Assembly (NCBI GenBank): GCA_028284265.1
Contig: JANQRZ010000014.1
Span: 1-64,000, forward strand
Origin: Rhodothermales bacterium
GTDB taxonomy: Bacteria; Bacteroidota; Rhodothermia; Rhodothermales; JANQRZ01
DNA length: 64,000 nt
Direction: 5' to 3'
Shown here: piece after piece, positions 1 through 64,000 of the stretch
How the letters are laid out: each line of letters opens with the position of its first letter
Numbering within the stretch: position 1 is the stretch's first letter
Position numbers and translations under genes: made by a program
Notes under the pieces: model-generated
Told to the model about the DNA's origin: nothing
What the model saw: the letters and a program-made list of their open reading frames with translations, nothing else
Databases searched by the model: none

Positions 1-147
1 GCACTGGTTGATCGAGTTGAGTCCTTCCTCGATCACGTTGCCGTCCACGTCGAACGACTGGTCGCCCGTGAAGGGGTCGCCGAGCGTCGCCGTGATCTGA
101 GCCACGCCACCGTACTCGGTAAGCTGGGGGGCTGTGTAAGTCTTCAT
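1..147 (-). CDS. Lasso-type RiPP precursor peptide, 3' end outside window
   Basis: The 49 visible residues begin MKTYTAPQLTEYGG and are still open at the window edge. Y4, P7, L9, G13 and T19 fit the lasso-peptide leader pattern YxxPxLxxxGxxxxxT, the segment bound by the RiPP recognition element of the B1 protein. If the leader follows the usual register, the core starts near T21-G23, and D29 would be the macrolactam acceptor (position 9 from T21, 7 from G23). The remaining core is long, acidic and Asn/Gly-rich with a Cys at 49, which is not typical of a classic lasso core, so a related RRE-guided RiPP class is possible. A GAGGT Shine-Dalgarno lies 7 nt before the ATG at 147. Maturation genes would lie to the left of the window. 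The leader match is seen directly; product class is inference. Confidence 0.6.
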   Translation of the reverse strand, partial: MKTYTAPQLTEYGGVAQITATLGDPFTGDQSFDVDGNVIEEGLNSINQC

Positions 148-154
148 GAGAGGT

Positions 155-190
155 ACCTCGTAAAGGATGGTTGTATGCGTACTACGAGGT
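155..190 (-). promoter_or_regulatory. Inverted repeat enclosing the RiPP precursor ribosome-binding site
   Basis: Perfect 8-bp arms ACCTCGTA (155-162) and TACGAGGT (183-190) are separated by 20 nt. In the minus-strand transcript the 3' arm contains the GAGGT Shine-Dalgarno of the RiPP precursor, so a hairpin would hide it. A 10-bp palindrome GAGGTACCTC (150-159) overlaps the same site. Between here and the rseP stop only a short hairpin at 316-331 (TCCGTC/GACGGA) stands out, which could end rseP transcription. Regulatory role is inference. Confidence 0.35.
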
Positions 191-363
191 CCCTCTTTGC
201 CAGAAGTCCACCCAATCGGGTAACGCCCGTATTGACCCCCCAAATTGTCGCAACGGCGTTACAAGTCCTCACCTCGGCGTTTGCCTACTCCCTGTTTTGC
301 CTGCCTTAGACGCTCTCCGTCTCACGACGGACCGCCTTCTTTCTCACACCAGGGCCACGCCAG

Positions 364-1785
364 CTAGAGTCGGGTGAAGTCGTTGAAGATCACGAACGCC
401 ATGAACGCCAGCAGCAACACGAAGCCGACCTGCTGCACCACGATGCGGACACGCATCGACGGCTCGCGCCGGGTGATGCCTTCATAGAGGAGGAACATCA
501 GGTGCCCACCGTCGAGCACAGGGATCGGGAGGATGTTGAAGACGGCGAGGGCAATCGACAGGTTGGCGACGATGAACCAGAACTGCTCCATCCCTGCATC
601 GGCTGCCTGCTTGGTCGCTTGGGCGATCATCACGGGGCCACCGACACTCTCACGCACGTCGTCCTTGCCGGTGAAAAGCCGACTGATGAGCCGACCGTAG
701 AGCGAGATCCAGTTCCACGTCTCGGCACTGCCCACCACCACAGCTTCGCCGAACCCGTAGCTCTTTTGCCGCACCCCAAAGACGTGCTGAAGCAAATCGC
801 CGTTCGGGGGATACACGCCGAGCACGAATCGCTCGGGGCCGTCGTCCTCGCCCGAGGTGCGGTTCGGCGTGAGCGTGGCTTCGTAGATCGCCTCGTCCGT
901 GCGCGACTCGACCGGGACGAGGTCGGCGTCTTCAGCGATCAGCGAGTCGGGGCGTGCCCACCGAACGACGACGGGCTGGCCTTCGGTGCGCTGAATCACA
1001 TCGGCCATCTGCTCCCAGAACCCGACCGGCTCCTCGCCGATGGCGAGAATGCGGTCGCCGCGCTGCAACCCCGCCTCAGCAGCAGGTCCTCCAGGAATAA
1101 CGTTGCCGATGAGCGAAGGCAAAGCGGTCACACCGAACTGACCCTTCGTCGCGTTGAGGCGCGAGGCAAAATCTTCGGGAGCCGTCACCGTCACCGACCC
1201 GCCATCGCGTTCGACGGTGAACGTGGCCCGCTCTGCCGAGAGCGCTTCGATGCCGCCTGTCGGGTCAAAGACTTCCACCGGCTCGCCGTTGACAGCCACA
1301 AGCCGGTCGCCCGTTCGCAGCCCGATGTCCGCTGCTAGCGATCCGTCTTGAACATAGATCGCCTCGACATTGTCTGCCGGGATGTAGGTCTCGCCATAGC
1401 CCCACTTGATCCCGATGAAGATGGCGAAGGCGAGGATGAGGTTGAAGACCACCCCAGCGATGATGACGATGATCCGCTGCCAGACCGGCTTGGCGCGGAA
1501 CTCCCACGGCTGTGGTTCCTTGTCCGCAAAGTCAGTGTCCATCGACTCGTCCACCATCCCAGCGATCTTGACGTAGCCGCCGAGCGGCACCGCCCCGATC
1601 CGGTATTCGGTCTCGCCGACCGTCTTGCTCACGATGCGCGGCGGGAAGCCGATGGAGAACTGGTCCACGCGCATCTTGAAAAGCTTGGCCGCGAGGAAGT
1701 GCCCTAGCTCGTGGATGAAGACGAGGATGCCGAGCGCGAGGCCGACCCAGAAGATGTACTGGAAAATGGTGACGACGAGGTCCAT
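364..1785 (-). CDS. rseP: RIP metalloprotease RseP (site-2 protease)
   Basis: 473 aa, the usual RseP length. Inner-membrane zinc protease that cleaves transmembrane segments such as anti-sigma factors. The HELGH zinc motif lies at residues 25-29 in the first membrane helix. Two PDZ-like regions fill the middle (around 130-200 and 215-290), and the C-terminal NILPIPVLDGGH stretch is the second conserved S2P motif (NxxPxPxLDG). Hydrophobic helices flank both motifs. It lies about 100 nt downstream of dxr on the same strand, a neighbourhood often seen for rseP and dxr in bacteria. The ATG at 1785 places the zinc motif at the expected distance from the N-terminus. Confidence 0.96.
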   Translation of the reverse strand: MDLVVTIFQYIFWVGLALGILVFIHELGHFLAAKLFKMRVDQFSIGFPPRIVSKTVGETEYRIGAVPLGGYVKIAGMVDESMDTDFADKEPQPWEFRAKPVWQRIIVIIAGVVFNLILAFAIFIGIKWGYGETYIPADNVEAIYVQDGSLAADIGLRTGDRLVAVNGEPVEVFDPTGGIEALSAERATFTVERDGGSVTVTAPEDFASRLNATKGQFGVTALPSLIGNVIPGGPAAEAGLQRGDRILAIGEEPVGFWEQMADVIQRTEGQPVVVRWARPDSLIAEDADLVPVESRTDEAIYEATLTPNRTSGEDDGPERFVLGVYPPNGDLLQHVFGVRQKSYGFGEAVVVGSAETWNWISLYGRLISRLFTGKDDVRESVGGPVMIAQATKQAADAGMEQFWFIVANLSIALAVFNILPIPVLDGGHLMFLLYEGITRREPSMRVRIVVQQVGFVLLLAFMAFVIFNDFTRL

Positions 1786-1889
1786 CAGGCAGACGGTTGG
1801 CGGTCAGAGATCAACGGCGGGCTACGGGAAATCCGTATCGGCGGATGCAGCAAGTAGCGGGAAACCCTAAAGTGGGCCGAAAGCTCCGG

Positions 1890-3122
1890 CTAGACCGTGA
1901 GGCTTCCGTGGAGTTCTCGCACACGGGCACGAGCCTCGCGGTCCACCGCTTCGAGCACGTCGAGCGAATCTGGCACCTCGGCACCGGTTCGTTCGAGGGC
2001 GGCTTCGACGAGACGCGGTATGTCGGTGAACCCGATCTTCTCGTCGAGAAAGAGCGCGACGGCGGCTTCATTGGCGGCATTCAGCACCGCCGGAGCCGTG
2101 CCCCCCGCGTCCAGCGCATCGAAGGCGAGGCGCAAACACGGAAACCGGTCGAGGTCCGGCTCCTCGAAGTCGAGCCGGGCGAGGTCAGCCCAGTCGATGC
2201 GAGGGTGCGGGGCGGGCCAGCGGTCAGGGAACGAGAGGGCGTACTGGATCGGCACGCGCATGTCGGGCACGCCGAGTTGCGCCTTCGCCGAGCCGTCTTT
2301 GAACGTGACGAGCGAATGGATGATCGACTGCGGGTGGACGAGCACCTCGATCTGCTCCGGGCCGAGGTCGAACATCCACCGCGCCTCGATCACCTCCAGC
2401 CCCTTGTTCATCATCGTCGCCGAGTCGATGGTGATCTTCGCGCCCATATCCCAGTTCGGGTGGTCGAGCGCCTCGGCTTTGGTAATCGCGCCGAAGGTTC
2501 CGGCGGGGCGCGTGCGGAAGGGGCCACCTGACGCTGTCAGCGTGATCTTCTCGACAGACTCCGGCGGCTCGCCGACGAGGCACTGGAACAGCGCCGAGTG
2601 CTCGCTATCGACCGGCAATACGGCCGTCTCATGCTTTGTCACCAGATCGTTTACCAGCGCCCCGGCCACGACGAGCGTCTCCTTGTTGGCGAGCGCGATC
2701 CGCTTCCCGGCGCGGATCGCCGCGAGCGTCGGCCTGAGTCCGGCGAACCCCACGACCGCCGAGACGACGGTGTCGGCCCCTGCCGCTGTCCCGACGGCTT
2801 CCATGCCTTCGTCCCCCACGAGCACGTCCACGCCGGTTCCGGCGAGGGCGTCGCGCAGCCCGGCAGCCCGCGTCTCGTCGCGGAGCGCTACGAACTGAGG
2901 CCGGAATGCCTTCGCCTGCTCGGCCAGCAGGTCGGCCTTGGTATGCGCCGAGAGGGCGATGACTCGGAACCGCTCGGGAAAGAGCCGGACGATCTCCAGC
3001 GTCTGTGTTCCGATAGAGCCGGTGGAGCCAAGAATCGAGAGGCCACACGGGCCGTCGGCATGAGAACGGGTAGGCGCGTCGAGACGAGGAAGCATGCGGT
3101 GGAGTTTTTTGTCCGTGGTCAC
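1890..3122 (-). CDS. dxr: 1-deoxy-D-xylulose 5-phosphate reductoisomerase
   Basis: 410 aa. Converts DXP to 2-C-methyl-D-erythritol 4-phosphate with NADPH, the committed step of the MEP isoprenoid pathway, in the cytoplasm. Visible signatures: NADPH-binding GSTGSIG at residues 32-38, LANKETLV, the metal/substrate motif PVDSEHSALFQC, SGGPFR, and HPNWDMGAKITIDSATMMNK. The 27 residues before the Rossmann strand are longer than usual; a second ATG at 3095 (MLPRLD) is a good alternative start. Same strand as rseP and probably co-transcribed. It is divergent from the TPR gene; the 3123-3224 gap carries a GACCATTGACCATT tandem repeat. Confidence 0.97.
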   Translation of the reverse strand: MTTDKKLHRMLPRLDAPTRSHADGPCGLSILGSTGSIGTQTLEIVRLFPERFRVIALSAHTKADLLAEQAKAFRPQFVALRDETRAAGLRDALAGTGVDVLVGDEGMEAVGTAAGADTVVSAVVGFAGLRPTLAAIRAGKRIALANKETLVVAGALVNDLVTKHETAVLPVDSEHSALFQCLVGEPPESVEKITLTASGGPFRTRPAGTFGAITKAEALDHPNWDMGAKITIDSATMMNKGLEVIEARWMFDLGPEQIEVLVHPQSIIHSLVTFKDGSAKAQLGVPDMRVPIQYALSFPDRWPAPHPRIDWADLARLDFEEPDLDRFPCLRLAFDALDAGGTAPAVLNAANEAAVALFLDEKIGFTDIPRLVEAALERTGAEVPDSLDVLEAVDREARARVRELHGSLTV

Positions 3123-3224
3123 TAGCTACCCGACGAATGACGAGGGACCATTGACCATTCAACAACAACCGCCGAAACTTACACGTTGAGGCCCCATACC
3201 ACAACGCCGCGCTCACGGCTCGCT

Positions 3225-5105
3225 ATGAACACCCGGTTTCTTCTCGCTCTACTCGCTGCCCTGATCTTGGCGGCTGCCCCTGCGACAGCCCAGCAGAACA
3301 ACGGCTGGACCATTCAGCGCGGAGGCGACGAAACGACGGGCAAGTTCCGGCTTGCCGATGCCTACCTCCGCGCCGGCCAGACCGACCGCGCCCTCGGGCT
3401 GCTCGAAGACCTCCTCGCCGACGACCCCGACTCCTTCCCGGTCTACGACAAACTGAAGGAAGCCTACGTCACGGCGAAGCGCTTCGACGATGCGCTCCGG
3501 CTCGTCGAAGAACGGATCGCTCGCACAGCGCGGACGCCGAACCTCCTTGCCGAATTGGGCCGCCTCCATTTCTTGGATGGCGATATGGAAGCCGCCAACG
3601 AAGCGTGGCAGAACGCCCTCGATGCCGCCCCCGACCGCGCCTCGACGTACCAACAGGTCTCAGCTGCCCAGATCACGGCGCGACTCTACGACGAGGCCGT
3701 GGCAACCCTCATCGCGGGCCGAGAGCGACTCAACGACGCCACCCGGTTCCGCGTCCGCCTCGCCGACCTCTACGGTCGGACGAACAAGCACGAGTTGGCC
3801 TTCGAGGAGTACGCCGCGCTCATCACCGATGACCCGCAGCGGCTCGACTTCGTGCAGTCGCGCATCGGACAAATGCTGGAGCAGGACGGGGCCGACGCCG
3901 CTTTCACTGCCGCGCTCGAACGGCTGATCCGACGCGAACCACTGGTCCTCCCCTACCGCGAACTCGCCGCGTGGCTCTATGCCGAGACCGGCGACTTCGG
4001 CTCCGCCCTCGACGCCGTCCGCGCCCTCGACCGGCTCCGCAGCGAAGAAGGCCAGAGCCTGTTCGCCTTCGCCGAGTCGGCCCTCAGCGCCGAGGCGTTC
4101 GACGAAGCCCTCGCCGCCTACCAGATCGTCCTCGACCGACACGCCGACGGACCGATGGCTCCGCTCGCACTCCTCAGCACCGCCCTCCTCCACGAGCGCC
4201 GCGCTGAGGTGAATGGCGAGCGCGCCTTCGACCCCGGCGGCAACCGGATTCCGGCAGCCGACTACGACGAATCGCTCGCCCGCTACGAGGCGTTTCTCCG
4301 CGGACACCCGACGCACCCGAACCAGCCCATTGCCCTACGTCGATTAGCCGGGTTGCAGAAAGACGTGTTCCGCGACTACGGGCAGGCCGAGGCGCTGCTC
4401 CGCGACATTCTCCTCCGCTACCCGAACGGCCCCATCGCTGCCCGCGCCCAACTCGACCTCGGCGAAGTCGCGATTCTACGCGATGACTTGGTAGCGGCAC
4501 GCACCGCGTTCACGAGTGTCGAAGAAGGCGAGCGAATTGGCGAGGCGGCGGAGTTGGCGCGGTTGGAGCTAGCTAGGCTCGCGTTTTACGAGGGCCAGTT
4601 CGAGACAGCGAAGCTGCGGACGCAGGCGATGAACCGCAACACGGCGACTGACGTGGCAAACGACGCCATCGAACTCAAGCTGCTCGTCTCCGAGAACACC
4701 GGCCCCGACTCGACGAACACGCCGCTCCGCACCTTCGCCCGCGCCCGCCTGCTTCAGCGGCAACAGCGCCCCGCCCTCGCCCTCGCCGCTGTGGACAGCC
4801 TCCTCGCCGACGCGCCCGGCCACAAGCTCTCCGACGAGGCCCACTTCCTCCGCGCCGAACTGCTCCGCGCCCTCGGTCGCACCGACGAGGCGCTCGCTGC
4901 GCTCGACGCCTTCCCCGGACAGTTCGCCGACAGCCACCTCGCCGACCGTGCCGTGTTCACCTTTGCCGAAATCCATGAGCGCGATCTCGCCGACCCGCAG
5001 GCCGCGGTGGCCGCGTACTCCGACCTCCTCGCCCGCTACCCCGGCTCGCTCCTCGCCCCCGAAGCCCGTGCCCGCATCCGCCGCCTTCGCGGCGACGGGG
5101 TTTAA
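3225..5105 (+). CDS. Secreted tetratricopeptide-repeat protein
   Basis: 626 aa. The ATG at 3225 is chosen because it directly precedes a clean Sec signal peptide (MNTRFLLALLAALILAAA, cleavage near PATAQQ). An upstream TTG at 3186 would bury it. The mature part is almost wholly helical and Ala/Leu/Asp-rich, with TPR-type units (A..Y....D...AL..) from about residue 45 to the end, including repeats with the spacing seen in periplasmic TPR scaffolds such as YbgF/BamD-like proteins. No enzyme domain is visible. It is probably a periplasmic protein-interaction scaffold. Ligand and partner cannot be read from the sequence. Confidence 0.75.
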   Translation: MNTRFLLALLAALILAAAPATAQQNNGWTIQRGGDETTGKFRLADAYLRAGQTDRALGLLEDLLADDPDSFPVYDKLKEAYVTAKRFDDALRLVEERIARTARTPNLLAELGRLHFLDGDMEAANEAWQNALDAAPDRASTYQQVSAAQITARLYDEAVATLIAGRERLNDATRFRVRLADLYGRTNKHELAFEEYAALITDDPQRLDFVQSRIGQMLEQDGADAAFTAALERLIRREPLVLPYRELAAWLYAETGDFGSALDAVRALDRLRSEEGQSLFAFAESALSAEAFDEALAAYQIVLDRHADGPMAPLALLSTALLHERRAEVNGERAFDPGGNRIPAADYDESLARYEAFLRGHPTHPNQPIALRRLAGLQKDVFRDYGQAEALLRDILLRYPNGPIAARAQLDLGEVAILRDDLVAARTAFTSVEEGERIGEAAELARLELARLAFYEGQFETAKLRTQAMNRNTATDVANDAIELKLLVSENTGPDSTNTPLRTFARARLLQRQQRPALALAAVDSLLADAPGHKLSDEAHFLRAELLRALGRTDEALAALDAFPGQFADSHLADRAVFTFAEIHERDLADPQAAVAAYSDLLARYPGSLLAPEARARIRRLRGDGV

Positions 5106-5114
5106 TTTGGGGTT

Positions 5115-5573
5115 ATGCCCGAAGAGACACCAAACACGAAACGGCGCTTGAGCGAGAAAGCCAACTTTGCTCTCTCGGCACTCTTTCTTGTTTTCTGCTT
5201 CGCTCTCCTTGGTTGGGTAATGGAGTGGTCACTGCCACAATTGCTCCAAGTCGCATTAAGTATCTACGCGTTTGTAGGAATTCAACTTCTGTCGTTCAAG
5301 CTATATGCTGTAATGCGCAGCGCGATTGTAACTGGTAGTCTAAGAAGCAGTCTTGCCTCACACCTATCCCGCCGATACCAAGCAGTTATCTGGACTTTAG
5401 TCGCCGTTAGCATTCCCATCGTTGCATTGACGACTCCTCCCTTCCTTGAATTCTTCCTTCTCAACTCAGCCAAAGTCGTCTTCCTCACATTTGCCCCCGT
5501 CGGGCTTGCGATAATCGTCGACCTCGCCGCTTTGGGATGGCGGGCCTTGCGACATAAGCAGAATAGCGCGTAA
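5115..5573 (+). CDS. Small four-helix membrane protein of unknown function
   Basis: 152 aa with a short charged N-terminus, about four hydrophobic segments (roughly 18-38, 42-62, 92-112, 118-142) and a basic C-terminus (WRALRHKQ). I do not recognise a family. Codon use is visibly less GC-rich than that of the genes on either side (many AT-ending codons), which suggests recent acquisition or relaxed constraint. It starts 9 nt after the TPR gene and could be read through from it. Function unknown. Confidence 0.55.
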   Translation: MPEETPNTKRRLSEKANFALSALFLVFCFALLGWVMEWSLPQLLQVALSIYAFVGIQLLSFKLYAVMRSAIVTGSLRSSLASHLSRRYQAVIWTLVAVSIPIVALTTPPFLEFFLLNSAKVVFLTFAPVGLAIIVDLAALGWRALRHKQNSA

Positions 5574-5601
5574 CCCTTGCTCCCGACTAACCTTCAAAAC
5601 A

Positions 5602-5671
5602 GTCATCCCCGCGAAGGCGGGGACCCAGAATCGTAGCCAGCCCGGTGGGCTCCCGCCTTCGCGGGAGTGAC
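5602..5671. repeat. GTCAT-ended inverted repeat (GCGAAGGCGGG type)
   Basis: Arms 5602-5625 and 5648-5671 are imperfect inverted copies starting GTCATCCCCGCGAAGG and GTCACTCCCGCGAAGG (the latter read from the other strand). Each arm is also a small hairpin (CCCCGC-GAAG-GCGGGG). The whole could fold as a long stem and may end transcription after the small membrane protein. The type of sequence is known as a dispersed intergenic repeat in many bacteria; I cannot count copies outside the window. Confidence 0.7.
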
Positions 5672-5698
5672 GAGTTGTAAACCTTCTGCCAGAACATT

Positions 5699-6952
5699 AT
5701 GCGTCTCGCTTGCCTTCTCCTCTTCCTCCTCACTCTACCTGCCTCCGCGCAGGACGTGCTCATCCCGATGGATGAGCGGCAGAGTGATCACCTCAAGGCC
5801 TACGGCGCGGTCTACTGGGCACTCGACCGGGGAATGAACGTCGAGTGGCTGCTGAACTACCGGGGCGGGTCGTTCCTCGCCAATGGCACCGAGGCACTCC
5901 AGCAAGAGCTTCGGATTCGCGGTGTGAGCTTCGAGTCGCTCGGCGGCGGGCAGTCGGCGCAGATCATCGCCGAGGTCGAGAGCGAGGGGTCGAACACAAG
6001 CGTGGTGCGGCTGGAGAAGGCCCCGAAGATCGCCGTCTACGCCCCCAAGCAGTCGCTCCCGTGGGACGACGCCGTGACGCTCGCCCTCACCTACGCCGAG
6101 GTGCCCTACGACCTGGTCTACGACGACGAGGTGCTCGACGATGAGTTGGAGGAGTACGACTGGCTGCACCTCCACCACGAGGATTTTACGGGGCAGTATG
6201 GCAAGTTCTTCGCAGCCTACCAGAACGCGGCGTGGTATCGCGAGCAGGTCCGCGAGGCCGAGGCCAGTGCCCGCGCCTACGGGTTCTCCAAAGTCAGCGA
6301 ACTCAAGCTCGCGGTCGCCGAGAAGATCCGGGGCTACGTCGCGGGCGGCGGGTTTCTCTTCGCGATGTGCTCCGGGACCGATACCTTCGACATCGCCCTC
6401 GCCGCCGCCGGACTCGACATCGTCCCGCAGCAACTCGACGGCGACACGTTCGATCCTGATGCACTCGACCGGCTCGACTATTCTCGGACGCTCGCTTTCC
6501 AGAACTTCCGCCCGAGCTTCAACGCGATGGAGTACGAGCACTCCGACATCGACGTGACCCCGCCGCCCCAGCTTCGCAACCCGGCGGTGGACTACTTCAC
6601 CCTGTTCGATTTCTCCGCCAAGTGGGACCCCGTCCCGACGATGCTCACGCAGAACCACGTCGCCACCGTCAAAGGCTTCATGGGGCAGACAACCAACTTC
6701 CGCAAAGGCCTCATTAAACCCGGCGTCGTCATCCTCGCCGAAGCACCGGGGCGCGATGAAGTGCGATACCTTTACGGCCCGCTCGGACAAGGCTTCTTCG
6801 CCTTCTACGGCGGCCACGACCCCGAGGACTACCAGCACTTCGTCGGCGACCCGCCGACCGACCTCGCCCTTCACAAGCACTCGCCGGGCTACCGACTCAT
6901 CTTGAATAACGTGCTTTTCCCGGCGGCCAAAAAGCAGAAACGTAAGACGTGA
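5699..6952 (+). CDS. Secreted GATase-like protein (often labelled asparagine synthetase B)
   Basis: 417 aa with a Sec signal peptide (MRLACLLLFLLTLPASA). The mature part begins with a conserved block (VLIPMDERQSDHLKAYG, then NYRGGSF) that I recall from Bacteroidota proteins annotated as asparagine synthetase B. The sequence has neither the glutaminase N-terminal Cys nor the ATP-pyrophosphatase motif of AsnB. Instead, blocks around YAPKQSLPWDDA, GGGFLFAMCSGTD and YGGHDPE resemble a class-I glutamine-amidotransferase or ThuA-like fold, with the Cys of MCSGT at the nucleophile-elbow position. A substrate cannot be assigned. The next gene overlaps its stop (GTGA), so the two are translationally coupled. 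Confidence 0.6.
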   Translation: MRLACLLLFLLTLPASAQDVLIPMDERQSDHLKAYGAVYWALDRGMNVEWLLNYRGGSFLANGTEALQQELRIRGVSFESLGGGQSAQIIAEVESEGSNTSVVRLEKAPKIAVYAPKQSLPWDDAVTLALTYAEVPYDLVYDDEVLDDELEEYDWLHLHHEDFTGQYGKFFAAYQNAAWYREQVREAEASARAYGFSKVSELKLAVAEKIRGYVAGGGFLFAMCSGTDTFDIALAAAGLDIVPQQLDGDTFDPDALDRLDYSRTLAFQNFRPSFNAMEYEHSDIDVTPPPQLRNPAVDYFTLFDFSAKWDPVPTMLTQNHVATVKGFMGQTTNFRKGLIKPGVVILAEAPGRDEVRYLYGPLGQGFFAFYGGHDPEDYQHFVGDPPTDLALHKHSPGYRLILNNVLFPAAKKQKRKT

Positions 6953-7389
6953 TCCGTCTCCTCTCCCTCGCCCTGCTCCTCGGATTCACGCCCCCGGCTA
7001 CCGCCCAGACCAGCGGCTTCGGCATCGGCGGGCAGGTCGGCGACCCGACAGGGGTGACGCTGCGCTTCGATGCGGGCGTGAGCAGCTTCGATCTCGCCGC
7101 AGGATGGGACCTCGACGGCAGCGATCGCCTCTTCGTGCAGGGACACCTCCTGCTGCGCGAGCGGCGCTTCCCCGGTGCTCCGACGGACCTCCGCTATTTC
7201 TACGGCCCCGGCGCTTTCCTCAGCATGGGCGACAATCAAGACACGGGCATCGGCTTTAGCTTCAACGCCGGAGTCGGGTACCACGCTGGACAGGTCGAGT
7301 TTTTCGGTCAGCTCACGCCGCGCCTCGCCCTCGCGCCGGACATCGACTTCGACCTCGGCGGCGCTATCGGCGTTCGATACTATCCGTGA
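6949..7389 (+). CDS. Small outer-membrane barrel-like protein
   Basis: 146 aa, starting at a GTG that overlaps the previous stop codon by 4 nt. A signal peptide (about 1-20, ending TATAQ-like) is followed by Gly/Phe-rich alternating strands ([36 protein letters not shown] at the end), a pattern typical of small beta-barrel or OmpA-like barrel domains. It ends in an aromatic strand (RYYP), as outer-membrane barrels often do. No specific family recognised. Coupling with the upstream secreted protein suggests a shared envelope role. Confidence 0.55.
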
Positions 7390-7418
7390 CGTAGCTTTGC
7401 TGCCGACCGAGTCCGGCA

Positions 7419-7452
7419 ATCACCCAATCGCTCACTCACCCAATCACCCAAT
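7419..7452 (+). repeat. CACCCAAT tandem repeat running into a start codon
   Basis: CACCCAAT occurs at 7421-7428, 7437-7444 and 7445-7452. The last copy merges with the ATG (7451) of the B12-binding-domain gene. No Shine-Dalgarno is visible there. Other short tandem repeats sit at the same place before further genes in this window (21088, 43145 and the dxr leader). Confidence 0.55.
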
Positions 7453-7861
7453 GGAGTCCCGTCCAATTCGCGTACTCATGGCCAAGATCGGCCTCGACGG
7501 GCACGACCGGGGTGCGAAGGTAGTGGCCGCCGCGCTGCGCGATGCGGGGATGGAGGTGATCTACACCGGCCTCCGCAAGACACCGGAGCAGGTGGTAGCT
7601 GCCGCGCTGCAAGAGGATGTGGACGTGATCGGTGTGTCGATCCTGTCGGGCGCGCACGGGACGGTGTTCCGCAAGCTCCGCGATGGACTAGCCGCCGAAG
7701 GGATGGACGATGTTGTCGTGATCGGCGGCGGGGTGATCCCCGATGAGGATATTCCTGAGCTAGAGGCAATGGGCGTGGGCAAGGTCTTCACGCCGGGGAC
7801 GCCGCTGGCCGAGATCGTAGCGTACCTTCGAGAGACCGTTTCCGCTCTCGACCGCAGCTAG
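7451..7861 (+). CDS. Stand-alone cobalamin B12-binding domain (methylmalonyl-CoA mutase C-terminal type)
   Basis: 136 aa. The ATG at 7451 is chosen because family homology starts there ([18 protein letters not shown]). The cobalamin signature DGHDRG (DxHxxG), the SILSGAH strand and the GGGVIP loop are all present, as in the C-terminal domain of methylmalonyl-CoA mutase. It would bind adenosylcobalamin and complement a separate catalytic subunit in conversion of methylmalonyl-CoA to succinyl-CoA, or a related mutase. No catalytic subunit lies in the window. The product is closer to the separate small subunits of archaeal-type mutases than to a full-length MutB. Confidence 0.88.
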
Positions 7862-7874
7862 GTCTCCCCCACCC

Positions 7875-8807
7875 GTGCCTCCCCTCTACCAGCGCATCCT
7901 CCTCACCGGCGCGAATGGCCTCGTCGGCCAAGCGCTCGTCGAGCGGCTCAGTGCCGAGCCTGAGGTCGACTTGCTGGCGACGGGCCGCGATGCGAAGCCG
8001 CGCTTCACGACCGGCTCGTGCGGCTATACCCCGCTCGACATCACCGATGACGACGCCGTCCGCCGCCTGTTCGTCGACTTCGCACCGAGCGTGGTCATCA
8101 ACTGCGCGGCGGTGACGAAGGTGGAAGACGGCGAAGCCAACCGCGAGGCGTGCTGGAACGTCAACGTCGATGCCGTCGCCGCGCTCGGGCAGCGGTGCAA
8201 GGTGCAAGGTGCCCGGCTCGTCCAGCTCTCAACCGACTTCGTGTTCGATGGCTCGTCCGGTCCCTATGACGAGCGCGACCGGCCCGACCCGATCAACTTC
8301 TACGGCCGCTCGAAGTGGGCGAGCGAGAACGCGGTGCGCGCTGCCGGGCTTCGCCGGTGGACCATCGTCCGTACCGCCCTCGGCTTCGGGACGGGCACCA
8401 ACCTGACGCGCTCGAACTTCGGCCTGTGGCTGACCGAGCGCTTACAGCAAGGCATCCTCACGGAAGTCTGCACGGACCAGATCCGCACGCCGACCTACAT
8501 CCCCGACCTCGCCGACGGAATCGCCCGCGCCATCCGCCTCGGCAAGAATGGGCTGTACCACCTCGCCGGCCGCGAGATCATCTCGGTCTTCGACTTCGCC
8601 CGCCGCCTCGCCGAACGCTTCGATCTCGACCCGGCGCTCATCACCCCGACGACGACCGACGTGCTGCACCCGGATGCCCCGCGCCCGCTTCGCACCGGTC
8701 TCTTGATCCTCAAAGCCGAGACCGAACTCGGCTACAAGCCGCGTGCGCTCGATGACGCCCTCGACCACTTCGGAAAGCGCCTCGGCCTGCCGGTCTCTAC
8801 CTCGTAG
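7875..8807 (+). CDS. SDR-family NAD(P)-dependent oxidoreductase, RmlD-like
   Basis: 310 aa, GTG start at 7875. It has the Rossmann motif GANGLVGQ near the N-terminus, an AAVTKVEDGEANR block, the STDFVFDG strand and the catalytic YGRSKWASE (YxxxK), the pattern of dTDP-4-dehydrorhamnose reductase (RmlD) and related sugar-nucleotide reductases. It may act on a nucleotide sugar or on a carbohydrate-linked substrate. No other rml or surface-polysaccharide genes are nearby, so the pathway is not clear. Convergent with the next gene, two bases apart. Confidence 0.8.
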   Translation: MPPLYQRILLTGANGLVGQALVERLSAEPEVDLLATGRDAKPRFTTGSCGYTPLDITDDDAVRRLFVDFAPSVVINCAAVTKVEDGEANREACWNVNVDAVAALGQRCKVQGARLVQLSTDFVFDGSSGPYDERDRPDPINFYGRSKWASENAVRAAGLRRWTIVRTALGFGTGTNLTRSNFGLWLTERLQQGILTEVCTDQIRTPTYIPDLADGIARAIRLGKNGLYHLAGREIISVFDFARRLAERFDLDPALITPTTTDVLHPDAPRPLRTGLLILKAETELGYKPRALDDALDHFGKRLGLPVSTS

Positions 8808-8809
8808 CG

Positions 8810-9211
8810 CTACTTCGCCTCGAACCGAAAGGTGCTCAGCGTGCTGTCGCGGTCGGCGATGAGGAGGAGGCCATCGTCGGAGAGCGAGAAGACGACGCGG
8901 TCGGCCTCGCCGAGGCGCGGGCCGAGGTCGAGTTGGCCGGGGCAGGCGATCTCGGTGCAGGCGAGGCCGCTGAAATCTAGTTCGTTGCTGAATCGACCGA
9001 TGGCTCCGCTGCACGCATTGCACGACTCGATCTCGACCGCCGTGTCGCTCGTGAACAGGACCGAACTCGGCGAGATGGCGGTCGTGTCGCCCGGCGGGAG
9101 CATGGCACTCTGGAGTGCCCACCGTGTCCCGACGAGGTCGCCTTCGAGGTTTTGGTCATCGCAGCCGGTAGCCGCGAAAGCGAGCGCGAGAAGAAACGCG
9201 GGACGAAGCAT
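8810..9211 (-). CDS. META/HslJ-like lipoprotein
   Basis: 133 aa from the ATG at 9211, chosen because it opens a lipoprotein signal peptide (MLRPAFLLALAFAATGC; lipobox ATGC with Cys 17). The mature part has GTRWALQSA followed later by CNACSG and DFSGLACTEIACP. This W...CN.(C)SG...T.MAC order is that of META (HslJ) domains. Family HslJ proteins are envelope stress lipoproteins of unclear activity. Four Cys in the core could form disulfides. A longer start at 9286 would hide the signal peptide. Confidence 0.65.
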   Translation of the reverse strand: MLRPAFLLALAFAATGCDDQNLEGDLVGTRWALQSAMLPPGDTTAISPSSVLFTSDTAVEIESCNACSGAIGRFSNELDFSGLACTEIACPGQLDLGPRLGEADRVVFSLSDDGLLLIADRDSTLSTFRFEAK

Positions 9212-9341
9212 GAGGGCAAAGGCTAGAAGGCGTGTGGCAAAGGTAGCGTGAACATCGCGCCGCGTGCAGGCAAATCGCGGTGGCAAGAGACAGGCTTCGA
9301 TATTTTGGCTTTCCTCAGACTTGCAAACGAGCTAATTCTCT

Positions 9342-9462
9342 GTCATCCTGAGCGGAACGAAGTGGAGTCGAAGGATCTCTCCGGGTATGAGTTCAGCTAG
9401 CTGGCAACACCTTCCCCGAAAAGATCCTTCGACTACGGCCTGCGGCCTTCGCTCAGGATGAC
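9342..9462. repeat. Dispersed inverted repeat, GTCATCCTGAGC family
   Basis: 12-bp perfect terminal inverted repeats GTCATCCTGAGC (9342-9353) and GCTCAGGATGAC (9451-9462). Internal arms GAAGGATCT and AGATCCTTC also pair, so the whole 121 bp can form a long stem-loop. It fills most of the 305-bp gap between the META lipoprotein and serS, which otherwise shows no gene. Related copies are at 10811, 42541, 46655 and 47871. Confidence 0.8.
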
Positions 9463-9516
9463 ACGCTTCCTCGCCGAGCAAGTCCTGACCCTTTTCCTTT
9501 CTTTGCAAGAACAGCC

Positions 9517-10791
9517 ATGCTTGACCTCCAGACCCTCCGCGACGATCCTGACCGCGTCCGCCAAGCGATGCGTGACAAAAACATGGGCGACCCCGACACG
9601 GTGGACCGCGTGCTCGATGTGGACGAGCGGCGGCGCACGGCGCAGACCGAACTGCAAGAGGCGCAGACCGAACTCAACGCCTCATCGAAGCAGATCGGCC
9701 AACTCATGGGCGCGGGTAAGCGCGACGAGGCGCAGGCCATCATCCAGCGGACAGGCGAACTGAAGGAGCGCGTCAAGGAACTGGAGGAAGAGCCGAAGCG
9801 ACTGGAAGAAGAACAGCGCCGACTACTGCTGGAGATTCCCAACATCCCCCACCCCAGCGTCCCCGTCGGCCACAGCGAAGCCGACAATGTGGTCGATGCT
9901 GAGGTTGGAGGTAAACCGACGTTCGACTTCGCCCCCAAGCCACACTGGGAGATCGCCGAGCAGCACGGCCTGATCGACTTCGAGCGCGGGGCGAAGGTGA
10001 CAGGCGCGGGCTTCCCCTTCTATATAGGTCAAGGCGCGCGGCTGCAGCGCGCCCTCATCCAACTCTTCCTCGATCTCGCCGTGGAAGCTGGCTATACCGA
10101 GGTGCAACCTCCGCTCGTCGTCAACGAAGCGAGCGGAATAGGCACGGGTCAGCTTCCCGATAAGGAAGGTCAGATGTACGAGACCGAGCGCGACGGCTTC
10201 TTCCTCGTTCCGACCTCGGAGGTCGCGCTCGTCAACTTCCGCCGCAATGAGATTGTCAACGAGTCGGAGCTTCCGATCCGCTACACGGCCTATACCCCGT
10301 GCTTCCGGCGCGAGGCCGGGAGCTACGGCAAGGACGTGCGTGGCCTCAACCGACTCCACCAGTTCGACAAGGTCGAAGTCGTCGAGTTCTGCCACCCGGA
10401 CGAGAGCTACGACCGACTTGAAGCACTCCGCAAGGTAGCCGAGCGCGCCGTCCAGACGCTCGACCTCCCGTACCGCCGTCTGATCCTCGCAACCGGCGAC
10501 ATGGGCATGACCCAGACGAAGACCTACGACCTCGAAGTGTGGAGCGGCGGTCAGGAGCGGTGGCTCGAAGTCTCGTCGATCAGCAACATCGAGGCCTATC
10601 AAGCGCGTCGGGCGAACATCCGGTTCCGCGACGCGAACGGCAAGCCGCAGTTCGTCCACACGCTCAACGCGAGCGCCCTCGCCCTGCCCCGTATCGTGGC
10701 CTCGCTCTTGGAGAACAACCAGCAGGCTGACGGCTCGGTCGTCATTCCCGAAGCACTGCGGCCCTACACCAGCTTCGAGCAGATCGGGTAG
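9517..10791 (+). CDS. serS: Serine--tRNA ligase
   Basis: 424 aa, normal length. Charges tRNA-Ser (and tRNA-Sec) with serine in the cytoplasm. The N-terminal ~100 residues are the long antiparallel coiled-coil arm (highly charged, heptad-like, EELKERVKELEEEPKR region) that grips the tRNA. The class-II synthetase motifs follow: motif 2 near PCFRREAGSYGKDVRG and motif 3 near NASALALPR. The TSEVALVN serine-pocket segment is present. It lies between two dispersed repeats and appears to be transcribed alone. Confidence 0.98.
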   Translation: MLDLQTLRDDPDRVRQAMRDKNMGDPDTVDRVLDVDERRRTAQTELQEAQTELNASSKQIGQLMGAGKRDEAQAIIQRTGELKERVKELEEEPKRLEEEQRRLLLEIPNIPHPSVPVGHSEADNVVDAEVGGKPTFDFAPKPHWEIAEQHGLIDFERGAKVTGAGFPFYIGQGARLQRALIQLFLDLAVEAGYTEVQPPLVVNEASGIGTGQLPDKEGQMYETERDGFFLVPTSEVALVNFRRNEIVNESELPIRYTAYTPCFRREAGSYGKDVRGLNRLHQFDKVEVVEFCHPDESYDRLEALRKVAERAVQTLDLPYRRLILATGDMGMTQTKTYDLEVWSGGQERWLEVSSISNIEAYQARRANIRFRDANGKPQFVHTLNASALALPRIVASLLENNQQADGSVVIPEALRPYTSFEQIG

Positions 10792-10810
10792 CGGCAATCA
10801 TACACCGGCT

Positions 10811-10931
10811 GTCATTGCGAGCGTAGCGAAGCAATCTCCTGAGGATTGCAGTCAGATCGGGAGATTGGCTGCGCCGAGCCTTCGGGTTGCCACGTCGCTA
10901 CGGGATGAGTCCCTTCGCTCCTCGCAATGAC
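10811..10931. repeat. Dispersed inverted repeat, GTCATTGCGAG family
   Basis: Ends are GTCATTGCGAGCG at 10811 and CTCGCAATGAC at 10931. The interior contains a 27-bp block (about 10873-10899) that recurs exactly, in the opposite orientation, in the copy at 46655-46780. That shared interior proves the two are copies of one element. It takes up the first part of the 438-bp gap between serS and the cytochrome operon. The rest (10932-11229) has no gene that I can see, only the upstream region of the operon. Confidence 0.8.
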
Positions 10932-11049
10932 AGATAGGTTTGGGTGGCGCGTTTTACTGCGCCCCGTGCGTCGCCGATAGGTCGTGATAGAGACAGCGTC
11001 GCGCCCGGCGGCATGGCGCTCGGCTAGGAAAATCTTGTGACTAGCCCTC

Positions 11050-11078
11050 TTGCACTTGCCACGGTCTTCCCTCATATT
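11050..11078 (+). promoter_or_regulatory. Possible promoter of the multiheme cytochrome operon
   Basis: TTGCAC (11050-11055), a 17-nt spacer and CATATT (11073-11078) resemble sigma-70 boxes. An AT-rich TTAACTATATTC follows at about 11088. The start codon is 152 nt downstream, leaving a long leader. No TAnnTTTG box of the Bacteroidota type was found here, so this is only a tentative site. Confidence 0.22.
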
Positions 11079-11229
11079 AGCCGGGGCTTAACTATATTCT
11101 CATCGGAGCTTCTCGGATGAAAACAGAAGACCCGGTGAGCCGTCCCTCGCCGTTTTCCCGTAGTTGTTGGGGAGAAGATGTTGCACATCGCCTGTGCGCT
11201 ATCGGATTTCCCCCTTTACACCTGCTCTC

Positions 11230-13284
11230 ATGAAGCACGCTTTCGATAGTCTGCTGCGGCAGCGCCTTGCCACAGCCCTCCTCCTCGTATCGAGCCTTTC
11301 GGCGCTCGGCCTTGTCGGCCTGACCCTCGCTCCGGGGTCGGTCACATCAGTGCCGAGCGAGACGGCGCGCGTCCCGGCGCTCCTCGCTTCGGACGCGATG
11401 GCGGCCCGTCCGGTCTTCGCCACACGCACCATTGAGACGCGCCGCATCGCCGCGACCACGGAAGCCGAAGCACCCGTCGGCCTCTTGAAAGCGTGGCTCG
11501 ACGCCGCCGACGGGTCGGTGCGCGGGCAGGCGCTGATGCAGATGATCGCCGACTCGGCCCACACCGCGCTTTATGTGGATGGGGCCAATGATGAGGAGTC
11601 GCGCTACCCGTCGGCCAACACCTGTCAGACGTGTCACCCGGACCACTACCGCGAATGGTCGGTCTCGTCGCACGCCTATGCCCAACTCAGCCCCGTCTTC
11701 AACGCGATGCACGGGACCATCCTCAAGCAGACCAACGGCACCAACGGCGACTTCTGCATCCGCTGCCACACGCCGGTCGGGATGAACCTCAACGAACCGG
11801 AGTTCATGTCCAACATGGACCGGCACCCGACCTCGCGCGAGGGCATCACCTGCATCGTCTGCCACCGCGTCAAGAACGCCTACTCGAAGATCAGCGGGCG
11901 CTTCGCCATCGTCGAGGGCGACCTTCTCGATCCAGTCTTCGGCTCCATCGGCGACGTGGAGCTAGACCGCGTCATCAACGACCCGGCGTTCAACGTCAAC
12001 ACCGAGCGCGGGCGCGCAGGCCGGTCCATCCACACCGACGCCATCGAGTTCGAGCAGATCACCGAGTCGTCCTTCTGCGGGTCGTGCCACGACGTGAACC
12101 TCGTCAACGGCTTCCGGCTCGAAGAGGCGTTCAGCGAGTACAAGGCCACGCCTGCTGCGAAGCGCGGCGTCTCGTGCCAGGACTGCCACATGGGCAGCGT
12201 TCCCGGCGAGGATAAAGGCTACGACGAAGGCCCCGCCGCCATCGTCGGCGGCAAGGCGACGATGAACCGCAGGCGGACCAACCACCGCTTCGCCGGGCCG
12301 GACCACACGATCATCCACCCTGGCCTCTTCCCGCAGAACGTCCGCGCCAACGAAATCGCCACGATGCGCGAGTGGCTGACATTCGACGTGGACGCCGGGT
12401 GGGGTACGAATGAGTTCGAGGACAGCGTGCCCGACGGCTACCTCTTCCCCGAACGCTGGGCCACCGCCGACGACCGCTACGACGCCCGCGAGTTGATCGA
12501 CGAGAACCTCGAAGCCCTCGCCGAAATTGATGTCGAGCGCTACGCTGTCCTCCGCGCAGGGTACGTTCTCGGCGACATCGCCGTAGACCGTGCCGGACCG
12601 GACGGAATCAAGTTCCACGTCGAGGTCAAGAACGGCACCGATGGGCACAACGTCCCGACCGGCTTCGACGCCGAGCGCCTCGTCTTCCTCCAAGTCACTG
12701 TTACCGACGCCGACGGCAAGGTCGTCTACGTCTCTGGCGACCGCGACCCCAACGGCGATGTGCGCGACCTGCACTCGATCTACGTCCACAATGGCGAGCT
12801 TCCGCTGGACGAAGACCTGTTCAGCCTCCAGTCGAAGTTCCTGACGCGGATGATCCGGGGCGGCGAACGCGAGCAGGTCATCGCAGTCAACTACTCGCCC
12901 AGCCCACTCCCCTTCCTCCGACCCTCGACCCGCTCGACGGTGCTCCTCGGTCGCCCCGTTGGGGCGCGTAAGCACCGGGCGACGATTGCTCCGGGAGACA
13001 TCGAACGTCCCGAGTACCGTGTCAGCCGCCGTGAGCTAGAGGGCAGCCGCCCGCCGTACAGCGCCAACGTCAAGCTGATCGCGCAGATGGTGCCGGTCAA
13101 CCTGATCGACGAGATTCAGCACGTCGGGTTCGACTACTTCATGACACCGCGCCAAGTCGCCGACCGGGTGGTTGAAGGCGCGCTCACACTCTGGGATGTG
13201 GATGTGGCGCTCGGCGATGGTGTCCGCGTTGCCGCGACGCTGCCCGACGATGAAACGGCCTCGAACGAGGGAGGGACCCGATGA
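11230..13284 (+). CDS. Pentaheme c-type cytochrome, membrane-anchored or secreted
   Basis: 684 aa from the ATG at 11230, which opens a hydrophobic signal segment (about residues 14-35). Five CxxCH heme sites: C132 (CQTCH), C176 (CIRCH), C208 (CIVCH), C283 (CGSCH) and C316 (CQDCH). Their arrangement and the SHAYAQLSPVF and GITCIVCHRV segments recall the cytochrome c554/multiheme family. Residues after about 350 have no heme sites and form a large beta-rich domain (NGTDGHNVPTGFDAERL region) that may bind a partner or substrate. First gene of an eight-gene operon; its stop overlaps the start of the barrel gene (ATGA), which suggests the two products work together at the outer membrane. Confidence 0.88.
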   Translation: MKHAFDSLLRQRLATALLLVSSLSALGLVGLTLAPGSVTSVPSETARVPALLASDAMAARPVFATRTIETRRIAATTEAEAPVGLLKAWLDAADGSVRGQALMQMIADSAHTALYVDGANDEESRYPSANTCQTCHPDHYREWSVSSHAYAQLSPVFNAMHGTILKQTNGTNGDFCIRCHTPVGMNLNEPEFMSNMDRHPTSREGITCIVCHRVKNAYSKISGRFAIVEGDLLDPVFGSIGDVELDRVINDPAFNVNTERGRAGRSIHTDAIEFEQITESSFCGSCHDVNLVNGFRLEEAFSEYKATPAAKRGVSCQDCHMGSVPGEDKGYDEGPAAIVGGKATMNRRRTNHRFAGPDHTIIHPGLFPQNVRANEIATMREWLTFDVDAGWGTNEFEDSVPDGYLFPERWATADDRYDARELIDENLEALAEIDVERYAVLRAGYVLGDIAVDRAGPDGIKFHVEVKNGTDGHNVPTGFDAERLVFLQVTVTDADGKVVYVSGDRDPNGDVRDLHSIYVHNGELPLDEDLFSLQSKFLTRMIRGGEREQVIAVNYSPSPLPFLRPSTRSTVLLGRPVGARKHRATIAPGDIERPEYRVSRRELEGSRPPYSANVKLIAQMVPVNLIDEIQHVGFDYFMTPRQVADRVVEGALTLWDVDVALGDGVRVAATLPDDETASNEGGTR

Positions 13285-14786
13285 CTTACCGCCTCTGTTC
13301 GCTACTGCTGGTTGTCCTTCTTATCGGCCTCGCCCCCATCGCCTCGGCACAGCACGGCGAGGATGGGCACGAAGACGATGGCTATGGTGATAGTGACAGC
13401 CGCTTCTCTGACGAGCCGATCCCACTCGCCGACGTTCCCGACCGGCCCCGACCGCTCATCGAGATCGGCCCGAAGTTCCTTGGGACGGGTAACATCAACC
13501 AAGGCTTTACGCTCCCGACCGGCGCGGTGTGGACGCCTGCCTTCATGGCCTTCGGCACGCTCCGCACCGCCACGCAGGGCGCGGATAGCGGCGTCACCGA
13601 CACCCAGTTCGGCGAGTCGGTCGCACGCTTTGATCTCTTCGGCAACCTGTACCTGACGCAGACCGAGCGCATCCTCATCGGCTTCCGCCCGCTCGACCAA
13701 GACGGGCGGTTTACGAGCTACACGTTCCGCTCCCCGACTGAGTTCATCGACCCGGAGACGGGCGAGACACAGGACAACTTCCAAGAGGAGCTCAACTTCT
13801 ACATCCGCACCCTCTTCTTCGAGGGCGACCTCGCGGAGCTTTTCCCGAAACTCGACTGGGATGATAGCAGCCCACTCGACTACTACATCTCTGTCGGTCG
13901 GCAGCCGTTGAGCTTTCAGGATGGGATGCTCATCAACGAAGACGCCATCGACATGGTCGGGCTGACGCGGGCGAACATCAAGCTCGGCGGCCTTGTCAAC
14001 ACCCGCGTCGCCGCCGTATTCGGATGGGGCGATGTGAACCGCCACTCGGGGACGGGCGGTGCCTTTACGGGCTGTGCGGACCTTTTGGGTAGCCAGCTCC
14101 CTGCGGGTAACTGCGAGGATGAGTCAGCGCTCGTATTCGGCCTCCTCACTGAGTCCGACTCCCGGAAGCGAACCATCGAGATCGACGGCCTCTATGTGCT
14201 GGGAGACGAGACGACGGGCGACGGCGTCCACGGCGGCATCGGCGTGACGCAGCGCATCGGCGAGTACAACAACACCTTCCGCGTCGTCGGCTCCTACCCC
14301 GTCGGCGATGAGACACCATTCAACCGGGCAGGCGTGCTGGTCCTCAACCAGTTCGGGTTTACGCCGCACCACACCTACAACTGGGCCTACATCAACCTCT
14401 TCGGCGGCGTCGGCCAGTTCCGATCGGCAGCGCGTGGTCCGGCGACAGGTGGCCCTCTCGGGCAGGCCGGGTTGCTGTTCTCGGCGGTCGGCATCGGGCG
14501 CTTCGGCGCAGCGCTCGGCAACCAGGCAGACAAAGCGGTGGGCGGCGGCATCGGCTACCAGATGTTCTTCGGCAAGACCCGGCGGCAGCAACTGATTATC
14601 GAGGCAGGCGGACGCTACACCTATGCCGATGACGTGGTGAAGCAAGACATCGTTGGTGGCACGGCGCAGTTCTCCTTCGCGGTGGGTCGGCGCGGCACAA
14701 TCATCCTCGGTGGATTCGGGGCCTATGATCTTAATGCCAGCCAGCCTAACTTTGGGGCACGCACCGAACTGGTGATCCGACTCTAA
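13281..14786 (+). CDS. Outer-membrane beta-barrel (porin-like) of the cytochrome operon
   Basis: 501 aa. Signal peptide 1-24 ending ASAQ. The mature N-terminus is a short His/Asp/Glu-rich stretch (HGEDGHEDDGYGD) that could bind metal. The rest is alternating aromatic/polar strands with Gly turns (RFDLFGNLYLTQTERILIG, LDYYISVGRQPLSFQDG), and the C-terminal strand ends in RTELVIRL, which fits a porin-like barrel of about 16-22 strands. It has no heme motif. Placed between two multiheme cytochromes with a 4-nt overlap upstream, it is the natural candidate for the sheath of a porin-cytochrome conduit. I see no sequence likeness to MtrB-type proteins, so the role is inferred from context. Confidence 0.68.
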   Translation: MTYRLCSLLLVVLLIGLAPIASAQHGEDGHEDDGYGDSDSRFSDEPIPLADVPDRPRPLIEIGPKFLGTGNINQGFTLPTGAVWTPAFMAFGTLRTATQGADSGVTDTQFGESVARFDLFGNLYLTQTERILIGFRPLDQDGRFTSYTFRSPTEFIDPETGETQDNFQEELNFYIRTLFFEGDLAELFPKLDWDDSSPLDYYISVGRQPLSFQDGMLINEDAIDMVGLTRANIKLGGLVNTRVAAVFGWGDVNRHSGTGGAFTGCADLLGSQLPAGNCEDESALVFGLLTESDSRKRTIEIDGLYVLGDETTGDGVHGGIGVTQRIGEYNNTFRVVGSYPVGDETPFNRAGVLVLNQFGFTPHHTYNWAYINLFGGVGQFRSAARGPATGGPLGQAGLLFSAVGIGRFGAALGNQADKAVGGGIGYQMFFGKTRRQQLIIEAGGRYTYADDVVKQDIVGGTAQFSFAVGRRGTIILGGFGAYDLNASQPNFGARTELVIRL

Positions 14787-14800
14787 GACCCTTCGCCGTA

Positions 14801-16918
14801 ATGGATCAAGGCAGCGTCCCCGACCGAGCAGACCATGAGCCGCCGAGCGCGGCCCCGTCGTCTCCCCCGGTCCGCCGCCCGCCCTCCGCTGCCTGGTTCT
14901 TCGGGGCTATGCTCGGCGTCGCCCTCATCGTGCCCCTCGTGACATGGGCCTTCGCCCAGAGCGATCCGACTAACCTTTCGGACTCGCCCTACCTCCGCAT
15001 CGACCCGGCGAAGATCGTCCTTTCCGACCGCGACTCGCGCATCCCCTGCGGCGAGTGCCACAACCTCGAATATGAGGTCTGGACCGAGACCAAGCACGCG
15101 ACGGGTTTCGACGAGCTACACCGCTCGGAGCAGGCACAAGGCATTCTGGAGCGGATGGAGTTCCGCCTCTCGAAGCGCGAGAGCCTGTGCCTGAAGTGCC
15201 ACTACACAGCGAACATCAAGCGCGAGCAGGTGCAGGCGATTGCGGGCGTCTCGTGCGAGTCGTGTCACGGCGCTGCCCGAGACTGGGTGAACATCCACCA
15301 AGACTATGGTGGCGGGGACCATGAGACGGAAACTCCGGAGCACAAAGCGATGCGCGTCGCCCAGAGCATCGAAGGAGGCATGCTCCGCCCATCTTCCGAC
15401 CTCTACGCCGTCGCGGCTAACTGCTTCGAGTGCCACACGGTCCCCGAGGAAGACCTCATCAACGTCGGCGGGCACCCGAGCGGCAGCGCGTTCGACCTGA
15501 TCGAGTGGAACAGCCAGATCGCCCACAACTTCGTGCAGGCGCAGTGGGGTGGTCCCGAGGTCAATCGGGAGGTCACACAAGAGCGTAAGCGGCTGATGTT
15601 CGTCGTCGGCAAAGCGCTCGACTATGAATACAGCATCCGAGGGGCTGCGCAAGCGACGAAGGCAGACATCTACTCGAAGGCGATGGAGCGCCGCGTTAAG
15701 ACCGCCCGTCGCGACCTCGACCGGGTGCTCCGGGTCGCCGAGATTCCCGAGGTCGCCGAGATTCTGAGGATCGGGCAGAACCTCTCGATCACACCAAACA
15801 ACGAGACAGCGCTCATCGCCGCTGCCGATGCGATGAGCGCGCAGGCGCAGCAGTTCGCACAGCAGAACGACGGCTCCGAACTCGCTGCGCTCGACCCGCT
15901 CGTGGCCGGTGAGAGCGTGCCGGAGGCCGAGCCACTCGATGAAGACCCCGTCGTTGCCGGTGGTCCGGCTCCCGGCGACTCGGGTGCCGCGCTGCCTGCC
16001 GTCGATCCCGGCTCTGACCCTGTCGCGTCCGGCCCGAGTGCGCCCGCAGCTCCGACCGTGCAGGGCGAGCGACGGACACGCCCGGCATGGTTCCCTCGTC
16101 TCAACCAAGAAACCATTGCCCCCGGCGGCTGCGGCTGCCACGGCGACCAGCTCCGCTGGCACGGCGACGACGCCCACAACTTCGCTGCCGAGCCGATTCT
16201 CAACGAGAGCGGACGCGCTGTAGAGATCGCCACACTCTATGGGCTGAGTCGCTCGCAGATGAAACGCGGCAACCAACTTTGCATGAACTGCCACGGCACC
16301 GTCGTCTCGGGCGACGAGTCCGAGGAGGTCTTCGACGGCGTCGGTTGCCAGAGTTGCCACGGCCCAGCGGGCGAGTATGCCAGCAACCACCAGAGCGACG
16401 GCTATGACCAAGGGGCCCCGCTCGGCATGGTCCGGCTCGAACAGGCGTCCGCCCGCGCTCAGAACTGCGCCCGCTGCCACCACATCACCGACGAGCGCCT
16501 CCTCGCCTCCGGCCACTCCGACGGCACCTCGTTCCAACTCGCCAGCCGCAACGGGGCCATCCAGCACTGGGAAGCCCCCAACCTCAGCGCGGGCGACCTG
16601 AACAGCGCCTACGGCTCCGCTATCGCCTCGCGGCCTGTCCCGAACGTGCAGGTAGTTTCGCTGCCGAGTCCCATCGCTTCGGCGGCTCCCTCCGGTGGAA
16701 ACGCACGCACGCCCCGAGCGCCGACCGGGCGACCCGTCGCCGCACCTCCGCCGCCGCCGCGTGCTCGGCCTGTGGCCCGTAGAGCCTCGCGCTCTGCCGC
16801 ACCGAACATCGACCTGCCCCCCCTCCCCGCCGTCAGCGACAGCACGGCAACCGAGGACATCCTGCTGATTATCAAGCAGCGACTGGAACGGCTCTCCCAA
16901 GCACTCGGCGGAGGATGA
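14801..16918 (+). CDS. Multiheme cytochrome with duplicated tetraheme modules
   Basis: 705 aa. N-terminal ~30 residues are Pro/Ser-rich and cytoplasmic, followed by one membrane anchor (about 31-52). Module 1 has CxxCH at C83, C130, C152 and C208. Module 2 has a shortened C444 site (CGCH), then C494, C516 and C556. The modules share the same order and wording around sites 2-4 (for example VSCESCHGAA against VGCQSCHGPA, both 22 residues after site 2). They are joined by a Pro/Ala/Gly/Asp linker (about 355-430). The C-terminus is another Pro-rich tail. This is therefore an internal duplication of a c554-like tetraheme unit. Anchored in the inner membrane, it could carry electrons through the periplasm. 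It lies 14 nt after the barrel gene. Confidence 0.85.
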   Translation: MDQGSVPDRADHEPPSAAPSSPPVRRPPSAAWFFGAMLGVALIVPLVTWAFAQSDPTNLSDSPYLRIDPAKIVLSDRDSRIPCGECHNLEYEVWTETKHATGFDELHRSEQAQGILERMEFRLSKRESLCLKCHYTANIKREQVQAIAGVSCESCHGAARDWVNIHQDYGGGDHETETPEHKAMRVAQSIEGGMLRPSSDLYAVAANCFECHTVPEEDLINVGGHPSGSAFDLIEWNSQIAHNFVQAQWGGPEVNREVTQERKRLMFVVGKALDYEYSIRGAAQATKADIYSKAMERRVKTARRDLDRVLRVAEIPEVAEILRIGQNLSITPNNETALIAAADAMSAQAQQFAQQNDGSELAALDPLVAGESVPEAEPLDEDPVVAGGPAPGDSGAALPAVDPGSDPVASGPSAPAAPTVQGERRTRPAWFPRLNQETIAPGGCGCHGDQLRWHGDDAHNFAAEPILNESGRAVEIATLYGLSRSQMKRGNQLCMNCHGTVVSGDESEEVFDGVGCQSCHGPAGEYASNHQSDGYDQGAPLGMVRLEQASARAQNCARCHHITDERLLASGHSDGTSFQLASRNGAIQHWEAPNLSAGDLNSAYGSAIASRPVPNVQVVSLPSPIASAAPSGGNARTPRAPTGRPVAAPPPPPRARPVARRASRSAAPNIDLPPLPAVSDSTATEDILLIIKQRLERLSQALGGG

Positions 16919-16919
16919 G

Positions 16920-18572
16920 ATGAGCATGGGTCCACACAGCGGCACAGCCGAACAACGGGTGCAACTCTACGAGGACCGCTGGTCGTCCTATGGCGACTCG
17001 ACCGGTCTCGCCGATCTCTCCGAACGCCCGACTGCAAAAACACTCAAGGCGTTCGACCTCTTCAAAGAGTTCGATGACGAGGTACTGGAGACGCTCTCGC
17101 AGGATATCTCAGTGGCGAAGTGGGAAGCCGGAGCCATCCTCTTCGAGGAGGGCAGCTACCTCGACCTCGCGTTCTACATCGTCGAAGGGTCGGTCAGCCT
17201 CTTCCTGCAAAAGCACGCGGATGCCCCGCCGCAACCTATCTATACGACGCGGATGGTGACTACCCCGGAGGGTGGCGGGGGGGCAACGAAGATGTACGAC
17301 AAGACGGTCTTCGAGGAACAGATCGAGGCGCAGAAAGAGCATCAAGCGAAGGATGCGACGAAGATGACGATGCTCGCGTCGATGGACTTCGACCTGAGCA
17401 AAGGCGAGGAGCGGACGCTCGGTTCGGGTGAGATTTTCGGCGAGATCGGAGCGCTCAACGGGTGGCCGCAGTCGGTGACGGCGCGAACGGCGTCGGACTG
17501 TACGCTCGTACAGATTCGGTTGCCTGCGCTGCAACAACTCAAGCGCAAGTCGAAGGACTTCAAGGCGTGGACCGACCGGCTCTACCGCGAGCGCTCGCTG
17601 TGGCAGCAACTCAAGACCACCCCGCTCTTCGCGGGTGCCGATGACGCCTTCCTCTCCGACCTGACGCAGAAAGTCGAACTGGTCTCGTGCTCACCGGGCG
17701 AGGTGGTAGCGCAGGAAGGTGAAGCTACGGACGCGCTCTACCTCGTCCGCTCCGGCTTCCTCAAAGTCTCGCAGCGCCTCGCCGACGAGGACGTGGCGAT
17801 GACCTACCTCAGCAAAGGGATGACCTTTGGCGAGGCCGAGTTGCTCATGGATGGCCTCGATGCGTGGCAGTTCACCCTTACCTCGGTCGGCTATACCGAA
17901 CTCGTCCGCGTTGAACGAAGCGACTTCGCCCGCCTCGTTCAACGCCACCCTGCTGTCGAGCGTCACCTGTGGGAAGCGGCCGTCGCCCGGATCAAAGAGA
18001 CCGGCGCGACGAGGCAGCGACCGGAGAAGACCGACCTGATCGAGTTCTCACTCGAAAAGGGGCTCGTCCAGGGCAACAGCATCTTGGTCATGGACCTTGA
18101 CGTGTGTACGCGCTGCGACGACTGCGTGCGAGGCTGCGCGAGCACCCACGGCGGGCGGCCCCGGTTCGTCCGCGAGGGCGACCGCTACGACAACTTCCTC
18201 ATCGCCCGAAGCTGCTACCACTGCGAAGACCCCGTCTGCCTGATCGGCTGCCCGACGGGCGCGATCCGACGAGCCAATGTCGGCGAGGTCGTGGAGGTAG
18301 ACGACAGCCTCTGCATCGGGTGCAGCAACTGCGCCAACAAGTGCCCCTACGACGCCATCGTGATGCACGAGACGGGCGAGACATGGCCGGACACGGCGCT
18401 CCCCGAGTGGCTCCGCGGCAAAGACCGCAAGGTGGCAAGCAAGTGCGACCTCTGCCACACGTCAGACGAAGGTCCGGCGTGTGTAACGAGCTGCCCGCAC
18501 TCGTGCGCCTTCCGCATCAGCACGCTCGACGAGTTCCAACAGCTTCAGGCCATCAGCGGGGCGCAGCGATGA
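16920..18572 (+). CDS. Double cNMP-binding-like domain fused to a four-cluster ferredoxin (DmsB/NrfC type)
   Basis: 550 aa, cytoplasmic, no signal peptide. Residues about 44-200 and 232-350 have the cyclic-nucleotide-binding fold (FGEIGAL at 173, FGEAELL at 303). Both phosphate-binding cassettes lack the Arg that holds the cyclic phosphate (PQSVTA at 183-188; DAWQFT near 314-319), and the first domain carries an insert of about 70 residues. Residues 390-530 hold sixteen Cys in four [4Fe-4S] groups: C396/399/402/406, C432/435/440/444, C465/468/471/475 and C509/512/521/525. This is the electron-transfer subunit pattern of DmsB/PsrB/NrfC. GGAGG stands just before the ATG at 16920. It overlaps the cytochrome b gene by ATGA, which suggests direct electron transfer to or from it. 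Confidence 0.87.
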   Translation: MSMGPHSGTAEQRVQLYEDRWSSYGDSTGLADLSERPTAKTLKAFDLFKEFDDEVLETLSQDISVAKWEAGAILFEEGSYLDLAFYIVEGSVSLFLQKHADAPPQPIYTTRMVTTPEGGGGATKMYDKTVFEEQIEAQKEHQAKDATKMTMLASMDFDLSKGEERTLGSGEIFGEIGALNGWPQSVTARTASDCTLVQIRLPALQQLKRKSKDFKAWTDRLYRERSLWQQLKTTPLFAGADDAFLSDLTQKVELVSCSPGEVVAQEGEATDALYLVRSGFLKVSQRLADEDVAMTYLSKGMTFGEAELLMDGLDAWQFTLTSVGYTELVRVERSDFARLVQRHPAVERHLWEAAVARIKETGATRQRPEKTDLIEFSLEKGLVQGNSILVMDLDVCTRCDDCVRGCASTHGGRPRFVREGDRYDNFLIARSCYHCEDPVCLIGCPTGAIRRANVGEVVEVDDSLCIGCSNCANKCPYDAIVMHETGETWPDTALPEWLRGKDRKVASKCDLCHTSDEGPACVTSCPHSCAFRISTLDEFQQLQAISGAQR

Positions 18573-19492
18573 AACCGACCGTCCCCAAGAAAGCCTACCG
18601 ACCGAGAGCGTCTCGCGCTGCCGCAAGCGGCGTGCTGAAAACGGCAGGCCAGACAACCAAGCGCTCTGGTGCGACCCGGTGGGCCAATACGTGGGTGCAG
18701 TCACCCAACTGGTTCTTCGGGTTCTGGATTGTGGTGGCGCTGTGTCTCGTGATCTACACGCTCAATGCGCTATTCGGTCAGGTCCATCCGGGGAGCGCGT
18801 GGGGCCTGAGCTACGGTATCGCAGCGACCATCCTGTTCGTGGCGGTCTTCCTGTACGCGCTCCGGCGGCGGCTGATGAAGGTGCGTGCGCTCGGGCGCTC
18901 ATGGGTCTATCTCCAAGTCCATGTCTACGGGGGCGCGCTCTTCCTCCTACTCGTGTTCATGCACACCGGCTTCCAGTGGCCGCAGGGCGTGCTGACGTGG
19001 TGGCTCTGGGCACTGAGCATCTGGGTCGTCGGCAGCGGCCTGCTCGGGATCGTCCTCCAAAAGTGGCTCCCGACGCTCCTCAGCAGCGGCCTCACCACCG
19101 AGGTTCACTACGACCGCATCCCCGACCTCGTCAGCGAGATTCGTCGCCGCGCCGAGGCGCTCGTCGAAGACGCGGACTACGCGATTCGGACTTTTTATCG
19201 GGATGACCTTGCCCCCTCCCTCACCGGGCCGGAGACGCACCTCGCCTACTACCTCGGAGCCTCTGACGTGAACGGGCGCAGCCGACAGTTCGACGCGCTC
19301 GGCGCGATGCTTCCAGCGGAGGAGCGCGCCAAACTGTCGGAGCTTCGAGAGATGGTCCAGACGAAGCAGGAGATCGACGCGCACTACACGCTCCAGAAAG
19401 CGCTGCGCGGGTGGCTCCTGCTGCACGTCCCAGTCTCGGTCGTGCTCATCGTGCTTCTCGGATTCCACATCTTCTCGGTCTGGTACTGGTAA
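18569..19492 (+). CDS. Diheme b-type membrane cytochrome
   Basis: 307 aa. Five hydrophobic segments at about 48-70, 81-98, 112-133, 141-164 and 280-303. Two His pairs, H118/H132 and H286/H300, are each spaced 14 residues within membrane segments, the spacing of bis-His b-heme ligands (as in cytochrome b and b561-type proteins). A cytoplasmic or periplasmic loop of about 110 charged residues (170-280) separates helix 4 from helix 5. The start ATG overlaps the upstream ferredoxin stop and its own stop overlaps the next ATG (TAATG), so it is coupled to both. Likely role: quinone-linked electron passage between the four-cluster ferredoxin and the decaheme cytochrome. Quinone binding is inferred. 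Confidence 0.8.
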   Translation: MKPTVPKKAYRPRASRAAASGVLKTAGQTTKRSGATRWANTWVQSPNWFFGFWIVVALCLVIYTLNALFGQVHPGSAWGLSYGIAATILFVAVFLYALRRRLMKVRALGRSWVYLQVHVYGGALFLLLVFMHTGFQWPQGVLTWWLWALSIWVVGSGLLGIVLQKWLPTLLSSGLTTEVHYDRIPDLVSEIRRRAEALVEDADYAIRTFYRDDLAPSLTGPETHLAYYLGASDVNGRSRQFDALGAMLPAEERAKLSELREMVQTKQEIDAHYTLQKALRGWLLLHVPVSVVLIVLLGFHIFSVWYW

Positions 19493-21048
19493 TGGCGGCT
19501 AAACCGAAACGCAAAGGATTTTTCAGCCGACTCCGCCTGCCGGTAGCGAAAGAGTACGTCTACCCATCGTCGCGCACAGGAATGTTCCTCGTCGGCGGTG
19601 TCGGGGCAGCGCTCGTGCTCGGGCTGTTCGCGTTCAACGCCTTCGTTCAGGAAGGGGCGCTCGTCTCAAACGGGCCGCTGTCCTCGAACCACGCGAGTTT
19701 CGGCGGCGACTGCCAAGCGTGCCACACGCCATTCCAAGCCGTCACCGATGACAAGTGCTCCGTCTGCCATGAGAAATACGGCGATGAGATCGGCGTCCAC
19801 ACCTTCGAGTCGCACTACCTCTACCGCTCGGCGGACTTCACGCGCGTCGTCCCCCAACCTAATGAGCCTGCATGCTTCAACTGCCACAACGAGCACGTCG
19901 GGCGCGACGCGCCGATCACCGAGGTCGCCGACGCGCTCTGCCTCCAGTGCCATGAGTACGGCTCGTTTAACGACGGGCACCCGGAGTTCCAAGCCGTCGC
20001 CGACAGCCTCGAAGACCCGAACCTAAAATTTCCCCACACGCTCCACGTCAACGAAGTCAGCGACCGCGAGGACTTGGTCGATATCGAACAGGCATGCCTC
20101 TACTGTCACAACGCCGACGACGAGGGCAAAAACTTCCAGCCGATCTCGTTCGACCAGCACTGCGACACCTGCCACCTGACGACAAGCGTGGCGACGCCCT
20201 GGATTCCGGTGGCCTCGGGCAATACGGTCGGCGTGCTGACACTCGAATCGCTCCGGTCGGACGGGCGGCCCGGTTCGCTGTGGACCTATTACACCAACCC
20301 GGGTGAGTTCCAGAATCGGGGCGAGACCGTCCGCAAGACGCCGGTCTATCACCAGGACCGATGGGTGATCGCCAACCTTCAGCGCCTCCGCCGCCTCCTC
20401 TATCCCTCAACAGGCCTCGCTGACCTCCTTCTCGCCTCGGGCGATGTGGACACCCGCGAAGCACGAGCGCTCTACGACGAAGCCCTAGCCACCCTTCGCA
20501 CCTACGCCGAGGAACTCAGAAGCTCCCCCGAGCGCACGGTGCAGCGCGAGCTATCCCAAGTCGAGGACTTGCTCGCCGTCGTGGAGCGACGACTACGCGA
20601 CCCCTATGCCCCACTCGACGAGACCAAGTTCGCCGTCTCTCTCGCCGAGCGCGACACGTCGCTGACCGACGACGAGGTGGACGTGTACGAGAGCGTAGTG
20701 GCCCAACTCACGCAGCCGTGCCAGCAGTGCCACTACGTCGAGAACGCTACCATTGTCCGGGCCAAGGCCGACCAGCGCACCCTCATCCGCGCCGAGTTCG
20801 ACCACAGCGCCCACATCACGACCACGCGCTGCCTCGACTGCCACAACGCCATCCCGATCCGCGAGTTCAACGCGACCGAATCGACGCCGCCCCCAGCTCA
20901 GGACCACGCGGGCATCCAGAATCTCCCCTCCATCGAGTCCTGCTTCACCTGCCACGACAACGGCAAGGCCGCGAACACCTGCGTGACGTGCCACCTCTTC
21001 CACCCCGACAAGTCGCAGCATTCCAACCTGCTGCTATATCTGGAATGA
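19492..21048 (+). CDS. Membrane-anchored decaheme c-type cytochrome
   Basis: 518 aa. Basic N-terminus, then one membrane anchor (about 30-50), so the hemes face the periplasm. Ten CxxCH sites at C74, C89, C128, C150, C202, C224, C410, C447, C484 and C497. The first six and the last four are separated by a helical, heme-free linker (about 235-405). Extra His residues (H103, H108, H182, H185, H441 and others) are available as distal ligands. The first cluster reads like a cytochrome c3/NapC-NrfH-type region. The start overlaps the previous stop (TAATG). It is the likely electron carrier between the b-type protein and the other cytochromes. Confidence 0.87.
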   Translation: MAAKPKRKGFFSRLRLPVAKEYVYPSSRTGMFLVGGVGAALVLGLFAFNAFVQEGALVSNGPLSSNHASFGGDCQACHTPFQAVTDDKCSVCHEKYGDEIGVHTFESHYLYRSADFTRVVPQPNEPACFNCHNEHVGRDAPITEVADALCLQCHEYGSFNDGHPEFQAVADSLEDPNLKFPHTLHVNEVSDREDLVDIEQACLYCHNADDEGKNFQPISFDQHCDTCHLTTSVATPWIPVASGNTVGVLTLESLRSDGRPGSLWTYYTNPGEFQNRGETVRKTPVYHQDRWVIANLQRLRRLLYPSTGLADLLLASGDVDTREARALYDEALATLRTYAEELRSSPERTVQRELSQVEDLLAVVERRLRDPYAPLDETKFAVSLAERDTSLTDDEVDVYESVVAQLTQPCQQCHYVENATIVRAKADQRTLIRAEFDHSAHITTTRCLDCHNAIPIREFNATESTPPPAQDHAGIQNLPSIESCFTCHDNGKAANTCVTCHLFHPDKSQHSNLLLYLE

Positions 21049-21087
21049 GAGTTGTTTTTTGCCCTCTGCCTTCTGCTCTCTGAACCC

Positions 21088-21930
21088 ATGCCAGCACGCC
21101 TTTTTTGCAAGACGGGAGAGTTCGCCGGAGCCTCGTTCGAGATCGGCACGGAGACGACGATTGGACGCGGGCCGGACGGTGGGGCGAGTATTCCATCAGA
21201 GGTCGTCTCGGGTCGGCACGCCCGGATTTTTTTCGATGAGAGCGAAGGCAGCTATTTCCTCGAAGACCTTGGCAGTAGCAATGGAACAAAGCTCGATGGA
21301 CTCACGGTCAATGCCCCCGTTAAGCTCGGCGCGCTCCACGTCGTTACTCTCGCCGACCGAATCGACTTGATCTATCACGCTGTGGAACGATCCGCGGCGG
21401 CCCCTGCAACCCTGAAAGCCGAGGTGGGCAAGACCGAGTTTGCGCCGGTGCCCGTGATTGACCTTCCACCGGAGCAGGAGGATGAGGCGAGAAGAACACG
21501 CATCGCTGCCTCCCCTTTCATTGGCCTGCCGCCTGAGCCAGAGGCTGCGGGACGTGAGACACAGCCAGAAGACATTCACCCACCCGCCCCTTCCGATCCG
21601 GGACCTCTAGAGGCACCCACGATTGTCGAACCGCCGCGCTTCGCACTCGACATCGCCCGACTGGATGATAACCCCAAGACCTTTCTTCTCATTGAAGGCG
21701 AGAATACCGTCGGGCGCTCGCCGGAATGCACCATCATGGTCGACGCTCAGTCGGTCTCTCGGCAGCACGCCGTACTGACCGTTCGCGGTGGACGCATCAC
21801 GGTACGCGACTTCGGAAGCCGCAACAAGACGTTCCTTAACGGGAATCCCGTGGACGCCGAGACAGAAATCCAACCCGGTGCATCTCTCCGGTTTGGGATC
21901 GACATCGAAGCCACACTCCGCCGCGCCTGA
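21088..21930 (+). CDS. Double FHA-domain protein
   Basis: 280 aa, no signal peptide. FHA 1 (about 12-95) has the canonical phosphothreonine-binding residues: GR (TIGRGP), SGRH and SSNGT. FHA 2 (about 200-280) has GR (VGRSPE), SRQH and RNKT, keeping Ser, Arg and Asn but with Lys for the Gly of NGT. The middle is Pro/Glu-rich and disordered. The start at 21088 is chosen because the FHA homology begins directly after it; an in-frame ATG at 21052 would add 12 residues. A pyrimidine tract (CCTCTGCCTTCTGC, about 21063-21076) stands just upstream. It probably brings phosphorylated partners to the electron-transfer complex. No Ser/Thr kinase lies in the window. Confidence 0.85.
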   Translation: MPARLFCKTGEFAGASFEIGTETTIGRGPDGGASIPSEVVSGRHARIFFDESEGSYFLEDLGSSNGTKLDGLTVNAPVKLGALHVVTLADRIDLIYHAVERSAAAPATLKAEVGKTEFAPVPVIDLPPEQEDEARRTRIAASPFIGLPPEPEAAGRETQPEDIHPPAPSDPGPLEAPTIVEPPRFALDIARLDDNPKTFLLIEGENTVGRSPECTIMVDAQSVSRQHAVLTVRGGRITVRDFGSRNKTFLNGNPVDAETEIQPGASLRFGIDIEATLRRA

Positions 21931-21949
21931 CTTATTACCACCCGCCGCC

Positions 21950-24295
21950 ATGCCTTCCTCGGAGATGACCAACGGACACACCGACCTGCCCGATGTGCTG
22001 GACCTCCTCATCGTCGGCGGCGGACCGGCAGGGACGGCGGCGGCGTTCCGCGCCCGCGAACTCGGCCTGAGCGCGCTCGTCATCGACTACGATGACTTGA
22101 TGAAGCGCATCCGCGACTACGCCAAAGACAAGCAGATTCTCCCTCACTTCGGCGGCGGCGACAAGATGCAGTTCCCGCAAGGCGGCGACCTTGTGGCAGA
22201 CCTCCACTTCAGCCCCATCGACAAGGACGACATGTGCGCCGAGTGGAAGGGGCTATACAAGCAGCATGACATTCCCGCTCAGACCGGCGTCGAGTTGACC
22301 GGATTGGAGGCAGGCGAAGACGGCGTGTGGGATGTCAAGACGTGGAATCATCGAGCGAAGGCAGAGCAGACATTCCGTGCCCGCCACGTCGCCCTCGCCA
22401 TCGGTCGCGGTGTCCCGCGTCGGTTTGATATTCCCGGCTCCACTGACGGCATCGCCTACAAGCTTGACGACGCGACGCAGTACGTTGGGCACCCTGTCTG
22501 CGTAATCGGCGGCGGAACGTCGGCAGCCGAAGCCGTCATTGCCCTCTCCGAAGCCAAGGCTGAGGCCGGTGATGAGTGCGCCGTCTATTGGTCGTATCGC
22601 GGCGACAAGTTGCCGAAAGTCTCCAAGGCCCTCGCCGACGCGTTCTTCAATGCCTACATCGGCAACGGCAACATCCGCTACCAGCCCGGCTCCGAGCCTG
22701 TCGCTGTCGTGACCACGCCAGAGAAAAAAGAACACCTCTCGATTCGCGTGGACCGCAAGACGCCCGCCGGGCGGCCCAACGAAACGATCCACCTAGAGTT
22801 TGAGAAGACGCGCTGCGTGGCGTGCATCGGCGAGGACATTCCCGAGGCGCTACTCAACTCGCTCGGCATCTACCTCGTGACCGGCGGACCGAGCGACAAG
22901 AAGCGCATGGTGGTAACGCCACTGCTGGAGACGCAGCAGCCCAACGTCTACCTCATCGGCGACCTCTTGAGCCAGGCTTATCTCGAAACCGATGACTTCG
23001 GAGGCGCCCCGTCGACGTTCCGCGAGATCAAGCACCGGGGCAACATCAAGTCGGCCCTGCGCGATGGTGTCTTCGTGGCCGAAGTCGTCAAACAGAAAAT
23101 CGAAGGGCGCGAGGTGATCGAGGTCAACCTTGACTTTACCGACGGCCCGGCAGAGCCGAAAGAGCAGACCGCGTTAGAGCTAGCGCCACCGCCTACCATC
23201 GCAACAGCGGAGGGGCCGCCAGAAGAGACTATCGCACCGGAGCGCTCGGTCGAAGCTACAGGCAGATTCCTTGTTCGCATCACGGCAGGCGGGATCGAAG
23301 AAGATGAGTTCGCTTTGGAGACAGACGGCACCACAACAATTGGCCGCAGCGAATGCACGATCTCTTTCCCCGAGGATACTACCCTCTCCTCGCCCCATGC
23401 CTCCGTCGTCCACGGACCAGATGGCTACCTCCTACGCGACAATGGAAGCACGACCGGGACGTTCCTCCAGCTTCGCCCTGGCTCGTCCTATACCGTCAAA
23501 GACGGCGATCTGCTCCGCCTCGGCCAGCGCTTCCTCCGGTTCCATGTAGAGGGCGGCACCCACGCCTTTACCCACTACGACGCGACCGGCCAAGTCGTCC
23601 AGCAACAATCCGTCACCGAGGGCACCATCGTCCTCGGACGCGAGGCTCCCGACGTCACGCTCGACGAGCAGGACATGGTGCTCTCGCGTCGCCACATCTC
23701 ACTATCGCTCAAAGACGGTGTACTCCGCGTCAAAGACCTGAAGAGCCTCAACGGAACCTACCTCCGTGTCCGCGATGCTATCGCGCTCGAGAGCGACGAC
23801 CAGTTCCGTGTAGGCCAGCAACTCTTCCGACTGAACGCCAAGGAGGAGGTCACGAAATCCGGCAGCACGACATTCCGGCTCACACCCTACAAGCCAGAAA
23901 ACGCTACTGAGGAAATACTGGCCGTTACGTCTGCGCCGTCTGCCGAATTAGAGACATCACCTGCCGAGGCTCCAGCATCTTCTGCGGAGCACGAGGCTCC
24001 CTCCGTGACGTTCAAAGGAGACGGCACAACCATTCCTGTGAAGCCGGGCCAGACGCTATGCGACGCCGCCGAGGCACACGGCATCGAGCTTCAAGCGGAG
24101 TGCCATGCAGGCATCTGCGGCAGCGACCCCATTCGCATCGTCTCCGGCGGCGAATACCTCGACGTACCGGGCGATGAGGAAGCGGGAACTCTCGAAGACA
24201 TCTGCGACCTCGAAGCAGGCAATGCACCCGGCCGGTGCCGCCTCGCGTGTATGGTTCGCACCACCGGCCCCGTTGTCGTCGAGCGTGTCGGTTAA
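21950..24295 (+). CDS. Flavoprotein reductase fused to two FHA domains and a [2Fe-2S] ferredoxin
   Basis: 781 aa in one chain. Residues about 15-385: two-Rossmann pyridine-nucleotide/FAD reductase with GGGPAG at 23-28, a second GGGTSAAEA near 187 and a YLIGDLL FAD motif. It resembles YpdA/thioredoxin-reductase folds but has no CxxC active site. About 435-530: FHA with degenerate residues (SSPH, TTGT). About 540-640: canonical FHA (LGRE, SRRH, LNGT). About 685-781: plant-type ferredoxin with C718 and C723, but Asp 726 where the third Cys should be, and C752, C763 and C767 further on. Probably moves electrons from NAD(P)H to the ferredoxin domain and on to the operon's iron-sulfur or heme proteins. 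The ATG at 21950 is preferred; ATG 21965 is also possible. Last gene of the operon. Confidence 0.85.
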   Translation: MPSSEMTNGHTDLPDVLDLLIVGGGPAGTAAAFRARELGLSALVIDYDDLMKRIRDYAKDKQILPHFGGGDKMQFPQGGDLVADLHFSPIDKDDMCAEWKGLYKQHDIPAQTGVELTGLEAGEDGVWDVKTWNHRAKAEQTFRARHVALAIGRGVPRRFDIPGSTDGIAYKLDDATQYVGHPVCVIGGGTSAAEAVIALSEAKAEAGDECAVYWSYRGDKLPKVSKALADAFFNAYIGNGNIRYQPGSEPVAVVTTPEKKEHLSIRVDRKTPAGRPNETIHLEFEKTRCVACIGEDIPEALLNSLGIYLVTGGPSDKKRMVVTPLLETQQPNVYLIGDLLSQAYLETDDFGGAPSTFREIKHRGNIKSALRDGVFVAEVVKQKIEGREVIEVNLDFTDGPAEPKEQTALELAPPPTIATAEGPPEETIAPERSVEATGRFLVRITAGGIEEDEFALETDGTTTIGRSECTISFPEDTTLSSPHASVVHGPDGYLLRDNGSTTGTFLQLRPGSSYTVKDGDLLRLGQRFLRFHVEGGTHAFTHYDATGQVVQQQSVTEGTIVLGREAPDVTLDEQDMVLSRRHISLSLKDGVLRVKDLKSLNGTYLRVRDAIALESDDQFRVGQQLFRLNAKEEVTKSGSTTFRLTPYKPENATEEILAVTSAPSAELETSPAEAPASSAEHEAPSVTFKGDGTTIPVKPGQTLCDAAEAHGIELQAECHAGICGSDPIRIVSGGEYLDVPGDEEAGTLEDICDLEAGNAPGRCRLACMVRTTGPVVVERVG

Positions 24296-24300
24296 CAACG

Positions 24301-24329
24301 ACGAGGGGCGACCAAGTGTCGCCCCTCGT
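24301..24329. terminator. Terminator hairpin after the cytochrome operon and mscL
   Basis: Perfect 12-bp stem ACGAGGGGCGAC / GTCGCCCCTCGT with the 5-nt loop CAAGT, directly after the stop at 24295 and 27 bp before the convergent mscL stop. There is no long T tract, but the symmetrical stem can act in both directions. Confidence 0.75.
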
Positions 24330-24355
24330 TATGTGCAGCGCTATCTAGGCAGCAC

Positions 24356-24802
24356 TCAACTGGCGTTTGGGCGCTTGAGCAAGTCACGAATCTCGGTCAG
24401 CAGTTGCTGATCAGCCGTCAGTTCAGGCTCGGCTTGTTCTTCAACGACCTCTTCCTCAGCCTCCCTCTTCAGGTTGTTGACCCACTTGACGAAAATGAAC
24501 ACGGCGAAGGCAACAATCAGGAATGAGATAATCGTGTTGATGAACACGCCCCAACTCATCGTGACCGCACCAGCGGCGCTGGCCGCTTCAAGGGTGGCGT
24601 AGGGACCAACAGGATTGCCCTGTTTCAGGACGGTGAAGATGTTGGCGAAGTCGACATCGCCAAGAAGCAAGCCGAGCGGGGGCATAAGAATGCCATCGAC
24701 CAATGCCTTGACGATCGTCCCGAAGGCCGCACCGATGATGATGCCGACGGCCATATCAACCACGTTGCCCTTGACGGCAAACTCTTTGAACTCGTTCCAC
24801 AT
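24356..24802 (-). CDS. mscL: Large-conductance mechanosensitive channel MscL
   Basis: 148 aa. Inner-membrane homopentamer that opens on hypo-osmotic shock. The N-terminal [20 protein letters not shown] and the first helix ([18 protein letters not shown]) are diagnostic. The second helix (about 85-108) and the charged C-terminal bundle ([13 protein letters not shown], then [10 protein letters not shown]) complete the family pattern. The periplasmic loop is a little long. It is convergent with the cytochrome operon and divergent from the DUF1800 operon. Confidence 0.97.
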
Positions 24803-24986
24803 GGCAGGAGAGGGTAGGTGGTGGGTGAGAGTGTGTCGCAGCCGACACGCTGCGGTTCCAGTAGCAGAAGGTATTCATCGCGCACCACTTCTCCAACAGA
24901 CAGGGTATTTCGACACGCTCCGGCGTTTGCTGGCCCGCCGTGTCGTAATGGATGGCGATAGTCTAGGTCTATTGAAGGGCGACTTT

Positions 24987-24998
24987 TCTATCGATAGA
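24987..24998. promoter_or_regulatory. Palindrome TCTATCGATAGA upstream of the DUF1800 operon
   Basis: Perfect 12-bp palindrome 77 nt before the ATG at 25075, in the 272-bp divergent gap with mscL. The same gap holds GTGTCG or CGACAC four times (24833, 24843, 24911, 24940). It may be an operator; no regulator gene is nearby. The gap holds no other gene that I see. Confidence 0.25.
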
Positions 24999-25074
24999 TG
25001 GAGTCCGAAACTTGGACCAGTCCGAGTCCCGCGTCGGGACCCGGTGTATCTCTCGAAGCCGTCCTCATGCCCGC

Positions 25075-26547
25075 ATGAACCGTCGTCGATTTCTCTCGCT
25101 CGCCCCGGCACCCGCTGAAGCGCCTGTCGCTGCCACACCTCCTCCTGTCGCTGGAGGTCTCGAACCGTTTGTGCCGTCCGCATCCGCACCGTGGGACGAG
25201 CGCCGGGCTGCCCACCTGATCCGCCGCCTCTCCTTTGGCGTCGCCGTGCCAGACTTGAACGAGGCGCTCTTCCGCAGTCCGTCGGATGCCGTCGCGTTCT
25301 TCGTCCAGCAGGCCCTCAGCCGGCCGCTCCCCGACACACCGTCGTGGTACGATTCCCACCCGAGCGGTAACGAGAATATCGACTGGCTCTACGAATGGCA
25401 GGAAGGCTGGTATGCCGAGATGCGGGCAGGCGGTCTGCGCGAGAAGATGACGCTCTTCTGGCACGACCACTTCGCCACCGAATCGAACGTCTACGGTCTC
25501 GCGCCCTACGCCTATCAGTACATCACCCACCTACGCACCCACGCGCTCGGCAACTTCCGCACGCTCCTAGAAGGCGTCGGCAAGCTTCCGGCGATGCTGA
25601 TCTACCTCGACGGGCGCTCGAACGTGGTCGGCAATCCGAACGAGAACTACGCCCGCGAACTGTGTGAGCTGTTCACGATGGGCATCGGCCACTACTCGCA
25701 GGAAGATGTGGCCGAACTCGCCCGTGCCCTCACGGGCTGGCGCATCAATGAGTCGGCGCTTTCATCCTACTTCGACGCCGCGCAACACGACGACGGTAAC
25801 AAGACCATCTTCGGGCAGACGGGTCGATGGGACTATGACGACGTGCTCGACCTCATCTTCGCGCACCGCTCGCTCCAGACGGCGCGTCGCCTCTGCCGCA
25901 AGCTCTATGAGTGGTTCGTCTATGGCATCCCGAATGAGACCATCGTCAACCAGCTTGCCAGTCACCTGATTTCCAACGGCTGGAATCTCGCGCCGACGGT
26001 CCAACTCCTGCTCTCCAGCGCCCACTTCTTCGACGACGCTTTCATCGGGGCGCGGATCAAAGACCCGAGCGAGTTCCTCGTCGGTCTCGTCCGCGAGTTC
26101 GGGATTCAGCCTTCGAGCCAAGTCTGGTCTTCCTTCCGCGAGTTGGGCTTCGCCCTCGGCCAAGAGCTACTGAACCCGCCGAACGTCGCGGGCTGGACGG
26201 GCTACCGGACGTGGATTACGACCGGCACTGTCCCCGAGCGACAGATCGTCACGGCCCGCGCTCTCTTCGGCGGCGGCGCCTTCGACGAGTACGACCCACT
26301 CCCGCTGCTCGACCAGATCACCGACTCGACCAACGTCTACTCCATCGCGGACGACCTCCCGGCCTTCCTCTTCCCGACCGCTGACTTCAGCGACGAGGAG
26401 CGCGACTACCACATCGAGCTGCTGCTCGTCGGCGCGCCCTACTACGAGTGGCCGTACCTGCTTCAGAGCACGCCGGAGACAGCGCGTGAGCGTCTGCGGA
26501 CCCTGCTCAACCATCTCGTCTCGCTCCCTGAGTTCCAACTGACCTAA
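25075..26547 (+). CDS. DUF1800 family protein
   Basis: 490 aa from ATG 25075, which opens an MNRRRFLSLAP twin-arginine-like start. An AHLIRRLSFG motif follows, then GLREKMTLFWHDHF and NPNENYARELCELFTMG, which are the hallmark blocks of DUF1800. Biochemical activity of the family is unknown. DUF1800 genes are commonly followed by DUF1501 genes, as here (3-nt gap), and the pair is thought to act outside the cytoplasm. First gene of a four-gene operon ending at the 30276 terminator. Confidence 0.88.
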   Translation: MNRRRFLSLAPAPAEAPVAATPPPVAGGLEPFVPSASAPWDERRAAHLIRRLSFGVAVPDLNEALFRSPSDAVAFFVQQALSRPLPDTPSWYDSHPSGNENIDWLYEWQEGWYAEMRAGGLREKMTLFWHDHFATESNVYGLAPYAYQYITHLRTHALGNFRTLLEGVGKLPAMLIYLDGRSNVVGNPNENYARELCELFTMGIGHYSQEDVAELARALTGWRINESALSSYFDAAQHDDGNKTIFGQTGRWDYDDVLDLIFAHRSLQTARRLCRKLYEWFVYGIPNETIVNQLASHLISNGWNLAPTVQLLLSSAHFFDDAFIGARIKDPSEFLVGLVREFGIQPSSQVWSSFRELGFALGQELLNPPNVAGWTGYRTWITTGTVPERQIVTARALFGGGAFDEYDPLPLLDQITDSTNVYSIADDLPAFLFPTADFSDEERDYHIELLLVGAPYYEWPYLLQSTPETARERLRTLLNHLVSLPEFQLT

Positions 26548-26550
26548 GCT

Positions 26551-28176
26551 ATGTGCGATCATCACCACGCGCCCCCGAGCGCTGAGGAGCGAGCCATTGC
26601 CCTCGAACACGGACAAGCTCACGACCGCGACCACGCGGCGTGGAGCCGCCGTGACTTCCTGACCCGGACGAGCGTTGCCGCCGGTGCTGCCCCGTTCTTG
26701 CTTGGCGGACGGCAGGTGCAAGCCTTCGGGCACTCGCCGCTCTTGCAGCGCCTCGCTCGGCTTACTGGCGGACGCTCGCTCGTGATCGTCCAGATGGCGG
26801 GCGGCAACGATGGGTTGAACATGATCGTCCCCGTCACGAACGACCGCTACTACCAGGTCCGCCCGACGATTGCGATCCAGGGTAACCAGACCGTCTCGCT
26901 CGACGCCGACACGGGGATGCACCCGGCGATGGGAAGCCTAGAGTCAATGTGGGGCGACGGCGAGATGGCTGTCATCCAGACGGTCGGCTATCCGTCGCAC
27001 AACCTCTCGCACTTCCGCTCAACGGACATCTGGGCCTCGGGTAGCGGCTCCGATGACATGGTTCGCAGCGGATGGACCGGGCGCTACTTCGACCAGCAAT
27101 TCCCCAACTACGCCTTCGATCCGCCGGACTACCCTGTCGCCATCCGCATCGGCGGGGCGACCTCCACCCTTATGCGTGGGGGCGACCTTACGATGGGCAT
27201 GAGCCTGTCGAATGCTCGGCAGCTTGCCGATCTCGCTGAGGATGGCGTGATCTACGACGAGGCTGCCGTGCCTCCGGGTGCCCACGGCGATGAGTTGAGC
27301 TTCATCCGCTCCATTTTCAATGCCTCATTCCGCTACCGCGACTCGGTGGTGGCAGCAGCCGAGACCGGCACGAACCGCGTCGAGTATCCGGCGGGGCAGT
27401 TTGCTGAAACGCTGGCGGTGATCGCCCGGCTCATCAAGGGCAACCTCGGAGCGCGGCTCTATGTCCTCCAGATCGGCGGCTTCGACACGCACTCGAACCA
27501 GTTGGCGCGTCAGGGCCAAATCCTCGGCCAGCTTGCCGATGGCATGAGCGCTTTCTACGCTGACCTCGCAGCCGACAGCGCTGCCAACGACGTGCTCACG
27601 ATGACGTTCTCCGAGTTCGGGCGGCGCGTCGAGCAGAACGGCTCCGCCGGAACCGACCACGGCACGGCAGCCCCGATGATGCTCTTCGGCGGCGGCATCA
27701 ACGGCGGATTCTATGGCGACGCGCCCGACCTGCTCGACCTCGATAACGCAGGCAACATGCGGCATTCGGTCGATTTCCGGCAAGTCTACGCGACGCTCCT
27801 CTCCCACTGGTTTGGCCTGACAGCAAACGAGGCGGCGCAGGTTCTCTTCGACGACTTCGAGACGCTTCCCTTCGTGGCAAACCCTGTCTCCACAAGTGAC
27901 GCACCGGCCACGCCTGACTTCGTTATCGATGGCAATTATCCCAATCCATTCACAGCCCGCACCACAATCCGCTTCCGCCTCGCCGAGGCGGGGCCAATGC
28001 GGCTCCGCGTGCTCGACGTGCAAGGCCGCACGGTGCGCACCCTCGCCGACGGCAACCACGCCGCCGGTTCGCACGCCATCCCGTTCGACGCCCGCGACCT
28101 CCCGAGTGGAACCTATTTCTATCACCTCGACACCCGGCGCGGCTCGCAAAGCCGACCGATGACGCTCGTTCGCTAA
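26551..28176 (+). CDS. DUF1501 protein with Tat signal and T9SS sorting domain
   Basis: 541 aa. The His-rich start is followed by a twin-arginine motif (SRRDFLTRTSVAAGAAPFLLG, residues about 31 on; longest run given is the motif region), a Tat signal. LVIVQMAGGNDGLNMIVPV then opens the DUF1501 (sulfatase/alkaline-phosphatase-like) core, and GGFDTHSNQ and DHGTAAPMMLFGGG are metal-site-like blocks. The last ~80 residues (NYPNPFTARTTIRF, LRVLDVQGR, LPSGTYFYH) form a type-A T9SS C-terminal domain. So the protein is probably folded in the cytoplasm, exported by Tat and then moved to the surface or medium by T9SS. Paired with the DUF1800 gene. Confidence 0.9.
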   Translation: MCDHHHAPPSAEERAIALEHGQAHDRDHAAWSRRDFLTRTSVAAGAAPFLLGGRQVQAFGHSPLLQRLARLTGGRSLVIVQMAGGNDGLNMIVPVTNDRYYQVRPTIAIQGNQTVSLDADTGMHPAMGSLESMWGDGEMAVIQTVGYPSHNLSHFRSTDIWASGSGSDDMVRSGWTGRYFDQQFPNYAFDPPDYPVAIRIGGATSTLMRGGDLTMGMSLSNARQLADLAEDGVIYDEAAVPPGAHGDELSFIRSIFNASFRYRDSVVAAAETGTNRVEYPAGQFAETLAVIARLIKGNLGARLYVLQIGGFDTHSNQLARQGQILGQLADGMSAFYADLAADSAANDVLTMTFSEFGRRVEQNGSAGTDHGTAAPMMLFGGGINGGFYGDAPDLLDLDNAGNMRHSVDFRQVYATLLSHWFGLTANEAAQVLFDDFETLPFVANPVSTSDAPATPDFVIDGNYPNPFTARTTIRFRLAEAGPMRLRVLDVQGRTVRTLADGNHAAGSHAIPFDARDLPSGTYFYHLDTRRGSQSRPMTLVR

Positions 28177-28201
28177 CCGGCACCACCACCTGCCTCTTGC
28201 C

Positions 28202-29206
28202 ATGTCTAGACTCTCACTTGCTACTCTCTTCTTTGCCACCCTGCTGATGGTTGGCTGCGATGCCGCTGAGGATGACGGTTCCGGCGGTGGTGGTTCATCC
28301 GCTGAAGCGCCCGGCTATCCCGTCGTCATGGACGAGGTGTGGGGCTTCGTGGATGCGCGCGGCAGCCTCCGCGTGCAGCCTCGCTTCGACTCCGCAGACG
28401 ATTTCTCCGAGGGCCTCGCTGCTGTGCGCGTAGGTCCCTTCTGGGGCTTTGTCGATGAGGGAGGGTCCATCGTTGTCGAACCACTGTACGACTTCGCCGG
28501 GCGCTTCGCCGATGGGATGGCCCCCGTCCGCACCATTGACGGATGGGGCTATATCGATGCGACCGGCATGGTGGTCGTCGAGCCGCAATATGACAACGCG
28601 AGGATGTTTGCCGAGGGCCGGGCCGCCGTGCGCGACGGCCTCCGCTGGGGCTATATCGATGCGACCGGCACGATGGTCGTCGAACCACAGTTCGCTTTCG
28701 CGGGTGATTTCTCCGAGGGCCTCGCCCCCGTCGAAACCCTCGATGGCTGGGGCTTTGTCGATCCGGCGGGCAGCCTCGCCATCGCCGCGACCTACGGTGA
28801 AGCCGGTGCCTTCAGCGATGGGCGAGCGCCGGTACTGATCGGCGACGACTGGGGGTATATCGACACCCGAGGCAGCGTGGTCGTCAACCCACGCTTTGGG
28901 TCTGCCGGTTCCTTTGGCGAAGGCATCGCTCCGGTGCGCGTCGACGAGCGCTTTGGCTACATCAACACGTCGGGCGAACTCGCCATTACGCCTCAATTCG
29001 ATGAGGCGATGTCGTGCGAGCAAGGCCGCGCCGCCGTCCGTCTCAGCTCGCGGTGGAGTTACATCGATTGCGCAACTGGTCTCGTCATCACGACGCCGCG
29101 CTTCTCCGCCGCCTACCCGTTCCAAGGCATTGCCCGTGTCGAACTCGATGAGCGCATCGGCTACATCGACCGCGACGGCGAGTACGTCTGGCTTCCCACC
29201 GACTGA
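28202..29206 (+). CDS. WG-repeat lipoprotein 1
   Basis: 334 aa. Signal peptide with lipobox MVGC, lipidated Cys at about residue 19. The rest is nine WG-type repeats of about 33 residues with the pattern WGYID..G...V.P.F..A..F.EG.A.V (for example GWGYIDATGM and RWGYIDATGT). It ends IGYIDRDGEYVWLP. WG repeats form beta-rich solenoid-like structures of unknown ligand, and are common in Bacteroidota cell-surface proteins. Tandem paralogue of the next gene and probably co-transcribed with it. Confidence 0.88.
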   Translation: MSRLSLATLFFATLLMVGCDAAEDDGSGGGGSSAEAPGYPVVMDEVWGFVDARGSLRVQPRFDSADDFSEGLAAVRVGPFWGFVDEGGSIVVEPLYDFAGRFADGMAPVRTIDGWGYIDATGMVVVEPQYDNARMFAEGRAAVRDGLRWGYIDATGTMVVEPQFAFAGDFSEGLAPVETLDGWGFVDPAGSLAIAATYGEAGAFSDGRAPVLIGDDWGYIDTRGSVVVNPRFGSAGSFGEGIAPVRVDERFGYINTSGELAITPQFDEAMSCEQGRAAVRLSSRWSYIDCATGLVITTPRFSAAYPFQGIARVELDERIGYIDRDGEYVWLPTD

Positions 29207-29238
29207 CCTCGCTTCTCTCCATCCTTCTCGTGACTGCT

Positions 29239-30252
29239 ATGAAACGCGCCCTCTGGCTTCTTCTCCTCCTCCCCCTCTGGACCGCCTGCGACTCCGCCGA
29301 CCCCGACAGTCCGGATGGCGATCCGATTGGCGGCGATGAGCGTCCCTCGCTCTTTCCCGTCGAGCGCAACGACCTCTGGGGTTACATCAATGCCGACGGC
29401 CAGATCGTCGTCCAGCCCGAATACTTCGCCGCCCGCGACTTCGTCGGCGAGGTGGGTCCGGTGCGAGGCCGCCGCAACAACTCCAACTTCTGGGGCTACA
29501 TCGACGCCGAGGGCACCCTCCGCTTCGATCTACCCGTAGACGAGGCATTCCCGTTTGCTGGCGGACTCGCCCGCGTGCGTGTGGGTGGCCGGTATGGGTT
29601 CGTTGATACCGAGGGGCGCTATGTCATCAACCCGTACTTTGAGCAGGCCGACGATTTCTCCGATGGCTTGTCTCGCATCAAACTGAACGGGCGCTACGGC
29701 TACATCGACCGCACGGGCGCGCTCGTGATCGAGCCTTCCTACTGGCAGGCCGAGCCGTTTGTTGGCGGTCTCGCCCTCTTCGAGGATGAAGACGAATATG
29801 GCTATCTCGGCCCCGATGGCATGATCGCCATCGAGCCGCAGTTCGACCAAGCCCGCTCGTTCTCCGACGGTCTCGCCGCTGTGAAGGTTGGTGACAACTG
29901 GGGCTATGTCGATGTCACGGGCAGCTTTGTGATCGACCCTCAGTTTATCAGCGCTGGCGACTTCGGCGATGACCTCGCGCCGGTTCGTACCGAGAACCAG
30001 TGGGAGTACGTGAATCGGCAGGGGCAGCGTGTGATCGGCCCGGCCTATGACGAGGCGCGGACGTTCTCCGAGAGCCGGGCCGCCGTCGCAGTGGACGGTC
30101 AGTGGGGCTTCATCAACGAAGAAGGCACCTTCGTTCGCAACCCCGTCTTCGATCAGGTCGACTCCTTCCGAGGTGGCGTGGCCCGCGTATGGGACGGCGA
30201 GCGAATGGGCTATGTCGGTCCAGACGGGCGCTACGTTTGGCTCCCCGAATAA
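29239..30252 (+). CDS. WG-repeat lipoprotein 2
   Basis: 337 aa. ATG 29239 is preferred over the GTG at 29230 because it directly opens the signal peptide (MKRALWLLLLLPLWTAC). The lipobox is WTAC, with Cys 17. It has nine WG-type repeats, several diverged (RYGFVDTEGR, EYGYLGPDGM, QWEYVNRQGQ), and ends RMGYVGPDGRYVWLP like its neighbour. The shared ending and repeat count show a gene duplication followed by divergence. A surface or periplasmic-side lipoprotein; ligand unknown. Confidence 0.87.
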   Translation: MKRALWLLLLLPLWTACDSADPDSPDGDPIGGDERPSLFPVERNDLWGYINADGQIVVQPEYFAARDFVGEVGPVRGRRNNSNFWGYIDAEGTLRFDLPVDEAFPFAGGLARVRVGGRYGFVDTEGRYVINPYFEQADDFSDGLSRIKLNGRYGYIDRTGALVIEPSYWQAEPFVGGLALFEDEDEYGYLGPDGMIAIEPQFDQARSFSDGLAAVKVGDNWGYVDVTGSFVIDPQFISAGDFGDDLAPVRTENQWEYVNRQGQRVIGPAYDEARTFSESRAAVAVDGQWGFINEEGTFVRNPVFDQVDSFRGGVARVWDGERMGYVGPDGRYVWLPE

Positions 30253-30275
30253 GGAGACACGAGAAGGGAAACAAG

Positions 30276-30305
30276 AAGGGGATGCCTCGTGCGAGGCATC
30301 CCCTT
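30276..30305. terminator. Bidirectional terminator between WG operon and acyl-CoA dehydrogenase
   Basis: 14-bp perfect stem AAGGGGATGCCTCG / CGAGGCATCCCCTT with a tight TG loop, followed by TT on the plus strand and ending in a run of A/T on either side. Lies between convergent genes. Confidence 0.82.
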
Positions 30306-30325
30306 TTCCGTTGTGCGGCAATCCT

Positions 30326-32365
30326 TTACGCCTTCGAGGACGCAGGCTTGCTCTCCGGCTTCGCGGTCGAAGCACCATCGCCCCGGCTGTCGCTGTCGGC
30401 GGCATAGCCATCGCCCGGGAATTGTTTGATGGCCTCCGTCTTGACTTGGCGACCCGTACCCTTCGAGGAGGGTGAGGACTCGTGGATGTAGAAGTCGCTG
30501 TTGGGCTGCGTGTCGGTCAGTGCGTACTGTGCCTGTGCAGCCTCGACCATTGAAGCATCCGCGTTGCGGCTGAGACCGCGCACGTTCTCGCGGATCTGGA
30601 GGTCGGCGAGGCGAAGGAAGTGAAGCGCAGCGGCTTTATCGCGCTCGAACTCGGCTCCCCGTTCGCCGGTGCGAAGCTGCTGGTCGAGCTTCGAGAGGGT
30701 GCAGGCCCACGCGAACATCAGGATCGCATTGTCAGCAAGGCGGGCCTGCATGGCTTGGCGCGTGACGATGGTCTCTTCGAGTCGCTTCGAGGTCAGCTTA
30801 AACTCGCGGCTGTGAACCTGAACGTGCTTGGCAAGAAGGTCAGCCTGTCCCTGAAGCGCCGGATGGAGCCGTTGGACCGCAGCCTTCGGACGCTTCTTGC
30901 CAAGGAAGATCTCGGCAGCCAGCGGTGTGCCCTTCTTCACGATGTCGGGGTTGACGGCACTCGACACGATGCGCTTGAGGTTGTCGAGCGCGCCGGAGTC
31001 CTCGTCCCACTCGACCGCGTTCAGCACACCGAGCATGTACTCGGCGAGTTGCTTGCCGCCGTAGGCGAAGACGAACGACTGCATCACCTCGTTCGAGCCT
31101 TCGACGATGCGGTGGATGCGATTGTCGCGCCAGATGCGGTCGTACTCGTTCTCGGTGACATAGCCCTCACCGCCCATAATTTGCATCCCGGCGTCGATGA
31201 CCTCCCAACCGTAGTGCGAGCAGAACACCTTGCACGCGGCGGTCTCGACCATGATGTCCTCGTCGTGCCGGTCGAGGAAGCCACAGGTCATGTAGAGCAT
31301 CGCGTCCATCGCGTAGCAGTAGGCCGCCATCTTGGCGACGTGCTGCTGGACGAGTTCAAACTCAGAGAGCGGGCGGTTGAACTGGTAGCGGGTGCGAACC
31401 CATTTGGTCGCCTGATCGCGCGCCTGCTTCGCGGCACCGGTGACACCCGCCGAGAGCGTGCAGCGGCCGTAGTTGAGGCACGTCAGCGCCACCTTCAGGC
31501 CCTGTCCCTCTTTGTGCATCCGGCGCTCAACCGGCACCTTCACGTCGGTGAAGCGGATGCGCGCCTGCCATGTACCACGGATGCCCGTCTTCGAACGGTT
31601 CTTCTGGAAAATATCGACGCCTTCCATCTCCGGGGTGACGATGAGCGCCGTGACACCGGTCTTCGTCTTGCCCGTTCTCGGGTCGGTCAGTTCCTGCTTC
31701 GACAGCACTGTGAAGAAGCCCGCGAGTGCGCCCGAGGTGGACCACTTCTTCTCACCGTTGAGGATGTAGTGCGTGCCGTCGTCCGAAAGTCGGCAGGTCG
31801 TCTCCTGCCCAGCGGCATCGGAGCCAACTTGCGGCTCGCTCAGGCAGAACGCGGAGAGCTTCTTGCGCGCCACCATCGGGAGAAACTCTTTCTTCTGGTC
31901 CTCCGTCCCGAAGAGCATCAGCGCCTTACAGCCAATCGACTGGTGCGCCGAGACCACAACGGCCGTCGAGCCACACGTCCGTCCGATCCGTTCGAGCACC
32001 CGGTTGTAGCTCCCGACGCCGAGACCGAGTCCGCCGTACTCCTCGGGGATCGTCATGCCGAGTACGCCGAGATCGAAGAGCTTGTTGATGGCCCACTCCG
32101 GGATCTCCTCTTCTTGGTCAATCTGGATTGTGGGGTGCTCGTTTTCGAGGTAGTCGTCGAGCCGTTCGAGCAGTTCATCGCACGTCGCTTTCTCGGCCGC
32201 AGAGACTTGGGGATACGGGAAGACGAGGTCTTCGCGGATGCGGCCCCAGAACATGTTCTTGATGAAGCCCATCTCTTCAGGCTCCGGCCCCATCATCGAC
32301 TCGGCGTCTTGGATCATCTGCTGATCTTTGGCGGCGACGCCTTTCATCTGGGAAAGGATAGACAT
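30326..32365 (-). CDS. Acyl-CoA dehydrogenase (VLCAD/ACAD9-like, extended)
   Basis: 679 aa, longer than the ~380-residue core. It has an N-terminal extension, ACAD N- and middle domains (SEPQVGSDAAG, NGEKKWSTSGA), the C-terminal helical domain with RIVEGSNEVMQ (the EG(S/T)N segment holds the catalytic Glu), and then a further helical domain of ~200 residues like those of VLCAD and ACAD9. FAD-dependent alpha,beta-dehydrogenation of long-chain acyl-CoA in beta-oxidation; electrons pass to ETF. Transcribed alone, divergent from lapA; a perfect palindrome lies in its upstream region. Confidence 0.92.
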   Translation of the reverse strand: MSILSQMKGVAAKDQQMIQDAESMMGPEPEEMGFIKNMFWGRIREDLVFPYPQVSAAEKATCDELLERLDDYLENEHPTIQIDQEEEIPEWAINKLFDLGVLGMTIPEEYGGLGLGVGSYNRVLERIGRTCGSTAVVVSAHQSIGCKALMLFGTEDQKKEFLPMVARKKLSAFCLSEPQVGSDAAGQETTCRLSDDGTHYILNGEKKWSTSGALAGFFTVLSKQELTDPRTGKTKTGVTALIVTPEMEGVDIFQKNRSKTGIRGTWQARIRFTDVKVPVERRMHKEGQGLKVALTCLNYGRCTLSAGVTGAAKQARDQATKWVRTRYQFNRPLSEFELVQQHVAKMAAYCYAMDAMLYMTCGFLDRHDEDIMVETAACKVFCSHYGWEVIDAGMQIMGGEGYVTENEYDRIWRDNRIHRIVEGSNEVMQSFVFAYGGKQLAEYMLGVLNAVEWDEDSGALDNLKRIVSSAVNPDIVKKGTPLAAEIFLGKKRPKAAVQRLHPALQGQADLLAKHVQVHSREFKLTSKRLEETIVTRQAMQARLADNAILMFAWACTLSKLDQQLRTGERGAEFERDKAAALHFLRLADLQIRENVRGLSRNADASMVEAAQAQYALTDTQPNSDFYIHESSPSSKGTGRQVKTEAIKQFPGDGYAADSDSRGDGASTAKPESKPASSKA

Positions 32366-32419
32366 AGCGTGGTTCGGTAGGTGATAGCGTTAAAGAAAGG
32401 CGAGAGCAGCGCTTTGGAG

Positions 32420-32435
32420 ACGGAAGCGCTTCCGT
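32420..32435. promoter_or_regulatory. 16-bp perfect palindrome, possible operator
   Basis: ACGGAAGCGCTTCCGT, 55 bp upstream of the acyl-CoA dehydrogenase start and 133 bp from the lapA-like gene. Perfect dyads of this size in front of fatty-acid oxidation genes are typical of TetR- or GntR-type repressor sites. No such regulator is in the window. Confidence 0.4.
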
Positions 32436-32568
32436 TTGAAACGACCATGCCCACGGTCGGGTCCGGCAGCGACGAAGAAAATACGGTACAGTCTCGGGGC
32501 GCTCCGTACCTATCCTAGCTCCATTTTTCGTTAATTGGGTGCTGTTTCACTCACCCTAGAGGCCCCTT

Positions 32569-32976
32569 ATGCGCTTTGCGCTCATCCTGTCGCTCCTCGT
32601 CGCCATCATCGCGGTCGTATTCGCATTCCAGAACCCGGAACAGGTAGACGTCGAGTTTCTGACGTTCCAGAGCATCCCGGTTCCGCTCGCGCTCGTCATC
32701 ATCGTCGCCCTACTCGTCGGGGTTATTGTCGGCTCGATAGGATCGCTGCCGAGTCGCCTTCGCTCCCGCGGGCGGATCAAGGCGCTGGAGAAGCGCATCG
32801 CCGAACTGGAGACGGCTCCCGCCGCACCAGCGGTTGCCGAGCAGCGAACGCAAGTGGTAGATAGCCCTCCGCCCGCCGCCGCGTCGGGCGGAGCCGCCGA
32901 AACGGAGCGCCTCGCCGCTGAGACCCGTCAGATGGCTGAAGACGCCAAGCGCCGCGCTGACGACGCGGGACTCTGA
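32569..32976 (+). CDS. LapA-domain (DUF1049) membrane protein
   Basis: 135 aa. Two hydrophobic helices (about 1-22 and 40-62) with FAFQNPEQVDVEFLTFQ between them are the signature of LapA/DUF1049. A coiled-coil, Ala/Glu-rich tail (about 75-135) follows on the cytoplasmic side (IKALEKRIAELE). In enterobacteria LapA acts with LapB in lipopolysaccharide assembly; whether that holds here is inference, as no lapB is visible. It is followed by corA with a one-base gap. Confidence 0.82.
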   Translation: MRFALILSLLVAIIAVVFAFQNPEQVDVEFLTFQSIPVPLALVIIVALLVGVIVGSIGSLPSRLRSRGRIKALEKRIAELETAPAAPAVAEQRTQVVDSPPPAAASGGAAETERLAAETRQMAEDAKRRADDAGL

Positions 32977-32977
32977 C

Positions 32978-34177
32978 ATGGCTAAGGATTCTCTCCCCGA
33001 GGAAATCTTTCGTCAGGCCCGCCGACAAACACGGCGACTGGAGGCGCTCGGTCGTGGCCTCGTCCGACTCCCTCTCCGCGCCATCGGTCTGACTGAGCGC
33101 CCGACGATCCCGCGCCGCGTCGGGCAGATGCCGGGCGCACTCCCCGAACTGAGCGAGGAAGAGCACATCCCCTCGCGCCTCTCGATCATCCATTACAGAG
33201 AGGACCACATTGACGAAATCGCCGATGCGACTGTTGCGGAAGCCGCAGCCCGTAGCAAAGAGGATGGCGTAACGTGGGTGGACATCGTCGGTGTGCGCGA
33301 CATGGGAACGATCCGCGCCCTCGGCGAGGCGTTTGGGCTACACCCGCTCGTGCAGGAAGACCTCGTCAATACGACGCAGCGGCCCAAGTTGGAGACCTAT
33401 GATGACCAGCTCTTCATCATCGCCAAGATGATCCAAGCCGGTACATTGGACGACTTATCAGGCGGCCATGCAGCGCGGCAGGACGTGCGCGTCGAGCAGG
33501 TCGGTATCGTGTTCGGGCCGGGCTACGTACTTTCGTTTCAGGAAACCGAGGGCGATGTGTTCGAGCCAGTTCGCGAACGCCTTCGCGGTAGCGCAGGGCG
33601 TATCCGCTCGGTCGGGCCGGACTATCTGGCCTACGCCCTCCTCGATGTCATCATCGACCACTACTTCGTCGTGATCGAGGGCATCGGGGAGCACATCGAG
33701 ATTCTGGAAGAGGTCGTGCTCACCGACCCGCGGCCGGAGGTGCAAACTGAGATCAACAATCTCCGCCGCGAGGCGATCTTCCTCCGCCGCTCGATCTGGC
33801 CGCTCCGCGAAGTCCTCAGCGCGCTGCTCCGCGACGAGTCGCCGCTGGTCGAGGAGCGGACCAAGCTGTTTCTCCGCGATGCCTACGACCACACGATCCA
33901 AGTCGTCGATCTGATCGAGTCATTCCGCGATGTGCTCTCCAGCCTCGTGGACCTCTACCTCTCCTCGCTCAGTCACAAGATGAACGAAGTGATGAAGGTG
34001 CTCACGGTCATCGGCTCCATCTTCATCCCACTCTCATTCCTGACGGGACTCTACGGGATGAACTTCGCCTACATCCCCGAGCTTCAGGTCGAAAACGGCT
34101 ACTTCTATTTCCTCGGTACGATTGGCCTCCTGCTCATCGGCATGCTGGCCTACTTCAAGAGGAAAGGCTGGATGTAA
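32978..34177 (+). CDS. corA: CorA-family magnesium/cobalt transporter
   Basis: 399 aa. Large cytoplasmic N-terminal domain, then two C-terminal helices (about 340-360 and 375-393). The signature YGMNF (GMN) sits at the end of the first, in GLYGMNFAYIPEL. The homopentameric channel imports Mg2+ or Co2+ in the inner membrane. The N-terminus has about 60 extra basic, Arg-rich residues before the family core. The ATG at 32978 follows the lapA stop directly. Followed by a strong terminator. Confidence 0.94.
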   Translation: MAKDSLPEEIFRQARRQTRRLEALGRGLVRLPLRAIGLTERPTIPRRVGQMPGALPELSEEEHIPSRLSIIHYREDHIDEIADATVAEAAARSKEDGVTWVDIVGVRDMGTIRALGEAFGLHPLVQEDLVNTTQRPKLETYDDQLFIIAKMIQAGTLDDLSGGHAARQDVRVEQVGIVFGPGYVLSFQETEGDVFEPVRERLRGSAGRIRSVGPDYLAYALLDVIIDHYFVVIEGIGEHIEILEEVVLTDPRPEVQTEINNLRREAIFLRRSIWPLREVLSALLRDESPLVEERTKLFLRDAYDHTIQVVDLIESFRDVLSSLVDLYLSSLSHKMNEVMKVLTVIGSIFIPLSFLTGLYGMNFAYIPELQVENGYFYFLGTIGLLLIGMLAYFKRKGWM

Positions 34178-34217
34178 CACCCAAAGGCCACCCTCCGAAG
34201 AGGATGGCCTTTGGGTG
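34178..34217. terminator. Bidirectional terminator between corA and the cold-shock gene
   Basis: 13-bp stem CACCCAAAGGCCA / TGGCCTTTGGGTG with an inner CCTC-CGAA-GAGG hairpin (34192-34203). It lies directly after the corA stop and 19 bp from the convergent cold-shock gene stop. Confidence 0.85.
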
Positions 34218-34236
34218 TCTAGCACAGCAACGAGGA

Positions 34237-34449
34237 TCAACCGGCGTTGGTGACCTCTTGGGCCTGGAGGCCCTTGCGGCCCTCGCCGACGACGAACTCG
34301 ACCTTCTGCCCCTCGTCGAGGGTGCGATAGCCGTCCATCTTGATCTCGCTGTAGTGAACGAAAATGTCGCCGCCGGACTCGCGCTCGATGAAGCCAAAGC
34401 CCTTGTCAGCGTTGAACCACTTGACCGTGCCGGTCTCGCGTTCTCCCAT
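34237..34449 (-). CDS. Cold-shock domain protein (CspA family)
   Basis: 70 aa. Single-stranded nucleic acid chaperone with the RNP1 KGFGFIE and RNP2 DIFVHYS motifs, VKWFN at the start, and [16 protein letters not shown] at the end. The ATG at 34449 gives the normal length; an upstream in-frame ATG at 34518 would add 23 residues that do not match the family. The long untranslated leader that follows, 34450 to about 34600, is typical of cold-shock genes. Convergent with corA. Confidence 0.95.
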
Positions 34450-34567
34450 GGTAGTAATGCGTCTTGCGTGGTTGGATACGGGAGCAGAGGTACTTTCGAG
34501 GTCCGGCTTGCCGATCATGTGACCGAGGTGCTAGCGGAGATCGAACTATCTGCTTACGATGCTCGTG

Positions 34568-34584
34568 GCATCGGATGCCGATGC
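34568..34584 (-). promoter_or_regulatory. Hairpin in the cold-shock gene leader
   Basis: GCATCGG-ATG-CCGATGC, 7-bp perfect stem and 3-nt loop, about 120 nt upstream of the cold-shock ATG and 77 nt before thiE. A TTTG...TATGTTG arrangement on the minus strand (about 34596-34625) could be its promoter. No TPP riboswitch is visible for thiE. Confidence 0.3.
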
Positions 34585-34660
34585 ATCACCGGCAACATAG
34601 GCATTTTCTACCTACCAAACAAAGAATTCTGCCCGGCCACACAGTTAACGCTCATAACCT

Positions 34661-35287
34661 ATGCCCATCGGCCGCCTCCACGTCCTCACCGATTTCGTCT
34701 TCCAGCAGCGCTTTTCTCACGCCGACCTCGCCGCGCACGCCATCGCCGGAGGAGCCGACACGGTCCAGTTTCGCCAGAAAACAGGCCCCATCCGCGCCCG
34801 ACTCTACGAAGCCGAACGAACCGCTGCCGTCTGCCGCGAAGCGAATGCTCCTCTCCTCATCGACGACGACCTCACGCTCGCGCAGGCTGTTGATGCGGCG
34901 GGGGTGCATCTCGGTCAGGATGATTTGCCAGTAGCTGTGGCACGGCACATCCTCGGGCCGGACGCTATCATCGGCGCGACGGTGACGACGGTGAATCAAG
35001 CGCTTGACGCCGAGGGTGCGGGCGCGAGCTACCTCGGCTTCGGCCCTGTCTTCCCAACCCGTTCGAAGCGCAACCCGGCCTCGGTGAAAGGACTCGACGG
35101 CCTCCGTGCCGTGTGTGGGGCCGTGCAGATTCCGGTCATTGGTATCGCAGGCATGACACCGGAGCGGGTACCGTTCGTGCTCGACGCTGGAGCACACGGC
35201 ATCGCCGTGATGACCGCCATTACCACTGCCGACGATCCCGAAGCGGCGGCGGCAGTATTCCGTGCAGCGATAGAGTCAGCAGTATAA
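34661..35287 (+). CDS. thiE: Thiamine-phosphate synthase
   Basis: 208 aa. Joins HMP-pyrophosphate and THZ-phosphate to give thiamine phosphate. Conserved blocks: TVQFRQK, AQAVDAAGVHLGQDDLP, GFGPVFPTRSK and VIGIAGMTPE, in the order of the TIM-barrel ThiE family. Length normal. It lies alone; the other thiamine gene of the window, thiL, is 2.7 kb away on the other strand. A hairpin follows. Confidence 0.94.
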   Translation: MPIGRLHVLTDFVFQQRFSHADLAAHAIAGGADTVQFRQKTGPIRARLYEAERTAAVCREANAPLLIDDDLTLAQAVDAAGVHLGQDDLPVAVARHILGPDAIIGATVTTVNQALDAEGAGASYLGFGPVFPTRSKRNPASVKGLDGLRAVCGAVQIPVIGIAGMTPERVPFVLDAGAHGIAVMTAITTADDPEAAAAVFRAAIESAV

Positions 35288-35294
35288 ACAGAGA

Positions 35295-35322
35295 CGCCCG
35301 GCGGCTTACGGGCCACCGGGCG
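35295..35322. terminator. Terminator hairpin after thiE
   Basis: Stem CGCCCGGCGG / CCACCGGGCG with one mismatch and a loop of 8 nt, 7 bp after the thiE stop and 25 bp before the convergent atpC stop. Confidence 0.6.
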
Positions 35323-35347
35323 CTCGGGGTGATTGTTCGAGGGCTCG

Positions 35348-35764
35348 TTACCGACCTGCACCAACGCGACCCATCGCGAGGCGGGCGCGGTTACGGGCAC
35401 GCTCAAAGGCGGCTTCTGCTTCGGCGCGCTCCTCGGGCGACTGGCTCTCGCGGATGCGGTCGCGGGCACGCTCCTCGGCCTTCTTGGCGCGTTCGAGGTC
35501 AATCTCATCGACCGGTTCGGCACTCTCAGTAAGCATGATGACCCGGTTGCCGAGGACCTCAACGAACCCGCCGGAGGTCGCAAACTCGACCTTCTCCCCT
35601 GTCGTCGTCGTGATGGTCACGGGACCGACGCCGGTGACGGCGATCATCGGGGCGTGGTTGAGGAGCACCTCGAAGGACCCTTCCGTACCGGGGGCGCGAA
35701 AGCTCGTGGCTTCGCCCCGAAAGGCGTTGGTGTCCGGTGCAACAATCTCGACGTAGAGCGGCAT
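35348..35764 (-). CDS. atpC: F-type ATP synthase epsilon subunit
   Basis: 138 aa. Beta-sandwich N-terminal half (YVEIVAPD at the start, GSFEVLLNHAPMIA, GGFVEVLGNRVIMLTE) and an Arg/Glu-rich helical C-terminus. Part of the central stalk, F1; the C-terminal helices can inhibit hydrolysis. It is downstream of atpD as expected, but separated by 81 bp that contain an inverted repeat. Confidence 0.93.
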   Translation of the reverse strand: MPLYVEIVAPDTNAFRGEATSFRAPGTEGSFEVLLNHAPMIAVTGVGPVTITTTTGEKVEFATSGGFVEVLGNRVIMLTESAEPVDEIDLERAKKAEERARDRIRESQSPEERAEAEAAFERARNRARLAMGRVGAGR

Positions 35765-35775
35765 GGTTGGCTTTT

Positions 35776-35842
35776 AGCTTTTGGCTATTGGCTTTAGCTA
35801 TCAGCCCTCGGACGAACAGCCGAGAGCTAACAGCCAAGAGCT
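35776..35842. repeat. AGCTTTTGGC-type inverted repeat in the atpD-atpC gap
   Basis: Arms 35776-35793 (AGCTTTTGGCTATTGGCT) and 35825-35842 pair at 15 of 18 positions. The TTGGCTTTTAGC wording recurs within the left arm and again near 48291-48350. It could form a hairpin in the mRNA between atpD and atpC, which could attenuate or stabilise the messenger. Confidence 0.6.
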
Positions 35843-35845
35843 TCC

Positions 35846-37387
<1,542 letters not shown>

Positions 37388-37476
37388 CTAGAGGGACGAC
37401 GAAAGATACCGGCCCCAGTTGTGGACACGCGGTGGGGAACGGTCGAAGAAACGGGGAAATGGCAACGCTACGGATG

Positions 37477-37484
37477 TATGTTTG
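37477..37484 (+). promoter_or_regulatory. TAnnTTTG promoter box
   Basis: TATGTTTG matches exactly the -7 element of Bacteroidota-type promoters. It stands 84 nt before the lipoprotein ATG at 37568, in the divergent gap with atpD. A TTGACA overlaps at 37482. A clear -33 TTG is not seen. Confidence 0.4.
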
Positions 37485-37567
37485 ACAGACGAGGCACTCT
37501 GAAAAGACTTGCTGCCGCGTTGACTGACACCGAGTTTTACCTAGACCCACTAGACCTGTTTTCTTCT

Positions 37568-37948
37568 ATGCCCCATATCCTGCTCGCTGTAGGCTTCTTG
37601 CTCGCTGGCTGTTCGCTTTTCGGCGACGAACAGGAAGATCAACGAACCACGTCTGCACGCGCTACCGATGTGAGCGTATTCATTGTCGAAGGCCGTACTG
37701 TTCGCTTCGACTACGTCGGCTGGGTACCCGATCCATGCTGGGACTATGATCACCTCAACGTGGACCAACAGTCGTTCTCTGTCTTCGTAGACCTCCGCTA
37801 CCGTCGCGATGAATCTGCTATGTGCGCTGCCGTGGCAACGGCGGTCGAGCAGGAGATCAGCGTGCAGGTACCGACGGAAGGGATGTACACGTTCCGCTTC
37901 CCTTCTGGCCCAGACGAGACCTTGGATGTGGATGTCTTGGTCCCCTGA
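37568..37948 (+). CDS. Small lipoprotein of unknown function
   Basis: 126 aa. The ATG at 37568 opens the signal peptide MPHILLAVGFLLAGC, with lipobox LAGC and Cys 15. The mature part has several Cys (DPCWDYD, SAMCAAV) and ends in beta-strand-like EISVQVPTEGMYTFRF. I recognise no family. Convergent with thiL, 7 bp apart. Confidence 0.7.
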   Translation: MPHILLAVGFLLAGCSLFGDEQEDQRTTSARATDVSVFIVEGRTVRFDYVGWVPDPCWDYDHLNVDQQSFSVFVDLRYRRDESAMCAAVATAVEQEISVQVPTEGMYTFRFPSGPDETLDVDVLVP

Positions 37949-37955
37949 TTAGCCA

Positions 37956-38975
37956 CTAGAAGTGCCGAAAGCCCGTCGCCTCCAGCGGGAGCGTTGCGCC
38001 ATCGGGCATCCCGATCACAATGTCAGGCGAGGCCGTCACCGCCCCCACCACGGCGAAGCTGTCGCCGGGGAGTTTCTTGGCCTGGGCCTCGGGCAGTGCG
38101 AAGAGGAGTTCATAGTCCTCGCCGCCATAGAGCGCATAGGTCTCGGGCCGATCGTCGAAGCGCTCGGCGGCTTTGAAGGTCTGGGCGTGGACGGGCAGAA
38201 GCGCCGCTTCGAGTCGCGCCCCGACGCCGCTCGCGTGGCAGAGGTGGTGCACCTCCGAGGCGAGACCATCGGACAGGTCGATGAGCGCATGCGGCTGGAC
38301 ACCTGCCTCGCGCCACTGCTGAAGCCGGTCGAGGCGAGCGTGCGGCGCGAGTTGACGTTCGACGATGTAGCTCCACTGGCGAAGGTCCGGCTGCGCATCG
38401 TCTGTGGCGAAGGCATCTTTCTCGGCGAGCAGCACCTTGAGACCGGCTGCCGCGCTACCGAGGTCGCCGGTCACGCAAAGCAAGTCGCCGGGCTGCGCGC
38501 CGCTGCGGAGGATGACGGTGTCTTCGTCGGCCTCGCCGATCACCGTCACCGAAACCAGGAAGCGCTCGGACGCCGTGATGTCGCCACCGACGACCGTACA
38601 GCCGTACTGCTTGCAGGCATGGGCGATCCCGTCGTAGAGCGTCTCGACAGCCTCGACGAAGACGTTGTTCGGCAAACCGAGGGCGACCGTCGCCCAGCGC
38701 GGCGCAGCGTTCATCGCCACGACGTCGCTGACGTTGACCGCGATAGCCTTGGCACCGAGCAGGCCCATCGACATGAACGACCGGTCGAAGTGGACGCCTT
38801 CGACGAGCGTATCCGTCGTGACGACCTGCACACGCCCGTTGCCGATGCGAACCACCGCCGCGTCATCGCCGATGCCGTGGACAAGGTCGTCGGACGGTGC
38901 CGTGCCGAGCGCATCGCGGAGCCGGTCGATCAGGCCGAATTCGCCGACCTCGGAGATGGGGGTAAAGTCTGTCAT
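37956..38975 (-). CDS. thiL: Thiamine-monophosphate kinase
   Basis: 339 aa from ATG 38975. Phosphorylates TMP to thiamine diphosphate with ATP. GIGDDAAVV, NVSDVVAMNA, VGGDITASER and the SDGLASEVHHL block are the conserved motifs of the PurM/ThiL fold. ATG 38975 overlaps the flavin reductase stop by ATGA; an upstream in-frame start would read through an Arg-rich non-homologous stretch. Last gene of the hrcA operon. Confidence 0.94.
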   Translation of the reverse strand: MTDFTPISEVGEFGLIDRLRDALGTAPSDDLVHGIGDDAAVVRIGNGRVQVVTTDTLVEGVHFDRSFMSMGLLGAKAIAVNVSDVVAMNAAPRWATVALGLPNNVFVEAVETLYDGIAHACKQYGCTVVGGDITASERFLVSVTVIGEADEDTVILRSGAQPGDLLCVTGDLGSAAAGLKVLLAEKDAFATDDAQPDLRQWSYIVERQLAPHARLDRLQQWREAGVQPHALIDLSDGLASEVHHLCHASGVGARLEAALLPVHAQTFKAAERFDDRPETYALYGGEDYELLFALPEAQAKKLPGDSFAVVGAVTASPDIVIGMPDGATLPLEATGFRHF

Positions 38976-39529
38976 ACTTCGTCGCCGACGGCGCGGTAGG
39001 AGCGGGCGTAATAGAGAAGCGGTCCGGCGGCCTCTCCTCCATCGACGCGCAAGACGCGGCCGAGGAAGAGCGAGTGATCGCCTGCATCGTGAACGGCCCA
39101 CGGCTCGCAGTGCAGCACGCCGAACGTGCCACTCAGGATAGGCAGACCATCACCGTTTCGGGTGTGCGGCACGGTGGCGAACTGCGCCTCGTTCTCCACA
39201 TCAGGGATCGCGAAGTGTGTGGCAAGGTCAGCCTGCGCTTCGCCGAGGAGGTGGACGGCGAAGGTCTCGGCCTCACGAAGCACAGCGTGGAAAGCCGACG
39301 GCTTCTGGACGTTGAACGAGACCAGCGGCGGGTCGAGCGAGACGCTCGTGAACGAACCGATTGTCGCGCCTCGCGCCCTCCCCTTCGCTGCCGCCGTCAC
39401 AACGGTCACAGGCGAGGCCACGCGACGCATGACGGCGCGGAGCCGCTCGCCACCTACATCGTCGGTGTGCTCTTGGTAAAGCTCATCGACGGGCGCGGGA
39501 TCGTGATGGTGGGCGGCGGAGTCGGTCAC
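38972..39529 (-). CDS. Flavin reductase-like FMN-binding protein
   Basis: 185 aa from the GTG at 39529. Split-barrel FMN-binding fold: [13 protein letters not shown] at the start, [23 protein letters not shown] and [16 protein letters not shown], then HSLFLGRV. Family members reduce free FMN or FAD with NAD(P)H and supply flavin-dependent monooxygenases. The GTG overlaps the dnaJ stop (GTGA) and the stop overlaps thiL (ATGA), so translation of all three is coupled. ATG starts further in are possible. Confidence 0.82.
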
Positions 39530-40683
39530 GAGAATACGTCCTTGACTTTGCTGAAGAACGACTTTTTCTCTGGCTCCTCGTCCGGTTTGGGCTGGAACGA
39601 AGGCGCGTCCCGGAGCGCTTCGATGTGCTCGCGCTCTTCGGCCGAGAGCTTGGTCGGGGTCCACACTTGCACGGTGACGAGTTGGTCGCCGCGCCGCGCA
39701 CCGCCGAGTTCGGGGATGCCGCGCCCGCGCATTCGCAACACGCGCCCGCTCTGGATACCGGGGTCGATCTGAAGCCGGGCACGCCCTTTGAGCGTCGGCA
39801 CTTCGACCTCGGTACCGAGCGCGGCGTCGGGGAACGAGAGGTGGAGGTCGCAGCGCACGTCGAGGCCGTCGCGGGTGAGGTGGTCGTGCGGCGTCTCCTC
39901 GATCTCGACACGGAGATCACCGGGCGCTCCGCCACGACGGGCGGCATTGCCCGCACCGCGAATCGAGAGGAAATGCCCACCCCGGACGCCCGCCGGAATC
40001 TCGACGGTCGTGGTGTCCTCGCCTTTGACGCGCCCTTCGCCCTTGCAGTTCGAGCACGGATCGGTGACGACCTGTCCTTCGCCACCGCACGTTGGGCACG
40101 CAGCAACGTTGACGAACTGGCCGAAGAACGTGCTCGACACCTGCCGAACCTCGCCCGCGCCGTTACAGGTTGTGCAGGTCTGTACGCCAGACGCCCCGCC
40201 TTCAGCGCCGGTCGCATCGCACACCTCACAGGGCATGAACTTGCGGACCTTGATCTTCTTCTCGACGCCTTCGGCGATCTCTTCGAGCGTGAGCGCAAGC
40301 CGAACCCGGAGGTCCGAGCCGGTGCGCCGACGCGGGCCGCGTCCGCCGAACCCACCGGCACCCGCCCCACCGAAAATGTCGGAGAAGGCGCTGAAGATGT
40401 CCGAGATGTCCTGGAAACCACCGGGCTGCCCGGCTCCGCCGTTGACACCCGCGTGGCCGAAGCGGTCGTAGCGCTGGCGCTTCTCTTGGTTGGAGAGCAC
40501 CTCGTAGGCCGCCGCCGCTTCCTTGAAGTTGGACTCGGCCTCGGCGTCGCCGGGGTTGCGGTCGGGGTGATACTGAAGCGCTTTCTTACGGTACGCCTTC
40601 TTGATCTCCTCGGCAGAGGCGGATCGCTCGACGCCCAGCACCTCGTAGTAATCCCGCATGGTTTGCTCGGTGGTTCCTGTCAT
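39526..40683 (-). CDS. dnaJ: Chaperone DnaJ
   Basis: 385 aa. J domain with the HPD tripeptide (QYHPDRN), a Gly/Phe-rich linker ([13 protein letters not shown] region), the zinc domain with [24 protein letters not shown] and CSNCKGEG, and two substrate-binding beta domains. The first zinc motif lacks one Gly (CEVCDATG). The start at 40683 adds eight residues before [10 protein letters not shown], which is the more usual start. Works with DnaK (not in the window) and GrpE. Confidence 0.97.
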
Positions 40684-40698
40684 GAAATCGAATGGTCG

Positions 40699-41280
40699 CT
40701 ACTGGGCCACGATGACGCGGGCATGGCGGAGCACGCGCTCGCCCATCCGGTATCCTTTCTGGATTTCTCCGACGACCGTTCCCGCCTCCGTGCCCTCGAC
40801 CGCCTGCTGCATCATGGCCTCGTGTAGGTGCTCGTCGAACGGCTCGCCGACAGCGGTGATCTCCTCGACGCCGAGACTCCGAAGCGTGTCCTCGAACTTC
40901 TTGTAGACGAGGTCCACGCCGGTCTTGAGCGCTTGGTAGGTCGGCCCGCCCTGCTCTTGTTCGGCGGCCTCTTCGGCGGCATCGAGCGAGCGGCGGAGAT
41001 CATCGAGTACGTCGAGGAGCGGGAGGATGACCTCGCCCCGACCGCGCGTGGCGGCTTGGCCTAGCTCGACCTCGGTACGGCGGCGGTAGTTCTGAAACTC
41101 GGCAGCGCGCCGGAGGAGCTGCTCTTCGAGTTGGCGCGTCTGCTCGCGGTGGCGTTCGAGTTCGGCTTCGATGGCATCGAGGCCATCCTCTGCCGGAGAT
41201 GCCGCCTCGGGCTGCTCGACTACGTTCGGGTCAAGCACCTCGTCTGTGTGCGGCGCGGTGTTCGTTTCGTTCTCGGTCAT
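40699..41280 (-). CDS. grpE: Nucleotide exchange factor GrpE
   Basis: 193 aa from ATG 41280 (MTENET); ATG 41289 is also possible. Acidic disordered N-terminus, then a long coiled coil (IEAELERHREQTRQLEEQ) and AEFQNYRRRTE, the beta domain with FDEHLHEAMMQQ, and YRMGERVLRHARVIVAQ at the end. Exchanges ADP on DnaK. Fifteen bases separate it from dnaJ. Confidence 0.97.
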   Translation of the reverse strand: MTENETNTAPHTDEVLDPNVVEQPEAASPAEDGLDAIEAELERHREQTRQLEEQLLRRAAEFQNYRRRTEVELGQAATRGRGEVILPLLDVLDDLRRSLDAAEEAAEQEQGGPTYQALKTGVDLVYKKFEDTLRSLGVEEITAVGEPFDEHLHEAMMQQAVEGTEAGTVVGEIQKGYRMGERVLRHARVIVAQ

Positions 41281-41312
41281 GCGTTTCAAACAGCGTTGCA
41301 GTCTGGAAGTAG

Positions 41313-42404
41313 TTAGGCGTCGGGCGCGGTGCCGCTCAAGAGACCGGCGAGGTATTCGACGAGCGTGACGGCGTAGGCGTAGTCCATCCGCTTCGGCCCG
41401 ATCACGCCAAGCGAGCCGGTGGTGTCGCCGAGGCGATACTGCGCCTTGACGACGGAAAAGGTTCCGCCGAACCGGTCGGCGAGACCTCCCTCTTGCCCGA
41501 TCTTCACGACGGCCCGTCCATTCGCGTCGAACGGCGCAGCGTCGGCTTCGAGGAGGTGAACGATCACGTCTTGGTTCTCCAGCAGTTCGATCACGCTCCG
41601 CACGTCCTCAGCGGCTTGAAACTCGGGCTGGGTCACGATCTGCTGCGCCCCGCCGACCTCGGCCTGCCGCTCGTCCGGCAACTCGGCGAAGAGGGTGGCA
41701 GCCTGATGGAGGACGAGGCGAACGACGCCCGTGCGGTCGCCCGAGTCGAGGTCGCGCATCCGCTCGGCGGCAGTGGCGCGGACTTCTTCGAGCGTCAGTC
41801 CGGCGAGACGTTCGTTCATCGCTTGCACCACGCGGTCTAGGTCAGATCGGCGCACCTCAGCGTCGAACTCGGCCATGATGGTCTTGACGAAACCACCCCG
41901 GACAGAGACGACGAACATCAGGCGGGACGACGAGAGTGGCACCACGTCGATTCGTTCCAGCACGCCGGTGGCGAGGCGTGGGCTGAGGACGACGCCCAGC
42001 AAGTTGGTGAACTGCCCGAGCAGCCGCGAGGTCTCGCGCATCAGCGACTCGACATCGCCGTAGAGTTGCTCCAACCCAGCACGGAGGAGCTGCTGCTCGA
42101 CAGGGGCGACGCCGGTGCGGTCCATCAACTCGTCCACGTAGGCGCGGTAGCCGAGGTCGGTCGGGACGCGCCCCGCCGACGTATGCGGATGGTCAAGGTA
42201 GCCGAGGCCTTCGAGCGTACTGAGTGTGTTGCGGATACTCGCCGAGGACAGGTCCACGACACCTTCGACGGCCAGCACTTTCGACCCGACCGGCGCTGCC
42301 GTCTGAATAAACCGGGTCACGACCGAGCGCAGGATCACCGCCTCGCGCTCGCCAAGAGGCGGGCGCTCGCGGTTCGTGCGTCGGTTGTCGGTTCGGTCTG
42401 CCAT
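41313..42404 (-). CDS. hrcA: Heat-inducible transcription repressor HrcA
   Basis: 363 aa. N-terminal winged helix (SSASIRNTLSTLEGLGYLDHP, motif part given), followed by SAGRVPTDLGYRAYVD and the GAF-like sensor domain. The C-terminal YAYAVTLVEYLAGLL fits. The family binds CIRCE inverted repeats and represses heat-shock genes. No CIRCE element is visible in front of this operon. First gene of the hrcA-grpE-dnaJ-flavin reductase-thiL operon. Confidence 0.96.
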   Translation of the reverse strand: MADRTDNRRTNRERPPLGEREAVILRSVVTRFIQTAAPVGSKVLAVEGVVDLSSASIRNTLSTLEGLGYLDHPHTSAGRVPTDLGYRAYVDELMDRTGVAPVEQQLLRAGLEQLYGDVESLMRETSRLLGQFTNLLGVVLSPRLATGVLERIDVVPLSSSRLMFVVSVRGGFVKTIMAEFDAEVRRSDLDRVVQAMNERLAGLTLEEVRATAAERMRDLDSGDRTGVVRLVLHQAATLFAELPDERQAEVGGAQQIVTQPEFQAAEDVRSVIELLENQDVIVHLLEADAAPFDANGRAVVKIGQEGGLADRFGGTFSVVKAQYRLGDTTGSLGVIGPKRMDYAYAVTLVEYLAGLLSGTAPDA

Positions 42405-42501
42405 CGGGGGCGTTGGCGCGGTAGAAGCGCTCTCTGATACCGGCCTTGGGGCCGTGTGTTCAGCCCGGCGAGGTGTGTTTTTTATGGAGCCGAGCAGAGG
42501 A

Positions 42502-42522
42502 AACAGGGGGTCTTACCCTGTT
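42502..42522. promoter_or_regulatory. AACAGGG-N7-CCCTGTT inverted repeat upstream of hrcA
   Basis: Perfect 7-bp arms 42502-42508 and 42516-42522, spaced by 7 bp, about 98 bp before the hrcA ATG. It could be an operator for the heat-shock operon or the end of the transcript from the upstream DUF2231 gene. It does not match the CIRCE sequence. Confidence 0.35.
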
Positions 42523-42540
42523 GCGAGTCTATCAGGATTC

Positions 42541-42662
42541 GTCATCCCGAGCAGAGTCGAGGGATCTTTCCGGGGAATACGGTTTGCAGTCTGGCAGTGC
42601 CGTGCCCGAAGAGATCTCTCCACTCGCTGCGACACGCTGTGTCTTCGCTCGGTCGAGATGAC
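42541..42662. repeat. Dispersed inverted repeat, GTCATCCCGAGC family
   Basis: Ends GTCATCCCGAGCAGAGTCGA (42541) and GCTCGGTCGAGATGAC (42662). The copy at 47871-47976 has the same two end sequences in the opposite orientation, and both contain a GAGATCTCT-type interior. Fills the gap between hrcA and the DUF2231 gene together with the inverted repeat at 42502. Confidence 0.8.
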
Positions 42663-42695
42663 AAGATGGCGAGAGTTGCAACAAAGCGAGGTTTC

Positions 42696-43145
42696 TCAGC
42701 CCGGAATACCCCATACCATCTGCCCGCCGAGGTGCCCCGTCATCGCCACGAGCACCGCCGCTGCAACCGCCAAGATCGCCACCGCGATACGCAGTGCGAT
42801 AGGGTCCGACTCGGTCCGCCCCGTGCGCCATCGCCAGACCGTCGTTCCGACCAGCAAGACCAGCACGGCAGCGCTGACCCACAGGGTCCACTCACCCAAG
42901 TCCTCGTGCCGCCCGACGAGCGCTTCCACCACCGGCTCACCCTCGACCGCTTCTTCCAGCGTCTCCCCCGTCCATACCGCCGCCCACGCCCCAACCGTCC
43001 CGGCCGCGAAAGCGAGGAGCGCTACGCCCCGCCAGAACGCCCGTCCGAGCACGCCATAAACCACCGCCGCCGCCGCGCCGAAAAGTAGTAGCGCAATCGG
43101 AAAATGCACGACGACGGGGTGCCAGTAGGGAATCGTGAGGTCCAT
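42696..43145 (-). CDS. DUF2231 integral membrane protein
   Basis: 149 aa from ATG 43145. Starts MDLTIPYWHPVVVHFPIALL, the conserved HPxxVHFP motif of DUF2231. Four hydrophobic helices (about 13-33, 38-58, 85-105, 117-140). The conserved His residues could bind heme or metal; family function is not established. The leader carries four TCTGCCC repeats. An open frame continues upstream, but it is antisense to sppA and not coding. Confidence 0.82.
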   Translation of the reverse strand: MDLTIPYWHPVVVHFPIALLLFGAAAAVVYGVLGRAFWRGVALLAFAAGTVGAWAAVWTGETLEEAVEGEPVVEALVGRHEDLGEWTLWVSAAVLVLLVGTTVWRWRTGRTESDPIALRIAVAILAVAAAVLVAMTGHLGGQMVWGIPG

Positions 43146-43154
43146 GTGGTTCCG

Positions 43155-43182
43155 AGGGCAGAGGGCAGAGGGCAGAGGGCAG
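43155..43182 (-). repeat. Four-copy 7-bp tandem repeat (TCTGCCC) in a leader
   Basis: GGGCAGA repeated four times exactly on the plus strand, that is TCTGCCC in the direction of the DUF2231 gene, ending 10 nt before its ATG. A related CCTCTGCCTTCTGC tract lies at the same place before the FHA gene at 21088. The repeat replaces any visible Shine-Dalgarno and, at this copy number, could vary in length by slippage. Confidence 0.75.
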
Positions 43183-43280
43183 AAATTAACGGTCGCACTA
43201 ACTTGAAGGAGTTTGCTTGACTCCCTCCATTCCCAGACGCCCGTAGCTTCCGCCGTCTCCCTTTTCGCCTCGCACTCTCC

Positions 43281-45086
43281 ATGCGCCATTTCCTCGTTAC
43301 CCTCTTTGCGGGCTTCCTCGGTTCGCTCTTTGCCCTCTTCGCGTTTGTCTTCCTCGGCCTCGCGTTCATGGTGGCCCTCCTGATGGGCAGCGATGCGGCG
43401 ACGTTCGTCGAGGACGACTCCGTGCTGCTCCTCGACCTCGCCGGGCCGCTCCCCGAAGAGGCTCCATTCGACCCGCTCGGCGCACTCCTCGGCACGTTCG
43501 AGGTGACGCTGCTCGACGTGATCGACGCACTCGAAAAGGCGGCGGTGGACGACCGGATCGAGGCGGTGTGGCTCCGGCCCGATGGCGTGATGGCGTCGTG
43601 GGCCACACTCTCTGAGGTGCGGGGTGCGCTCGATGGCTACCGGGCGAGTGGCAAGCCGCTCTATGCCAGCAGCGGCCCCAACGGGTTCGACGAAGCGGCC
43701 TACTACCTCGCCTCCGCTGCCGACTCGATCTTCACGCCGCCCGAGGCCGGGTTCGAACTCAACGGGTTCTACCTCTCGGCTCCGTTCTTCGCCGGGACGC
43801 TCGACAAGCTCGGGATCGAGGCGCAGGTGGTCCGCGCTGGAACGTACAAGAGCGCGGCCGAGATGTACACCAACCGGGGCTTCTCGCCGGAGAACCGCGA
43901 GCAGTACGCCAAACTTCTCGACGGCGTGAACACCACCTTCCTCTCGACCATCGCCGACGCACGCAGCCTGTCCGCCGACGACCTCGAAGCCGCTATCGAC
44001 GCAGGCGGACTCTACGAGGCTGAGGAAGCGCTCGAGGCGGATCTCGTGGACGACCTCCTCTACGAAGCCGAGGTGCTCGCTGTCATGCGCACCCTCACCG
44101 GACAGGACTTCGACGACGACCTCCGCACGGTGGGACTCTCGGACTACGCCTATGTCTCGCGCACTGAGGCGGGTCTCGACGCGGGCGACCCCGACAACGT
44201 GGTTGCGGTGGTCTATGCGGTCGGGCAGATCATCCCGGGCGAGAGCCAGCCGGACACGGGCAACGGGGCTTTCCTCGGCTCGGACAGCTTCACCGAAACG
44301 ATGCGCGAGGCGGCCCGCGACGAGGACGTGCGGGCGATTGTCGTCCGCGTGGACTCGCCCGGCGGCTCGGCGACGGCCTCGGACGCGATGTGGCATGCCG
44401 TCGCCGAAGCCAGCGAGCAGGTGCCGGTCGTGGTCTCGATGGGCAGCGTCGCGGCCTCGGGCGGGTACTACCTCGCGGCCCCCGCCGATACGATTGTGGC
44501 CGACGCGAACACGGTCACCGGCTCGATCGGCGTGATCTCGCTCTTGTTCGACGCGACGGAGTTCTTGAATGACAAGCTCGGCGTCACGCTCGACGTGCTC
44601 CAGACCGGTCCGACGGCGGGGGTCTACGCCCTCGGCGAACCACTCGACGCCAGAGAGCGCGCCGTGCTGGAGCGCTCGACGGAGCGGGTCTACGACACCT
44701 TCGTCACCCGCGTCGCCGACGGGCGCGGCCTCTCGCCCGAAACCGTCCGCGCCCTCGGCGGGGGCCGCGTCTATACCGGAGCCGACGCGCTCGACCTCGG
44801 CCTCGTGGACGTGCTCGGCGACCTCAACGACGCCGTCGCCATCGCCGCCGACATGGCAGGGCTGGAGGTGGACGACTACCAGCTCTGGTTCCTCCCGCCC
44901 GAGAAGTCGTTCCTCGAAGAGCTAGGCTTCGTCGTCAACGCGCAGGCCTCGGCCCTGCTGACGCGCCTCCGCCCGCTCTCGCCTGCCGAAGAACTGCTCC
45001 GCCGCCAGACCGACTTGCTCCACGACGCCTTCCGCCTCCACGCCACCCCGCACACCCGCTTGCTCTCCGACGTGTGGGTGAGGTGA
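43281..45086 (+). CDS. sppA: Signal peptide peptidase SppA, 67K type
   Basis: 601 aa. Membrane-anchored serine protease that degrades cleaved signal peptides. One N-terminal helix (about 10-35), then two homologous ClpP-like halves. The catalytic Lys is K190 (AGTYKSAAE) in the first half and the Ser is S393 (VAASGGYYLA) in the second, as in the E. coli enzyme. Length normal for the tetrameric 67K form. Convergent with the next gene. Confidence 0.95.
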   Translation: MRHFLVTLFAGFLGSLFALFAFVFLGLAFMVALLMGSDAATFVEDDSVLLLDLAGPLPEEAPFDPLGALLGTFEVTLLDVIDALEKAAVDDRIEAVWLRPDGVMASWATLSEVRGALDGYRASGKPLYASSGPNGFDEAAYYLASAADSIFTPPEAGFELNGFYLSAPFFAGTLDKLGIEAQVVRAGTYKSAAEMYTNRGFSPENREQYAKLLDGVNTTFLSTIADARSLSADDLEAAIDAGGLYEAEEALEADLVDDLLYEAEVLAVMRTLTGQDFDDDLRTVGLSDYAYVSRTEAGLDAGDPDNVVAVVYAVGQIIPGESQPDTGNGAFLGSDSFTETMREAARDEDVRAIVVRVDSPGGSATASDAMWHAVAEASEQVPVVVSMGSVAASGGYYLAAPADTIVADANTVTGSIGVISLLFDATEFLNDKLGVTLDVLQTGPTAGVYALGEPLDARERAVLERSTERVYDTFVTRVADGRGLSPETVRALGGGRVYTGADALDLGLVDVLGDLNDAVAIAADMAGLEVDDYQLWFLPPEKSFLEELGFVVNAQASALLTRLRPLSPAEELLRRQTDLLHDAFRLHATPHTRLLSDVWVR

Positions 45087-45108
45087 GGCTAGGGCCATGT
45101 TTATTCAG

Positions 45109-46071
45109 TCAATCCACGGCAGCAGGTGATTCGGCATACTCGAAACTCCTCGCGACCGAGTGAAAGGCACCCATGAAATCCTCCTCCCGTTCAGCGCCTA
45201 CCATCCCGACCATGATGTAATAACTGAACGCGGACCTCGGAACTATGATCTGATAGACCCTGAGGAGTACTCCACTTCTCTTGTCAACGGCAGCCCCGGT
45301 CAACTCATAAGCAACTCGCCCCCCGATCTCTATTTGCTCGAACCCAGACTCAGAGAAATCACTTAGCGTGACTATCCTCTTCGCACGCTCTACCGCTTTG
45401 CGCTCTGCATCCTCTTCTGAGATTGCCCCCTCTTCGAGCGCGATAACCATTAGGGCTTCCTCTGGTGAAGCAGGTTCGGCCTTATCCGACTCAGCGAGCG
45501 AAATAGCTCCACCAAGTCTACTTTGCCCCTTGAACAGAGGAGGAATCTCCACATGAAACGGCAAACCCTCAAACACATCTGTGACAGGTGCATCAATCCA
45601 GTCTAGCGTCATCAGTGCATCGTTGAGTTTCTCCGTATGCTCAGCAGCAGAGACTTCTGGGTATGTAGCGACAACCATGAATGCGGCCTTGTCGTCTGAG
45701 GTAATGAGAATCTGCTTGTGCATCACAGAGCCGTAGTAGGGTTGCTCTGCAAAAACCCACAGCCCCTGTGCTCCATTGACCTCCACAGAAGTAGAGTCAA
45801 TCAGCTTCATATTCTGAGTAGCTAGAGCCTCCACTGTCACTGCTTGTCTCAGTTCATCGAATGGAGCACCCGGCATCTCCATCACCATGATTGAAGCTTC
45901 AGCTTCTTCGTTCTGGAACCCAGAGAAGTGAGTTGCAGGCACGAATCCGTCAGGTGGGGCAAGGCGCGCTCGTGAACCTGACACCTGCTGCTGTTGAGCC
46001 AAAGCAGGAGCAACAATGAACCAAGTAGCCGCAGCTACCAAAAGGAACCGAAAGGAATCAAACCGAAGCAT
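45109..46071 (-). CDS. Secreted protein with two similar halves
   Basis: 320 aa with a Sec signal peptide (about 1-25, ending PALAQ). Two halves (about 55-150 and 200-315) share an order of strands: a charged helix, a GxxxxE/Y strand, then a ...Y...VG.......FM..F.S...SF/LDW ending, which suggests a duplicated PsbP/DcrB-like fold. The GC content and codon use look lower than those of neighbouring genes. No family can be named with confidence; function unknown. Confidence 0.6.
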   Translation of the reverse strand: MLRFDSFRFLLVAAATWFIVAPALAQQQQVSGSRARLAPPDGFVPATHFSGFQNEEAEASIMVMEMPGAPFDELRQAVTVEALATQNMKLIDSTSVEVNGAQGLWVFAEQPYYGSVMHKQILITSDDKAAFMVVATYPEVSAAEHTEKLNDALMTLDWIDAPVTDVFEGLPFHVEIPPLFKGQSRLGGAISLAESDKAEPASPEEALMVIALEEGAISEEDAERKAVERAKRIVTLSDFSESGFEQIEIGGRVAYELTGAAVDKRSGVLLRVYQIIVPRSAFSYYIMVGMVGAEREEDFMGAFHSVARSFEYAESPAAVD

Positions 46072-46103
46072 AGATTTAGTTCTTTGTTAGTCGGAACGTC
46101 ACA

Positions 46104-46637
46104 TCAAGCCCGCACCCAAGTCTCGAAGCGGAAGCCATCGTGCGACTCGCGATGCTGCAGCTCGAACTCTGTGCCCAGGAGGTGCTCGACGGGCGGGAAG
46201 AAGGTGTCGCCGTCGTAGTCGCCCTCAACGAAGGTGAGTTCGAGGCGGTCGGCGAGGGGGAGCGTCTGCTCGTAGATCGTCGCGCCGCCGCCGATGCAGA
46301 TATGGTCGCGGTCGGCGAAGGCGTCGAAGGCGGCGTCGAGCGACGGGTAGACGTGGATGCCGGGATGGTCGACCCGAACGGGATGATGCGTGAGGACGAC
46401 GTTCTCGCGCCCCGGCAGCGGCCCGCCGAACTGGTGCAGCACCGACTCGAACGTCCGCCGCCCCATGACCAGCGGGTGCCCGAGCGTGAGCCGCTTGAAA
46501 TGCTTCAAGTCCTCGGGGATGTGCCACGGCAACGCCTGCCCGTCGCCGATCACGCGGTTGGTCTCCGCGAGCGCAGCGACGATGACGATCTCCGGTCGGG
46601 TGTCGAAGGTCGAGGGTTGGGAGTCTTGGGAGGTCAT
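46104..46637 (-). CDS. folA: Dihydrofolate reductase
   Basis: 177 aa. NADPH-dependent reduction of dihydrofolate to tetrahydrofolate. Conserved: IVAALAETNRVIGDGQALPWHIPEDLKHFK (motifs WHIPEDL and GRRTFES), LPGRENVVLT and GGGATIYEQ. The start keeps about 15 extra residues before the first strand. Lies downstream of thyA on the same strand, separated by a dispersed repeat, so the two functions (dTMP synthesis and recycling of dihydrofolate) are paired. Confidence 0.96.
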   Translation of the reverse strand: MTSQDSQPSTFDTRPEIVIVAALAETNRVIGDGQALPWHIPEDLKHFKRLTLGHPLVMGRRTFESVLHQFGGPLPGRENVVLTHHPVRVDHPGIHVYPSLDAAFDAFADRDHICIGGGATIYEQTLPLADRLELTFVEGDYDGDTFFPPVEHLLGTEFELQHRESHDGFRFETWVRA

Positions 46638-46654
46638 CTCAAACGTTGCATCTT

Positions 46655-46780
46655 GTCATTGCGAGGAGCCTGAAGGGCGACGTGGCAACCCGAAGGCTCG
46701 GCGAAGCCACTCTCCAAATGGATACGACTACTTCGGGAGATTGCCGCGTCGTTCGGCTACGCCTCTCTCCTCGCAATGAC
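46655..46780. repeat. Dispersed inverted repeat, GTCATTGCGAG family
   Basis: Ends GTCATTGCGAGG (46655) and CTCGCAATGAC (46780). Contains a 27-bp block identical to the interior of the 10811-10931 element, in the opposite orientation. It sits between thyA and folA. Confidence 0.8.
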
Positions 46781-46814
46781 AGCATTTTTTTTCAGAGGTT
46801 GCCAACGTCAAACC

Positions 46815-47723
46815 TCAAACTGCCACCGCAAAGCGGATGGTCTCGTGATGCTGATAGCCATCGAGTTGGACATCCTCGAAGGTCAACTCGTCAAGCGGCT
46901 TGTCGGCAATCGTGAGGAGCGGAGCCTCGAACGGTTCGCGCTCCAACTGTTCCCGGAGGCCGTCGACATGGTTGACGTAGACGTGCGCGTCGATGAGCGT
47001 GTGGGCGAAGACGCCCGGCTCCATGCCAACCTGCTGCGCGATGGCCTGAGTCAGCAGCGCATAGCACGCGAGGTTGAACGGGACACCGAGGGCGAGATCG
47101 GCGGAGCGCTGGGTGAGGTGGCAGTTGAGGCGTTGCCGCCCGTCTTCCGTTTCCTGCACGTTCAGGACCCACGCGAAGTGGCACGGCGGCAGCTTGCTCA
47201 CCGCTGCATTCGCCGGATGCCACGCGCTCACCACGAGCCGCCGCGAGGTCGGGTTGCGCCGGAGTTCATCGATCACGTAGCCGACCTGATCGAATGACAG
47301 TGAGCCGTCGGCCTCCTGCCGGACGTTCGGGTGGTCCGGCCCGACGAAGACCTCGCCGTCGAGCGCCGCGCCCTGGGCCGGGATCGGGAAGCGCCGCCAG
47401 AACCGACCATAGGCCGTTTCGAGTCGCCCCTCATCGTCGGCCCACGCATCCCAGATCTTGGTGTGGTCGCGGAGGTCGCGGATGTGCGGTTCGCCGGAGA
47501 GGTACCACAGCACCTCGCGCAGCATCGAGTCGAAGTAGACCTTCTTCGTCGTCAGCAGCGGGTAGCCGTCGGCGAGATCGACTTTGTAGAACTCGCCGAA
47601 CGACGAGATGGTGTCGGTGCCGGTGCGGTTGCGCTTCAGCGTGCCGGTGTCGAGCACGCGGCGGACGACGTCGAGGTAGGCGCGGTCGGCGGCGGAGGTG
47701 ACGATTGGGTCGGTGACTTGCAT
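46815..47723 (-). CDS. thyA: Thymidylate synthase
   Basis: 302 aa from ATG 47723. Methylates dUMP to dTMP with methylenetetrahydrofolate. The catalytic Cys is in LPPCHFAWV. TLKRNRTGTDTISSFG, YLSGEPHIRDLRDHTKIWD (both conserved blocks), LNCHLTQRSADLALGVPFN and YQHHETIRFAVAV at the end are family signatures. The reading frame is open upstream, but the extra 26 residues do not match the family. Confidence 0.96.
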   Translation of the reverse strand: MQVTDPIVTSAADRAYLDVVRRVLDTGTLKRNRTGTDTISSFGEFYKVDLADGYPLLTTKKVYFDSMLREVLWYLSGEPHIRDLRDHTKIWDAWADDEGRLETAYGRFWRRFPIPAQGAALDGEVFVGPDHPNVRQEADGSLSFDQVGYVIDELRRNPTSRRLVVSAWHPANAAVSKLPPCHFAWVLNVQETEDGRQRLNCHLTQRSADLALGVPFNLACYALLTQAIAQQVGMEPGVFAHTLIDAHVYVNHVDGLREQLEREPFEAPLLTIADKPLDELTFEDVQLDGYQHHETIRFAVAV

Positions 47724-47870
47724 GGGCGGCGGACGGTTACAGCAGCGGATATCAGAGGATACGGACGCGGGGCGCTCGGCTGAAGTTGGAGTTTTCCACA
47801 AACGTGGAACGGAGCGGCGTCTCCCCTATTCAACCGATCCTCTCTTGCTCAGTTGACAAGCCCGAATCTT

Positions 47871-47976
47871 GTCATCTCGACCGAGCAGAGCGAGTGGAGA
47901 GATCTCTAGTGGCATCACAGTTGGTCTCACTAGAGATCCCTCGACTACGCCCCATCGGGGCTTCGCTCGGGATGAC
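47871..47976. repeat. Dispersed inverted repeat, GTCATCTCGACCGAGC family
   Basis: Ends GTCATCTCGACCGAGC (47871) and GCTCGGGATGAC (47976). It is the same element as at 42541-42662 in the opposite orientation. It takes up the middle of the 302-bp gap between thyA and the small gene at 48026. I see no gene in the rest of that gap. Confidence 0.8.
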
Positions 47977-48025
47977 CAAGTAAGAGATTGAACAGCAGCC
48001 CCCCTCCTCACCAACACCTGCACCG

Positions 48026-48286
48026 ATGGACCCCGGCCTCCACGTCAAGCAAGCGATCAACCACCTCGACAAAATCCTCGGGTACTATCCCTACGTGCAA
48101 GAAGGCGACACGGCGACCGTCGCGCTCACGCCCGAAGACTGGCAGGTTGTCGCTGACGCGATGTTCCGAATGAGCACGCCGAGGGAGGTTTTCCCCGACG
48201 CCATCGAGGACTACACCCTCACCGACGACCAGCGAGCGATTTTGCTGAAGACCGCCGACTGCACGATCACAGTGGAGATGGGGTAG
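48026..48286 (+). CDS. Small conserved-looking protein, unknown
   Basis: 86 aa. Helical, with LHVKQAINHLDKILGYYPYV, then LTPEDWQVVADAM and LTDDQRAILLKTADC. Codon use matches neighbouring genes and there is no antisense competitor, so it looks real. No membrane segment or signal. No family recognised. Confidence 0.5.
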   Translation: MDPGLHVKQAINHLDKILGYYPYVQEGDTATVALTPEDWQVVADAMFRMSTPREVFPDAIEDYTLTDDQRAILLKTADCTITVEMG

Positions 48287-48290
48287 GAGA

Positions 48291-48350
48291 GCTTTCAGCT
48301 GTTAGATTTTAGTTGCTCATCTTGGGAGCCAAAAGCCAAGAGCTGAAAGC
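48291..48350. terminator. Inverted repeat between convergent genes
   Basis: Perfect 10-bp arms GCTTTCAGCT and AGCTGAAAGC, 40 nt apart, with an inner GGAGCCAAAAGCC-type sequence like that in the atpD-atpC gap. Lies between the stops of the small gene and apaG and probably ends both transcripts. Confidence 0.5.
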
Positions 48351-48356
48351 CACCGG

Positions 48357-48740
48357 CTAATTCGCCGCGGCGCGGAGGTGGAACAGCGGAATCTGCGCGC
48401 GGAAGCGGGAGCCGTTGGGGCGCTGCATGAGGTAGGTTCCCTCCATTGTACCCGCCATCGTCTCCAGCACGCAGAACGAGTTGTAGGTGTGCATCCCGTC
48501 CGGCGCAATCGCCGGTTGCTGCCCGACGACGCCCTCGCCTTCAACCTCGGTCGAGCGCCCGTCGCTGTGGCGGATCACCCAGTGGCGACGGAGGAGCTGC
48601 ACCTCGGTATCGCTCTGATTCTCGATGCGGATGAAGTAGGCGAACACGAACCGACCCGCGAATACGTCGGACTGATCGTCGAGGTAGACGGGGTCGACCG
48701 AGACGGTGACTTGCTCGGTGGTGGCGGCGTAGTGGGACAC
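48357..48740 (-). CDS. apaG: ApaG domain protein
   Basis: 127 aa from the GTG at 48740, chosen because GGAGGT stands 5 nt before it. An in-frame ATG at 48812 would overlap the neighbouring gene. Family features: VTVSVDPVYLDDQSD, FVFAYFIRIENQ, LLRRHWVI, DG.....VEGEGVVGQQP and YNSFCVLETMAGTMEG. Fibronectin-like fold linked to Co2+/Mg2+ resistance in enterobacteria. Probably co-transcribed with the BtpA-like gene, 10 bp away. Confidence 0.92.
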   Translation of the reverse strand: MSHYAATTEQVTVSVDPVYLDDQSDVFAGRFVFAYFIRIENQSDTEVQLLRRHWVIRHSDGRSTEVEGEGVVGQQPAIAPDGMHTYNSFCVLETMAGTMEGTYLMQRPNGSRFRAQIPLFHLRAAAN

Positions 48741-48750
48741 GGCGGACCTC

Positions 48751-49584
48751 CTATCCGATGGCGCTGTACGTGCTGCGCGCGTGCTCGGCGACCTCCACGA
48801 TGTGCTGCACACGGTGCTCGCAGACGGGCGCGTTCCAAACGCCCCCCTCCTTGAACGCGCTGCCGATGATGAACCCGTCGGCGCATTGCACGAGGCGCTC
48901 GATGTTCTCCGGCGTCACGCCACTGCCGATCAGCACGGGGAGCGGTGTCGCTTCGCGGACGGCACAGAGGTCGTCCATGCCCGGCTCTTGCCCGGTACGA
49001 ACGCCCGTGACTACGACCCCGTCGGCGTGGTGGAGCTGCATGAGTTGGGCGATCTCTTCGATAGGAACATCGCCCGTCCAAGTGTGCGAAGCATGCTTCT
49101 TCTTGACGTCGGCGAACACCGGAATGTCGTGCGCACCAATGGCACTGCGGTAGCGGAGGACGGTCCCCGCGCACGCTTCGGCGATGCCCTTGTCCGAGAC
49201 GTGGGCATAAGTCCAGCCCTCGGCCCGGATGAAGTCGCACTGCGCCGCGAGGGCGACGGCGAGCGCCGTCTTGTTCGCCTGAAAGAGGACCTGAATCCCG
49301 ACGGGCAGTTGCCCGACCTGCCGCTTGACGCACACCGCGACGCGCGTCATGAACGCCGCGACCTCCGGCCCCTGCTCGCGCTCGTGGATGCACGGGAAGT
49401 CGTGCATATTCTCCAGCACGAGGCCGTCGACGCCGAGGTCGGCGTAGAGCTTGGCCTCGGTGACGGCACGCTCGACGGTGGACTCGATGGACCGATAGCC
49501 TGGTGCACCCGGTGAGGGGCCGGTGTGCACCATCGCCAAGATGGGCTTCGGCTTTCGGAAGATCCGACTCATCGTCTTCAGCAT
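48751..49584 (-). CDS. BtpA/SgcQ family TIM-barrel protein
   Basis: 277 aa. Starts with KPILAMVHTGPSPGAPGYRS, followed by DLGVDGLVLENMHDFP, AGTVLRYRSAIGA, DVKKKHASH, DGVVVTGVRTGQEP and IGSGVTPENIE, all of the BtpA family. In cyanobacteria BtpA is needed for photosystem I stability; in other bacteria it may be a sugar-phosphate isomerase-like enzyme, function uncertain. ATG 49572 (MSRIFRK) is also a possible start. Confidence 0.88.
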   Translation of the reverse strand: MLKTMSRIFRKPKPILAMVHTGPSPGAPGYRSIESTVERAVTEAKLYADLGVDGLVLENMHDFPCIHEREQGPEVAAFMTRVAVCVKRQVGQLPVGIQVLFQANKTALAVALAAQCDFIRAEGWTYAHVSDKGIAEACAGTVLRYRSAIGAHDIPVFADVKKKHASHTWTGDVPIEEIAQLMQLHHADGVVVTGVRTGQEPGMDDLCAVREATPLPVLIGSGVTPENIERLVQCADGFIIGSAFKEGGVWNAPVCEHRVQHIVEVAEHARSTYSAIG

Positions 49585-49797
49585 CGGGCGTACCTCTCAG
49601 ATCGGAACGGGCGAAGGAATCGTGTGAAGTCCGGGTTAGACGGCGCGGTTCACTGCAACCCAACCGGGAAACACGCTGTTCCGAAGATTCTGCAACCCGC
49701 CGCGAAAGAGACCGCCCCGTTCCCGGCACGAATCACCCGGCCCGCACGGGCGTATGCTAGTGTTGTCCTCGCACGACAGCTTGCCGCCTCCCGCCTT

Positions 49798-51690
49798 ATG
49801 TCTGCTCTCGACCTCCTCCCCGCCGACGCCGCTCGCACTCCTGTCCTCTCGCTGCCCGAGGTCACCATCCTCTTCGCAGGCGACTCCGGCGATGGGATGC
49901 AACTCACCGGCGGCCAGTTCACCCTCGCCACCGCGAAGGCCCGCAACGACCTCGCGACGCTCCCCGACTTCCCCGCCGAGATTCGTGCCCCGGCCGGGAC
50001 CACCTACGGTGTCTCCGGCTTCCAGCTTCACTTCGGTGCGACCGAAATCTCAACGCCCGGCGACGAGGTAGACCTCCTCGTGGCGATGAACCCCGCCGCG
50101 CTCAAGGTCAACCTGCACCGGGTGCGGAAGTCGAGCGAGGGCAGCGGGGCTGTGCTCGTCAACACCAACGCCTTCGAGCAGCGCGACCTCAACCTCGCGG
50201 GATACGAGTCGAACCCGCTGGAGGATGGGACCCTCGACGGCTACGAGGTCTTCCCGGTTGAACTAACGCGCCTCACCCGCGAGGCCCTCGCCGACTTCGA
50301 CCTCTCGACGAAGGAGGTGGACCGCTCGAAGAACATGTTCGCGCTCGGCCTCGCGCTGTGGCTCTACACCCGACCCGTCGAGCCGACGCTGGAGTGGCTG
50401 GAGGCTAAATTTGCCACCAAGCCCGACATCCTCGAAGCGAACCGGCACGTCCTCACGAAGGGCTACCATTTCGGCGAGACGACCGAGACCTTTGCGGCCC
50501 GCTACGAAGTGGCTCCGGCCACGCTGCCGCCCGGCCTCTACCGGGCCATCCGGGGCAATGAAGCCCTCGCCCTCGGCCTCGTCACCGCCGCCGTGCGGAG
50601 CGGGCTGGAAATCGTTTACGGCTCCTACCCCATCACGCCCGCCTCGGACCTCCTCCACGCGCTCTCGAAGCATAAAAACTTTGGCGTACTGACGGTGCAG
50701 GCCGAGGACGAGATCGCGGCGGTCGGTGCCGCGCTCGGCGCAAGCTTTGCCGGGCGACTTGGGGTGACGGCGACGAGTGGGCCGGGCCTCGCACTCAAGA
50801 CGGAGTTCGTCGGCCTCGGCATCATCACCGAGCTTCCGCTCGTCGTGATCGACGTGCAACGCGCCGGACCAAGTACGGGGATGCCGACCAAGACCGAACA
50901 GTCCGACCTCCTCTTCGCGCTCTACGGTCGCAACGGCGACGCGCCGCTCCCGGTCATCGCCGCGAGCACACCGGGCGACTGCTACGAGGTGGCTTATGAG
51001 GCGTGCCGGATCGCGGTCAAGTATATGACGCCAGTGATTCTGCTCTCTGACGGCTACCTCGGCAACGGGGCCGAGCCGTGGCCCATCCCCGATCCCGACG
51101 CGCTCCGAGACTTCCCCGTCACCTTCGCCACCGAGCCGAACCGCGGCGACGAGTTCCTCCCCTACCTCCGCGACGACACCACCCTTGCCCGCGCGTGGGC
51201 GAAGCCGGGAACGCCGAATGTGGAGCACCGGCTCGGCGGGCTGGAGAAAGACCGCGAGACCGGCGGCGTCTCTTACGATCCCGAGAACCACGAAGCGATG
51301 ACCAAGCTGCGCGCTGCGAAGGTCGAGCGCGTCCAGCAGGAGATTCCCCCGACGGAGGTGTATGGCGATGACTCCGGCGACGTACTGATCGTGGGCTGGG
51401 GTTCGACGCGGGGCAGTATCGAAGCCGCGGTGAAGTCGGCTCGGGCCGATGGCCTGACCGTTGGGCACGTCCATATCCGCTGGCTGAACCCGCTGCCGCC
51501 TGACCTCGGCGATGTGCTCAGCCGGTTCGAGCACATCCTTGTGCCAGAGCTGAACAATGGACAACTCGTCCACGTCCTCCGCGACCGCTTCCTGCGCCCG
51601 GCAGAGAGCCTCGCCAAGATTCAGGGCCTCCCATTCAAGGCCAGCGAGATTGCCAAGCGAATCCGCGAGATGATTACCACCGAGCCTTAA
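49798..51690 (+). CDS. korA: 2-oxoacid:ferredoxin oxidoreductase alpha subunit with fused gamma domain
   Basis: 630 aa from ATG 49798. Residues 1-190 are the gamma (POR_N-like) domain with GDSGDGMQLTGGQF; the pyrimidine-binding alpha domain follows (IVYGSYPITPASDLLHAL, the TSGPGLALKTEF block and DVQRAGPSTGMPT), and the C-terminal domain ends in LVPELNNGQL. Oxidises 2-oxoglutarate or a similar 2-oxoacid with CoA and reduces ferredoxin. The 2-oxoglutarate label rests on overall similarity to KorAB. The ferredoxin-like proteins of the 11230 operon are possible acceptors in principle. Confidence 0.92.
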   Translation: MSALDLLPADAARTPVLSLPEVTILFAGDSGDGMQLTGGQFTLATAKARNDLATLPDFPAEIRAPAGTTYGVSGFQLHFGATEISTPGDEVDLLVAMNPAALKVNLHRVRKSSEGSGAVLVNTNAFEQRDLNLAGYESNPLEDGTLDGYEVFPVELTRLTREALADFDLSTKEVDRSKNMFALGLALWLYTRPVEPTLEWLEAKFATKPDILEANRHVLTKGYHFGETTETFAARYEVAPATLPPGLYRAIRGNEALALGLVTAAVRSGLEIVYGSYPITPASDLLHALSKHKNFGVLTVQAEDEIAAVGAALGASFAGRLGVTATSGPGLALKTEFVGLGIITELPLVVIDVQRAGPSTGMPTKTEQSDLLFALYGRNGDAPLPVIAASTPGDCYEVAYEACRIAVKYMTPVILLSDGYLGNGAEPWPIPDPDALRDFPVTFATEPNRGDEFLPYLRDDTTLARAWAKPGTPNVEHRLGGLEKDRETGGVSYDPENHEAMTKLRAAKVERVQQEIPPTEVYGDDSGDVLIVGWGSTRGSIEAAVKSARADGLTVGHVHIRWLNPLPPDLGDVLSRFEHILVPELNNGQLVHVLRDRFLRPAESLAKIQGLPFKASEIAKRIREMITTEP

Positions 51691-51698
51691 ATCCTGAC

Positions 51699-51777
51699 TG
51701 TAGGGGCGAACCTCCGTGTTCGCCCTGCGCCGTGTGGTCGCCCTGTGATCGGGCAGGCACACGGGCCTGCCCCTACG
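51699..51777. repeat. GTAGGGGCG-type inverted repeat between korA and korB
   Basis: Ends TGTAGGGGC (51699) and GCCCCTACG (51769-51777). Inner GCGAAC/GTTCGC and GGGCAGGC/GCCTGCCC pairs make nested hairpins. This is a widely seen type of intergenic repeat in bacteria. It lies inside the korAB operon and could adjust the ratio of the two subunits. Confidence 0.7.
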
Positions 51778-51789
51778 ACCCTGACGATC

Positions 51790-52983
<1,194 letters not shown>

Positions 52984-52995
52984 CAGCGCTGTCAC

Positions 52996-54657
52996 TTATT
53001 CGACGTGGAGCACCTTCAGTGTCTCCGTCTGTCTGGCCGTTGCCAGCCGGACGAGGTAAAGGCCCGAGGGCAGCCCCGCCCCGTCGAATGTGAACGTCTG
53101 CTCGCCTGCTTCGAGCACGCCCTCAGCCAGCACGACCACCTCGCGGCCTAGCACGTCGAAGACCGACAGTCGCGCCGTGCTTGCCTCCTCCGGCACGGTC
53201 AGCGTCAACTCTGTCGTTGAGGTGAACGGATTGGGGAACGGACGCGACAGCCCGAAGGCATCCGGCAGCGCTGGCTGCGGCGGCACGGCTCCGACGCGCT
53301 GCGGGTCGAAGAAGCCGAGGTCGTAGGCGTCCTGGAGGAAGCGCGCCGCCTCGCGGAGCTTGACGACCGAGTCGAGGCGGTCAGTGCCTTGGGCGAAGGG
53401 AATAGCGAAGACGACCTCCGTGCTCTCGCCCGGCTCCAAGCGGAAGGGACCTGTTACGACGACGAATCGGCGGTCGCCAGATGGGTTCGGAACCCCATCT
53501 CTGTTCGGATTCTCTTCACTCCAAAACTGAGCAGCTACAGGTTCCCCAGGGAAGCTAAATGCGACAGGTGTGCCTGTTTGGTCCCCTCCGTATCCGCCCT
53601 CTGTAAGGGGCGTACCATCGGGCCAGAGTCCGTGCATACAGTTGTACTTCCCGATACCATTTCCAGGCTCTCGCGTTTTATCGTGACACGGAGATGCTGT
53701 CATTTTCAGACGCTCTCCTAGTTCATCCACTTCGCCATCCAAGTTGTCATCTCTTCCGTTCGGCAATCCCTCCGGGCCTTGGATGATCTTTAGCCCTACT
53801 GCCGGGGGCACGCCATAGACAGCATCCTCTTCCGCTTGATTGTACGTGAACCCCATACTGAGCGTTGTGTCACTCGCGACGAAGTCGTCGGCTGCGTCAC
53901 CAAGGTCAGCATCGACGAAGACGGCCACGTAGGCGCTATCGAGCGGCTGGCGACCCCGATAGGTGAATCGGTATCGGTAGAGGGTGGCCTGATTCAACGC
54001 GAGCCAACTAGATCGCACGGCGAAGGCACTCACTCGCGCTTCCAAGCCAATGGGATCTGTCTCATTCTCCAAGTGCTCATTGCCCGCATCGTTCATCACC
54101 CACCACGCCATCTGCTCCCCCGAGATTGCAGGCTCGTCGCCGCCTGCGAGGTTGTAGTTACCCTCGACGCCGTCGCCATCAAGCACCGGAGCTCCGAGAT
54201 GAGCGGGCCAGTCACGCAGGTCGTCGGTGGCCTCGCCCGTTTCGAGGTAGCGCGCTACGTCGCCTCGGCTGACCCGATAGATGCGGTCGTAAACTGAGCA
54301 GTCTTGCGGTGGGTTGCCCTCGTCGTCGAGCGGTCCCGGCCAGAACTCGAAGTCATCGTATCGCGATCCAGCAACACGAAGCTCTCCGCCCACTTCCCCA
54401 CCTACCCACAGACTTGCTGCGAAAATTGGCGGCAAAGTTCCGTCCTTGGGGACGAGATAGCCTAAACCGTTCGTCGTGCTCCCACCATAGAAAAGGTTGC
54501 CGCCATTGAAAACGAGCGCTCGAACATCGTTGATGTCGAGTGCCACCTCTGCGGTGCCGGGGCGGCAGTCGCCGACTGATTGCGCCGTGGCGGGTAGCGC
54601 GCACAGCAGCAAGGCCGTCAGGAATAGAAATCGAATCGCAGGGGTATCGAGCATCAT
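52996..54657 (-). CDS. T9SS-exported secreted protein, unknown core
   Basis: 553 aa. Signal peptide (about 1-25, ending PATAQ). The large mature domain opens with DCRPGTAEVALDINDVRALVF and has beta-rich Gly/Asp-rich text with a DNLDGEVDELGE acidic stretch near residues 300-320. The last ~80 residues (PFPNPFTSTTELTLTVPE, ARLSVFDVLGREV, LPSGLYLVRLAT) are a type-A T9SS sorting domain. The middle part of the gene is visibly less GC-rich than its ends. Function unknown. Convergent with korB. Confidence 0.8.
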   Translation of the reverse strand: MMLDTPAIRFLFLTALLLCALPATAQSVGDCRPGTAEVALDINDVRALVFNGGNLFYGGSTTNGLGYLVPKDGTLPPIFAASLWVGGEVGGELRVAGSRYDDFEFWPGPLDDEGNPPQDCSVYDRIYRVSRGDVARYLETGEATDDLRDWPAHLGAPVLDGDGVEGNYNLAGGDEPAISGEQMAWWVMNDAGNEHLENETDPIGLEARVSAFAVRSSWLALNQATLYRYRFTYRGRQPLDSAYVAVFVDADLGDAADDFVASDTTLSMGFTYNQAEEDAVYGVPPAVGLKIIQGPEGLPNGRDDNLDGEVDELGERLKMTASPCHDKTREPGNGIGKYNCMHGLWPDGTPLTEGGYGGDQTGTPVAFSFPGEPVAAQFWSEENPNRDGVPNPSGDRRFVVVTGPFRLEPGESTEVVFAIPFAQGTDRLDSVVKLREAARFLQDAYDLGFFDPQRVGAVPPQPALPDAFGLSRPFPNPFTSTTELTLTVPEEASTARLSVFDVLGREVVVLAEGVLEAGEQTFTFDGAGLPSGLYLVRLATARQTETLKVLHVE

Positions 54658-54773
54658 AGAGCAGGAGGAATAGAGATCAGCAAACCTAACCTATGGATTC
54701 GAGCGTTACCGCGCAGGGCACTTCCGCCGCCCCGTATTTTGCGGCAATTCCGTCCACCCTACCCGTCTGCCGC

Positions 54774-55976
54774 GTGAACGTTCTCCGCCTGCCCCTCTTC
54801 GCCGCCCTCGCCCTGCTCGGCCTCGCCATGTGCTCTAGCGCGCCTGAGCCAGCGCCCCGCGCCTTCGTCGCCACCGACACGCTCGACAGCCGCGACGGCG
54901 GCACCATCCGCCTCGGCGAGCCGGCCAAGAGCCGCTTGCTCGCGGAAGACCCGCTCTGGGAACGCGCCCTCACGCTGCACTACGACGCCATCGTCACCGA
55001 CGGACACATCGACACGCCAAGCCTGATGCTGGACGATGCGTATGCCTTCGGCACACGCCACACGCCACGCTCGGGGTCGCACCACGTCGATCTCCCGAAG
55101 ATGATCGAAGGCGGCCTCGACGCGCCGTTCTTCTCGATCTACGTGTCGCGCACCTACGGCGAGGCCCCTGCTGCTACCGACCGCGCGCTCGCCATGATCG
55201 CCGAGGCGAAGCGGCAGGTCGAGGCGCTCGATGGAATCGAGATGGCGTATTCGACGGACGACGTGCTGCGCATCACCCGGAGCGGGAAGAAGGCGGCGCT
55301 GATGGGTCTCGAAGGCGGACACGCGCTGCGCGGCTCGAAGGACGTGCTCCGCCTCCTCGCCGACGGCGGTATCCGCTACGTCACCCTCACCCACACGAAC
55401 ACGAACAGTTGGGCGGACGCGGCGACGGATACCGTCCGCTGGAACGGTCTCAACGACACGGGCCGCGACCTCATCCGCGAGATGAACCGCCTCGGCGTGC
55501 TCGTGGACCTCTCGCACGTCTCGGACTCAACCTTTTACGACGCCCTCGCCGTGAGCGAAGCGCCGGTCATCCTGAGCCACTCGTCGGTCCGCGCCCTCAC
55601 CGACCACCCGCGCAACATCACCGACGCCATGCTGCGCGCCCTCGCCGACAACGGCGGGGTCATCATGATCAACTTCTTCTCGCGCTACATCGCGCAGGAC
55701 GGCAGTACGAGCGCCACACTCGACGACATCATCGACCACATCGACCACGCCGTCCAGATCGCCGGGGTCGACTACGTCGGGCTAGGGAGCGACTTCGACG
55801 GAGTGCCGTTTCTGCCACGCGGGATGGGCGACGCGACGCGGCTGCCGCACATCACCTACGGCCTCCTCAAACGCGGCTACAGCGACGACGACGTGCGGAA
55901 GATTCTCGGCGGCAACACCCTTCGCGTCCTCGCCGAGGCCGAGCGCATCGGGGCCAAGCTTCGCGGTGAGCGCTAG
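54774..55976 (+). CDS. Membrane dipeptidase (peptidase family M19)
   Basis: 400 aa from the GTG at 54774, chosen because it opens a signal peptide (VNVLRLPLFAALALLGLAMC) with a weak lipobox (LAMC). An in-frame ATG at 54693 would add 27 residues. Zinc-site motifs: DGHIDTP (HxD), LEGGHAL (Glu), the THTNTNSW region, ILSHSSVRAL (His) and GSDFDGV. The two-zinc enzyme cleaves dipeptides, including those with D-residues, at the cell envelope. Convergent with the next gene. Confidence 0.9.
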   Translation: MNVLRLPLFAALALLGLAMCSSAPEPAPRAFVATDTLDSRDGGTIRLGEPAKSRLLAEDPLWERALTLHYDAIVTDGHIDTPSLMLDDAYAFGTRHTPRSGSHHVDLPKMIEGGLDAPFFSIYVSRTYGEAPAATDRALAMIAEAKRQVEALDGIEMAYSTDDVLRITRSGKKAALMGLEGGHALRGSKDVLRLLADGGIRYVTLTHTNTNSWADAATDTVRWNGLNDTGRDLIREMNRLGVLVDLSHVSDSTFYDALAVSEAPVILSHSSVRALTDHPRNITDAMLRALADNGGVIMINFFSRYIAQDGSTSATLDDIIDHIDHAVQIAGVDYVGLGSDFDGVPFLPRGMGDATRLPHITYGLLKRGYSDDDVRKILGGNTLRVLAEAERIGAKLRGER

Positions 55977-55979
55977 ACC

Positions 55980-57302
55980 CTACTCAAAGTCCGTGTTGAG
56001 ACGGTAGCGGGCGATCCGGTTGTTGCCCGCATCGGCGACGTAGACCGTCCGGTCGAAATAGGCCACGCCCTGCGGATCGTTGAACGAGAGCGTCCCGCTG
56101 CCGGTGCCGCCGAATGACACTTTGACCGGGCGAAGCGAGCCGGACGCGGGCGGCGGGGCCACGCCCTCGATCCCATTGCGGTTGAAGATGTAAAGGCTGT
56201 CGGTCTCCTCGTCGGTAGCGAAGAGGTAGCCCGTCTCGTCCGCAGCGATGGCGAGGCTGGTCGGGCCGCGCATCCCGAAGTCTTCGTAGAGGAAGCCATC
56301 ACCGTTGTCCGGGTTGGCGCTCGCACCGAGGCGTCCGATATCCACGCGGAACTCCGTCCCGAGCGACGTCTCGACCACGAGCACCGAGAGGACGGGATAG
56401 CGGACATCGAGACCCGGCGGGTTCTGGGCGACGAAAAAGTCTTGGGCCTCGGTGAACGCCGAGCGCTGCGGCGGCCCGATGGGGGTAGCTAGTGCCGAGG
56501 GATAGACCGCGCTGAGGAGGCTCGGCTGCGTCGGGCTGAGGTCGCTGATGAAGCGCGTATTGGTCCCGTCCGGGGCGAAGGCGAGCACGCCGTTGAAGGG
56601 CTGCACGCGGCTGTTGAGTCCGTCGGCTTGGGTGTTCACCGGCCCGCTACGCGACACATAGAAGCTGTTGTCGGCCAGCACGGCGATATCCGTGAAGCTC
56701 GCGTCTTGGTCCGACAAGATCACACTGCCGTCCAGCGCGGCCCGGTCGCACTCCGACACCGATACGAGGTAGCACTGCGGGTTCCGAAACTGGTTGCCCG
56801 AGCGCGAGCGGTCGTCGAATGGATGCCAGACGATGTCTTCGACGGTAGGCATACCGGTAGTAACGCCGCTGAGGCGATACACAACTGGCAGGTCCCACGT
56901 CAACCCCGCCAGCGTCGTATCGCGCCGTGCCACGATCAGCAGGTCAAGGCTACGGTCCTGAATGAGAGCGGTGATATCGCGGAGCGGCTGGCCTTCGAGT
57001 TCGCCAATGAAGGTCTGAGGGCGACCTGCGAGGTCATGGACGTGAAGACCCTGCTCGTCGCCGACGTAGATCAACTCGTCGTAGCCGACATAGACATCCA
57101 CCGGGCGCTGAAACGAGCCGCCGTTCGCGCCCTGCGAGTAGAACGGGTTGAGCGGCACGTACCCCACCTCGTCGAGTAGCGTCGGGTCGACGGCCCCCTC
57201 GTCGAAGATTTCGTCGGTGGTCACGTCGTCCTTCGAGCCGAAGATGCTGTCGCAGCCACTGACGACGAGGGCGAGGCTAAGAAGCAGAAACGTGGAGCGC
57301 AT
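55980..57302 (-). CDS. Beta-propeller-like (NHL-type) lipoprotein
   Basis: 440 aa from ATG 57302. Signal peptide MRSTFLLLSLALVVSGC with lipobox VSGC. Repeating blocks such as PVDVYVGYDELIYVGD, DITALIQ, PTSLAIAADETGYLFATD and PQGVAYFDRTVYVADAGNNRI have the NHL/six-bladed beta-propeller wording. Binding partner unknown. Immediately downstream of the PorV-like gene (25 bp), so the two are probably co-transcribed, with the other minus-strand genes up to the window edge. Confidence 0.75.
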   Translation of the reverse strand: MRSTFLLLSLALVVSGCDSIFGSKDDVTTDEIFDEGAVDPTLLDEVGYVPLNPFYSQGANGGSFQRPVDVYVGYDELIYVGDEQGLHVHDLAGRPQTFIGELEGQPLRDITALIQDRSLDLLIVARRDTTLAGLTWDLPVVYRLSGVTTGMPTVEDIVWHPFDDRSRSGNQFRNPQCYLVSVSECDRAALDGSVILSDQDASFTDIAVLADNSFYVSRSGPVNTQADGLNSRVQPFNGVLAFAPDGTNTRFISDLSPTQPSLLSAVYPSALATPIGPPQRSAFTEAQDFFVAQNPPGLDVRYPVLSVLVVETSLGTEFRVDIGRLGASANPDNGDGFLYEDFGMRGPTSLAIAADETGYLFATDEETDSLYIFNRNGIEGVAPPPASGSLRPVKVSFGGTGSGTLSFNDPQGVAYFDRTVYVADAGNNRIARYRLNTDFE

Positions 57303-57327
57303 AGGCAGAGCGAAAACAGGCAGCATA

Positions 57328-58350
57328 TTAGTTCAGCCGGAGGTTCAGGCCGATGCGGTGGATGTTGCCGAGCCGGTCGAGCCGGTTGAAGCCATAGTCC
57401 ACGCGGAGATCAGGGCCAAGGCCGGGGACAAGAAGACCGAGTCCGAACGAGGGCACGGTCGCCTCTTCGAGACCGAACTCGTAGCCGGTGCGGAGCATGA
57501 GCGTGTTGTTCCACGCATACTCGGCTCCGAGGTTGAAGCGCTCGGCGTTGTCGTTGGGGTTCGTGAGCTGGCCCGACACCGTGAGGTCGTGCGGTCCCCC
57601 ATCGTTGAAGCCGAGGACGCGGAGCGGGCGGTAGCTCACGCCGAGCAGGAACGTCGTCGGCGGCTCGATACCGTCGAAGCTTTCCTCGATCACCTCGCCG
57701 CCGAGGGTCTCTCGCGTGATCGAACCGCCGGGGCTAACGTTGAATCCGAAGTTGCGGATCGCCACGCCGAAGCGGACGCCCGTGTCACCGACGCGGTAGG
57801 CCACGCCGAGATCGACGAGGCCAGCGGTGGTCGACACCTCGGCAGCCGACTCGCGGACGAGCTTGCCGGTGATGCCGTAGGAGAAGAGGTCCGTCAGCGA
57901 CTGCGCCACCGTCAGGCCGAAGGCGAGGTCCACGAGGCGGAAGGTCTCGCCCGTACCTTCGGGGCCGGAAAACTCGGTCGTCACGTCCATCTCACCGGAG
58001 TCGAGAGCCTGCACGCTGAAGCCGAGCGTGAGCGTTCCGAGCGGCGAGTTGACGGGCGTGTAACCCGCTGCATAGTGGAGCGCGATGTCGGCGACGTAGC
58101 TCGTCGTAGCGAGGCCCACCTGGGTGCCGCCGCGTGCGGCGAGGGCGGGGTTCCAGAACAGCGCGCTTGCGTCATCGGCGGTAGCGGCGACGGTGCCACC
58201 GAGCGCCGCCCCGCGTGCGTCGACCGGGACTTTTAGGAATTGAAGGCCGGAACCTCCGGTGCGCTCCTGTCCGAAGGCGGGCAGCACCTGCGCTTGAACC
58301 GGGGCCGCAGCCATCGCCCCGAGCATGAGAATGAGAAGGAAAGTGCGCAT
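57328..58350 (-). CDS. PorV/PorQ family outer-membrane barrel
   Basis: 340 aa. Signal peptide (about 1-20), then SGLQFLKVPVDARGAALGG and ADDASALFWNPA, which is the start of PorV/PorQ (UPF0164) proteins. The remainder is a 14-strand-like barrel ending in an aromatic/Asn strand (LNLRLN). PorV shuttles T9SS cargo to the cell-surface attachment complex; PorQ-type members have less clear roles. T9SS cargo genes at 52996 and 63084 stand on either side, so a link to secretion is plausible. Confidence 0.85.
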   Translation of the reverse strand: MRTFLLILMLGAMAAAPVQAQVLPAFGQERTGGSGLQFLKVPVDARGAALGGTVAATADDASALFWNPALAARGGTQVGLATTSYVADIALHYAAGYTPVNSPLGTLTLGFSVQALDSGEMDVTTEFSGPEGTGETFRLVDLAFGLTVAQSLTDLFSYGITGKLVRESAAEVSTTAGLVDLGVAYRVGDTGVRFGVAIRNFGFNVSPGGSITRETLGGEVIEESFDGIEPPTTFLLGVSYRPLRVLGFNDGGPHDLTVSGQLTNPNDNAERFNLGAEYAWNNTLMLRTGYEFGLEEATVPSFGLGLLVPGLGPDLRVDYGFNRLDRLGNIHRIGLNLRLN

Positions 58351-58361
58351 GGGTGGCCGGG

Positions 58362-61262
58362 TTAAAACTCGAAGCTGACGCCGAGCATGATGTGGCGCGG
58401 CGGCAGGAAACGGGCGGGGTTGAGCGGCGGCAGCCCGCTCGTGTTGGGGTCCTCGTAGCGCGGATCACGGAGGTTGCTCGGCACATCGTAATCGCCGTTG
58501 CCGCGGAGGTCCTCGAAGTTGGTGCCCGCATCTACGTCGGGATACCCCTCGCCCGTGACGGGGTTGACGAGGACTGCGTTCTGCTGGTTGAAGACGTTCG
58601 TCACTTCGAGCGTGAACACGAGGTCCTGCCCGACGATGCCGACCCGTCGCTGGAGGTTGAGGTCAAACCACCACCACGGCTTGCCGACCTCAGAGAAGCG
58701 CTGCTCGGGATCGTCGACGGTTTCGAAAATGGGTCGCCAGTCGCGCTCGCCGGTGAACGGGTTAACCTCGTTGCCAACGAAGCGGACGGGCGTGTAGCGC
58801 TGGCCGCTGCGGAACGTCGAGGCGAGGTAGAGCCGGAAGCGGTTGAGGCCGGGGACACCCCAGAGCGGCTCAGTCCGGTCCCACGAGAAGGTTGTGCTCG
58901 CTTTGATGTCGAGCGGGCGATCCCACGCGAGCGGCGTCTCGAACGTGTTGTCCACATTGCCGTCTTGGATGAGGTCGGCGAGCGCCTCGGAGTTGGTCGA
59001 GGCAAGGCCGGTGGCACGGGAGTACGAGGCGTTGATCTGCCCCCGGAACCAGTCGCCGATCCGCTTGAGGTAGCTCACCTCGATGCCCCGGACGCGGGCG
59101 AAGTCACCGTTGACGCGGAGCGCGCGGCTCGTCTCGCGACCCGTCCCGTCGGCCACGATCACGTCGGTGACCGTGATGAAGTCAAACTTATCGCGCCAGA
59201 ACGCGGTCAGCGTGAGTGCATCGTCCTTGGTGATCTGGCTACGGAGACCCAGTTCGTAGGAGATGTCCACCTCGGGGTTGAGGTTCGGATTCCCGAGGTC
59301 GCCGAAGAACGAACGGTCCTGATAGAACGGGTCGAGGTTGGTGTAGAGGAACGTCGGGTGCGGCAGCCGGGTCGAGTGACCGTAGTTGAAGAACATCACC
59401 TGATTCTCGCGGACCGGGAAACTGACCCGGAGCTTCGGCAAGAGCCGCGCCTTCCATCGCAGCCCGAAGAGGCCGACCGATTCGTCGAGATACCCCTCGC
59501 GGATCGCCTGTGGGATCGTAAAGACGCTGTCGGCGACGAGGTCATCGACGTACTTACCCGGTGCCCAGAACTCGGCGCGGAGACCGGCATTGGCGATCAG
59601 GCCGTTGTAGCGGAACTGATTCTGGACGAAGAGCGCGGCGCGGCGCGGCTTGACCCGCCACACATCGCTCGCCTCACCGAGCCGGTTCGAGCTGGTCGTA
59701 TCGCCGTCCGCCGTCACAATCGGGGCACCGATCCACGGGCGGATAATGTCGATCCACTGGTAGTCGTTGAACTTCAGGTCGAAGCCCGCCGTGACCTCGT
59801 AGCCCCGGTTCGCCGTGAAGCGGGTGTAGCTCCCTTTGAGTACGGCCTCCTCGGCAAAGTGGTCGTGCCAGCGCGTGGCGACGCCGCCGTTGTTGAACAG
59901 GCCGGGGCCGGGTAGCACGAACACCGCGTTCGGGTCGATAGGATTGCCATCCTGATCGAGGAACAGCGAGGCCGGAAAGTCGACGATGCTCGCCGGGTCC
60001 AGTTCTTCGCTCACGTCCTCAGGCCGCCAGTCCCGCCCGTTGGCGTCGGCGCGAAGACGAGTAAAGAGGCGACTGGCCTGCACCTCGTAGTACGACTGCG
60101 CGTTCAGGACGTGCGTCCACTTGAGGTAGGCGAGGTTGTTGTCGTGGGTGTACGTGTTCGCGTTGTCGGGCTGGAGCGCGAAGGCGTACTGGTAGCCGGG
60201 CCGGATCACGTCATCGTTGCCGGTCACCTGAAGCATCCGGGTGTTCTGGTTGACAGCGAGCGAGCGCTGGTAACTGCCTTGGAGCTTCATTCCCGGCTTG
60301 GGCAGGTAGGTCAACTTACCCAGCCCGCTCCAGCGGTTATCCTGATACGGCATCCATCCCGTACCGTCAAGAAGCGACGAGCGGACCTGATCCGGTGTCG
60401 AGACGAAGCGCGTGAAGTTGTCGGAGAACTGCGCCTGCCCCGAGGCGAAGAACCGAAGCTTGCCGGGGAGGATCGGACCGGAGAGCGAGCCTTCATAGAC
60501 CTGCTCGTTCCACGTCGACCCCCAATCGTCGTTAGCCCCGAAGTTGTCGCGCTTGGTCGAGAACGAACCGGCAAACTGGTCCGTCCCGTCACGCGTGGTG
60601 ACGGAAACAACCCCCGACGTGGCATCGCCGACATCAGCCCCGACACCGCCCGTCGTGACCTCAACCTCGGCGAAGGCGTTGGCTCCGAGGTCGAGGCCGA
60701 AGCCGGTCCCGGAGAGCGGGTCTTTGGCGCTTACGCCGTCCACCACGAAGCCGGTCTCATCGGCCCGCCCACCGCGAATGTAGAGGCCTGTCGGGTCTCG
60801 CACGACCCCTGCCTGTGTGGCAACGACCTCCTGCACCTCGCGTACTGGCGCAGCAGCGATGGCCTCGCGGTCGATGGTATAGGCGCTCGACGACTGCTCC
60901 ACATCCACCAGCGGCCGCTCGCCGACGACAACGATCTCGCCCTCGGTCTGAAGCACGGCCTCGCCTAGTTCGATGTCCAGCGTGGTGGTGCCACTCGAAC
61001 CCACCGCGATCCCCGTGAACTGCTTGGTCTCATAACCGACGAACGACGCTTGTACGGTGTACTCCCCACCCCGCAGACCACTGATCGCATAGCGCCCGTC
61101 GAAGTCCGTCGCCGCGCCGAGGCTCGTGCCGAGGATGAGAACGTTTACGCCGGGTAGGCTCTCACCAGTGTCGGCGTCGGTGACGGTGCCTACGAGGCGG
61201 CCCTGGGCCACAGCGGGAAGGGCACTGATGACAAGGAGTAGCGAGAGAAGCGTGAGGCGCAT
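58362..61262 (-). CDS. TonB-dependent receptor with CarboxypepD_reg domain
   Basis: 966 aa from ATG 61262 (MRLTLLSLLLVISALPAVAQ signal); the frame is open a little further, to 61283. About 22-105: carboxypeptidase-regulatory-like domain (GRLVGTVTDADTGESLPGVN). About 110-230: plug domain (VVVGERPLVDVEQS, GLYIRGGRADETGFVVDG). The rest is a 22-strand barrel ending in MLGVSFEF. Energised by TonB-ExbBD, it would import a large ligand. No SusD partner follows, so the substrate is open. The PorV-like gene starts 11 bp downstream. Confidence 0.93.
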   Translation of the reverse strand: MRLTLLSLLLVISALPAVAQGRLVGTVTDADTGESLPGVNVLILGTSLGAATDFDGRYAISGLRGGEYTVQASFVGYETKQFTGIAVGSSGTTTLDIELGEAVLQTEGEIVVVGERPLVDVEQSSSAYTIDREAIAAAPVREVQEVVATQAGVVRDPTGLYIRGGRADETGFVVDGVSAKDPLSGTGFGLDLGANAFAEVEVTTGGVGADVGDATSGVVSVTTRDGTDQFAGSFSTKRDNFGANDDWGSTWNEQVYEGSLSGPILPGKLRFFASGQAQFSDNFTRFVSTPDQVRSSLLDGTGWMPYQDNRWSGLGKLTYLPKPGMKLQGSYQRSLAVNQNTRMLQVTGNDDVIRPGYQYAFALQPDNANTYTHDNNLAYLKWTHVLNAQSYYEVQASRLFTRLRADANGRDWRPEDVSEELDPASIVDFPASLFLDQDGNPIDPNAVFVLPGPGLFNNGGVATRWHDHFAEEAVLKGSYTRFTANRGYEVTAGFDLKFNDYQWIDIIRPWIGAPIVTADGDTTSSNRLGEASDVWRVKPRRAALFVQNQFRYNGLIANAGLRAEFWAPGKYVDDLVADSVFTIPQAIREGYLDESVGLFGLRWKARLLPKLRVSFPVRENQVMFFNYGHSTRLPHPTFLYTNLDPFYQDRSFFGDLGNPNLNPEVDISYELGLRSQITKDDALTLTAFWRDKFDFITVTDVIVADGTGRETSRALRVNGDFARVRGIEVSYLKRIGDWFRGQINASYSRATGLASTNSEALADLIQDGNVDNTFETPLAWDRPLDIKASTTFSWDRTEPLWGVPGLNRFRLYLASTFRSGQRYTPVRFVGNEVNPFTGERDWRPIFETVDDPEQRFSEVGKPWWWFDLNLQRRVGIVGQDLVFTLEVTNVFNQQNAVLVNPVTGEGYPDVDAGTNFEDLRGNGDYDVPSNLRDPRYEDPNTSGLPPLNPARFLPPRHIMLGVSFEF

Positions 61263-61282
61263 GGGCGTGCAGAAAGAGGTCA

Positions 61283-63010
61283 TCAGCGTGGGAATCCGAG
61301 CGCTTCGAGCATGAGCTTGACGGCATCGCGAGGCGCTTCTTCGCTGCCATCGGCACCGACGAAATAGGGACCGCCCGTGGTTGCGCGGACGAGCGGAACG
61401 GCAAAGAGTGCAACACGACCATCGTCACGCAACGAAGCGAGCGTTGAGGGACCGGGCCACGGCACCTCATCACCGCTACTCTCTAGTTCCGCCGTCAACT
61501 CGCCCGTGTAGAGCGAGATCGTGCCCGACCCAATCGGATAGCTGTACACATCAACAGGTCGCGTGATCTCCAGCGCGGGAAGGACACCGCCGCCGGGCAG
61601 CGCCTGCGCCGGGTTGAGAGCTGCCCCCCCCTCCAGTTGAAGGTCTTGCTCGTACTCATCAAACTCGCTGTCCGGGCCAAAGTCGAGCAAGCCCGCGAGT
61701 GGAAGAATAGCGAGCGCACCATTGCCGAGGTTGTCCTCTGGCTCCGAGGGCAGATCAATCGGCACATTCACGAACAGGCTCCCGCCATCGGCGAAGAACT
61801 CGTCGAGGAAGTTGGCGACGAGCGGGAGGTTATTGCCAATGGAGCGGTTGGTCGCGTTGTTCGAGACCCAGTAGATGTGGTCCCAGAAGCGTAGCGTCTC
61901 GCGCAGCGTCGGATCGGGATTGACCGGCAGGTTGTCGCTGTAGAGCAGCACGACGCTCGACCCGGTCTGGAACGGCTCGGCGAGGTACCACTCGTCGTAA
62001 TTCCCCACTCCGCTATACTCGTCGAGGATGCCCCGGTGATACGGGAGCACAAGGCCGTTCCGGTTCGTCCGGTAGTCGTTGACAAGAAGGATCGAACTCG
62101 TGACGCGGCGAACGAACCACGCCTCTTCAGCGTCGGGGTCCGGGTCAGGATAGATGACGGTCTCGCTTCGGAACGCCGCCGCATCGACAGCGCGGAGGTA
62201 CAGTGTGTTCGGCGAATCGGTCAGGAGACCCGACAGCCGGAAGTCCGACGGAACGCTCCCCCGACCGAGCAGCAAGCGCGCCTCGGTTTCCGCCGCACCG
62301 GGGTCCTCGGCCACGAGCGTGATGAAGTCCGTCTCAGCAGGCAACCGGACGAAGCCAGCGGTCGTGTCGTTGAGGGCGACCTCGATAGCCGCGATGTTGG
62401 CAATACCATCAAGGTCTTCGGCAACGAAGGCGAAGGAAGTCGCGGGCCACGTCGTGTCCGGTGGCGCTTCAGCGGTGCTGATACGGAGCGTGGGGGGTGA
62501 GTTACGCACCGGGAAGACAGTACGAGCGGGCGTCTGGTCGGTCGCATCGTCGTTGTCGATGGCGCGCACCTCGAAGGCAACGTTGGCGACCGGTGCGCCT
62601 TCGGGGATCGGCAGGAGCACGAGCGAGTCGCGCGAAGCCGTGCGCGCCCACCCGACCTCGTTGCCGATCATGCCGGTCTCATCATTGTCGTAGAAGCGAA
62701 TCTCGAACGCCTCGACGTAGCCGTCGGGGTCGGTGCCGGACCAGTTGACCTCGACGAGACTCGTAAAGCGCCGCGTCTCTAGCAGCACCTCGGTGACGAT
62801 GGTCGTATCGCCGCCCATGATGAGCGTGTCGCCGGGCACCGCGAGGGTGTCGGTGAGCACGTCCGTCAGGTCGGCAGCCTGAACGGCGAGCGCGGTCTCG
62901 GGCGCGAGGTTCTCGCCTGCAGTTCCCTCGAAGCCGCTGTCACACGCCGCCAGCAGCGCGGGCACAGCGAGGAGCGCGAGGCCGAGTAAGCGGACCGTCA
63001 ATCGGTGCAT
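61283..63010 (-). CDS. Large lipoprotein with Ig-like N-terminus
   Basis: 575 aa from ATG 63010 (signal MHRLTVRLLGLALLAVPALLAAC; lipobox LAAC, Cys 23). A fibronectin/Ig-like block (VEVNWSGTDPDGYVEAFEIR, then NVAFEVRAIDNDDATDQTPA) occurs at about 80-170, and again SFAFVAEDLDGIANIAAI. A C-terminal domain (about 320-575) has SILLVNDY, FWDHIYWVSNNATN and NLPLVANFLDEFFADGGSLFVN, which recalls a GATase-like or DUF4350-type fold. It lies between a T9SS cargo gene and the TonB receptor, so a surface function in the same complex is likely. Confidence 0.75.
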   Translation of the reverse strand: MHRLTVRLLGLALLAVPALLAACDSGFEGTAGENLAPETALAVQAADLTDVLTDTLAVPGDTLIMGGDTTIVTEVLLETRRFTSLVEVNWSGTDPDGYVEAFEIRFYDNDETGMIGNEVGWARTASRDSLVLLPIPEGAPVANVAFEVRAIDNDDATDQTPARTVFPVRNSPPTLRISTAEAPPDTTWPATSFAFVAEDLDGIANIAAIEVALNDTTAGFVRLPAETDFITLVAEDPGAAETEARLLLGRGSVPSDFRLSGLLTDSPNTLYLRAVDAAAFRSETVIYPDPDPDAEEAWFVRRVTSSILLVNDYRTNRNGLVLPYHRGILDEYSGVGNYDEWYLAEPFQTGSSVVLLYSDNLPVNPDPTLRETLRFWDHIYWVSNNATNRSIGNNLPLVANFLDEFFADGGSLFVNVPIDLPSEPEDNLGNGALAILPLAGLLDFGPDSEFDEYEQDLQLEGGAALNPAQALPGGGVLPALEITRPVDVYSYPIGSGTISLYTGELTAELESSGDEVPWPGPSTLASLRDDGRVALFAVPLVRATTGGPYFVGADGSEEAPRDAVKLMLEALGFPR

Positions 63011-63083
63011 AACAAACAGGTATTCGGGAGATGAGCGAAGGGGCCGAGCCGCTGTGGCCCGGCCCCTCGCCCTCATCATGGAG

Positions 63084-64000
63084 TTACTTGACGAGCGTCA
63101 CGCGACCGGTGAGGGTCTCGCTGCCCGAGGTAAGGCGGTAGACATAGACGCCAGCGGCAAGGCCGCGTGCGTCGAGCGTCGCCTCGTAGCGACCGGCGGC
63201 AAGCTCGGCATCCACGAGCGTGGCGACCTCGCGGCCGAGCGCATCGTAGACCCGGAGCGATACCGGACCTGCTTCGCCGAGTTCATAGGCGATGGTGGCC
63301 GCGCCCGCGAACGGGTTCGGGTAGGCGCGGTCCAGCGCAAACCGCCCGGCCTGCGTGCCGTCTTCGTTGGCGACCGGGAAGCCGATGTCATCGGGGCTTT
63401 CGGGGGCCAGCTTGTAGTTGCCGAATGAGAACCACCACAGACCACGGATGCCGCCAATGTTCTGGCCCACCGTGAAGTTCATGATGTTGAAGTCCTGCGG
63501 TACGGCGTCGGAGACATCATCGGCGCGGACCTCGTTAGGCTCGGTGCCGTCGGACGAGAACTGCCACTCGCCAAAGCCCTGCTCGGCGTCGTCGCCGTCG
63601 GCGTTGACATCGGTGATGGTGACCCCGTTGAACTGAAGCCCCATGCCTTCGTGCGCTTCGGCCACGTCATCGTCTTGGAGCACGTTCGTCGTGACGACCT
63701 TGTAGGCATAGGGAGCACCGGAACTCGTCCGGGCAATCGTAGCATCGTCGAGTCGGGTGACACCGAAGTTCTCGGCAATCGTAGCGGAGCTGACCGTGAC
63801 GCGGTCTCCCGGTGCTAGCTCCAGCAGCGCGATGTCGGTCGTGACTTCGACGAAGACGCCGGTCCATGCGGCGAGGCCCTCGTCGTCCTGAATCGTGAGC
63901 AGACCAGAGGTCGCCACGTCGCTCATCACGACAGCTTCGATGTTGATGTTGTCGGTCGTGATCCCGGCGAACGGGCTGGAGCCGGGACCGCCGCTCGCGG
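63084..64000 (-). CDS. T9SS-exported protein, 5' end outside window
   Basis: The frame stays open to the window edge, so the N-terminus is missing; about 305 codons are visible. An OB-fold-like domain (TGVFVEVTTDIALLELAPGD, RVTVSSATIAENFGVTRL) suggests a nuclease-associated or DUF5689-type module. The last ~80 residues (AYPNPFAGAATIAYELGE, SLRVYDALGREVATLVD, LAAGVYVYRLTSG) are a type-A T9SS sorting domain. First of a run of minus-strand envelope genes that continues to 55980. Confidence 0.85.
   Translation of the reverse strand, partial: ASGGPGSSPFAGITTDNINIEAVVMSDVATSGLLTIQDDEGLAAWTGVFVEVTTDIALLELAPGDRVTVSSATIAENFGVTRLDDATIARTSSGAPYAYKVVTTNVLQDDDVAEAHEGMGLQFNGVTITDVNADGDDAEQGFGEWQFSSDGTEPNEVRADDVSDAVPQDFNIMNFTVGQNIGGIRGLWWFSFGNYKLAPESPDDIGFPVANEDGTQAGRFALDRAYPNPFAGAATIAYELGEAGPVSLRVYDALGREVATLVDAELAAGRYEATLDARGLAAGVYVYRLTSGSETLTGRVTLVK

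Follow-up and report, generated by a model that had tools for sequence, protein, structure and literature searches.

The eight genes in positions 11,230-24,295 of the analyzed stretch of DNA (64,000 nucleotides from a Rhodothermales bacterium, hereinafter the window) very probably encode, judging from the sequences of their products, an electron-carrying protein wire that links intracellular NAD(P)H and the cell surface. The products, denoted P1 to P8 in the order of the genes (Table 1), appear to form a single trans-envelope wire with a cytoplasmic entry and probably a phosphorylation switch of its own, and NAD(P)H-fed extracellular electron transfer, gated by recognition of phosphothreonine by FHA domains, is the function that we consider rather probable. 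To our knowledge, the known routes of extracellular electron transfer are mainly quinol-fed and are mainly controlled at the level of gene expression. The cluster described here, which is conserved in several phyla and mostly in uncultured bacteria, combines in one gene set an NAD(P)H reductase of its own with what appears to be a kinase-FHA switch. What sets it apart from known systems is the predicted combination of an FHA- and kinase-linked, NAD(P)H-fed inner module with an exchangeable outer conduit. If this interpretation is correct, the export or uptake of electrons would be under post-translational on/off control, and P5 and P8 would be marker genes for such organisms in metagenomes.

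Organization of the operon

All eight open reading frames of the operon outlined in an earlier note on this DNA are found on the forward strand between 11230 and 24295. The successive junctions from P1 to P8 measure -4, +14, +1, -4, -1, +39 and +19 bases, so that no gap exceeds the 39 bp given in that note; the distances fit a single transcript. Adjacent genes overlap at three junctions (by 4 nt at two, and in the TAATG manner at one), not at four as counted before. The strong terminator placed at 24301 is partly borne out: the hairpin 3' of the P8 stop is real (-28.5 kcal/mol, z -4.8) but lacks a U tract and is absent from the list produced by an intrinsic-terminator scan. Pfam and other HMM scans recover the domain content described previously, namely, cytochromes, cNMP-like and Fe-S domains, FHA domains and a flavoprotein-ferredoxin. 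Hydropathy analysis identifies one N-terminal membrane segment in each of P1, P2, P3 and P6, five in P5, and none in P4, P7 and P8.

Table 1. Genes of the predicted operon and the hairpin that follows it (coordinates in the window)
Feature	Predicted product or role	Coordinates	Strand	Characteristic features
P1	Secreted C554-like cytochrome c with five hemes and a non-heme domain at the C-terminus; type A conduit	11230..13284	+	5 CXXCH, PF13435 E 9.5e-10
P2	Putative outer-membrane beta-barrel (porin)	13281..14786	+	Signal segment 1-26; ~18 strands in low-confidence model; family always adjoining P1
P3	Membrane-anchored or secreted cytochrome, two tetraheme-like modules	14801..16918	+	7 CXXCH + 1 CXCH; PF13435 in two stretches
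P4	Cytoplasmic electron-transfer protein, two degenerate cNMP-like domains and four [4Fe-4S] sites (HycB/DmsB-like)	16920..18572	+	PF00027 x2, PF13247
P5	Five-TM diheme-b-like inner-membrane protein (PCC3/PCC4-type IMP)	18569..19492	+	HX13H twice, SGxxG
P6	Inner-membrane-anchored periplasmic decaheme cytochrome, conserved cytoplasmic tail	19492..21048	+	10 CXXCH, PF14522/PF14537
P7	Two FHA domains joined by a linker that contains repeated [KR]T motifs	21088..21930	+	PF00498 x2
P8	NAD(P)H flavoprotein (YpdA/FNR-like FAD domain) - FHA - FHA - [2Fe-2S] ferredoxin	21950..24295	+	PF07992, PF00498 x2, PF00111
Hairpin	13-bp hairpin, likely transcription end, between P8 and a convergent mscL-like gene	24299..24331	+	

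Two features of the flanking DNA can be mentioned. An imperfect palindrome (TGTCATTGCGAGCGTAGCGAAGCAATC...CTCGCAATGACA), present in a single copy in the window, occupies the intergenic positions 10809-10931, with a seryl-tRNA synthetase-like gene on one side and the operon on the other. Past the mscL-like gene, at 25012-28176, there are two large open reading frames that by eye resemble a DUF1800/DUF1501 pair.

Conservation of the cluster and two types of outer conduit

A close homolog of P5 (E < 1e-100) is present in 7 of the 114 genomes of the order and the P2 barrel in 9 of the 114. The barrel is encoded in all seven P5-containing genomes (hypergeometric 9e-10) and adjoins P1 in 9 of 9; in the two additional barrel genomes, the contigs end inside P4. 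Throughout the 114 genomes, the barrel is never found apart from the cytochromes, as expected of the single linked conduit proposed in the earlier note, which had named separate occurrence as the observation that would count against it; a plain nutrient porin is thereby ruled out. The distribution of the cluster is patchy: it is missing in the other genome of the same genus, and close P5 homologs are detected in only two genomes of a 148-genome sample of the phylum and in 2 of 249 genomes of the phylum to which the Gemmatimonadetes locus L039 belongs.

A search of 84,980 species genomes with P4 as the query identifies 14 clear relatives, which are 51-72% identical and come from Rhodothermia, Ignavibacteria/Chlorobi, Bacteroidetes, Gemmatimonadetes, Zixibacteria, KSB1, Calditrichia and Acidobacteria. 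The core P4-P5-P6-(P7)-P8 is found in this order in Rhodothermia, Ignavibacteria/Chlorobi, Calditrichia, Gemmatimonadota and Zixibacteria, and the order P3-P4-P5-P6-P7-P8 is common to the loci on sufficiently long contigs. The exceptions are the KSB1 locus L036, in which a fusion joins P4 to P5 and no P7/P8 is found within 21 kb, and the loci L041 (Acidobacteria) and L130, where P8 directly follows P6 and P7 is not found. The comparison of gene order suggested in the earlier note reveals a recurrence across phyla that is far beyond chance.

The outer part of the cluster comes in two forms. Type A, pentaheme cytochrome-barrel-7/8-heme cytochrome, is represented by the window locus and by L030, L034, L035, L038, L039, L130 and L150-L152 (for L150, 10 hemes are read in a longer open reading frame). 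Type B, found in L033, L036, L037 and L040 and, cut by contig ends, in L031 and L032, consists of an HbpS-like protein, a larger barrel, a 1225-aa LVIVD decaheme cytochrome and a triheme cytochrome. In the tree of P4+P5+P6, type B is a single clade (UFBoot 100) located beside the type A locus of Calditrichia, which would agree with the outer part having been replaced once. Exchange of the outer part (P1-P2-P3 versus HbpS-barrel-LVIVD decaheme-triheme), with the inner part kept, is what would be expected of a module that feeds conduits.

Several observations concern type B itself. The 1225-aa, 10-heme, LVIVD-repeat cytochrome that adjoins the HbpS-like protein and the barrel (L037:5260-8937 and relatives) shows 50-76% identity among Chlorobi, Ignavibacteriae, Zixibacteria, KSB1 and Sphingobium. 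Large plasmids of Sphingobium (L026, L027, hits H3-H14) carry a divergent type B conduit with a metallophosphoesterase gene after the P6 homolog, and a P6-like cytochrome is present in 12 plasmid records. In the plasmid version, the flavoprotein, the cNMP-like domains and the ferredoxin are fused in one chain, and the P6 homolog has an FHA-like domain at the N-terminus (recognized by eye, not by HMM).

Predicted outer conduit: P1, P2 and P3

All five heme sites of P1 are of the CXXCH form and are conserved in 7 homologs; the heme counts of P1 (5) and P6 (10) are constant among the homologs. Neither P2 nor five homologs match any Pfam family at E 1, and the predicted structure of P2 has approximately 18 strands at low confidence (pLDDT 51.5). 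Taken together, the signal peptide, the lack of a Pfam match and this low-confidence model point to a putative outer-membrane barrel. A barrel of 18 strands, if that is indeed the number, would be narrow for a heme wire, which counts against the conduit interpretation. It is more readily compatible with the barrel being a channel for a soluble substrate, with P1/P3 acting on that substrate as a periplasmic reductase or oxidase without electron export, and the C554-type modules of P1 are shared with multiheme enzymes as well. Nevertheless, this alternative seems quite improbable: all five P1 sites are CXXCH, and type B retains the inner module and a barrel but has, in place of P1, the LVIVD decaheme cytochrome with its different architecture, so that a conduit fits better than one enzyme.

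P3 consists of two C554-like modules. The first heme site of the second module (residue 444, window positions ~16130-16143) varies among the homologs: it is CXCH in the window, L028, L029, L034 and L038, CXXCH in L030, L035, L039 and L130, and CX6CH in the type B loci. The sequences are compatible with a possible non-standard heme attachment site at this position.

Predicted inner module: P4, P5 and P6

P4 contains 16 cysteine residues, sufficient for four [4Fe-4S] clusters, and matches PF13247 with 34.5 bits (cut-off 26.2). Its first cNMP-like domain has the cassette FGEIG(A/T)..GWPQ, and the cassette of the second domain likewise lacks arginine, in 14 of 14 homologs. Because the phosphate-binding arginine of the cassette is missing in all homologs, the sensing of cNMP by canonical binding, implied in the earlier note, is rejected.

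P5 was previously described as a diheme cytochrome b, and the five hydrophobic segments and the two HX13H pairs agree with this assignment, although there is no significant Pfam match; comparisons with PF01794, PF01292 and PF14358 yield only weak similarity. The histidine pairs, H118/H132 and H286/H300, map to the predicted TM3 and TM5, and all four residues as well as the 13-residue spacing are invariant. In addition, S156-G157-G160 form an SGxxG motif, and W282 precedes H286 and H300; the corresponding tryptophan of TM3 is tyrosine in P5 but tryptophan in several homologs. The AF2 model of P5 is usable (five helices, pLDDT 79.8). A Foldseek search started with this model finds no significant match, and VIA-align gives weak matches to cytochrome b6 and STEAP that are below the level trusted for helical bundles (4h0l, Z 9.1, rmsd 4.2, 129 aligned; 6hcy, Z 8.4, rmsd 4.7, 145 aligned). 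P6 has a conserved N-terminal tail ahead of its TM segment.

FHA proteins and neighboring kinases

The phosphothreonine-binding residues (GR/GK, SxxH, NGT) are retained in most homologs in FHA1 of P7 and FHA2 of P8; FHA1 of P8 is partly degenerate. The glycine motifs for FAD and NAD(P) in P8 are conserved. The linker of P7 contains repeated [KRQE]T-x-hydrophobic motifs, 31 in 12 homologs compared to 5.8 in shuffled sequences (0/2000), for a pattern that was defined post hoc from the inspected sequences. In L152, the linker carries near-identical tandem copies of this threonine motif, and the motifs are present also in P7 of the window and of the family relative L150, which have no neighboring kinase gene.

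A Ser/Thr kinase gene adjoins the cluster in eight loci: 3' of P8 in L031, L033, L037 and L152, 3' of P6 in L036, between P6 and P7 in L038, and divergently upstream of P1 in L030 and L151 (the kinases of L151 and L152 are called by the HRDxKP motif only). Given a background of 3-34 kinases per genome, adjacency in 6 of 9 genomes has a chance probability of ~5e-11 under independence, a value weakened by shared ancestry; in G055, where the 4.2 Mb contain only three kinases, one of the three lies at the cluster. A kinase motif scan detects none in the window, and none adjoins the cluster in L150, L039 and L130; the 21 kb of L036 contain a kinase but neither P7 nor P8. The source genome has 20 kinase matches. 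The signal-linked character ascribed to the FHA part in the earlier note thus gains from the kinase genes beside eight related loci, and the recurrence in several phyla of cluster-linked FHA proteins, often with a kinase, suggests a wire switched by phosphorylation.

Alternatively, the conduit may operate as proposed while the FHA and cNMP-like domains are mere structural scaffolds and the kinase neighbors are incidental. The degeneracy of the cNMP-like domains in all homologs and, in part, of FHA1 of P8, along with the lack of a kinase beside the window cluster, is in line with this possibility, but the retention of the phosphothreonine-binding residues in the other two FHA domains and the occurrence of kinases in several different positions around the cluster, far above the independence expectation, make it appear unlikely. 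The literature search found nothing that joins an FHA domain with extracellular electron transfer, or a protein kinase and an FHA domain with multiheme proteins.

The ferredoxin (Fer2) domain of P8 (window positions ~24040-24260) is unusual in that CX4C is followed by aspartate at the expected third cysteine (CHAGICGSD). In L039 and L130, the sequence is CGCD instead and the EDIC cysteine is lost, suggesting swapped cluster ligands.

Comparison with known systems

As in MtrCAB/MtoAB, a barrel and multiheme cytochromes would, in principle, take electrons through the outer membrane. Unlike in those systems, P2 does not match PF11854 (MtrB/PioB), and quinol entry via CymA/CbcL-type proteins is replaced by P8-P4-P5. 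The best score against the DmsE/MtrA-family decaheme model (TIGR03508) is 27.2 bits, for P1, with a cut-off of 192. Thus, membership in the Mtr group is ruled out.

In NOX, STEAP/ferric reductase and MsrQ-type systems, a cytoplasmic NAD(P)H flavoprotein feeds a membrane protein with b hemes; the present operon differs in having an Fe-S relay between flavin and heme and a chain of multiheme c acceptors. Switches composed of FHA domains and Ser/Thr kinases include OdhI/GarA and the PpkA-Fha pathway of T6SS. The cluster shares with these the FHA domains, nearby candidate phosphothreonine sites and a neighboring kinase; unlike in them, FHA is attached to a respiratory electron conduit.

The layout resembles that of PCC4, in which a porin is accompanied by three cytochromes that bear 4, 5 and 10 hemes, along with other redox genes (He et al. 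2017, PMC5566968). The signature described there for the inner-membrane proteins of PCC3/PCC4 consists of five TMs, SGXXG on TM4 and a (W-X3-)H-X13-H motif on each of TM3 and TM5, and in subgroup II a PF13247 Fe-S gene lies upstream of the IMP gene (PMC5566968). P5 has the same five TMs, SGXXG and two HX13H pairs, P1 is pentaheme and P6 decaheme, and the PF13247 gene P4 is directly upstream of P5, as in subgroup II. By contrast, the 4-heme cytochrome is replaced by the doubled module of P3; the FHA-FHA protein, the FHA-bearing flavoprotein and the cNMP-like domains are not mentioned in the main text of PMC5566968; and the hosts (Rhodothermia, Gemmatimonadota, Calditrichia etc.) are unlike those in the PCC4 report. 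The operon is accordingly called PCC4-like, not a member of PCC4, the likeness being one of description (layout, motifs, heme counts) alone. A search for PCC4 reference loci via plasmids returned only the Sphingobium type B relatives and unrelated cytochromes of Shinella/Nitratiruptor.

In a 2026 karst survey, decaheme-porin clusters are reported to have a ferredoxin-NADP reductase gene in the vicinity, and the Group 1 clusters combine a large decaheme cytochrome with a ~20-strand porin and, often, this reductase gene (PMC13264449). Group 1 probably corresponds to type B, in which an LVIVD decaheme cytochrome and a barrel likewise have a flavoprotein nearby. The window locus, being of type A, is unlike Group 1, for which the section consulted of PMC13264449 describes no FHA or kinase components. 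Thus, the combination that the earlier note did not recognize is partly known, given that the layout matches PCC4 (PMC5566968) and that decaheme-porin clusters with a ferredoxin-NADP reductase are reported in PMC13264449, whereas the phospho-signaling side was not found described in these sources. Isolate OFTM72 of the Oslofjord tunnel study, in which iron-reductase genes were noted for the KSB1 genomes (PMC10732223), is the source of the KSB1 locus L036.

Proposed mechanism and direction of electron flow

The localization of the proteins is predicted, and we propose the following path. Electrons would pass from NAD(P)H to FAD and the [2Fe-2S] cluster of P8 and on to the four [4Fe-4S] clusters of P4, then cross the inner membrane through the two b hemes in P5 to reach the ten hemes of P6, and continue via P3 in the periplasm to P1, in or at the barrel P2, and to an outside acceptor. 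The phosphothreonines recognized by the FHA domains of P7 and P8 would most likely be those of the repeated [KR]T motifs in the linker of P7, phosphorylated by a Ser/Thr kinase, and their recognition would dock or release the P8 reductase; in the source genome, the kinase would act in trans. In its fullest form, the proposal is tentative: a phosphothreonine-gated, NAD(P)H-wired extracellular conduit in which the kinase would phosphorylate the threonine motifs of P7, the FHA domains of P7/P8 would dock the flavoprotein on P4-P5-P6, electrons would exit bypassing the quinone pool, and the inner module would be a general adaptor paired with at least two outer conduits.

The wire could also run inward. 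In this case, an external donor such as Fe(II), Mn(II) or a cathode would be oxidized at the surface, and P1-P3-P6-P5 would deliver the electrons to the quinone pool or, with P4-P8 as the further route, to NAD(P)+. PCC4-like clusters are found in Fe(II) oxidizers, and an inward direction has been proposed for PCC4 (PMC5566968). The source genome encodes two COX1 homologs, so that it could respire oxygen, in line with the inward direction. Outward flow via P5 would be driven by the membrane potential and would dissipate it, which makes energy conservation doubtful and counts against export. The cytochrome c assembly family of the source genome, together with the two COX1 homologs and the lack of RuBisCO, agrees with the main proposal. 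However, no RuBisCO, the sole carbon-fixation route looked for, is detected in the source genome, and flow to NAD(P)H would be uphill and would need reverse electron transport. The lack of RuBisCO and the exergonic step from NAD(P)H make the outward direction appear somewhat favored, and the inward wire is a possibility that we view as doubtful. If the proposed reading of the cluster is correct, the question of direction in PCC4-like clusters would become testable through P8 and P4.

A second, porin-less type of cluster, present in the source genome and in other phyla, contains a P5-like cytochrome b, large multiheme cytochromes and an FAD protein (L024, G000:C2:277001-288088; L023, L025, L131, L132 and L135); in L023, the FAD protein includes 4Fe-4S.

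Follow-up and report, generated by a model that had tools for sequence, protein, structure and literature searches.

A conserved operon links an FHA-containing flavoprotein reductase with a predicted Asp-ligated [2Fe-2S] domain to multihaem cytochromes

Natural [2Fe-2S] clusters with an aspartate ligand are uncommon, and we know of few proteins that carry one. The N-terminal [2Fe-2S] domain of E. coli SdhB, which receives electrons from a flavin, belongs to succinate dehydrogenase (1NEK), cited in a review as an example of Cys3Asp1 ligation (PMC11138216); in SdhB, a Fer4-type domain carries additional Fe-S clusters, the flavoprotein partner is a different one and FHA domains are absent. NfnA (SudB) of Pyrococcus and Thermotoga is an NAD(P)H flavoprotein with an Asp(Cys)3 [2Fe-2S] cluster (Em +80 mV; PMC8097209), built on a classical FNR-type flavin fold with a PyrK-like Fe-S module, an electron bifurcation partner and no FHA domain. 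Bdr (YpdA) and TrxR-like ferredoxin–NADP reductases (7a7b, 3lzw, 3ab1) stand alone and have a separate acceptor, and canonical plant-type ferredoxins (1frd; Ferredoxin-4, 9i2a; FeSII, 5ffi) hold their cluster with four cysteines. Porin–cytochrome conduits and inner-membrane multihaem modules bring together an outer-membrane barrel, multihaem cytochromes and a membrane cytochrome b.

The locus studied here lies in a 64-kb stretch of DNA from a Rhodothermales bacterium (the window, 64,000 nucleotides), and all of its features are on the forward strand. Its central gene (21950–24295) is an intact open reading frame of 781 amino acids that encodes a reductase, two FHA domains and a [2Fe-2S] domain in one chain (Pfam: Pyr_redox_2 at residues 18–340, two FHA domains with 74.6 bits and Fer2 at 687–769). 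This architecture, proposed in the initial annotation, is upheld by the reading frame, the Pfam matches, the homologue alignment and the fold of the flavin part. The FAD/NAD(P)H domain (residues 15–390; 21992–23119) has a Bdr (YpdA)/TrxR-like FNR fold by VIA-align structure comparison (Z 23.7 to 7a7b, 23.2 to 3lzw and 22.6 to 3ab1), and both dinucleotide-binding motifs, GGGPxG (23–28) and GGGTSA (187–192), are kept in homologues. Whereas its structural relatives act on a separate acceptor, this protein carries a ferredoxin domain fused through the two FHA domains. We rejected its assignment as a thioredoxin reductase proper: the redox-active CxxC of the NADPH domain is missing, and residues 100–260 contain no such motif. 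A different pair, C289-x2-C292 (CVAC; 22814–22825), lies past the NAD(P)H domain and immediately ahead of an IGED motif; C289 is present in 37 and C292 in 38 of 39 homologues, and the pair might be redox-active or structural.

To compare this protein across lineages, we collected homologues; a profile search of genome contigs retrieved them where a single-protein search gave no matches. They came from the order and phylum of the window and from named genomes of Ignavibacteria, Chlorobi, KSB1, Acidobacteria, Gemmatimonadetes and Rhodothermia, with the Acidobacterial and KSB1 phyla as a further source; ligand counts refer to 39 complete ferredoxin domains from at least five phyla. Three genomes hold two reductase copies each: G450 (L043 and L052), G931 (L065 and L073) and G629 (L056 and L062). 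The reductase had no counterpart among the matches from a genome congeneric with that of the window (G001), which suggests that the distribution of the operon may be patchy even among members of one genus.

The ferredoxin domain (24002–24292) scores 28.6 bits against the Fer2 profile in the whole-protein search (cutoff 21), and Fer2 matches all 17 homologue domains searched at E values up to 0.1; a profile comparison with 9i2a gives E 2e-13. As first read, the motif is C718-x4-C723-x2-D726 (CHAGICGSD), with C752, C763 and C767 downstream and an aspartate in place of the third canonical cysteine. In the homologue alignment that the initial annotation had suggested, C718, C723 and C767 are invariant (39/39), and position 726 (codon 24125–24127) is aspartate in 38 domains and cysteine in one, an Acidobacterial protein (L035); the four-cysteine pattern C-x4-C-x2-C...C of canonical ferredoxins is thus replaced throughout nearly the whole family. 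The homologues are diverged, and with D726 retained in all but one of the 39 the pattern is not due to chance. Profile alignment to solved [2Fe-2S] ferredoxins places D726 on the third ligand cysteine and C767 (in RLAC) on the fourth, so that C718, C723, D726 and C767 are the proposed ligands. An Asp-ligated ferredoxin domain is therefore a well-supported prediction with precedents: such a ligand is unusual but not new, because both E. coli SdhB and NfnA provide natural examples of Cys3Asp [2Fe-2S] clusters.

The resemblance to SdhB extends to the C-x4-CGSD string itself (CREGVCGSD in SdhB) and to the proposed Cys3Asp ligation and electron entry from a flavin. However, the fourth cysteine follows the aspartate by 11 residues in SdhB and by 40 in the reductase. 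We considered and rejected an SdhB identity, which would entail Fer2_3 and Fer4-type domains: the reductase has no Fer4 match, and Fer2_3 matches are marginal and found in 5 of 17 homologue domains. Given its match to Fer2, the spacing of its fourth cysteine and the missing Fer4 domain, the reductase is not SdhB, and the shared string may reflect convergence. A search with the domain profile against 148 relatives returned no second Asp-type protein; two weak extra matches (L108 and L109) lack C-x4-C-x2-[CD], and another (L107) is a short fragment.

Between the flavin and ferredoxin parts lie the two FHA domains, which differ in their conservation. FHA2 (residues 541–630; 23570–23839) is canonical, as first described, with the G-R, S-x-x-H and N-G motifs of a phosphothreonine site: R564, S579, R580 and N601 are present in 39/39 homologues and H582 in 33/39. 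FHA1 (residues 440–530; 23267–23539) had been called degenerate, and the motifs behind this view (SSPH and TTGT) are indeed present in the window. Across the family, plain degeneracy does not hold: R466 and S480 are each kept in 31/39 homologues and H483 in 38/39, and position 502 is asparagine in 15/39 and threonine in 16. Because its R, S and H are kept in most sequences, FHA1 is weakened in the window rather than dead in the family.

The reductase gene is the last of a conserved operon, which supports the earlier placement of the protein among membrane redox partners. The first gene (11164–13284; start codon uncertain) encodes a Cytochrome_C554-like c-type cytochrome with five CxxCH motifs (PF13435), assigned with the help of synteny in other phyla. 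It is followed by a porin-like outer-membrane beta-barrel with a signal peptide (13281–14786), whose AlphaFold model contains many long antiparallel strands at modest confidence (mean pLDDT 65.6) and matches MOMP, OccK and AlgE in Foldseek (E 1e-10 to 1e-8). Next comes a membrane-anchored cytochrome c with seven CxxCH motifs (14801–16918; PF13435, 77 bits), so that the barrel is encoded between two multihaem genes, as in porin–cytochrome conduits. The gene at 16920–18572 encodes two cNMP-binding (CRP-like) domains (PF00027, 98 bits) joined in one chain to a ferredoxin part that has four [4Fe-4S] motifs (Fer4 models), comprising 16 cysteines plus C529; no signal or Tat peptide was seen by eye. 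A predicted membrane di-haem cytochrome b (18569–19492) has four invariant histidines in an alignment of 22 homologues, paired as H118/H132 and H286/H300 with spacings of 14 and 14, an arrangement typical of such proteins. A membrane-anchored cytochrome c with ten CxxCH motifs (19492–21048; PF14522 and PF14537) and a double FHA-domain protein (21088–21930) precede the reductase; for the latter, a conserved neighbour, PF00498 matches two stretches (117.8 bits), confirming the two further FHA domains that had been read there. Beyond the operon, and after DUF1800 and DUF1501 genes, two adjacent open reading frames (28202–30252) consist of WG-like repeats (GFVDxxG and GYIDxxG, by eye).

The operon is conserved in Rhodothermota, Ignavibacteria/Chlorobi, KSB1, Acidobacteria and Gemmatimonadota, and the gene order of 11164–24295 is kept in loci that reach far enough. 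KSB1 and Chlorobi have partial versions, in which the first genes give way to large ten-haem proteins encoded upstream. In four KSB1 loci (L038, L086, L088 and L090), the reductase is separated from the cytochrome genes, and because of this it may also serve other partners. Together, the products of the operon would lead electrons between the cytoplasm and the far side of the inner membrane, and perhaps across the outer membrane too, in an inferred order of carriers. Unlike known porin–cytochrome conduits, this putative route includes an FHA-containing NAD(P)H reductase and a cNMP-binding Fe-S protein. Our literature searches, to which subscription journals were mostly inaccessible, found no paper describing the operon, and FHA and cyclic-nucleotide domains go unmentioned in the genome papers on Caldithrix and MBNT15. 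What is new is the combination, from known parts, of FHA domains, an Asp-type ferredoxin and a conserved operon for a putative conduit.

The presence of FHA domains had led to the suggestion that electron entry is kinase-controlled, and with it to a search for Ser/Thr kinase genes linked to homologues. Such genes do adjoin the reductase in several lineages: a kinase lies directly behind it or one gene further on in seven loci (L014, L018, L019, L022, L038, L091 and L092), and elsewhere in the same contig stretch in six (L013, L015, L029, L031, L074 and L081). In 9 of about 37 loci with a readable next gene (L018, L019, L021, L022, L086, L088, L089, L091 and L092), the gene that follows the reductase, 12–113 bp behind it and on the same strand, encodes a PP2C phosphatase; L022 and L092 are from one genus, and some of the others are related. 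With 1–3 PP2C_2 genes per genome in the 14 genomes searched, we estimate that an adjacent PP2C would be expected by chance in well under 1% of loci. Pfam confirmed both protein types in the linked genes tested, several of the kinases having PEGA domains; most Acidobacterial loci are without a linked phosphatase. In the window itself, a motif scan of the 64 kb found no kinase, and no phosphatase lies near the operon. The same genome contains at least 20 kinases, and a block of a PP2C, a kinase (C19:173245) and two further genes (about C19:169.6–174.8 kb), on the same contig as the window and about 150 kb from the operon, resembles the block behind a Chlorobi reductase in order and sequence. By eye, this block (L095, G000:C19:168000-180000) adjoins an FHA protein and type VI secretion-like genes. 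The proposal of kinase control thus gains support from recurrent gene linkage among homologues, whereas the window lacks the kinase.

Taken together, these observations suggest that the reductase, with a predicted Cys3Asp [2Fe-2S] cluster, feeds electrons on the cytoplasmic side into a trans-membrane conduit and is recruited through its FHA domains under kinase/PP2C control; we give this reading a probability of roughly 0.6. The domains, the conservation of ligands and operon and the phosphatase/kinase linkage are read from sequence, and cluster binding, carrier order, flow direction and phospho-docking are inferred. NAD(P)H would be oxidized at the FAD, from which electrons would pass to the protein's own [2Fe-2S] cluster, held by three cysteines and Asp726, then to the Fe-S protein that combines cNMP-binding domains and four [4Fe-4S] motifs, the membrane di-haem cytochrome b and the ten- and seven-haem cytochromes, and perhaps finally to the five-haem cytochrome and the barrel in the outer membrane. 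Docking of the reductase onto a threonine-phosphorylated partner would be the task of the FHA domains, of FHA2 at least, and a kinase and a PP2C phosphatase would determine how much reductase is coupled. More tentatively, and with the balance of our judgement still against it, the operon might represent a widespread respiratory complex in which NAD(P)H electron entry is switched by Ser/Thr phosphorylation, with FHA- and cyclic-nucleotide-type sensing built into the electron-transfer proteins and kinase/PP2C genes alongside in several lineages. If so, it would be an example, from several phyla that are for the most part uncultured, of a kinase and a phosphatase directly controlling where respiratory electrons enter.

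The same parts could be read with electrons moving the other way, from outside or from the periplasm through the cytochromes to a reductase that makes NAD(P)H from NAD(P)+ for biosynthesis. TrxR-like FNRs are able to work in both directions; they include the nearest folds to the flavin domain, and the sequences do not fix the direction. In a table of c-type cytochromes, a ten-haem 'Forkhead-associated protein', which may be related, is entered for 27 genomes of the iron-oxidizing Gallionellaceae (PMC10734462). We nevertheless consider reverse flow unlikely: the high potential cited for an Asp(Cys)3 [2Fe-2S] cluster (+80 mV; PMC8097209) favours movement away from NAD(P)H, although the ligand alone does not fix the potential. 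It is also conceivable that the flavin and [2Fe-2S] centre signal the NAD(P)H state to an FHA/kinase/phosphatase module and take no part in respiratory electron transport, which would suit the two FHA domains per protein, the second double-FHA gene, the cNMP-binding domains on the Fe-S protein and the linked phosphatase and kinase genes. Such a sensor seems improbable to us, given that membrane and cytochrome components lie beside the reductase in most loci whose upstream sequence reaches far enough and that no flavin or NAD(P)H motif has been lost.

Doubts of another kind concern the ligands themselves. The initial annotation offered C752, C763 and C767 as possible replacements; C767 stands, as the invariant canonical fourth ligand, and the other two do not. 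Both are common (C752 in 27/39 and C763 in 22/39 domains), and the full-length AlphaFold model is uncertain at the cluster loop (residues 716–723, pLDDT < 50), which would leave room for one of them as fourth ligand with the aspartate outside the cluster. However, neither aligns with any ligand of solved ferredoxins, and both are lost repeatedly (12 and 17 domains, respectively) while D726 stays: on a quick, unrooted maximum-likelihood tree covering the reductase–FHA portion, C752 is missing from one KSB1 clade and at least three other places, and C763 from more, which makes a cysteine swap highly improbable. With one canonical ligand replaced, the domain might also have stopped binding a cluster, becoming the non-redox relic that the annotation had foreseen for a purified domain lacking a cluster together with homologues lacking conserved cysteines. 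We find this scarcely credible, as the three cysteines are invariant and are joined by the aspartate in 38/39 domains across phyla, and Cys3Asp clusters are known. This repeated loss of C752 and C763 leaves the Cys3Asp site (C718, C723, D726 and C767) as the best-supported prediction.

The family offers a diverse set of small domains for studying the effect of the ligand on potential, including one natural cysteine member. This protein, L035 (194–2440), has the canonical third cysteine in CKVGDCGKC, lacks C752 and provides a natural comparison for the aspartate ligand. On the tree, two proteins of the Asp type cluster with it (99% SH-aLRT), so that its cysteine looks like a later change.
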